This document shows, piece after piece, positions 1 through 29,948 of a DNA stretch of 29,948 nucleotides. The first letter of the stretch is position 1. Each line of letters begins with the position of its first letter. Below the pieces are notes generated by a model. That model ran no database searches. It had not been told where the DNA came from and saw nothing but the letters and a program-made list of their open reading frames with translations. This DNA comes from a virus, in IMG/VR virus record IMGVR_UViG_3300022752_000278, positions 1 to 29,948 of that record. One strand, given 5' to 3'. A program made the translations under genes and the position numbers.

Positions 1-36
1 AGTTTACAAACTGAAACTCAAGCAAAGTATCAAAAA

Positions 37-204
37 ATGACTGACACACTCAAAGAGTATCATTTCACTGATGAACAAATTGACTTTCTGATGCGAATTG
101 TGCGAAACAATGCACAGTTTGAAGATGGCGAAGATCGTGAGTTTATGGAAGAACTTGCGAATCAAATTGAAGATCAAATTGTAAACCACCCCACTAACAA
201 CTGA
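37..204 (+). CDS. Small acidic protein, copy 1 of a duplicated gene
   Basis: Encodes a 55-residue protein starting MTDTLKEYHF. I do not recognise a characterised family. It is strongly acidic, with a central cluster FEDGEDREF (residues about 28-36), and is probably mostly helical. A second copy lies at 967-1134 and differs in only two residues (position 2 Thr/Ile, position 55 Asn/Val). The reading frame is open to the left edge of the window, so a longer upstream start cannot be excluded. The ATG at 37 is chosen because it is the exact counterpart of the start in copy 2. No Shine-Dalgarno sequence is visible. The stop overlaps the next start (TGATG), so the two genes are probably translationally coupled. 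Coding status is supported by the pattern of differences between copies: 10 of 12 changed codons are synonymous. Confidence 0.75.
   Translation: MTDTLKEYHFTDEQIDFLMRIVRNNAQFEDGEDREFMEELANQIEDQIVNHPTNN
37..204 (+). repeat. Gene-sized direct repeat, unit 1 (unit 2 at 967-1134)
   Basis: The 168-base coding sequence is repeated at 967-1134 with 13 base differences (about 92% identity). Flanking sequence is not obviously shared, so the repeat is confined to the gene. Confidence 0.85.
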
Positions 205-416
205 TGACTCTCACTTCCCAACAACTCAACCAACTCATTATACTCTACGCTGAGCGATGTGTAGATGACATGGACACCAAATGTCTCATGCAGTTTGTGT
301 ATGATGCGATTGTAGACAACATGGCAAACATGAGTGAGCATGAAGTTTTAGATCAACTCTCCTGCGTTTATGGTGATGAAACAGTACAGATAATGGTGGA
401 GAGTGTGACGGTTTAG
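204..416 (+). CDS. Small acidic hypothetical phage protein
   Basis: A 70-residue protein beginning MTLTSQQLNQLI. Its start overlaps the stop of the preceding gene by one base (TGATG), which indicates translational coupling. The pattern of hydrophobic residues every 3-4 positions with many D/E (VDDMDTKCLMQFVYDAIVD) suggests two or three amphipathic helices. I see no catalytic motif or membrane segment. It resembles short helical hypothetical proteins common in T4-like cyanophages, but that is recollection rather than a search result. It is followed by a non-coding gap holding a promoter and a structured RNA. Function unknown. Confidence 0.75.
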   Translation: MTLTSQQLNQLIILYAERCVDDMDTKCLMQFVYDAIVDNMANMSEHEVLDQLSCVYGDETVQIMVESVTV

Positions 417-420
417 TAAG

Positions 421-460
421 TGGCACAAGGGGGGGTTACGTTACTGCTACCTCCGTGCCA
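421..460 (+). promoter_or_regulatory. Inverted repeat TGGCAC / GTGCCA flanking a promoter
   Basis: TGGCAC at 421-426 and GTGCCA at 455-460 form a 6-bp inverted repeat across 40 bases. It encloses the -35 region, and its last two bases (CA) begin the -10 box CATACT. The same arrangement recurs at 1147-1185 and 1411-1449. It could be an operator, or a hairpin that terminates upstream transcription. Confidence 0.5.
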
Positions 461-464
461 TACT
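436..464 (+). promoter_or_regulatory. Putative sigma70-type promoter for the 597-1134 operon
   Basis: TTACGT (436-441), a 17-base spacer, then CATACT (459-464). An overlapping -10 alternative is TACTAT at 461-466. The expected start point is near 471, the first base of the structured leader RNA. Two other promoters in the window have the same layout (TTGCAN, 17 bases, CATACT at 1161 and 1425). Confidence 0.5.
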
Positions 465-470
465 ATAAAA

Positions 471-571
471 GTTGAGAGGGAAGAAGCAAAGGCGGTTCCC
501 AACCACCCCGACAACTAACTAGAATCGGGGAAATGTGGTTGAGGTAAAAGCAATTACCGTGCCCTCTCAAC
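471..571 (+). ncRNA. Structured leader RNA, possible cis-regulatory switch
   Basis: A 101-base nested structure can be read directly. P1 is GTTGAGAGGG (471-480) with CCCTCTCAAC (562-571), 10 bp and perfect. P2 is CAACCAC (500-506) with GTGGTTG (535-541). P3 is CCCGA (507-511) with TCGGG (525-529), closing a 13-base loop. P4 is GGTAA (543-547) with TTACC (554-558), with a 6-base loop. The predicted transcription start falls at the 5' base of P1. The 3' strand of P1 (CCCTC, 562-566) can alternatively pair with the Shine-Dalgarno GAGGG (586-590) of the gene at 597. GGGAA (478-482) can alternatively pair with TTCCC (496-500), which would disrupt P1. I cannot match it to a known riboswitch; wcaG-type and other cyanophage leader RNAs should be tested. 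Confidence 0.6.
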
Positions 572-596
572 ACACATTCGTTCCTGAGGGATTCAA

Positions 597-713
597 ATGA
601 CACCCAACTGGCAACACAACTCTGGTAAGCACAAGCGAACCAAGGGCATGTGTAAAGGAAAAATCAAATCCAGAAAACAAGCACTCAAAGCACTCAAACT
701 CAAACTGAAATGA
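597..713 (+). CDS. Very basic 38-residue protein
   Basis: Encodes 38 residues starting MTPNWQHNSGKHKR and ending in a Leu/Lys heptad-like tail (ALKALKLKLK). It contains 11 Lys, 2 Arg and no Asp or Glu, for a net charge of about +13 without histidines. This composition fits a nucleic-acid-binding or ribosome-associated peptide (inference). Upstream is a good Shine-Dalgarno (GAGGG, 586-590) at 6 bases from the ATG, preceded by the structured leader RNA. The stop overlaps the next start as ATGA (710-713). A basic peptide directly behind a structured leader could bind that RNA and regulate its own operon; nothing in the sequence proves this. Confidence 0.6.
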   Translation: MTPNWQHNSGKHKRTKGMCKGKIKSRKQALKALKLKLK

Positions 714-970
714 CCAACACCACAATCACTCTCAATCAATTTCACAATCTTTTGGCAGATGCTTATGCTGTCTGTGTGAATGATACTCTATACTTTGTAG
801 GATATGATACGGACGACAATCCTTACATTGCCGACAATGATGGGCAGGATTATGTTGATCTCTCCACCGTAGATGGTGACATTGAAGTGGATGATTATGC
901 TGTGTCATTTTGGGTACAAGGAGAACCCATTCGTATGATTTTTCTTAACATCGCACCCCTGAACAAATGA
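710..970 (+). CDS. Highly acidic 86-residue protein
   Basis: Starts at the ATGA overlap with the basic 38-residue gene, and its own stop overlaps the next start in the same way (967-970). The protein has 13 Asp and 2 Glu against one Arg and one Lys, net about -13. The acidic residues sit in a central tract (residues about 33-63, with patterns such as DTDDN and EVDDY). Aromatic and beta-branched residues between them suggest a small beta-rich fold. I recognise no family. Its charge and size resemble DNA-mimic or anti-defence proteins, or an acidic partner for the preceding basic peptide; both ideas are inference. Confidence 0.7.
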   Translation: MTNTTITLNQFHNLLADAYAVCVNDTLYFVGYDTDDNPYIADNDGQDYVDLSTVDGDIEVDDYAVSFWVQGEPIRMIFLNIAPLNK

Positions 971-1134
971 TTGACACACTCAAAGAGTATCATTTCACCG
1001 ACGAACAAATCGACTTCCTGATGCGAATTGTGCGAAACAATGCACAGTTTGAGGATGGTGAAGATCGTGAGTTTATGGAAGAACTTGCCAACCAAATTGA
1101 AGACCAAATTGTAAACCACCCCACCAACGTGTGA
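967..1134 (+). CDS. Small acidic protein, copy 2 of a duplicated gene
   Basis: Encodes 55 residues (MIDTLKEYHF...), identical to the product of 37-204 except at residues 2 and 55. It is the last gene of the coupled unit 597-1134, with an ATGA overlap to the preceding stop. Eight of the ten synonymous differences from copy 1 make this copy richer in G or C. Net charge is about -10 and the fold is predicted helical by eye. No functional motif is seen. Its maintenance in two separate transcription units with near-invariant protein sequence implies a dosage or timing requirement, or recent gene conversion. Confidence 0.8.
   Translation: MIDTLKEYHFTDEQIDFLMRIVRNNAQFEDGEDREFMEELANQIEDQIVNHPTNV
967..1134 (+). 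repeat. Gene-sized direct repeat, unit 2 (unit 1 at 37-204)
   Basis: Partner of 37-204; 13 differences over 168 bases, nearly all at third codon positions. Confidence 0.85.
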
Positions 1135-1140
1135 CAGTTG

Positions 1141-1164
1141 GCAAGGTGGCACACACCCCCTTGC
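1141..1164 (+). terminator. GC hairpin after the 597-1134 operon
   Basis: GCAAGG (1141-1146) pairs with CCTTGC (1159-1164), with two further G:C pairs inside after one mismatch. No U-tract follows, so it is a weak or factor-assisted terminator at best. It overlaps the next promoter's -35 box. Confidence 0.4.
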
Positions 1165-1189
1165 AGACCCCCCGATTCCGTGTCATACT
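1161..1189 (+). promoter_or_regulatory. Putative promoter for the gene at 1216
   Basis: TTGCAG (1161-1166), 17 bases, CATACT (1184-1189). It is enclosed by the imperfect inverted repeat TGGCAC (1147-1152) / GTGTCA (1180-1185), in which one G:C pair has become G:U. The predicted start is near 1196, leaving a leader of about 20 bases with the Shine-Dalgarno GAGGA. Confidence 0.5.
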
Positions 1190-1215
1190 ACGTTTGTTCC
1201 TGAGGAATCCAACTC

Positions 1216-1398
1216 ATGGCAATGATCTGCGACAATCACCACTTCTACAACCGAATGAGTGATCACGATGCTATTATGTCATCGTGCGCCACCTGGGTTG
1301 ATCACTACAATTTCATGGCATCTCTCTCTTGGTTGAGTGAGACTGATCGCCAACAGTTTGAATACGAAATGACCGAATACCTTTGCTATGATGTGTGA
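1216..1398 (+). CDS. Small hypothetical protein rich in His and aromatic residues
   Basis: A 60-residue protein beginning MAMICDNHHFYNRM. The ATG is preceded by a GAGGA Shine-Dalgarno in a leader segment (GTTCCTGAGG) shared with the gene at 597. It contains clustered His, Cys, Tyr and Trp residues (CDNHHFYN, WVDHYNF, EYLCYDV). I cannot assign a metal site or a family. It is an independent unit with its own promoter (1161-1189). Codon use matches its neighbours. Function unknown. Confidence 0.7.
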   Translation: MAMICDNHHFYNRMSDHDAIMSSCATWVDHYNFMASLSWLSETDRQQFEYEMTEYLCYDV

Positions 1399-1410
1399 CA
1401 CCTGATGAAC

Positions 1411-1449
1411 TGGCACACAGGGGGTTGCACCCCCACCCAACCCGTGCCA
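1411..1449 (+). promoter_or_regulatory. Inverted repeat TGGCAC / GTGCCA with inner hairpin
   Basis: TGGCAC (1411-1416) pairs with GTGCCA (1444-1449), and inside it GGGTTG (1422-1427) pairs with CAACCC (1438-1443). An alternative inner pairing is GGGGG (1420-1424) with CCCCC (1430-1434). It lies directly over the promoter at 1425-1453, like the element at 421-460. Confidence 0.5.
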
Positions 1450-1453
1450 TACT
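1425..1453 (+). promoter_or_regulatory. Putative promoter for the KTSC-like gene
   Basis: TTGCAC (1425-1430), 17 bases, CATACT (1448-1453). The -35 box sits inside the hairpin at 1411-1449. The predicted start is near 1460, so the transcript would begin with the hairpin at 1463-1484. Confidence 0.5.
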
Positions 1454-1462
1454 GATCACATC

Positions 1463-1484
1463 AGCGGGGGTGAAGCATCCCGCT
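1463..1484 (+). other. 5' leader hairpin of the KTSC-like gene
   Basis: AGCGGG (1463-1468) and CCCGCT (1479-1484) form a perfect 6-bp stem with a 10-base loop, within a few bases of the expected transcript start. No U-run follows, so it looks like an mRNA 5' stabilising hairpin rather than a terminator. The remaining leader is pyrimidine-rich with no Shine-Dalgarno. Confidence 0.45.
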
Positions 1485-1521
1485 CAAAACACTTCACTCA
1501 ACCCTTTACCTTTTTCTGATT

Positions 1522-1746
1522 ATGTTCAAGTTCCAATCCAACGCCATCGAAAATATCTCCGATATTCAAGATGGTCAAGTGACTATCACCTTCAACGGTG
1601 GTCGTGACTATACCTACAGCGTGGCAGATCCTGCCAACTTCGTGGAAGATCTCAATCTGGTGATTGAAAACGAAGACTCCGTAGGTAAGTTCATCAACCT
1701 CGCCATTCGTGGCGATCAACTCACCCAGGCGCTTGCCACTGTGTGA
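1522..1746 (+). CDS. KTSC-domain-like small protein
   Basis: A 74-residue protein. Residues about 5-66 follow the KTSC domain pattern (Pfam family named after the lysyl-tRNA synthetase C terminus): an N-terminal SNAI strand, then VTITFNGGRDYTYSV, a helix beginning NFVEDL, and the closing SVGKFINLAIR. KTSC proteins are small beta-rich domains often found alone in phages; their molecular role is not established. The start is the only in-frame ATG near the promoter and has no clear Shine-Dalgarno. A strong intrinsic terminator follows at 1753-1778. The family call is by motif reading, not by a profile search. Confidence 0.8.
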   Translation: MFKFQSNAIENISDIQDGQVTITFNGGRDYTYSVADPANFVEDLNLVIENEDSVGKFINLAIRGDQLTQALATV

Positions 1747-1752
1747 TAACCT

Positions 1753-1778
1753 GGGGGGGGCAATCGCTCCCCCTTTTT
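1753..1778 (+). terminator. Intrinsic terminator after the KTSC-like gene
   Basis: A run of eight G (1753-1760), an 8-base loop, five C (1769-1773) and five T (1774-1778). This is the clearest rho-independent terminator in the left region. Confidence 0.8.
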
Positions 1779-1781
1779 AGT

Positions 1782-1898
1782 ATGTTCCGCCCCCTGATCG
1801 CTCTGATACTGCTCTGTCTGTTCTGGGAACCGATCCGCCCCATCAGGAGTGTGACAGCACAGGCACTGTACACCGCAGGCGACCTGATCGCCCGCTGA
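1782..1898 (+). CDS. Very small single-pass membrane protein
   Basis: A 38-residue ORF, MFRPLIALILLCLFW..., with one hydrophobic segment at residues about 4-15 and a polar tail ending GDLIAR. It begins only four bases after the U-tract of the preceding terminator, and no Shine-Dalgarno is visible. It must therefore be expressed by terminator read-through or from a promoter overlapping its start (TAGTAT at 1778-1783 is a weak candidate). GC-rich third positions match the neighbouring array. Its end abuts the next -10 box at 1904. Small membrane peptides like this are common in cyanophage early regions, but the function is unknown. Confidence 0.55.
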   Translation: MFRPLIALILLCLFWEPIRPIRSVTAQALYTAGDLIAR

Positions 1899-1903
1899 CC
1901 CTC

Positions 1904-1920
1904 TATACTGATTCCAGTTC
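1904..1920 (+). promoter_or_regulatory. -10 box TATACT with CAGTTC initiation motif
   Basis: TATACT (1904-1909) is followed after exactly five bases by CAGTTC (1915-1920). The same spacing occurs at 2398, 2681 and 3376. No good -35 is seen. It drives the gene at 1933. Confidence 0.5.
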
Positions 1921-1932
1921 GCAAGCAACCCG

Positions 1933-2106
1933 ATGACTTTCACTTCCTGGAGTGCCGCCCCCAAAGGCACCGGAATCGATCACGCCGAGTTCTTCACCAG
2001 TGAGGAACACGCCGTGGACGTTGCCTTCGACTGGAGCATCGAACTCGGTGGTGCTCCCGTGGTGATCTACCGCAACGAGCAGGAGTGGATGGAGGTCACT
2101 GCCTAA
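1933..2106 (+). CDS. Small hypothetical protein
   Basis: A 57-residue protein starting MTFTSWSAAPKGTG and ending EQEWMEVTA. It has a helix-like stretch (EEHAVDVAFDWSIELGG) followed by a short strand VVIYR, compatible with a compact alpha/beta fold. No known motif. Its leader is the A/C-rich, Shine-Dalgarno-free type shared by the array, and its promoter is at 1904. Codon use is GC-rich like its neighbours. Confidence 0.75.
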   Translation: MTFTSWSAAPKGTGIDHAEFFTSEEHAVDVAFDWSIELGGAPVVIYRNEQEWMEVTA

Positions 2107-2118
2107 AGTGGCACACTG

Positions 2119-2138
2119 GGGGGTCACATCCGACCCCC
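2119..2138 (+). terminator. GC hairpin of cassette unit 1
   Basis: GGGGGTC (2119-2125) pairs perfectly with GACCCCC (2132-2138), loop ACATCC. No U-tract follows. A -35-like GTCACA (2123-2128) lies at the loop. Confidence 0.5.
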
Positions 2139-2152
2139 TGACCCTGTAGACT
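2123..2152 (+). promoter_or_regulatory. Putative promoter for the gene at 2177
   Basis: GTCACA (2123-2128), 18 bases, TAGACT (2147-2152). The -35 overlaps the hairpin loop, as in the other units of the array. Leader A/C-rich, no Shine-Dalgarno. Confidence 0.45.
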
Positions 2153-2176
2153 AAACACATCAAACAAACCGAGACC

Positions 2177-2392
2177 ATGAGCAAGCGTTTCCCCTGGATT
2201 GATAACCTCAGCACTGCTCAGCAGCTGGGGGTGTTAAGTGTCCTGATTGTTGTTGGTGTTGGGATCGTTGCCCTGAAAGCCTGGCTCCTGGTGCTGGTGC
2301 TGGGGTGGATTGGAATCACCGCCCTAGGATTTTGGAAGGCGGTTGTGACAGTTGTCCTGCTGGACCTGCTGCTGGCATCGGTCCGCCGCTGA
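2177..2392 (+). CDS. Small two-segment membrane protein
   Basis: A 71-residue protein. After a short polar N terminus (MSKRFPWIDNLSTAQQ) come two hydrophobic segments, at residues about 17-34 and 36-66, separated by a Lys-Ala-Trp turn. It ends in Arg-Arg. The pattern is an inner-membrane hairpin protein. I do not recognise a family; it could be a holin-like or host-envelope-modifying protein, but there is no lysis gene nearby and the charge pattern alone does not establish this. It has its own promoter in the repeated cassette (2113-2170). Confidence 0.75.
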   Translation: MSKRFPWIDNLSTAQQLGVLSVLIVVGVGIVALKAWLLVLVLGWIGITALGFWKAVVTVVLLDLLLASVRR

Positions 2393-2397
2393 CCCCT

Positions 2398-2414
2398 TAT
2401 ACTGATCTCAGTTC
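2398..2414 (+). promoter_or_regulatory. -10 box TATACT with CAGTTC initiation motif
   Basis: TATACT (2398-2403), five bases, CAGTTC (2409-2414), with the upstream context CTGACCC as at 1904. No clear -35. It serves the gene at 2427. Confidence 0.5.
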
Positions 2415-2426
2415 AACCAACACCCC

Positions 2427-2666
2427 ATGATCATTCAACAGATCGGCAGCAACCAGACTGAGGTTCAACTGGCAGACGGAACCTGCGTTCTGTTCTCCTA
2501 CGTGACCCCCGTTGCCGCCTTGGTGCCTGGTAAGGGTTGGATTCGCACCGCTCACAAGTGGAGCGCCACCACAACCAAGCACATCAATGCCTGGATAAGG
2601 AAGAACTGCGGCGGCACCGTTCAGACTGTGCCACAATGGGAAGTGGACCAACTGGTGGCGTTCTGA
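2427..2666 (+). CDS. Conserved small phage protein with a KWSATTTKHIN motif
   Basis: A 79-residue protein. The N-terminal half has strands around a short hairpin (TEVQLADGTCVLFSYVTPVAAL), followed by KWSATTTKHINAWI (residues about 44-57) and a C-terminal VPQWEVDQLV. The segment TPVAA...KWS.TT.KHIN.W is one I associate with short cyanophage and phage proteins of unknown function; no activity is known to me. The ATG at 2427 follows an A/C-rich leader with no Shine-Dalgarno. A small GGGG/CCCC hairpin follows the stop. Confidence 0.75.
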   Translation: MIIQQIGSNQTEVQLADGTCVLFSYVTPVAALVPGKGWIRTAHKWSATTTKHINAWIRKNCGGTVQTVPQWEVDQLVAF

Positions 2667-2679
2667 GGGGCGCCACCCC
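2667..2679 (+). terminator. Short GGGG/CCCC hairpin
   Basis: GGGG (2667-2670) and CCCC (2676-2679) with loop CGCCA, directly abutting the next -10 box. A weak terminator or promoter-linked hairpin. Confidence 0.35.
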
Positions 2680-2680
2680 T

Positions 2681-2697
2681 TACAATATATTCAGTTC
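2681..2697 (+). promoter_or_regulatory. -10 box TACAAT with CAGTTC initiation motif
   Basis: TACAAT (2681-2686), five bases, CAGTTC (2692-2697). It drives the gene at 2712. Confidence 0.5.
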
Positions 2698-2711
2698 AAC
2701 CAACCACACCG

Positions 2712-2888
2712 ATGACCTACGCTCAGATCACCGCCTCCGAACTTTCCGCCTCTGAGGCACGGTCTGCCATCTTTGACCTGGCCGACGACTTCTCCTGGGA
2801 GACCGTTGCCCGTGAGATGATCTGCCAGATGAGTGGCGATCAGGCACGGGAGTTCCTGGAGGACTTCATTGCCGACTATGCCGCCTGA
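2712..2888 (+). CDS. Small acidic helical protein
   Basis: A 58-residue protein (MTYAQITASELSASEA...), almost certainly all helical and acidic, ending FIADYAA. No motif recognised. It is an independent transcription unit with the promoter at 2681 and an A/C-rich leader with no Shine-Dalgarno. The stop is followed within about 15 bases by the second copy of the terminator-promoter cassette. Confidence 0.75.
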   Translation: MTYAQITASELSASEARSAIFDLADDFSWETVAREMICQMSGDQAREFLEDFIADYAA

Positions 2889-2902
2889 GGCACTGCCACA
2901 CT

Positions 2903-2922
2903 GGGGGTCATACCCGACCCCC
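2903..2922 (+). terminator. GC hairpin of cassette unit 2
   Basis: GGGGGTC (2903-2909) pairs with GACCCCC (2916-2922). The loop ATACCC differs from unit 1, while the stem is conserved exactly. Confidence 0.5.
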
Positions 2923-2936
2923 TGACCCTCTATACT
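2907..2936 (+). promoter_or_regulatory. Putative promoter for the gene at 2960
   Basis: -35-like GTCATA (2907-2912) in the hairpin, 18 bases, TATACT (2931-2936). Confidence 0.5.
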
Positions 2937-2959
2937 AAACACACCAAACAAACCAAATC

Positions 2960-3142
2960 ATGAGAGTCTACGCCGTCATCGCTGGTACCGACTATGAAAG
3001 GGAGGACTTCAACACTCTCCGCCTGTTCGATTGCAAATCCACCGCCCAGGCATACGCTGAGCATCTGGAGGAGCAACTGGGAACCGACTACGTGCTGATT
3101 GAGGATCGGGAGATCTGCATGGAATCGGCGCTTGCCGCCTGA
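2960..3142 (+). CDS. Small hypothetical alpha/beta protein
   Basis: A 60-residue protein with an N-terminal strand (MRVYAVIAGTDY), a Leu-rich second strand (LRLFDC), a helix (TAQAYAEHLEEQL) and a third strand (YVLIEDREI). This order is typical of very small ferredoxin-like or beta-alpha-beta phage proteins. I assign no function. The leader has no Shine-Dalgarno and is nearly identical to that of the gene at 2177. Confidence 0.75.
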   Translation: MRVYAVIAGTDYEREDFNTLRLFDCKSTAQAYAEHLEEQLGTDYVLIEDREICMESALAA

Positions 3143-3149
3143 TCCGTGC

Positions 3150-3155
3150 TACAAT
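3150..3155 (+). promoter_or_regulatory. -10 box TACAAT before the gene at 3182
   Basis: TACAAT follows CCGTGC, resembling the CCGTGCCATACT boxes upstream. Transcript start is expected near 3162. No clear -35. Confidence 0.4.
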
Positions 3156-3181
3156 TCACAAGCAACCAAGCAACCCAACCG

Positions 3182-3340
3182 ATGACCCTCTACAACATCG
3201 TCCGCTCCTATGCCCCCCACCTTGAGAAGCGGGATCAGATTGTCCAACGTGGTCTGACCCTGGAGCAGGCACAAGCACACTGCCGCAACCCCAAAACCCG
3301 CAAGGAGGGCGAATGGTTTGACGGATACACTGAGGCATAA
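3182..3340 (+). CDS. Small conserved phage protein ending WFDGYTEA
   Basis: A 52-residue protein, MTLYNIVRSY..., with GLTLEQAQAHCRNPKTRKEG followed by WFDGY. The combination of LEQAQAHC with a downstream WFDGY resembles a family of short cyanophage proteins; its function is unknown to me. An in-frame GTG at 3146 would give 64 residues, but the -10 box at 3150 lies inside that extension, so the ATG at 3182 is preferred. The next unit begins with a strong hairpin six bases after the stop. Confidence 0.75.
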   Translation: MTLYNIVRSYAPHLEKRDQIVQRGLTLEQAQAHCRNPKTRKEGEWFDGYTEA

Positions 3341-3346
3341 TCCAAT

Positions 3347-3369
3347 CGGGGGTTGCAAACCAACCCCCG
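3347..3369 (+). terminator. Strong 9-bp GC hairpin overlapping a promoter
   Basis: CGGGGGTTG (3347-3355) pairs perfectly with CAACCCCCG (3361-3369) around loop CAAAC. There is no U-tract. The -35-like TTGCAA at 3353-3358 spans the stem-loop junction. Confidence 0.55.
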
Positions 3370-3392
3370 ACCGACTACAATACACCCAGTTC
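3353..3392 (+). promoter_or_regulatory. Putative promoter for the winged-helix gene
   Basis: TTGCAA (3353-3358), 17 bases, TACAAT (3376-3381), five bases, CAGTTC (3387-3392). Confidence 0.6.
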
Positions 3393-3406
3393 ACCACTCC
3401 CGAACG

Positions 3407-3667
3407 ATGCTCACCTCCATCATCCGCACCGCGATCCGCACCCACCTGATCAACGACGGCCCGATGACCTGCAGCGACCTGGTTCGCGCCATGGGCATGG
3501 ACCCCCGCCGCCACAAAGGCACCATCCACGCCGTGATGGTTGACCTGGAGAAGGCAGGCATTCTGGATGCCACCCGCAGCGACAGCGGCAAGCGCGACCT
3601 CTGGTTCATCGTGCCCACCGCGATCCGCAAGCGTGATCGCCTTGCCGCCGCCATGGCAGGCATCTGA
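3407..3667 (+). CDS. Putative winged-helix DNA-binding protein
   Basis: An 86-residue protein. Residues about 5-70 read as a winged helix-turn-helix: helix 1 (IIRTAIRTHLINDG), helix 2 (CSDLVRAMGM), a basic recognition-helix candidate (PRRHKGTIHAVMVDLEKAGIL), then a wing (DATRSDSGKRDLWFIV). A basic tail RKRDR follows. This suggests a small transcriptional regulator acting on phage or host promoters, and several promoters with shared motifs lie nearby as possible targets (inference). The longer in-frame extension upstream of 3407 crosses the promoter and is rejected. Alternative: a non-regulatory winged-helix adaptor. Confidence 0.7.
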   Translation: MLTSIIRTAIRTHLINDGPMTCSDLVRAMGMDPRRHKGTIHAVMVDLEKAGILDATRSDSGKRDLWFIVPTAIRKRDRLAAAMAGI

Positions 3668-3674
3668 CCCCTGC

Positions 3675-3700
3675 GGGGGCACTTGACTGGTGCCCCCTTT
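3675..3700 (+). terminator. Terminator hairpin with a -35 box as its loop
   Basis: GGGGGCAC (3675-3682) pairs with GTGCCCCC (3690-3697), followed by TTT. The 7-base loop is TTGACTG, which contains the -35 hexamer TTGACT of the next promoter. Confidence 0.7.
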
Positions 3701-3712
3701 ATCGACTACAAT
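3683..3712 (+). promoter_or_regulatory. Promoter for the gene at 3733
   Basis: TTGACT (3683-3688), 18 bases, TACAAT (3707-3712). The best -35/-10 match in the GC-rich array. Confidence 0.65.
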
Positions 3713-3732
3713 TCCAAAGCAAACCGCACCCG

Positions 3733-3918
3733 ATGACCACCATCAACGGCGCCGAGTTCACGATCATCCGCCTGCCCGTTGCTCATGGCACCCGCGCCAA
3801 CCGCTGGGCGAACCAGATCAAGGGCGGCAGCACCCGCGTTCGCACTCACGGCGGAGCAGCAGGCAGCAGCGCCACCCGCATGAGCACCGCGAACAGCGCC
3901 CTGGGCGACGTGCAGTGA
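3733..3918 (+). CDS. Small basic hypothetical protein
   Basis: A 61-residue protein, MTTINGAEFTIIRL..., with a strand-rich start and a basic, Gly/Ala/Ser-rich remainder (RANRWANQIKGGSTRVRT). Its composition suggests nucleic-acid binding or a disordered tail; no domain is recognised. It is the last gene of the GC-rich array, preceded by the promoter at 3683 and followed by two hairpins (3926-3946 and 3969-3992). Codon use is strongly GC-rich, in contrast with the genes that follow. Confidence 0.65.
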   Translation: MTTINGAEFTIIRLPVAHGTRANRWANQIKGGSTRVRTHGGAAGSSATRMSTANSALGDVQ

Positions 3919-3925
3919 CAGTTCG

Positions 3926-3946
3926 GGGGGTGGCACACTCACCCCC
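3926..3946 (+). terminator. GC hairpin after the gene at 3733
   Basis: GGGGGTG (3926-3932) pairs with CACCCCC (3940-3946), 7-base loop. It carries the TGGCACAC segment found at other hairpins of the array. Confidence 0.55.
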
Positions 3947-3968
3947 TATTCGTTCGTGATCGACAGTT

Positions 3969-3992
3969 AACGCCCCCGGCGGCGAGGGCGTT
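3969..3992 (+). terminator. Terminator closing the GC-rich array
   Basis: AACGCCC (3969-3975) pairs with GGGCGTT (3986-3992), 10-base loop, followed by TGAAAAA. It marks the composition boundary. From here to 4113 I see no gene, only AT-rich sequence and an inverted repeat. Confidence 0.55.
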
Positions 3993-4093
3993 TGAAAAAC
4001 CATAGGTACCCCTAACCTACAAAGTGTTACGGAAGGCATAAAGATAAAACACTCAAATACAAAAATTTTTTCGAATATATACAAAATGAAATT

Positions 4094-4110
4094 AAGTTTT
4101 ATAAAAACTT
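4094..4110 (+). promoter_or_regulatory. Palindrome AAGTTTT-ATA-AAAACTT, possible operator
   Basis: A perfect 7-bp inverted repeat with a 3-base centre, ending three bases before the ATG of the AbrB-like gene. It could be an autoregulatory operator or a start-site hairpin. AT-rich palindromes also arise by chance. Confidence 0.35.
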
Positions 4111-4113
4111 CAA

Positions 4114-4287
4114 ATGAAAAAAAATTCCGGCGAAATTTTTGAGAATATACAGGTCGATCCAATCAGTGGAGACTATTATGTAATTATTCCAGAGAGTATT
4201 GTGAATGAACTCTCATGGTATGAAGATACTGAAATTGGTTTTAAGATTGAAGGAGATGAGGTAATCCTCACAGAAAATATAAATTGA
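4114..4287 (+). CDS. Putative AbrB-like swapped-hairpin protein
   Basis: A 57-residue protein (MKKNSGEIFENIQV...). The segment VDPISGDYYVIIPESIVNEL (about 14-33) followed by a Trp, then an acidic stretch and GDEVILTE, matches the layout of SpoVT/AbrB-type DNA-binding beta-hairpins: strand, I-P-x-x-I-x-x-x-L, and a G-x-x-I-x-L strand. Such proteins are usually dimeric regulators. No Shine-Dalgarno is visible. Its TGA overlaps the -35 of a strong promoter at 4284. The call rests on pattern; an uncharacterised phage protein with a similar fold is equally possible. Confidence 0.65.
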   Translation: MKKNSGEIFENIQVDPISGDYYVIIPESIVNELSWYEDTEIGFKIEGDEVILTENIN

Positions 4288-4312
4288 CAAATCATATATA
4301 ATATCGTATGAT
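4284..4312 (+). promoter_or_regulatory. Strong consensus sigma70 promoter
   Basis: TTGACA (4284-4289), exactly 17 bases, TATGAT (4307-4312). It is the closest match to host consensus in the window and sits 22 bases before the glycosyltransferase-like ATG. It overlaps the stop codon of the AbrB-like gene. Confidence 0.8.
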
Positions 4313-4334
4313 AATTCAGTATTAAATTGAAATT

Positions 4335-5093
4335 ATGGCAAAAGGATTTACAGTAAAAGCAAAAGCACCAGTCACAAGACAAACAGAAGAAGAATGGGAC
4401 TACAATCTTGCCCGAGAAATGGTAAAAGGAAAATCAATTGTCTTTTGCCTTCCAGGAAGAGGAGTTTCATATACTTACCTCAAAAGTTTTGTACAACTCT
4501 GTTTCGATCTAGTACAAGCAGGCGCAAGTATTCAAATTTCCCAAGATTATTCATCAATGGTCAATTTTGCCCGATGCAAATGTCTTGGAGCAAATGTTCT
4601 CAAAGGACCAAACCAACTTCCTTGGGATGGTAAATTAAATTATGACTGGCAACTTTGGATCGATTCTGATATTGTCTTCAACAGTGAAAAGTTTTGGCAA
4701 CTGGTTCTCATGGATAAGGATATTGCTTCTGGATGGTATGCAACCGAAGATGGAGTAACCACATCAGTTGCACATTGGATGGAAGAAGATGATTTTCGCA
4801 ATAATGGTGGAGTGATGAATCATGAAAGTGTAGAAGGTATCTCAAAGCGTCGCAAACCATTTACTGTCGATTATGCAGGATTTGGTTGGATTCTTATTAA
4901 AAAAGGAATATTTGAGCACGAAGAAATGAAGTACCCTTGGTTTGCCCCAAAGATGCAAGTTTTTGAGTCTGGAGAAGTTCAGGATATGTGTGGTGAAGAT
5001 GTATCATTCTGTTTAGATGCAAAAGAAGCCGGTTTTGAGATTTGGTGTGATCCAAGAATCAGAGTCGGACACGAAAAGACCAGAGTTATTTAA
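4335..5093 (+). CDS. Putative GT-A-type glycosyltransferase
   Basis: A 252-residue protein. After an N-terminal tail, residues 34-40 (SIVFCLP) begin a Rossmann-like strand. DWQLWIDSDIVF (104-115) contains the D-S-D (110-112) expected of the metal- and nucleotide-sugar-binding DxD motif of GT-A enzymes. The C-terminal part has GEDVSFCLDAKEAGFEIW (220-237), with the acidic ED pair typical of the catalytic region, and a late His (246). It may modify phage DNA, virion glycans or host surface sugars; the substrate is not readable from sequence. It begins an operon behind the promoter at 4284, and its stop overlaps the next start (TAATG). Several cyanophages carry similar genes near structural blocks. 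Confidence 0.75.
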   Translation: MAKGFTVKAKAPVTRQTEEEWDYNLAREMVKGKSIVFCLPGRGVSYTYLKSFVQLCFDLVQAGASIQISQDYSSMVNFARCKCLGANVLKGPNQLPWDGKLNYDWQLWIDSDIVFNSEKFWQLVLMDKDIASGWYATEDGVTTSVAHWMEEDDFRNNGGVMNHESVEGISKRRKPFTVDYAGFGWILIKKGIFEHEEMKYPWFAPKMQVFESGEVQDMCGEDVSFCLDAKEAGFEIWCDPRIRVGHEKTRVI

Positions 5094-5269
5094 TGCCTCA
5101 AGAATTTTACAATATACTCTGTAAGGGTCGTAAAATTTATTCTAACCTTACAGAAGAAGAATACTTCAATACTATGGAGGATCTGGCAAATGATTTCTAT
5201 TTGTCGGGTTCTCCACATCCAAATGAAATTAAAACTGAAATTATAGGAAAAACTTTAGATGGCAATTAA
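5093..5269 (+). CDS. Small hypothetical phage protein
   Basis: A 58-residue protein, MPQEFYNILCKGRKIYSNL..., with start and stop in a TAATG overlap with the glycosyltransferase-like gene. The motif EEEYFNTMEDLANDFYLSGSPHP is helical then turn-like. I know of similar short cyanophage ORFs but no function. Its end overlaps the next gene by 11 bases, consistent with a tightly packed operon. Confidence 0.7.
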   Translation: MPQEFYNILCKGRKIYSNLTEEEYFNTMEDLANDFYLSGSPHPNEIKTEIIGKTLDGN

Positions 5270-5405
5270 AAAATCACCGAATTCGAATCAAATGATCGAA
5301 TCTCATCCAAAAAACACAAGTCAGGGTTCCGGAGATAATACTAAATATTCGGCAACATCACGAAATAAGGCAAAAAAGAAGTATCGCGGTCAAGGTAAAG
5401 GGTGA
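5259..5405 (+). CDS. Small basic disordered protein ending KKYRGQGKG
   Basis: A 48-residue protein starting MAIKKSPNSNQMIE. The first 30 residues are polar and Gly/Ser/Asn-rich. The tail (YSATSRNKAKKKYRGQGKG) is strongly basic and resembles a nucleic-acid-binding or ribosomal-type tail. I recall similar short basic proteins in cyanophages; the role is unknown. It overlaps the preceding gene by 11 bases and the next potential start by GTGA. Confidence 0.65.
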   Translation: MAIKKSPNSNQMIESHPKNTSQGSGDNTKYSATSRNKAKKKYRGQGKG

Positions 5406-5506
5406 ATCGTGAAGATGTTAAAAAACTGATTACTGAAATTGATCTCAAATGGGGTAGACTTGGAGATACAAATGAATATTTTTGGGAAACTCCAGAAGAA
5501 AAATAA
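5402..5506 (+). CDS. Possible 34-residue protein with GTG start
   Basis: An ORF of 34 residues (VNREDVKKLITEI...) whose GTG overlaps the preceding TGA (GTGA). Residues about 3-15 form an amphipathic helix, and the end EYFWETPEEK is acidic. Support comes from the overlap geometry, which matches the packing of the neighbouring genes, and from sensible composition. The short length and non-ATG start keep it uncertain. Confidence 0.5.
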   Translation: MNREDVKKLITEIDLKWGRLGDTNEYFWETPEEK

Positions 5507-5523
5507 AATAAATAAATTTTTAC

Positions 5524-5529
5524 TATAAT
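5524..5529 (+). promoter_or_regulatory. Consensus -10 box TATAAT before speD
   Basis: TATAAT with no recognisable -35 at 16-18 bases. If used, transcripts would start near 5536 and favour the ATG at 5550 over the TTG at 5535. Confidence 0.35.
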
Positions 5530-5534
5530 CATAA

Positions 5535-5876
5535 TTGAAACAATTTTCAATGGGGACTCATATACTAATTGAAGTATGTGATGTTAAGTTTAATCTATTA
5601 AATGACGCAAAGTCTCTTGAAGAAGTTATGGTACGCGGAATTTATCGTGCCAAAATGGAAATACTTAATATTTTCAAACATAGTTTTATCCCACATGGAA
5701 TCACAATCGTAATTGCCCTTTCAGAAAGTCATGTATCCTGTCATACCTGGCCAGAAGAAGGTTGTGTTGCGATTGACATTTATACCTGTGGTGATGGAAA
5801 ACCAAAATTAATTGCCATTGAATTGCTCAAATATTTAAATTCATATAATTACAATATAAAAGAAATAAATCGTTAA
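5535..5876 (+). CDS. speD: S-adenosylmethionine decarboxylase, proenzyme
   Basis: A 113-residue class 1B-type AdoMet decarboxylase, which makes decarboxylated SAM for spermidine synthesis. The self-cleavage and pyruvoyl region is ALSESHVSCHTWPEEG: Ser65 is the expected processing serine, His70 the processing histidine and Cys85 (in YTCG) the catalytic acid, at the same spacings (+5 and +20) as Ser63/His68/Cys83 of the Thermotoga enzyme. All key residues are intact, so the enzyme should be active. The start is uncertain: TTG at 5535 gives an N terminus MKQFSMGTH that aligns with the family's M-K-x-L-G-x-H, while ATG at 5550 gives 108 residues. It is a recognised cyanophage auxiliary metabolic gene. 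Cyanophages may use it to support host polyamine levels during infection (inference). Confidence 0.9.
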   Translation: MKQFSMGTHILIEVCDVKFNLLNDAKSLEEVMVRGIYRAKMEILNIFKHSFIPHGITIVIALSESHVSCHTWPEEGCVAIDIYTCGDGKPKLIAIELLKYLNSYNYNIKEINR

Positions 5877-5883
5877 ATAATAT

Positions 5884-5903
5884 AAGGAGATAGAAACCTC
5901 CTT
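5884..5903 (+). terminator. Weak terminator hairpin after speD
   Basis: AAGGAG (5884-5889) pairs with CTCCTT (5898-5903), 8-base loop, followed by TATAAAA. Confidence 0.45.
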
Positions 5904-5913
5904 TATAAAAGTT

Positions 5914-5933
5914 CTGTTTTTTTATTAAAACAG
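5914..5933 (+). other. Hairpin overlapping the Shine-Dalgarno at 5932-5936
   Basis: CTGTTTT (5914-5920) pairs with AAAACAG (5927-5933), loop TTTATT. Its 3' end covers the first two bases (AG) of the Shine-Dalgarno AGGAG (5932-5936) of the gene at 5945. It may dampen translation or act as a second terminator. Confidence 0.4.
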
Positions 5934-5944
5934 GAGTTTCACAA

Positions 5945-6121
5945 ATGTTATTCGAATCAGAAGAAAATCAAAAAAAAATTCTTCAAGAAGTCATTCATGA
6001 CAGAGCACCGAAATATAATTTTAAAAAACAATCTGATCTTCATGAAAAAATTCGCAATGATGAAGATTATAATGACTGGGAATACGGAACAGAACCAAAC
6101 TACGGAACTTCCTGCAAATAG
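5945..6121 (+). CDS. Small charged hypothetical protein
   Basis: A 58-residue protein, MLFESEENQKKILQ..., with alternating acidic and basic helices and an aromatic tail (DYNDWEYGTEPNYGTSCK). It has the best Shine-Dalgarno of this part of the window (AGGAG, 8 bases before the ATG). It sits between speD and the late promoter of the baseplate block. It resembles short ORFs often seen next to baseplate genes in cyanophages, function unknown. Confidence 0.7.
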   Translation: MLFESEENQKKILQEVIHDRAPKYNFKKQSDLHEKIRNDEDYNDWEYGTEPNYGTSCK

Positions 6122-6122
6122 T

Positions 6123-6130
6123 TATAAATA
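6123..6130 (+). promoter_or_regulatory. T4-type late promoter before gp25
   Basis: TATAAATA, the T4 late -10 element, 21 bases upstream of the gp25-like ATG. In T4 such promoters are read by host polymerase with gp55 and gp33; the cyanophage equivalent is inferred. Confidence 0.75.
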
Positions 6131-6151
6131 ATATGATGAATATTATGTCAT

Positions 6152-6553
6152 ATGTCTGTTACACGGATATCAAGATCATTTAAAGACATTAGTCTATCAT
6201 TTGACCCACATCCAATCACAAATGACCTGCCGGTTCTGGTGAATCAACAGGCAATTCGTCGTTCAATTCGAAATTTAGTTCAAACAATTCCATCAGAAAG
6301 ATTTTTTAATCCAATTTTAGGATCTGATGTTCGTCAAAGTTTGTTTGAATTCGTCGATTTTGGTACTGCTTCGGTTATTCGTGATCAAATTTTGAATACA
6401 ATTTCAAACTTTGAGCCCAGAGTGAATGATGTTGATGTTCAGGTAGATCCAAGACCAGATGAAAATGAATTTGAAATTACGATTATTTTTAATATTATCG
6501 GACAAAAAATTCCAACGCAACAATTTTCATTCATTCTAGAGGCAACCAGATAA
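6152..6553 (+). CDS. 25: Baseplate wedge protein, gp25-like
   Basis: A 133-residue protein, essentially the same length as T4 gp25 (132). It has the gp25/lysozyme-like wedge features: an N-terminal polar arm, helices around QAIRRSIRNLVQTIPSERFF, and the conserved FEPRVNDVDVQV segment (residues about 87-98), which contains the E-P-R motif diagnostic of the family. In contractile injection systems gp25 binds gp6 and gp53 and anchors the first sheath ring. It is not an active lysozyme despite the family name. It is the first gene behind the late promoter at 6123 and ends five bases before the gp6-like start. Confidence 0.92.
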   Translation: MSVTRISRSFKDISLSFDPHPITNDLPVLVNQQAIRRSIRNLVQTIPSERFFNPILGSDVRQSLFEFVDFGTASVIRDQILNTISNFEPRVNDVDVQVDPRPDENEFEITIIFNIIGQKIPTQQFSFILEATR

Positions 6554-6557
6554 AAAA

Positions 6558-8453
6558 ATGCCTTTTACAAAGTTTGCAAATTTAGATTTTGATCAAATCA
6601 AAACTTCAATCAAAGATTATCTTCGTGCAAATTCAACATTTACGGATTTTGATTTCGAAGGATCTAATTTTTCAATTTTAATTGATACACTTGCATATAA
6701 TACCTATATTACGGCATTTAATTCAAACATGGTTGTGAACGAATCATTTTTGAATTCCGCAACCATTCGTCAAAATGTGGTTTCATTGGCAGGGAATATT
6801 GGATATATACCACGATCCAGAGAGGCATCAAAGGCGCAAATTTCATTTAAGGTGTCTACATCTCAAGACACTCCAACTCTCACCCTACAGGCAGGATTAG
6901 TGTGTATAGGAACCGTTAATGATACTTCATACATATTTTCAATTCCAAATAATATTTCAGCAAATCTGGTAAATGGCACTGCAGATTTTAATGAAATAAC
7001 AGTATATCAAGGAACATTTTTAAAAAAAGAATTTACAGTCGATGGATCACTGGATCAAAGATTTATTTTAAATAATTCATTTATTGATACTTCCACAATT
7101 TGTGTTTATGTGAAAGAAAGTAATGAAAGTGGTATTGGAATTCAATATTTTTCTGTTGATAATATTTTAAATATAAATTCGACCTCAAAGATTTATTTGG
7201 TACAAGAGGTTCAGGACGAAAAGTACGAACTTCTTTTTGGTGATGGATTAATAGGAAATAAACTAAAAAATAATTCAATAATTACCATAACTTATATTGT
7301 TACTGACGGAGTATCCGGAAACGGAGTAAAATCATTTTCTTTTGCCGGAAGTCTTAAAGACTCTTCTAATGTAGTTGTAAATAACTTTTCAAATCCGATT
7401 TCAATCACAACAAATCAACAATCTCAAAATGGTGCCGAAATCGAGTCAATAGATTCAATTAGGTATTTTGCTCCAATAATTTATTCTTCACAATATAGAG
7501 CGGTCACTTCTCGTGATTATGAAGCAATCATTAAAAAAATATACCCAGAAACAGAATCAGTTTCGATTATTGGTGGAGAAGAACTAGATCCACCCGAATA
7601 TGGAACAGTATCAATTGCAATTAAACCAAAATATGGAACATATGTTTCAGATTTTCAAAAATCAAGAATTTTATCTGACCTTAAACAATATAGTATTTCT
7701 GGAATTAATCAAAAAATAATAGACCTTAAAATATTATATGTCGAAATTGATTCTTCAATTTATTACAATTACTCTCAAGTTTCTACTGTTGAATCTCTTA
7801 AAACAAAAATTATTAATTCGCTTACTCAATACTCAGATTCAATAGATTTGAATAAATTTGGTGGTAGATTTAAGTATAGTAAAGTTCTTCAGGTCATTGA
7901 TAATACAGACAGTTCTATAACCTCCAATATCACAAAAGTTATAATTCGGAGAGACCTAAAGGCAATCACCGGACAATTTGCACAATATGAGTTATGTTTC
8001 GGAAATAAATTTCATATTAATCGTGAGGGTTATAATATCAAATCCACAGGATTTAATATATCTAATGAACCCGATACGGTATATCTCACAGATGTTCCGG
8101 ATTCTACCGGAACAAATGGAATTATTGCAATTGTAAAACCACTCTCAGATGGTTCTAATCAGGTAATTATAAAATCAGCAGGAACAATTGACTACTTAAA
8201 GGGGGAAATTAAACTAGGAACAATAAAAATTAGCGCGACTTCTCTCGCAGATAACACAATAGAAATTCAGGCATTTCCAGAATCAAATGATATTGTTGGA
8301 TTGAATGATTTATATTTAAACTTTAGTATTTCAAAAAGTACAATAAATATGGTAAAAGATGTAATTGCTTCAGGTGATGAAATATCAGGAACATCATTTG
8401 TAAGGGACTATTATACTTCAAGTTATCCAAATGGAAAATATATAAGATCGTAA
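6558..8453 (+). CDS. 6: Baseplate wedge protein, gp6-like
   Basis: A 631-residue protein, close to T4 gp6 (660). The N terminus (MPFTKFANLDFDQIKTSIKD) and the following helical region with FSILIDTLAYNTYITAFNSNMVVNESFLNSA match the conserved start of gp6/J-type wedge proteins. In the middle, residues about 310-365 carry VTSRDYEAIIKKIYPETESV and PPEYGTVSIAIKP, typical of the dimerisation core that forms the inner iris ring of the baseplate. The C-terminal 150 residues are beta-rich. It is tightly packed between the gp25-like and gp7-like genes (4 bases and 1 base). Confidence 0.92.
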   Translation: MPFTKFANLDFDQIKTSIKDYLRANSTFTDFDFEGSNFSILIDTLAYNTYITAFNSNMVVNESFLNSATIRQNVVSLAGNIGYIPRSREASKAQISFKVSTSQDTPTLTLQAGLVCIGTVNDTSYIFSIPNNISANLVNGTADFNEITVYQGTFLKKEFTVDGSLDQRFILNNSFIDTSTICVYVKESNESGIGIQYFSVDNILNINSTSKIYLVQEVQDEKYELLFGDGLIGNKLKNNSIITITYIVTDGVSGNGVKSFSFAGSLKDSSNVVVNNFSNPISITTNQQSQNGAEIESIDSIRYFAPIIYSSQYRAVTSRDYEAIIKKIYPETESVSIIGGEELDPPEYGTVSIAIKPKYGTYVSDFQKSRILSDLKQYSISGINQKIIDLKILYVEIDSSIYYNYSQVSTVESLKTKIINSLTQYSDSIDLNKFGGRFKYSKVLQVIDNTDSSITSNITKVIIRRDLKAITGQFAQYELCFGNKFHINREGYNIKSTGFNISNEPDTVYLTDVPDSTGTNGIIAIVKPLSDGSNQVIIKSAGTIDYLKGEIKLGTIKISATSLADNTIEIQAFPESNDIVGLNDLYLNFSISKSTINMVKDVIASGDEISGTSFVRDYYTSSYPNGKYIRS

Positions 8454-8454
8454 T

Positions 8455-11400
8455 ATGATACAAACAGGGTTCGAATCTAGAGTCAAAATTCAACAGATTA
8501 TTGAAAATCAACTGCCAGAATTTATTTTGGATGAAAGTCCAAAGGTCATAGATTTTTTAAAACAGTATTATATTTCCCAAGAGTATCAAAGTGGTCCAGT
8601 AGACATTGCAGAAAATCTTGATCAATATTTAAAGTTAGACAATCTAACTCCAGAAGTTGTAGTTGATAGCACATTTTTACAAAATGATATTAATTCAACA
8701 GTTGAAATCATAACAGTAACAAGCACCAAAGGATTTCCCCAAAAATATGGGTTATTAAAGATTGATGATGAAGTTATTACATATACTGGAATTACAACAA
8801 ATACATTCACTGGTTGTATTCGTGGATTTAGTGGAATTACTAATTATCATAACGATTTAAATCAAGAAGAATTAATTTTTTCTAAAACAATCTCAAAAGA
8901 ACATAAAAATAAATCTTCGATACAAAATTTAAGCTCCTTATTTTTAAAAGAATTTTATAAAAAACTCAAATACACATTTGCTCCAGGATTAGAGGAAGTT
9001 GATTTTGTTTCAAATTTAAATGTTGGAAATTTTATAAGACAAGTAAAATCACTGTATCAATCAAAGGGTACGAATGAATCATTTAGAATTTTATTTAATG
9101 TTCTTTATGGGGTAAATCCAAGAGTTGTAAATCTTGAAGAATTTTTAATTAAACCATCATCTGCCAAATTTATTAGAAGAGAAATTGTAATTGTCGAAAG
9201 AATTTCTGGAGATCCTTCAAAATTACTTGGTCAGACAATTCAAAAATCTTCAGACACAATTACTAGTGCATCAATTTCTGAAATTGAACCATTTTTAAGA
9301 AATAATAGACAATATTACAAAATTTCTCTTTTTGTCGGATATGATGATATATCTGCAGTCAAAGGTAATTTTGAAATTACACCAAATACCAGGTGTCTTG
9401 AAACGGTTTCTATTGGATCTTCTGTAATTTCAGTAGATTCGACAATTGGATTTCCTGAAAAAGGAAAAATTATATCAGGAAACAATACAATTACATATCA
9501 AAGTAAGAGTATTAATCAGTTTTTTGAATGTTCAGGAATTCAGTACACGATATCAACAAAAGATGATATAAGATCAGATGAATTTTATTATGGGTATGAA
9601 AATGGAGATCTTACAAAAAAAGTAGAATTAAGATTGACTGGAGTACTATCAAAATTTGTACAAACATCAGATTCTTTAAATCTTGATGAAGGTCAAATTA
9701 TTTCGATTAAAAGTATTGGAGATTTAATAGAAAATCCAGAAACTAATCAAACATATAAACAAATTTTTGCAAATTCTTGGATTTATAATACACGATCAAG
9801 ATATCAGATAAAGGATGGTAGTACAAATTATACTCTCGCAAGTTCAATTGATAAATCTAGTTTAAAAATTGGAGATGAATTTGAACTTTTATATAGAGAA
9901 TCTAATGTAGGAATATCTACTGGAAAAATTACCACCATCAATTTTTCTGAAAATAGAATTAATATTGTTTTAAATCCAATTATAAATTTAGATTCTAATA
10001 AAAAATATGATATAAGAAGAAAACTGAATACTGCATCAAGTCTAAATGTTCCTATAAAATTTGGAAACAATACTGTTTTATCAGACATACAAAATTTATA
10101 TGTCGATGATGAATATGCATATGTGGCTTCAAATTCATTGCCATCAAATGGAAACAACTTATACACATATCAAATAGAAAAAAATATTAAATCAATATTT
10201 GGAATAGGATTAACAGAAAATTACACTATTATACAATATAAAGAATCCAGTTCTCCATTTATTACGGGGGATAGAATTTATTATCAACCTTCAGGTACTC
10301 CAATAGTTGGATTAGATACCGGAGATTATTATGTTGAGAATATATCTAATCCCAAAGGAATAAGACTTTATTTTTCAAAATCATTTATTGGTAGTAATAA
10401 TTATATTACATTTACAGATTCATTTTTTTCAAACTCATTATTTGATAATTCAAATAATCATAAATTTACACTATATTCTCAAAAATCAGAAATTATTGGT
10501 CCTCAAAAATTACTTAAAAAATTTCGATTAACAGAAAATATTAATACTGGAATAGGAGAACCAACTATACCTGGTTCAATTGGAATGCTAATCAATGGTG
10601 TAGAGATTAATAATTATAAATCTGATGATAAAGTTTATTACGGACCACTAGAATCCATTGATGTATTAAATGGTGGGAGAAATTTTGATGTTATAAATCC
10701 ACCAGTAATCTCAATTTCTTCTGGAACAGGAACAACAGCACTAGCTCAACCAGTAATTAGTGGATCTATTCAAAAAATTTATATCGATTCTCAAGATTAT
10801 GATATTAATAAAATTGTGTCTATTGGAGTATCTGGTGGAAATGGTTCTGGTGCAATTTTAAATCCAATTGTCACAAAAAGACAAAGAAGTATTTTGTTTG
10901 ATGGAAGACTTATTACTAATTCTGGGGGAATTAGTACTTCAACAAGGCAATTAACATTCATAAACAATCATAATTTGAATAATGGAGAACCTTTAATTTA
11001 TAATTCAAATGGAAATCTCGGAATTGGTATAGGAACTACTCCAGGAACTTTAGTCAATAACTCAACATATTATGTTAAACTAGATAGCAATAAGACTGTT
11101 AGACTTTATCCATCAATTTTAGATTATAATTCAGGAATTAATACTATAAGTTTTAATGGAAATAATACCTCTGGGATTCATAAATTTACAACAGCATCCT
11201 ATAAAAATACAATATCAGAAATTAAAATAATTGATGGTGGGGAATATACAAATAGAAAATTAATCGTTTCTCCTACAGGAATATCGACAATTTATCATAA
11301 CATAACTTTTAAAAATCATGGATTTGAAAGTGGTGAATTAGTAAATTATAACTATCAGACATCCACAATTGGAATTTCCACATTATTGCAATATTATGTT

Positions 11401-14400
11401 TTAAAGGAAAATGAAAATTCATTTAGGTTATGTGATGCTGGGATTGGTGGAACAGATAATAGTAATTACAATAGAAAAAATTATATCAGATTCTCTTCTA
11501 GTGGATCTGGATATCAATATTTTAGTTATCCAGATATATCTGTTTCTATATTATATTCTTCTGTTGGATTTGGAACAACAACTCAAACATATCAATCTCT
11601 TGTAACAACCCCAGTAGTTAGGGGTAAAATAATTGATGTTTATTTATATGAATCAGGAACAGGATATGGATCAACAATTATAAATCTTGAAAAAAAACCT
11701 CTCATATCAATAAAAAATGGTAGAGAAGCGCAATTAACTCCCATAATTATTAATGGTGAAATTAATTCAGTAAATATTCAATACAGCGGAATAGAATATT
11801 ATTCAATTCCAGATTTAATTATAGAAGATTCTTCTGGTTCTGGATCTGGCGCAGATTTAAGGGCAGTCATTGTAGATGGAAAAATAACAGACGTTAAGAT
11901 AGTTAATAGTGGAATAGGATATTCTTCTACCTCAACAATAATTAACGTTAAATCTTCAGGAAAAAATTCTGTTTTTAATATTAATATTCGATCTTTAACA
12001 GTAAATAATAACTATAAATTTGGAGATGAGTTGTTATTTGAAAGAGAAAATCAATTACAATACTCAGTTTCCGGATACTTTGAAAAGTTAAGGACATCAT
12101 TTAATGATAATGGATCTGTATCTAAAATAATTGGATGGTCCTATGATGGAAATCCAATATACGGACCATATGGATATACTGATCCAGAGAATTCAAATTC
12201 AATACCAAAACTTTTATCTTCAGGGTATGAATTAAAAGTAAATAATGTTATCGATAGACCTTCTACATTTGCATTTGCACCAGGATTTTTTGTTGAAGAT
12301 TATACATATACAAATTCTGGAGATTTGGATGAAAATAATGGAAGATTTGGAAAAACTCCAGAATTTCCAAACGGGATATATGCATATTTTGCAACTCTAG
12401 ACTCAGTTTCTTTAAACCCAAAATTTCCATATTTTATTGGAGATAAGTATAGAACAAATACCTTAGAAGAGAATTCAACACTCAATCAATCATTTGATTT
12501 TAATAATTCAGATTTACTTCGAAACACTTTACCATATAAGATTTCAGACAACTATGCAGATAATGATTTTATTATAGAAACAAGTGATTTTACAAATCAA
12601 GAATCTATTGTAGAATCTGTAACAAGCGGAAATGTAAGTGAATTCAGTATCATAAATCATGGATCAGATTATAAAGTAAATGATGTTTTAAATTTTGATG
12701 ATACCAATACAGGTGGTGGAGGTCTAACTGCAAAAGTTTCCTCTATATCAGGAAAAGATATTGTTAAATTAGAAACATCTATAGAAACTTATGAAAATTC
12801 AATTTTCTCCTGGAATAATGATAATCAAATAAAAGTTACAATTTTACCAAATCACAGTCTCTTTAATAATGATTTTGTTACAATTTCTGGATTTTCGACA
12901 AATTTGTCTAACTTAAATAATTCTTATAAAATTCAAGTATCATCATACTATACAAATCTTCTCAATGATATTCCAGCAACTTCAATATCAGGTCTGACAA
13001 CAGAAATTTATGTTACTCAAATTCCAATAAAGGTGTCAGTCGGAAGCAGTATTTCAATTGGTTCCGAAAAAATGAAAGTTTTGGAAGTATTTGAAAATAT
13101 TAATATAATTAAAGTTGAGAGAGGATCTACTGGAGTATCACACACAGCAACAACATTAGTAAATTTTATTCCAGATTCATTTACAATTTCTGAAAAAATA
13201 GATTATTTTGATTCAAAAGTTAATAATAAAGTATTATTTAATCCAACCCAATCTGTTGGTGTTGGAACAACTGCAGGAATTACAAATTCGATCACATTTA
13301 AATTTGGAAATTCTAATATTACAAGAATTATTCCCACACAAGGAATTTATATCGAAAATCATCCATTTTCAAACAACCAACCTGTTATTTTTTCGTACAG
13401 TGGATCAAATATTTCAATATCAACTTCTCCTACAGGAAATCAATTTGATATTCCTACAAATGTGTATGTGACAAATAAAAATAAAAATATTATAGGAATT
13501 AAAACAAATCTTACGTCATCAGAGGTATATTTTAGAAGCAATGGTTATGACAATAATAACTATTCAATTGAGACTCAATATTCTCAGATAAAAGGAAAGG
13601 TTGATAAAATTAAATCAACAGTTTCATTATCAACCTACCACGGATTAAATAATAATGACATTATAAATTTGGAATTTAAACCATCTCTTTCTGTTGGAAT
13701 TGGCACATCCGTTTCCATATACGTCAAGAGATATTTAAATACCGGTAATATTTTAATTAACCCGATAGGATTCAATTCTACTGGTATTAATACATCCACA
13801 AATACAATTACCATTAATTCTCACAATTTAAAAACAGGAGATAAAATATTATATTCTTCTGATGTACTTCCTTCTGGATTATCTACAGATTTTTATTATG
13901 TTTATAAAGTTGATAATAATAATATAAAAGTTTCAAAGACTTACATTGATTCTAAAAATATTCCCCCAACAGTAGTAAGTATTGCAAGCACAGGAGGATC
14001 AAATCAATCAATTTCTTTAGTAAATCCTCAAATTAGTGTAATTAAAAATAATAATTTAGTATTTAATTTATCAGATTCCTCACTTTCTGGATATAAATTT
14101 AAACTTTATTATGATAAAAATTATAAAAATGAATTCGTATCAATTGCGACAACATCAAAATTTATATTATCTGGTATAGGAACTGTTGGAGTTTCTTCAA
14201 ATGCATCTATTACTATTAATTATGATGAAAAATTGCCAACTAAATTGTACTATAATTTGGAAAAATCTGGTAATATTAGTACTTCAGATACTTCAGTAAA
14301 TAATTATTCAGAAATATTATTTGAAGATAGTGATTATAATTCAACATATAATATTTCGGGCATTGGATCAACAACATTTAATATTTCCTTGAAGACAATA

Positions 14401-17400
14401 CCACAAAAATTAACATATTATCAAAATGAATGTGATATTTTAAAATATAACACAAATTCAATTTCAGCAAAAGGATCTATTCACAAAATTAACATTGTTT
14501 CTGGAGGATCTGGATATAAAAAATTTCCAATATTTATCGGATCAAATTCAAATAATGGAAAAGATGCATACATTATTCCAAAATCAAAAATAATAGGAAA
14601 TATTAAAGAATTAAGAATTATTAATGAAGGTTTTGAATATTCTTCCGATAAAACTTTACAACCAATTGCATATATATCCCCTCTAATATCAATTAAAAAT
14701 TCAAATACAATTGATAGTATTATAGTTCTTAATGGTGGAAATGGATATATTAATGCTCCCAATATATCAATAGTAAATTCCACAACTGGAAAAAAAATTA
14801 ATAGTGGAATATTTGATGCAAAATTATTAGGAAATTCTATAAATTCTGTAAATATTATACAATATCCCAAAGGTCTTCCAGAAACAACAATAAAATTAGT
14901 TGCAGAAAACAATACAAATGGAATCAGCATTCAAAAAGTTGAATCTTCTTCTAGTGGAATTTTTACTTGTTTCATAACAACTCCTATATTGGGATTTAAC
15001 ATTTCTCCATATAATGTTGGAGATAAAGTATTCATTGAAGGAATTAAAAAAGTAGGATCGGATGGTTCCGGATTTAATTCTGAGAACTATGGGTATCAAT
15101 TTTTTAATGTAACCGGATACGATAATTCTGGAATTGTTGATAAAGTTACTATTAGTTTGGTTGGACTAACTACAAATCCAGGAACTGCCGAGATAATTCA
15201 AAATTCTACTGCAAATATTATAAAAAGTACGGATTATCCAGAATTTAAAGTTTTACAAACTCCTTCATTGTTCAATGTTGGTGAAAAACTTTCTTCACAA
15301 GGAATTCAAAGAGATTTAAAAATTATTTCAAGTAATAAATCATTCATTAAAGTATTTGGGTCTTACAAACCATTGCCAGAAGAAGTTATAATTGGAAATG
15401 AATCGGGAAATATTGCAACAATAAATGAAATTGAATATGGTTCTGGTAAATTTAAAGTTGATTATTCTGTAGAAAAAAATCTTGGATGGATTGATGATAT
15501 TGGAAAATTAAGTCAAGACAATCAAGTAATACCTGATAATGATTATTATCAAAATCTTTCATATACTGTAAAAAGCCCAATTACATATCAAAATTCAAAA
15601 ACACCAATTAACAGTTTACTTCATACTATTGGTCTTAAAAATTTTTCCGACACTGGAATTACATCAACCGGAAACTTAAAATCTACAGTAGTCTCTTCTA
15701 AAGATGTTACTTCTATCGTATATGATATTATCGAAGAAAACAGAGTAGATACAATTTATGATTTTGATTTTGTTATTGATGTTGATGTTGTCCAAAATTT
15801 TTCTAAATTTTTAAAATTAAAAAATAAAAAATTAGCAGATTATATTGAGTGTAAAACTAATGTTGTTTTAAAAATAGATGATATAAGTAGACAATTTTCA
15901 AATTTAGATGGAGAACCAAGTGAGTTTATAAATTTAATCGAATTAAACTCTGGAACATCTTATAATAATATTTTAGTTAGAGTTTCTAATTATGATAATT
16001 CTCAAATTCAATTATCAGAACTTATAATTTTAAATGATGGTAATAATGCATTTATTGCAGAAAAATCAACTATTGCAAATTCGGGAATAGGTATTACACA
16101 TATCCCAGGAGAAGAATATGGATCATTTTCTATAGAAGAAAATAATTCTGGAAAATCATATTTACAATTTATACCAAATGATCCTTACAGTATAGATTAT
16201 GATATTAAAGTCATTAAAAGTAATTTTGATTCATCTTCTGTTGGAATTGGAACAACTTCAATTGGATTTATTAATTTAACAGGATCTAATAAAAATGCGT
16301 CACCAGGAATATCAACTTCAATTATTTCAGTCAATTCATCTAAATTTTCATCATTAATTGCCAATGTACAAGTTATTGATTTAACATCAAATTCAATGAA
16401 TTTTGTTGAAGTATATTTAAATCACGATGGAACAAATACATATATTTCCCAATATTATTTTGATTCAGAATTTTCAAGCAACAATTATTCAGGAAATTTT
16501 ATAGGATCATTCAGCTCAAATATTTCCTCAGGAATTTTATCTTTAAATTATACTAATAATTCATCAAATCTTGTGAATGTTAGATCAAGTATTGTTGGGT
16601 TTGGAACAACTGCAGTTGGATCTGGAATACATCGATTTATTTTGAGTGGTCAAATTGCAGGAAATGAAAGAAGTGTAATATATCAATCAACACATTCATC
16701 TACTGTTTCTTCTGCATCTACTGTAATATCATTAAATAAGTCTAATTTTAATGCAATTAAATCTATTGTTGAAGTGAGTGTTGGGTCAACCAGTGCTCTT
16801 CATCAGGTACTTACGATTCACGATAATACTAACATATATGTTAAGCAATCTCCATTTATTTCGATTGGAAGTACATCAGGAATTGGAACTTTTGGTGGAG
16901 AATATTCTGGGAATAATTTTGAATTAAAATTCTATCCCGATTCTGTAATAAATTCTCAAATAAAAATTCTTTCATTTAATCAGTGTTTATATTCAACTTT
17001 AGATTCTTTAAATATTGCACCAAATTTTACATATGGAACTGTAACAGATTCAATTGATATTATTTTTTATAATGCAATTAATGGAGATAGAATTAATAGA
17101 CTTGATTTTGATTTGAAAAGTGATAACATTCCAATTTTTGTAAAAATATTTAATCCAGAAGATTCTTTAATATTAAATCGAACAACAGGAATATTTTCAA
17201 TAAAAAATCACTTCTTTAGTCCTTCTGAAGAACTTATCTATACTCCGAAATCAACTTTTATTGGAGTTGGTCAAAGTTCGATAGGAATTGGAGCAACTTT
17301 AAATTCCGCAGGAATCGTAACAACACTATTACCTTCTGATGTTTATGTTATCAAAATATCAGAAGATCAATTTAAATTATCAACAAGAAAGGATTATGCC

Positions 17401-20331
17401 TTATTAGGAATTGGAGTTACCTTCACAACAGTGGGATTAGGTAATGCACATCAACTAGAAATGAAAAAGAAAAATGAAAAATCACTTATTACAATTGATA
17501 ATATAGTTCAATATCCATTATTATTTACTCCAATATACCATAGTTTGTCTGGAAATAATGGACAAATAAGTGCTGCATCTTCAATATTTTCATTAAGTGG
17601 AATATCATCAATAGTTCCAAGAGATATTATCAAAATTGATAATGAGTATATGGGAATTATTAATGTTGGTTTAGGAACAACAAGTATTGGACCAATTACA
17701 AACAATGGAAGTTTTAATTTAATCCAAGTTCAAAGAGGATTTGTTGGATCATCCGCAACATCACATAATGATTCTACACAAGCAAGAATTTATAAGGGTT
17801 CTTATAATATTGTTGATAATAAGATTTTCTTTTCAGAATCTCCAAGAGGAAATCCTCAGATAAAAAGAGACGCAAGTAATTTAAGATTTGAAACCTCAGA
17901 TTTTACTGGAAGAGTTTTTTTAAGAAATAACTATACATCAAATCAAATATATGATGATATTTCATCCAAATTTACAGGAATTGGTAGAACATTTACATTA
18001 ACTGTTGGTGGGGCAAATACAGTTGGTCTAGGAACTTCTGGAGGAAATGGAATTTTATTTATAAATGGTGTTTTTCAAACTCCAACAACTCTTAATAATC
18101 TTAAAAATGATTTTAAAATTACTGAAAATTCTGGAATATCTAGTGTTATATTTTCTGGAGTTACTATTTCAAATACAAATACTGTATTTACTTCTGAATT
18201 TGAGGTAAACCAAAACCAAACACCAAGAGGAGGAATTATAATATCTTTAGGATCTTCTTTAGGTCTTGGATATGCACCTCTTGTTGGGGCAGCAGTAACT
18301 GCTGTAGTTGGTGCAGGCGGTAGTATTGTTTCTATAGGAATTGGAACGACAGATAAAGTTGGATCTGGATATAATGGAATTGTTTCTATAGGAGTTTCCG
18401 TATATGAAAGTGGACATACTGGTGCTGCAGCAACTATAAGTGCAAGTATTGGTGCCGGAGGAACTCTAGGATTTACGATTGTTGGTGGAGGCACAGGGTA
18501 TTCAAATCCACAAATATTTGTATCAGAACCATCTTATGAAAATTTAAATGTTGTTGGAATATCAAGATTAGGAATTGGTGCAACAACAAAAACTGGAATA
18601 GGTCTTTTACTAAATGTTGAAGTTGGTGCAAGTTCAACTACAGGAATTGGATCAACCTATTTTGAGGTATCAAAATTTAATATTTCAAGGCAAGGATATT
18701 CATTCCAAAGAGGTGACGTATTCAAACCCGTCGGATTAGTGACTGCAAAGGGATTAAATTCTCCATTGTCAGAGTTTCAATTGACAGTTATTGATACATT
18801 TTCTGACTCTTTCGCTGCGTGGCAGTTTGGAGAATTTGATTTCATTGATTCAATTAAAAAATATCAAGACGGTGTTAGAACAAGATTTCCATTATTTTAT
18901 AATGATGAATTGTTGAGTTTTCAAAAATTAAATAATTCTTTAGTCAATCTTTCTAATGCCTTATTCATTGTTGTGAATGGTGTTATTCAAGATCCTGAAA
19001 TAGCATACCAATTTGATGGCGGAACAAGTTTCGTATTTACAACTGCACCAAAACAAGAAGATAATATTTCAGTCTTTTTCTATAAAGGAACTGCTGGTGA
19101 TGATATTACTTTATTTGATGATATAGAAGAAACTCTAAAAATAGGTGATACGGTCAAAGTTTTTAAAAATAATTCAATTTTTGAAACAATAACCCAAGAT
19201 AATAGAACAATATTTGATATATCTGGATCTGATAAATTTGAAACCAATTTATATGTTAAACAAGGAGTAGATTCTAACAATTATAAACCATTAAGTTGGA
19301 ATAAACAAAAAATTGATCAAAAAATTAATGGAGAATTAGTTTATAAGAGTCGAGATTCTCTTGAATCTTCAATATTCCCAACTGCAAAAATTATTGGAGA
19401 TTTTTCAACCACAGATACCCAAATATTTGTGGATAATGCAGATTTCTTTAAGTATGGGACCCCAAACTTAACAGATGCTTTAATTGTTTCTGGTTCTCTT
19501 GATCCAGTATCGGCTGGGATAACAGCGGTTGTTTCTGGATTAGGTACAGTACAATCACTTATTATTAATAATCCTGGTAGTGGATACACTGGAAATTTAT
19601 TAACATTAAAAATTTCTCCACCTCCAGTAATACTAAAAAAAATAGGAGATGTAATAGTGGGAGTAGGGTCTACGGCAATCGCAACAATCACAGTTGGTGC
19701 TGGAGGGACATTAACAACACCAATAACAATAACTAATCCTGGTTTTGGTTATACAAATTTAAATCCCCCAAAAGTTATTGCACCACTTCCAAATCCAATA
19801 TATGAAAATATATCAACAATTACTTTAGTAAATGGGTTTAGTGGAATTATTACAGGAATTACTACCACCCAAGGTATTGGTGGAAATCCATTGGCACTTA
19901 AATTTAATTTAACTGGACCATCAGGTTATTCAGGACTTCAAACAGGATATCCAATTTATATCTTTGATACAAGAATTGGAAGTGGTCTAACTTCTATTAA
20001 TAATTCAAATTCCTCAATAGTTGGAATAGGAACAACATTTTTAGATAATATTTATATCATCTCTGCATTTTCTTCAAGTGGAACTGTTGGAATTATTACT
20101 TGCAACATATTATCAACAACATCTGTAGTTGGATTGGAATCTACTGGAAGCACATCAAATCCTGTTGGAAAATACTCTTGGGGAAGATTATCAGGATTTA
20201 GTCGATCAAATTCTCCAATTTCTATAGGAGTAACCGGAAATACTATTGATGTTGGATTATCAACATTCTCAACAATACAAAGAAGAAAATCTGGTCTTAG
20301 AAAGACTGGAGCACTTTCTAAACTCTTATAA
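8455..20331 (+). CDS. 7: Giant gp7-like baseplate wedge protein with YHYH-type domain
   Basis: A 3958-residue protein with no internal stop, nearly four times T4 gp7 (1032). The N terminus (MIQTGFESRVKIQQIIENQL, then LYQSKGTNESFRILFNVLYG at about 202-221) fits cyanophage gp7-like wedge proteins, and its position between gp6- and gp8-like genes agrees. A YHYH-type domain spans about 1190-1350: DGNPIYGPYGY (1231-1241) and NGRFGKTPEFP before NGIYAYF (1306-1312). The rest is mainly beta-rich repeats of two kinds: GGxGYxxxP units (about 733, 921, 1059-1165, 2010-2130, 3290-3340, 3700-3760) and many G-I-G-T-T tetra/pentapeptides. Two NGVxQxP modules lie at 3204-3210 and 3508-3514. It probably forms peripheral wedge and fibre-like parts of the baseplate. 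Confidence 0.85.
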   Translation: MIQTGFESRVKIQQIIENQLPEFILDESPKVIDFLKQYYISQEYQSGPVDIAENLDQYLKLDNLTPEVVVDSTFLQNDINSTVEIITVTSTKGFPQKYGLLKIDDEVITYTGITTNTFTGCIRGFSGITNYHNDLNQEELIFSKTISKEHKNKSSIQNLSSLFLKEFYKKLKYTFAPGLEEVDFVSNLNVGNFIRQVKSLYQSKGTNESFRILFNVLYGVNPRVVNLEEFLIKPSSAKFIRREIVIVERISGDPSKLLGQTIQKSSDTITSASISEIEPFLRNNRQYYKISLFVGYDDISAVKGNFEITPNTRCLETVSIGSSVISVDSTIGFPEKGKIISGNNTITYQSKSINQFFECSGIQYTISTKDDIRSDEFYYGYENGDLTKKVELRLTGVLSKFVQTSDSLNLDEGQIISIKSIGDLIENPETNQTYKQIFANSWIYNTRSRYQIKDGSTNYTLASSIDKSSLKIGDEFELLYRESNVGISTGKITTINFSENRINIVLNPIINLDSNKKYDIRRKLNTASSLNVPIKFGNNTVLSDIQNLYVDDEYAYVASNSLPSNGNNLYTYQIEKNIKSIFGIGLTENYTIIQYKESSSPFITGDRIYYQPSGTPIVGLDTGDYYVENISNPKGIRLYFSKSFIGSNNYITFTDSFFSNSLFDNSNNHKFTLYSQKSEIIGPQKLLKKFRLTENINTGIGEPTIPGSIGMLINGVEINNYKSDDKVYYGPLESIDVLNGGRNFDVINPPVISISSGTGTTALAQPVISGSIQKIYIDSQDYDINKIVSIGVSGGNGSGAILNPIVTKRQRSILFDGRLITNSGGISTSTRQLTFINNHNLNNGEPLIYNSNGNLGIGIGTTPGTLVNNSTYYVKLDSNKTVRLYPSILDYNSGINTISFNGNNTSGIHKFTTASYKNTISEIKIIDGGEYTNRKLIVSPTGISTIYHNITFKNHGFESGELVNYNYQTSTIGISTLLQYYVLKENENSFRLCDAGIGGTDNSNYNRKNYIRFSSSGSGYQYFSYPDISVSILYSSVGFGTTTQTYQSLVTTPVVRGKIIDVYLYESGTGYGSTIINLEKKPLISIKNGREAQLTPIIINGEINSVNIQYSGIEYYSIPDLIIEDSSGSGSGADLRAVIVDGKITDVKIVNSGIGYSSTSTIINVKSSGKNSVFNINIRSLTVNNNYKFGDELLFERENQLQYSVSGYFEKLRTSFNDNGSVSKIIGWSYDGNPIYGPYGYTDPENSNSIPKLLSSGYELKVNNVIDRPSTFAFAPGFFVEDYTYTNSGDLDENNGRFGKTPEFPNGIYAYFATLDSVSLNPKFPYFIGDKYRTNTLEENSTLNQSFDFNNSDLLRNTLPYKISDNYADNDFIIETSDFTNQESIVESVTSGNVSEFSIINHGSDYKVNDVLNFDDTNTGGGGLTAKVSSISGKDIVKLETSIETYENSIFSWNNDNQIKVTILPNHSLFNNDFVTISGFSTNLSNLNNSYKIQVSSYYTNLLNDIPATSISGLTTEIYVTQIPIKVSVGSSISIGSEKMKVLEVFENINIIKVERGSTGVSHTATTLVNFIPDSFTISEKIDYFDSKVNNKVLFNPTQSVGVGTTAGITNSITFKFGNSNITRIIPTQGIYIENHPFSNNQPVIFSYSGSNISISTSPTGNQFDIPTNVYVTNKNKNIIGIKTNLTSSEVYFRSNGYDNNNYSIETQYSQIKGKVDKIKSTVSLSTYHGLNNNDIINLEFKPSLSVGIGTSVSIYVKRYLNTGNILINPIGFNSTGINTSTNTITINSHNLKTGDKILYSSDVLPSGLSTDFYYVYKVDNNNIKVSKTYIDSKNIPPTVVSIASTGGSNQSISLVNPQISVIKNNNLVFNLSDSSLSGYKFKLYYDKNYKNEFVSIATTSKFILSGIGTVGVSSNASITINYDEKLPTKLYYNLEKSGNISTSDTSVNNYSEILFEDSDYNSTYNISGIGSTTFNISLKTIPQKLTYYQNECDILKYNTNSISAKGSIHKINIVSGGSGYKKFPIFIGSNSNNGKDAYIIPKSKIIGNIKELRIINEGFEYSSDKTLQPIAYISPLISIKNSNTIDSIIVLNGGNGYINAPNISIVNSTTGKKINSGIFDAKLLGNSINSVNIIQYPKGLPETTIKLVAENNTNGISIQKVESSSSGIFTCFITTPILGFNISPYNVGDKVFIEGIKKVGSDGSGFNSENYGYQFFNVTGYDNSGIVDKVTISLVGLTTNPGTAEIIQNSTANIIKSTDYPEFKVLQTPSLFNVGEKLSSQGIQRDLKIISSNKSFIKVFGSYKPLPEEVIIGNESGNIATINEIEYGSGKFKVDYSVEKNLGWIDDIGKLSQDNQVIPDNDYYQNLSYTVKSPITYQNSKTPINSLLHTIGLKNFSDTGITSTGNLKSTVVSSKDVTSIVYDIIEENRVDTIYDFDFVIDVDVVQNFSKFLKLKNKKLADYIECKTNVVLKIDDISRQFSNLDGEPSEFINLIELNSGTSYNNILVRVSNYDNSQIQLSELIILNDGNNAFIAEKSTIANSGIGITHIPGEEYGSFSIEENNSGKSYLQFIPNDPYSIDYDIKVIKSNFDSSSVGIGTTSIGFINLTGSNKNASPGISTSIISVNSSKFSSLIANVQVIDLTSNSMNFVEVYLNHDGTNTYISQYYFDSEFSSNNYSGNFIGSFSSNISSGILSLNYTNNSSNLVNVRSSIVGFGTTAVGSGIHRFILSGQIAGNERSVIYQSTHSSTVSSASTVISLNKSNFNAIKSIVEVSVGSTSALHQVLTIHDNTNIYVKQSPFISIGSTSGIGTFGGEYSGNNFELKFYPDSVINSQIKILSFNQCLYSTLDSLNIAPNFTYGTVTDSIDIIFYNAINGDRINRLDFDLKSDNIPIFVKIFNPEDSLILNRTTGIFSIKNHFFSPSEELIYTPKSTFIGVGQSSIGIGATLNSAGIVTTLLPSDVYVIKISEDQFKLSTRKDYALLGIGVTFTTVGLGNAHQLEMKKKNEKSLITIDNIVQYPLLFTPIYHSLSGNNGQISAASSIFSLSGISSIVPRDIIKIDNEYMGIINVGLGTTSIGPITNNGSFNLIQVQRGFVGSSATSHNDSTQARIYKGSYNIVDNKIFFSESPRGNPQIKRDASNLRFETSDFTGRVFLRNNYTSNQIYDDISSKFTGIGRTFTLTVGGANTVGLGTSGGNGILFINGVFQTPTTLNNLKNDFKITENSGISSVIFSGVTISNTNTVFTSEFEVNQNQTPRGGIIISLGSSLGLGYAPLVGAAVTAVVGAGGSIVSIGIGTTDKVGSGYNGIVSIGVSVYESGHTGAAATISASIGAGGTLGFTIVGGGTGYSNPQIFVSEPSYENLNVVGISRLGIGATTKTGIGLLLNVEVGASSTTGIGSTYFEVSKFNISRQGYSFQRGDVFKPVGLVTAKGLNSPLSEFQLTVIDTFSDSFAAWQFGEFDFIDSIKKYQDGVRTRFPLFYNDELLSFQKLNNSLVNLSNALFIVVNGVIQDPEIAYQFDGGTSFVFTTAPKQEDNISVFFYKGTAGDDITLFDDIEETLKIGDTVKVFKNNSIFETITQDNRTIFDISGSDKFETNLYVKQGVDSNNYKPLSWNKQKIDQKINGELVYKSRDSLESSIFPTAKIIGDFSTTDTQIFVDNADFFKYGTPNLTDALIVSGSLDPVSAGITAVVSGLGTVQSLIINNPGSGYTGNLLTLKISPPPVILKKIGDVIVGVGSTAIATITVGAGGTLTTPITITNPGFGYTNLNPPKVIAPLPNPIYENISTITLVNGFSGIITGITTTQGIGGNPLALKFNLTGPSGYSGLQTGYPIYIFDTRIGSGLTSINNSNSSIVGIGTTFLDNIYIISAFSSSGTVGIITCNILSTTSVVGLESTGSTSNPVGKYSWGRLSGFSRSNSPISIGVTGNTIDVGLSTFSTIQRRKSGLRKTGALSKLL

Positions 20332-20334
20332 ATA
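20327..20334 (+). promoter_or_regulatory. T4-type late promoter before gp8
   Basis: TATAAATA overlapping the stop of the gp7-like gene, 16 bases before the gp8-like ATG. Confidence 0.7.
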
Positions 20335-20350
20335 TCTAAAAAATATCAAT

Positions 20351-21907
20351 ATGGCGGCAATCGTAACAGATCAATTTAGAATATTGAATGCGAGTAATTT
20401 TATAGACTCTGTTATAAATACTAACAATTCTTATTATGTTTTTTTAGGACTATCTAATCCTACAAACCCTGGTTTTGGAAGAACAACAACTTGGGATACT
20501 AATATTCCAAATCCAACTGACAATCTTGATTATTCTTCACATTGTAAAGATACTGCTTTATTTGGTAAAAAAATTACAAGTAGTAATATTAGGAGAGTTA
20601 TAAGATATGTTAAATGGACTGCTAATACATCATATGATATGTATAGGCACGATTATAGTATTTCTAATCGTACACCAAATTCTAACCTCTCTAGACTATA
20701 TGATTCAAATTTTTATGTAATTAATAAAGATTATAAGGTTTATATTTGTATTTACAATGGATCCTCCTCAGAAAATTTAAAAGGAAATAAATCACAAGAT
20801 GAACCAACTTTTACTGATTTAGATCCTTCTAGTGCAGGTCAAAGTGGAGATGGATATATTTGGAAATACTTGTTTGCAATTTCACCAAGTGATATTATAA
20901 AATTTGATTCAACAGAATACATTGTTGTTCCGAATGACTGGAAGACATCAACAAATAATGAAATTGTGAGTATTCGGGAAAATGGATATTCAAGTTCCAC
21001 AAATCCAAATCAAATTAAACAGGTATATATTGCAAATGGTGGAGGAGGATATAAATCAGGAATTGTTGATATTCTTGGGGATGGAAATGGAGGAAGAGTA
21101 TCAATTAATGTTGACAGCACCGGAAAAATTACTTCCACACAAGTTACTGCAGGAGGTTATGGTTACACTTGGGCAATAGTTGATCTTGGAAATCTTCAAC
21201 CACAAGGAGGATCTATACCAAATCCAGCAAAATTAATACCAATCATTCCACCATCAAAGGGACATGGTTATGATATTTACACAGAATTGGGAACTGATAG
21301 AATATTAATATATGCAAGATTTGATGATTCTACAAAAGATTTTCCAACTGATACAAAATTTTCACAGGTTGGAATTATAAAAAATCCAACAATACCATCT
21401 TCAGATTCTATTATTTTTACTGAAAATCAATTTTCAACACTTTCAGGAATTGGATTGACTTCAACGTTTTCAGGATCTCCAACAATAGGAGAGGAAATAA
21501 CGCAAAATGTTGCGGGAGGAACTGCCAGAGGTTATGTTGCATCTTATGATAAAGAAACAAAAGTTTTAAAATATTTTAGAGATAGATCATTATATTTTAG
21601 AAATTCTTTAAAAATAGATCAAACTGATTATAATACTGTAAGTTCAGGTTCTAAAGTTCTTTCTTTTGAATCTTCTGCAGAAAATATTGGACCATTCTCC
21701 GCTTCTATTGATACTTCATTTGCAAATAATAGTAATAAAATAACAGTTGGTGGAAAAGTTATAGATTTGGGAGTAACTTTCACGGGAGGACTTTCAAATC
21801 CAGAGATAAATACAAAGTCGGGAGAAATAATTTATATTGATAATCGTCCTTTGGTGACAAGGGATATTCGACAAAAAGAAGACATTAAAATTATTCTGGA
21901 ATTCTAA
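20351..21907 (+). CDS. 8: Baseplate wedge protein, gp8-like
   Basis: A 518-residue protein starting MAAIVTDQFRILNASNFIDS, followed by YYVFLGLSNPTNPGFGRTT, the characteristic opening of cyanophage gp8-like wedge proteins. The region DGYIWKYLFAISPSDIIKF (about 173-191) is also typical. Residues about 221-280 insert the Gly-rich repeat (IANGGGGYKSG, AGGYGY) found in the preceding giant protein, which helps explain why it is longer than T4 gp8 (334). In T4, gp8 forms a dimer bridging gp7, gp10 and gp6 in the wedge. A longer in-frame start at 20246 lies inside the upstream gene and is rejected because the conserved N terminus begins at 20351. Confidence 0.9.
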   Translation: MAAIVTDQFRILNASNFIDSVINTNNSYYVFLGLSNPTNPGFGRTTTWDTNIPNPTDNLDYSSHCKDTALFGKKITSSNIRRVIRYVKWTANTSYDMYRHDYSISNRTPNSNLSRLYDSNFYVINKDYKVYICIYNGSSSENLKGNKSQDEPTFTDLDPSSAGQSGDGYIWKYLFAISPSDIIKFDSTEYIVVPNDWKTSTNNEIVSIRENGYSSSTNPNQIKQVYIANGGGGYKSGIVDILGDGNGGRVSINVDSTGKITSTQVTAGGYGYTWAIVDLGNLQPQGGSIPNPAKLIPIIPPSKGHGYDIYTELGTDRILIYARFDDSTKDFPTDTKFSQVGIIKNPTIPSSDSIIFTENQFSTLSGIGLTSTFSGSPTIGEEITQNVAGGTARGYVASYDKETKVLKYFRDRSLYFRNSLKIDQTDYNTVSSGSKVLSFESSAENIGPFSASIDTSFANNSNKITVGGKVIDLGVTFTGGLSNPEINTKSGEIIYIDNRPLVTRDIRQKEDIKIILEF

Positions 21908-21913
21908 CTAAAA

Positions 21914-24900
21914 ATGACACAAAAAACAGATTTAAATATTAGTCCATATTATGATGATTTTGATTCTGAAAAAAATTTTTATAAAGTTCTATTTAAACCA
22001 GGGTACCCTGTGCAGGCAAGAGAATTAACAACATTACAATCTCTTCTACAAGATCAGGTAAAATCTTTTGGTAGTCATATATTTAAAGAAGGATCGATGG
22101 TGATTCCTGGAAATATAGCATATGATGGAAATTTTAATTCAGTAAAACTAAATTCAAGTAATTTTGGAGTTGATGTTTCTCTTTATATTGAAAATTTTAT
22201 TGGCAAGAAAGTAACAGGTCAAATATCAGGAACAACTGCAACAATTCAATTTATTGCTTTTCCTGATGATGTTAATGTTGATGACTTAACAATTTATGTC
22301 AAATATATAGATTCTGACAATAATTTCGAATTTAACCCATTCGAGAATGGAGAATCATTAATTGCAGATGAAAATATAACATACGGAAATACTACAATTA
22401 ATGCCGGAACACCATTTGCATCTTTATTGACATCAGATGCAACATCTATAGGTTCTGCAGCATCCATTGGAGATGGTGTATATTTTATTAGAGGATATTT
22501 TGTTAATGTTTCCAAACAAACCATAATATTAGATAATTATACAAATGTACCGTCATATAGAGTTGGATTAAAAATTGATGAGATTATTATTGGAGCAAAG
22601 GATGATTCTTCATTATATGATCCTTCCAAAGGATTCACAAATTATGCTGCACCTGGTGCCGATAGATTTATTATAAATTTAACTCTAATTAAAAAACTAA
22701 TATCAGATAATAATGACACAGACTTTGTTGAATTATTAAGAGTTGAAGATGGGAAAATTAAAATAATTCAGTCAAAAACTCAATACAATATAATTAAAGA
22801 TTATATGGCACAAAGAACATATGATGAATCTGGAGATTATACTGTTTCACCATTTAATGTATCTGTTAATAATTCTCTAAATGATAGATTAGGAAATAAT
22901 GGATTATTTTTTGATACAGAAACAACTGAACAAGATAATAAACCATCCGATGATTTAATGTGTTTGAAAATATCTCCAGGAAAAGCTTATGTTAGGGGGT
23001 ATGATATAGATAAAATTTCAACTACGATTATTGATGTTAATAAATCAAGAGATACTGAATCTATACAAAATGTAAATATTCCTTTCGAAATGGGAAATAT
23101 TTTAAGAGTTAATACCGTATCTGGAACACCAAGGCAAAGATATGTTATAAATTTAAACGATCAACTTGGTGGAATAGGATCGACAATCGGAAATGCAAGA
23201 GTATATAATTTTAATCTTACTGATGCTTCTTATAGTGGAAATGCAACTAATTGGGATTTATATTTGTATGATATTCAGACATATACATCTATCACACTAA
23301 ACTCAGCAATTTCTGATACCGAATTACCAGCAACATCATTTGTAACAGGTAAAAGTAGTGGAGCAAGTGGATTTTCAGTCTCTGCTGGAGGAAACTCTGT
23401 TACAATCAATTTAAGACAAACTTCTGGAACATTTTCAGTCGGAGAACAATTAATTATAAATGGTTTAGATTTTCCAAGATCAATTAAATCTATAATAACA
23501 TATTCATCTGAAGATATTAAATCGGTAAGTCAACCAACTTCAATATCAAACCTTTCTGCAAATTTTAGTGCAAATTGTTTATTAGAAAGATTTAGACTTC
23601 CTAATGGAGTAGTTGGAGCGGCAATATCTAATAATACTTTAAGTAGTCCTGGGAAGGTTTTTACTGGTGTAAAGGTTGGATCAATTATTAGATACCAAAA
23701 TACATCTAATATCAATGAAACATTTAATAGAGTAACTGCAGTATCTCCTACTGGAACATCATTAACAATTTCACCTATATCAAGCGTTTCTGGAATATAT
23801 AGTGGATCAGTCATTGACGGATCTTATAGTAATGTCTTTATCGGTGCCCCTATTATAAGAAATGAAAAATCTGGATTCCTTTATGCAAAATTGCCAGATT
23901 CAAATATTTCTTCATTAAATCTTTCTGATTCTTTATTAACAATTTCTCATCAAGTAACTGGAGAAAGTACAGATGGTAATGGAGTATTGACACTTACACC
24001 AGCGTCAATTATCGGAATTACTAGTGCATTTTTTGCAGCATTTGATGAGGAAAGGTATTCGGTACATTATAGTAATGGAATAACCTCAAAAATAACTTCT
24101 GATCAATTTAATTTAAATTCAGGAACAGTAAATATTAGTGGATTGATTCCTAATCAATCCAATATTGTAGTAAATACTACTTTAATCAAAAACGGAATTC
24201 AAAGTAAAATAAAAATTTATAATAGAAGTAATACTATTTCAATATTTAATTCAAAATATCCACAATCAGGAAGTGGTATTAGTTCATCTATTGCTGATGG
24301 TCTAACATATAATCAATATTATGGATTAAGGGTTCAAGATGAAGAAATATCTTTAAATTATCCTGATGTTGTAAAGATAATATCAGTATATGAATCTTTT
24401 GATTCTTCTGCACCGGTTTTAGATAAAATTCAATTTAGTTCAAATGCAATAGTATCAACAAATTCAATTATAGGAGAAGATATTTTCGGAAACAAAAGCA
24501 AAGCAATTGCAAGGGTTGTATCAAAACCTTCTACAGATGTTTTGGGTATTGTATATTTAAATTCTGAAAGATTTTTAGAATCAGAATCAGTAACATTTTC
24601 TGAATCAAATATAATAACAGAAATACAAAATATTACTTTAGGAAAATATAAAGATATTACAAATTTATTTACTCTCAATAAAGGACAAAAAAATCAATAT
24701 TATGATTATTCTAAAATTATTAGAAATAAAGGAACCACAGAACCATCTAAACAGTTATTAATTGTATTTGATTATTATTCAATACCATCAAATGATTCTG
24801 GAGATGTTTTTACAGTTTTAAGTTATGATAAAGAAAGATTTACTCATGATATTCCTTCCATTGGACCTAATTTGGTAAGATCTTCCGATACACTAGATTT

Positions 24901-27900
24901 TAGACCAAGAGTTCCAATATTTTCTTCAGTTAATTCTTCACCTTTTGATTTTTCATCTAGAGATTTTATTACTGATTTACAACCAAAAACAATCTTAGCA
25001 CCAAATGAGAGTTCATTGCTTGGATACGAATACTATTTGGCAAGAATTGATAAATTATATTTGGACAAAATTGGAAATTTTATATTAGAAAAGGGAACAT
25101 CATCAAAAACTCCAAAGGCTCCGAACAAAAATGATGCTGTAATGGAAATTGCAACAATCAAATTACCACCATATCTTTATAATCCAGCAAATGCTATTGT
25201 GACTTTAATGGATAATAGAAGATATACAATGAGAGATATTGGATTAATTGAAGATAGGGTTCAAAATCTGGAAAGAGTAACATCATTATCACTACTTGAA
25301 GTTAATACTCAGTCTTTGCAGATTCAAGACTCTGAAGGAAATAATAGATTTAAGAGTGGATTTTTTGTAGATGATTTTAAAAATTACGAATTAATTAATA
25401 AACAACTATCGGATATTAGAGTCAATACTGCAGCAAATGAACTAACTCCTGTTTTAAGTCGAAATTCTTTAAAATCTCAAATTGCTCCAGCGATTTCTAT
25501 TATTGATGAGGAGTTAGATTTATCGCAAAATTTTGAATTATTGGATTCTAATGTTCAAAAAACAGGAAAAGCAGTAACTCTTAAATATACATCAGTTGGG
25601 TGGATAGAACAAGCATTTGCAACAAAAGTTGAAAATGTAAATCCATTTAATGTAATTGTATATAATGGAGATATTAAATTAAATCCAGAAATTGATAATT
25701 GGGTCAGAACAGTTCAACTTCCCGATAATAATATTTCAATAACATTAAACTCAAGCAGGACTCTTACTAATAATTTAGTAAGCAATGTTTCTGTCGATTT
25801 AACTCCAATCCAAACTCAATCTGGTGAAGTTTCTTATGTCGATATTGCTTTACCTGGTAGAGGGGGAGAGGAAGAAGTTCAAAGTATTCAATCATTTATA
25901 ACATCATCATCCTCATCCAACACATCATCTAATACTACTTCAAATGCAGTTTCTGATACTGTAAGTGATACTGATACAACGATAAGAAATGTTTTAATTT
26001 CTTCATCTGGAGAATCATTTATGAGGTCCAGAAATACTGGATTTTCTGCATCTAATTTGAAACCATCTACACAATTTTATCAATTTCTTGATGGAAATAG
26101 TGGTGTTGATTTTATTCCAAAACTAGTCGAAATATCAAATTCTAAAACATTAGAAAATTACGGAGCCTCTGGAGCATTTTCGATTGGTGAGACTGTTATT
26201 GGTACATATGGGGGAAATAATTTAATTTCATTTAGAATTGCATCTCCTGATCATAAATATGGAAAGTATAATTCACCTTCTACAAAATATACAATAAATC
26301 CTTATGTTAAATCAGAATCTATACCATCTTCATACAATCAATCCTCAAAAATTTTAAATATTGATACTATTTCATTATCTGAAGAAGCTCAAGGAAAATA
26401 TTCGGGATATTTGATTAGTGGTATGCAATTAGTTGGACAGACAAGTGGTGCAGTAGCATATGTAAAAGATCTTAGATTAATTTCTGATAATTTTGGAGAT
26501 TTACTTGGAGCATTCTTTATTAGAGATCCAAATTCAATCCCAACACCAACCGTTAGAATATCTACAGGAACTAAAACATTCAAACTATCTTCAAGTTCGA
26601 CAAATAGTCCAGGTCTTCCTGGAAGTTCAAGTACTTCTTCTGCAGAAACAAATTATAATTCAGATGGTACTTTAGAGCAGTGGGAAAATACAGTTACTGC
26701 AACAAGTAATAATTTAACTACAAATACCATAACAAATTTAACCACAAATACTACAACTTCTACTACAACAGTAAATACACATACAAAAACAGTAATAGCA
26801 AGATTTGTTGACCCTCTTGCACAATCATTTGTTGTCGGCGGGAATGTAGAAGCACCATCACCAACATCAACAACCGACGATGTAAATGGTGCATTTTTAA
26901 CTGCGGTAGACTTATTTTTTGCTGCAAAAGATGATGGAAATGCTCCTGTAAAGGTTGAGATACGAACAGTTGAGTTAGGGACACCAACAAGAATTGTAAT
27001 TGGAAATTCTGTTACATTAAGACCATCTGAGGTTAGTATTTCTGATGATGCATCAATTGCAACGAAAGTAACTTTCGAAGAACCAATTTATTTACCACCA
27101 GGAAGAGAATATGCCGTTGTAATTATTTCAGAAAATAGTGATAAGTATGAAATGTGGACTGCTGTTATGGGTGAAAAAACTGTAAATACAAAACAACTTC
27201 CTGATGCAGACTCAGTATTATATTCAAAACAATTTTCAATGGGAAGTTTGTTTAAATCACAAAATGGTTCAATATGGACTGCAAGTCAAGACCAAGATTT
27301 AAAATTTAAACTTTATAAAGCAAATTTCACATCTCCAACAGGGACTGCATTTTTCTATAATCCAACATTAAATGAAAGTAATGGATATGTTAAAATATTA
27401 GGAAATAATCCAATTACAACAATTTCTAGAACAGCAACACTTGGAATTACAACAATAACAAATTCAACTTTAATTTCCGATTTTGGTAAGGGTAGAAAAA
27501 TTGTAGATGCCACGAAGAGTTATGTTTATGGTAATGTAATTGGAACTGGAAGTTCTGTATCGGCAGTAGGATTAACTACTGGAGGAAGTAATTATGTAAC
27601 AGATTCTAGTGTAAATACTTATAATATTACCGGAAATGGTTCTGGTCTTGTTTTGAATATTACAGCATCTTCTGTTGGAATAATTACAGGAACACCAATT
27701 ATTGTAAATCCAGGAAATGGATATTCTGTTGGAGATATTGTTGGAATTGTAACTGCCACTGTTGGCACAGGATCTTCAGTTCGTGGTAGAGATGCAAGAA
27801 TTACAATTTCGTCAATTTCTGGATTAGATACATTATATCTTGGAAATGTTCAGGGAGGTTCTTTCACTACTGGATCTTTATTAAATTATTATAATAATTC

Positions 27901-29299
27901 CGGAACAATAGTTTCTCTTGCAAATACATCAATTCGTAGTTATTCAAGCTCAACAAATGCTTATATGAGAGTTAGGCATTTTAATCACGGGATGTATTCA
28001 AATACTAATAAGGTCAGACTTAGTAATGTTGAGTCTAATACGGCACCTGTTCCTTTAGTTTCTTCATTAACTTCTTCATCTACATCTATTTTTGTTGCAG
28101 TTGGGGATACTTCAAACTTTGCAACATTTGAGGGTGTTTCCGTAAGTGCAAATAATCCTGGTTATGTAAAAATTGGAAATGAGATTATTAGTTATCAAGG
28201 AGTTGGAAGCGGATCTCTAACAGTCATTTCTAGATCTATTGATTCGACAATTCCAATTGATCACGATAAATCTAGTTTAGTATATAAGTACGAATTAAAT
28301 GGTGTTTCTTTAAGGAGAATTAATAAAACTCATGATATTAGTGATTTTGATATTGGTATGGATCAATACTATATTGAAATAGATAGAAGTACTGGTGGAA
28401 TAGACAGAAGTATAGATGGAATTCCTACATCAATGCCACAGTTACAATTCACATCTGAAGCAACTTTGGGTGGTTCTAAAGTTCTTGCAACAGAAAATAT
28501 TCTCTACAGTTCTATAGTGCCAACATATGATCTTATTACTCCAGGATCAAAAACATCAGTTTCTGCTAACATTAGATCTGTAACTGGAACAAGTGTTGAT
28601 GGAAGTGAAACATCATTTTTGGATAGTGGATTTGAACCAATTCAATTAAATTCATTAAATGCTTTAAAATCAGTAAGACTTGTTTGTTCTAAAGAAAATG
28701 AAACAGAGTATTTAAGTGGTCTTGCTAGAAATAAATCTTTCACTACAGGAATTACATTAAGTTCAACAGACCCAAATTTATCTCCAATAATTTATCTAGA
28801 TACAGCATTCACCGAATTTATTTCAAGTCGTTTAAATAGTCCTATTTCAGATTATTCATCAGATAATAGAAGTAACTCAATATTAAGTGATCCACACGCT
28901 GCAGTTTATGTTTCAAAAGCGGTCAAATTAGTTCAACCCGCAACCTCTCTAAAGGTTATTCTATCAGTATATCGTCATGAATCTGCCGATTTTAGAGTTC
29001 TTTATAGTTTATCTCGCCCAGATTCTAGTGAGATTGATCAATCATTTGAACTCTTTCCTGGATATGATAATTTAACATATACCACTGCTGCAGGATATTC
29101 TGTTTTAGATTCTTCTAAAAATAGTGGAAGACCAGACACTTTTGTATCTTCAAGTGTTGATAATCAATTTAAAGAATATGAATTTACTGCAGATAATCTT
29201 AGTTTATTTAATGGATATGTTATTAAAATAGTAATGTCTGGAACTAATCAGGCATATCCCCCAAGAATCAAAGAACTTAGAACAATTGCAATAAGATGA
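21914..29299 (+). CDS. Large DUF4815-type virion structural protein
   Basis: A 2461-residue protein. Residues about 1-1180 match the DUF4815 pattern: NISPYYDDFDSEKNFYKVLF, PGYPVQARELTTLQSLLQDQ, then GPNLVRSSDTLDFRPRVP and RRYTMRDIGLIEDRVQNLE. A Ser/Thr/Asn-rich linker follows at about 1330-1360 and a second at about 1590-1625. Next comes the DPLAQSF segment (1633-1639) with VDLFFAAKDDGNAPVKVEIR, a receptor- or fibre-associated beta domain common in cyanophage structural proteins. A GGSNY/GNGYS repeat unit lies near 1880-1930. By position it could replace T4 gp10 or act as a tail-fibre connector; I do not assign a T4 number. The stop overlaps the next start (ATGA). Confidence 0.85.
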   Translation: MTQKTDLNISPYYDDFDSEKNFYKVLFKPGYPVQARELTTLQSLLQDQVKSFGSHIFKEGSMVIPGNIAYDGNFNSVKLNSSNFGVDVSLYIENFIGKKVTGQISGTTATIQFIAFPDDVNVDDLTIYVKYIDSDNNFEFNPFENGESLIADENITYGNTTINAGTPFASLLTSDATSIGSAASIGDGVYFIRGYFVNVSKQTIILDNYTNVPSYRVGLKIDEIIIGAKDDSSLYDPSKGFTNYAAPGADRFIINLTLIKKLISDNNDTDFVELLRVEDGKIKIIQSKTQYNIIKDYMAQRTYDESGDYTVSPFNVSVNNSLNDRLGNNGLFFDTETTEQDNKPSDDLMCLKISPGKAYVRGYDIDKISTTIIDVNKSRDTESIQNVNIPFEMGNILRVNTVSGTPRQRYVINLNDQLGGIGSTIGNARVYNFNLTDASYSGNATNWDLYLYDIQTYTSITLNSAISDTELPATSFVTGKSSGASGFSVSAGGNSVTINLRQTSGTFSVGEQLIINGLDFPRSIKSIITYSSEDIKSVSQPTSISNLSANFSANCLLERFRLPNGVVGAAISNNTLSSPGKVFTGVKVGSIIRYQNTSNINETFNRVTAVSPTGTSLTISPISSVSGIYSGSVIDGSYSNVFIGAPIIRNEKSGFLYAKLPDSNISSLNLSDSLLTISHQVTGESTDGNGVLTLTPASIIGITSAFFAAFDEERYSVHYSNGITSKITSDQFNLNSGTVNISGLIPNQSNIVVNTTLIKNGIQSKIKIYNRSNTISIFNSKYPQSGSGISSSIADGLTYNQYYGLRVQDEEISLNYPDVVKIISVYESFDSSAPVLDKIQFSSNAIVSTNSIIGEDIFGNKSKAIARVVSKPSTDVLGIVYLNSERFLESESVTFSESNIITEIQNITLGKYKDITNLFTLNKGQKNQYYDYSKIIRNKGTTEPSKQLLIVFDYYSIPSNDSGDVFTVLSYDKERFTHDIPSIGPNLVRSSDTLDFRPRVPIFSSVNSSPFDFSSRDFITDLQPKTILAPNESSLLGYEYYLARIDKLYLDKIGNFILEKGTSSKTPKAPNKNDAVMEIATIKLPPYLYNPANAIVTLMDNRRYTMRDIGLIEDRVQNLERVTSLSLLEVNTQSLQIQDSEGNNRFKSGFFVDDFKNYELINKQLSDIRVNTAANELTPVLSRNSLKSQIAPAISIIDEELDLSQNFELLDSNVQKTGKAVTLKYTSVGWIEQAFATKVENVNPFNVIVYNGDIKLNPEIDNWVRTVQLPDNNISITLNSSRTLTNNLVSNVSVDLTPIQTQSGEVSYVDIALPGRGGEEEVQSIQSFITSSSSSNTSSNTTSNAVSDTVSDTDTTIRNVLISSSGESFMRSRNTGFSASNLKPSTQFYQFLDGNSGVDFIPKLVEISNSKTLENYGASGAFSIGETVIGTYGGNNLISFRIASPDHKYGKYNSPSTKYTINPYVKSESIPSSYNQSSKILNIDTISLSEEAQGKYSGYLISGMQLVGQTSGAVAYVKDLRLISDNFGDLLGAFFIRDPNSIPTPTVRISTGTKTFKLSSSSTNSPGLPGSSSTSSAETNYNSDGTLEQWENTVTATSNNLTTNTITNLTTNTTTSTTTVNTHTKTVIARFVDPLAQSFVVGGNVEAPSPTSTTDDVNGAFLTAVDLFFAAKDDGNAPVKVEIRTVELGTPTRIVIGNSVTLRPSEVSISDDASIATKVTFEEPIYLPPGREYAVVIISENSDKYEMWTAVMGEKTVNTKQLPDADSVLYSKQFSMGSLFKSQNGSIWTASQDQDLKFKLYKANFTSPTGTAFFYNPTLNESNGYVKILGNNPITTISRTATLGITTITNSTLISDFGKGRKIVDATKSYVYGNVIGTGSSVSAVGLTTGGSNYVTDSSVNTYNITGNGSGLVLNITASSVGIITGTPIIVNPGNGYSVGDIVGIVTATVGTGSSVRGRDARITISSISGLDTLYLGNVQGGSFTTGSLLNYYNNSGTIVSLANTSIRSYSSSTNAYMRVRHFNHGMYSNTNKVRLSNVESNTAPVPLVSSLTSSSTSIFVAVGDTSNFATFEGVSVSANNPGYVKIGNEIISYQGVGSGSLTVISRSIDSTIPIDHDKSSLVYKYELNGVSLRRINKTHDISDFDIGMDQYYIEIDRSTGGIDRSIDGIPTSMPQLQFTSEATLGGSKVLATENILYSSIVPTYDLITPGSKTSVSANIRSVTGTSVDGSETSFLDSGFEPIQLNSLNALKSVRLVCSKENETEYLSGLARNKSFTTGITLSSTDPNLSPIIYLDTAFTEFISSRLNSPISDYSSDNRSNSILSDPHAAVYVSKAVKLVQPATSLKVILSVYRHESADFRVLYSLSRPDSSEIDQSFELFPGYDNLTYTTAAGYSVLDSSKNSGRPDTFVSSSVDNQFKEYEFTADNLSLFNGYVIKIVMSGTNQAYPPRIKELRTIAIR

Positions 29300-29496
29300 T
29301 AAGAGTAAAGGGTCACCAAAATCTTTATAGAGATGAAAATAGTGGTGCAATAGTAAATTGCGATTCTGTTGCATATAATCAATATCTAAATACTTTACAT
29401 AATAAAGATTTTCAAAAAAAAGAACTTGATAAAATGAAACAGGATATTGATGAAATTAAAACATTATTAAAGGAGTTGATTAATGGATCCAAATGA
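29296..29496 (+). CDS. Small conserved phage protein with coiled coil
   Basis: A 66-residue protein. The first half, MIRVKGHQNLYRDENSGAIV, resembles a short conserved ORF found after large structural genes in cyanophages. The second half (QKKELDKMKQDIDEIKTLLKELI) is a clear amphipathic heptad helix, likely a coiled coil. It is translationally coupled to the DUF4815 gene by an ATGA overlap, so a role as a partner or chaperone of that protein is plausible (inference). Confidence 0.8.
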   Translation: MIRVKGHQNLYRDENSGAIVNCDSVAYNQYLNTLHNKDFQKKELDKMKQDIDEIKTLLKELINGSK

Positions 29497-29659
29497 AATT
29501 GAATTAAAAACTATTAATAAGTTATTTGAATACGAAAAACAAACTAGAATAATTGATAATTTAAATGAGGATCAATTAAAAATTTTTTGTAGATTATATT
29601 GTAAATTATATTTGAAACAACAGGAGACTATTTCTTTTCTTGGATTTAATCCTTTATAA
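29483..29659 (+). CDS. Small helical hypothetical protein
   Basis: A 58-residue ORF, MDPNEIELKTINKLF..., overlapping the preceding gene by 14 bases. It has a good Shine-Dalgarno (AGGAG, 29471-29475) 7 bases before the ATG. The composition (NLNEDQLKIFCRLYCKLYLKQQ) suggests two helices with a pair of Cys. Function unknown. The stop lies inside the next late promoter. Confidence 0.7.
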   Translation: MDPNEIELKTINKLFEYEKQTRIIDNLNEDQLKIFCRLYCKLYLKQQETISFLGFNPL

Positions 29660-29662
29660 ATA
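29655..29662 (+). promoter_or_regulatory. T4-type late promoter before the last gene
   Basis: TATAAATA 24 bases before the ATG at 29687, overlapping the stop of the 58-residue gene. Confidence 0.7.
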
Positions 29663-29686
29663 TGTTTAAGGAATACATAACAAAAA

Positions 29687-29948
29687 ATGTCAATATATGT
29701 ATCTAACATAGTAATTGAACAAGGATTTTCATTCAAAACTTTTTTTGAGTTAGTTAATCCAAAAACAGATTCTGAACTTGATTTGACAGGTAGTTCAGTA
29801 GAATCAAAGATTAGGAAAAACTATGGAAATTCGGCATATGTATCATTTGCATCTAGTATTATACTTCCAGCAACTTCTGGAATTATTTCATTAGCATTAA
29901 CTGCAAATCAAACAACAACATTGACTCCAGGAAGATATGTTTATGATG
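29687..29948 (+). CDS. Virion structural protein, 3' truncated by window end
   Basis: The first 87 residues are visible (MSIYVSNIVIEQGFSFKTFF...), and the frame is open to the edge. The pattern is a strand with IVIEQG, then DLTGSSVESKIRKNYG, SGIISLALTANQT and a closing PGRYVYD. It matches a beta-sandwich module frequent in phage and cyanophage virion proteins: 'LDLTG..V.S.IRK' followed by 'I.L..T...T..L..G.YVYD'. It probably encodes another baseplate or fibre-associated protein expressed from the late promoter at 29655. The full domain content is outside the window. Confidence 0.75.
   Translation, partial: MSIYVSNIVIEQGFSFKTFFELVNPKTDSELDLTGSSVESKIRKNYGNSAYVSFASSIILPATSGIISLALTANQTTTLTPGRYVYD

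Follow-up and report, generated by a model that had tools for sequence, protein, structure and literature searches.

A structured 5' leader RNA precedes unrelated small genes in cyanophage-like viral contigs

Introduction

Structured leader RNAs are normally studied as switches that are tied to particular genes. Near the start of a 29,948-base viral sequence (IMG/VR record IMGVR_UViG_3300022752_000278; this whole stretch of DNA is hereafter the window), a folded RNA of about 100 nt lies between a promoter-like element and the ribosome site of a small gene, which raises the question of whether this RNA is a switch of the gene that it heads. An earlier note had read it in this way, as a translational switch for which the product of the gene itself, a charged protein of 38 residues, could be the ligand. 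However, a near-identical RNA heads five other, unrelated viral genes, and thus looks portable rather than a one-gene switch.

The window encodes the gp25 baseplate wedge protein, with very large ORFs adjoining the gp25 gene, and an AdoMet decarboxylase, and the nearest cultured relatives of its 38-residue gene are those of cyanophages such as B23 and S-CRM01; we read the window as a fragment of a T4-like cyanophage. Positions 1–4000 are a series of small genes, many of them separated by stem-loop-plus-promoter cassettes. This region also contains a direct duplication of 167 nt with 93% identity (32–198 versus 962–1128) that carries a small acidic gene, with the leader region between the two copies. 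No tRNA or tmRNA was found in the window. The gene behind the leader (597–713, plus strand) encodes a basic protein (phrog_3309) with a weak, sub-threshold similarity to DUF6496, which is kept across cyanophages in differing gene contexts.

Results

Anatomy and stability of the leader

The leader (471–571, plus strand) spans 101 nt in the window and 97–101 nt among its homologues, with six distinct copies altogether. Two helical features described in the earlier note are indeed present in the sequence, namely, a perfect 10-bp closing stem (P1; 471–480 paired with 562–571) and a two-part stem (500–504 with 537–541 and 506–511 with 525–530). The outer 4 bp of P1 are retained in five of the six copies, two of them via G-U pairs, and are lost in the contig L032. 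Next to the 5' strand of P1 lies a nearly invariant, purine-rich bulge, AAGAAGCAAAG (481–491), that is unpaired in the favoured fold and becomes part of a 4-bp hairpin in a cloverleaf alternative. The two-part stem comprises P3a (498–504 with 537–543) and P3b (CCCCG, 506–510, with CGGGG, 526–530), and its apical loop (511–525) is the sole site of length differences among the copies. The core of P3a, together with P3b and the inner 6 bp of P1, is invariant in all six. A candidate helix, P1b (492–496 with 556–560), and a small hairpin, GGTAA...TTACC (543–558), exclude each other. The earlier note had included the hairpin in the structure; this element is not conserved, given that L106 loses one of its pairs and retains the P1b pairing instead.

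In the interior of the leader, the cloverleaf competes with a rod that carries P1b. Competing folds are similar in energy, and two of them reach -38.0 kcal/mol in the window. P1b can pair in every copy, with one pair changing from G-U to A-U, and is within the minimum-energy fold of L106, the most divergent copy; in the other copies, the cloverleaf or an extended-P3 fold is lower in energy. The P3a pair 499–542 is C.A in four copies, C-G in L032, and U-A in L106. The pairing signals for P1b and for the P3a extension are suggestive, and shuffled sequences reach them too. A tRNA-like cloverleaf was rejected because one arm is broken in most copies.

Of the compensatory changes by which the earlier note proposed to judge the stems, a single instance was found (one pair, C-G versus U-A, changed on both sides), a level matched by shuffles; such changes are nearly absent because the copies are too alike, not because many pairs are broken, with 95–97% of the pairs retained across the copies. 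The six copies show no significant covariation, and the variable sites in all six are not significantly depleted from helices.

The fold of positions 471–602 yields z = -3.3 relative to shuffled sequence, and the leader alone (471–571) yields z = -4.6, with none of 500 shuffles equally stable; across all six copies, the z-scores range from -2.8 to -4.6. Positions 1–4300 contain one perfect 10-bp stem that closes 80–130 nt, and such a stem was found in 8% of shuffles. The structure itself is real.

Distribution and conservation of the leader

A protein-anchored scan, together with scans of 2.9 million viral contigs for DNA patterns, recovered the leader in seven more contigs, which belong to five lineages beyond the window (L033/L029, L034, L007/L006, L032, and L106). 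Each record searched contains one copy. Neither the 50,697 phage records nor the 72,556 plasmids examined by BLAST contained a match to the leader, and a covariance model detected no leader in 386 cyanobacterial genomes, in a search run without a positive control. A host origin was rejected on the same lack of copies, together with a scan of genome contigs that gave chance matches only; putative distant copies in L010 and Sf-CH1b were discarded as well, being weak model matches that fall within coding genes. The earlier note could not match the RNA to a known class, and this suspicion was borne out: Rfam gave no match at the gathering score and only chance-level matches up to an E-value of 10. 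The leader is thus a structured RNA that is uncatalogued in Rfam.

Among five copies compared, the leader core is 89–99% identical, in contrast to 45–90% for the 60 nt upstream and 48–70% for the 40 nt downstream; other DNA that the relatives share with the window's contig is mostly 64–79% identical, with small genes reaching about 84%. Conservation of the bulges and loops almost equals that of the stems. Such high identity means strong selection, recent exchange, or both. That recent exchange does occur is suggested by promoter stem-loops that are identical among several phages.

Independence of the leader from the downstream genes

The six copies of the leader precede six non-homologous small genes. 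These encode the 38-residue basic protein, a 52-aa protein of phrog_12489, an orphan 58-aa protein, an 84-aa protein (phrog_27005), a protein starting with MTYQELLQ (phrog_17540/1057), and a protein starting with MTSDLSIKV (phrog_35733). Conversely, the 38-residue gene has leaderless homologues in S-CRM01, B23, and several contigs, and L032 contains both the 38-residue gene without the leader and the leader elsewhere in the same contig. The MTYQELLQ gene comes both ways, with the leader in L034 and without it in L012, with the promoter end and the ribosome-site sequence alike in the two. Because the leader heads five other, unrelated genes and homologues of the 38-residue gene lack it, the suggestion that the 38-residue protein is the ligand appears very unlikely from these comparisons, and autoregulation by this protein was rejected.

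Promoter cassettes and the position of the leader

Immediately upstream of the leader in the window is a PeSL-like cassette (421–464, plus strand), in which a stem-loop, TGGCAC...GTGCCA (421–460; -17.4 kcal/mol), overlaps a putative promoter with the -10-like hexamer CATACT (459–464). This hexamer is weak by consensus and absent from the promoter-scan listing. The transcription start predicted from it, at about 471, agrees with the earlier placement of the start at the first base of the closing stem. Of the five other copies, four have the same spacing between the hexamer and the leader, so that the leader begins about 6 nt past the -10-like hexamer in five of the six. Five of the six copies lie directly behind a stem-loop promoter cassette of the TGGCACA...TGCCATACT type, and in five the stem-loop that overlaps the -10-like site has a predicted energy of -17 to -22 kcal/mol. 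The leader of L032 follows a different type of upstream sequence; a closely related sequence lies ahead of the 38-residue gene in the same contig. Between the end of P1 and the start codon lie 23–25 nt in all six copies, that of L032 with its unrelated flanks included, and the orientation relative to the gene is the same throughout.

The cassettes also occur on their own. Dozens of TGGCACA...CCATACT cassettes without a leader are located ahead of small genes in the window and related contigs, and an identical stem-loop, TGGCACAAGGGGTCTTGTGTTCTCATGAGATCCCTG, is found in L007, L034, and L106, with the leader, and in L008, without it, followed by different genes. Within positions 1–4000 of the window, cassettes of this form are located at 421–464, 1147–1190, 1411–1454, and 2109–2155, among others.

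Downstream of P1, the window has an ordinary 25-nt 5'UTR end (572–596, plus strand) with a GAGG ribosome site (586–589), and the TTYGTTCCTGAGG element that it contains also precedes leaderless genes. The sequence ACRTTYGTTCCTGAGG is a 5'UTR end common to several start codons (574–596, 1190–1212), and its TTCC-TGA-GGAA could fold over the ribosome site as a tiny hairpin. We also observed another, shorter type of leader, GTGGTTGAG...CTCCCAC, whose loop varies, in L006 (523–650) and on the reverse strand of L029 near 1553; this leader, too, lies directly behind TGGCACA...CCATACT cassettes and might be a further modular hairpin.

PeSL cassettes of T4-like phages were reportedly described by Arbiol et al. 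in 2010 and Comeau et al. in 2014. In PMC4503421, PeSLs (promoter-early stem-loops) are short promoter and stem-loop cassettes between T4-like early genes, and the cassettes analysed here resemble those described there in that they separate small early genes and are common to phages with differing flanks. Judged from sequence alone, the cassette that hosts the leader combines a promoter with a stem-loop and recurs, in the same form, next to different genes. Unlike PeSLs, however, it is followed by an extra folded leader of about 100 nt between the promoter and the ribosome site, which was not found in the PeSL descriptions there. The density of cassettes in the window also appears much higher than that given there for S-PM2.

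The ribosome site

The switch proposed in the earlier note depends on the 3' strand of P1, CCCTC, masking the Shine-Dalgarno sequence GAGGG once P1 opens. This pairing exists at full length only in the window, where its predicted probability is about 0, and was rejected: the complement to CCCTC reads GAGG in two relatives and GAGA in L034, and L032 and L106 have none. Pairing of GGGAA with TTCCC, the other proposed contact, is possible in all copies and, apart from this invariance, nothing supports it. For the four copies that have a TGAG site, the predicted accessibility of the ribosome site is the same with and without the leader. With the GAGG complement missing in three of the six copies and no U tract on the sense strand, there is no conserved riboswitch expression platform. 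What survives of the translational-switch reading is a structured and probably cis-acting leader that extends from the predicted transcript start; the ribosome-site switch does not.

Two further readings of the leader were discarded. It is not a leader peptide: on inspection, the copies differ by frame-shifting indels in the middle of the open frame TTG AGA GGG AAG ..., and no start signal is conserved. Nor is it an intrinsic attenuator, the sole terminator-like match within the leader being on the minus strand.

Discussion

The presence of the leader before unrelated genes, the homologues of the 38-residue gene without a leader, and the one gene found both ways indicate a transferable module rather than a switch operated by the gene's own product. 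The reading that we tentatively prefer, at somewhat less than even chances, is that T4-like cyanophages have a structured 5' leader RNA which is transferable, independent of the gene, and acts in cis on any message it heads. The leader would span the transcript from about +1 to about +100, with the fixed 23–25 nt remaining ahead of the start codon, and would either accompany the promoter stem-loop cassettes found between small early genes or move into them. At the extreme 5' end of the transcript, the blunt 10-bp stem might protect the message from 5'-end-dependent decay; in L032, which lacks the outer P1 pairs and a comparable promoter, such protection would not apply. P1 might further stop upstream sequence from invading the ribosome site and so leave an unpaired landing zone for the ribosome. 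Given that the bulges and loops vary hardly more than the stems, a specific partner, such as a protein, RNA polymerase, or the ribosome, may touch the near-invariant bulges. Against this reading, the high identity could partly reflect recent exchange, and significant covariation was not found.

Portability would also fit a leader that senses a ligand or a protein on behalf of whichever early gene follows, similarly to the glutamine-sensing leaders before short ORFs. The near-invariant bulges and junctions and the competition between equally stable folds in the window favour this possibility, and there are precedents: cyanophages have manA, wcaG, and glnA leaders, and Downstream-peptide RNAs head short ORFs of unknown function (PMC2864571, PMC9964418). 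Like the RNA described here, these are structured 5' leaders from T4-like cyanophages or cyanobacteria, and the short unknown ORFs behind Downstream-peptide RNAs are another shared feature; the difference is that our leader has no Rfam match, no common downstream function, and a distribution limited to a few viral contigs. The inconsistent functions of the downstream genes, the missing terminator-like U tract, the unconserved masking, and the single copy per record all weigh against sensing, which we therefore hold to be unlikely. The irrelevance of the downstream gene and the fixed bulge sequence would also fit a put-like RNA that would load onto RNA polymerase after an early promoter and override pauses and terminators. 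The putL RNA of HK022, about 70 nt long, is also located just past an early promoter and works without a dedicated protein (PMC9378689), and any gene may follow such an RNA; the predicted position of the leader from about +1 in five of the six copies matches this arrangement. The likeness is one of position, and the fold differs, with one enclosing stem in 97–101 nt versus two side-by-side stem-loops in about 70 nt, which makes a put-like role improbable.

An RNA that stays while the downstream genes turn over could also be a stand-alone small RNA made from the early promoter, with the gene behind it incidental, and the single copy per record, which in the window and two relatives occupies one and the same variable region of early genes, agrees with this. 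However, the constant distance to the start codon, even in the copy with unrelated flanks, would be hard to explain, and no terminator was found behind the leader in the window, so we give this option a similarly small chance. Finally, the inverted repeats might only mimic an RNA stem and actually be the termini of a small, MITE-like mobile DNA element. The perfect 10-bp repeat, the presence and absence ahead of the same gene, and a 9-bp direct repeat, ACATTTGTT, flanking the L007 copy all point in this direction, but the other aligned copies lack matching direct repeats, each record has one copy, and length varies only in a loop, with the inner stems unchanged. Because orientation and the distance to the start codon hardly vary, a mobile element is the least likely of these alternatives, and we consider it very improbable.

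A bolder version of the preferred reading, that of a transferable cis-acting leader, would make it a new RNA family that serves as a plug-in expression module, moved between cassettes and modifying RNA polymerase or the ribosome for any early gene; this seems rather doubtful at present. Be that as it may, a leader whose sequence stays almost unaltered in front of differing genes points to a general tuning of early messages by the phage. It further suggests that regulatory RNAs can be among the cargo of the promoter cassettes by which T4-like genomes are shuffled. For a group of cyanophages in which hardly any early gene has a known function, the leader provides a well-defined RNA that can be tested.
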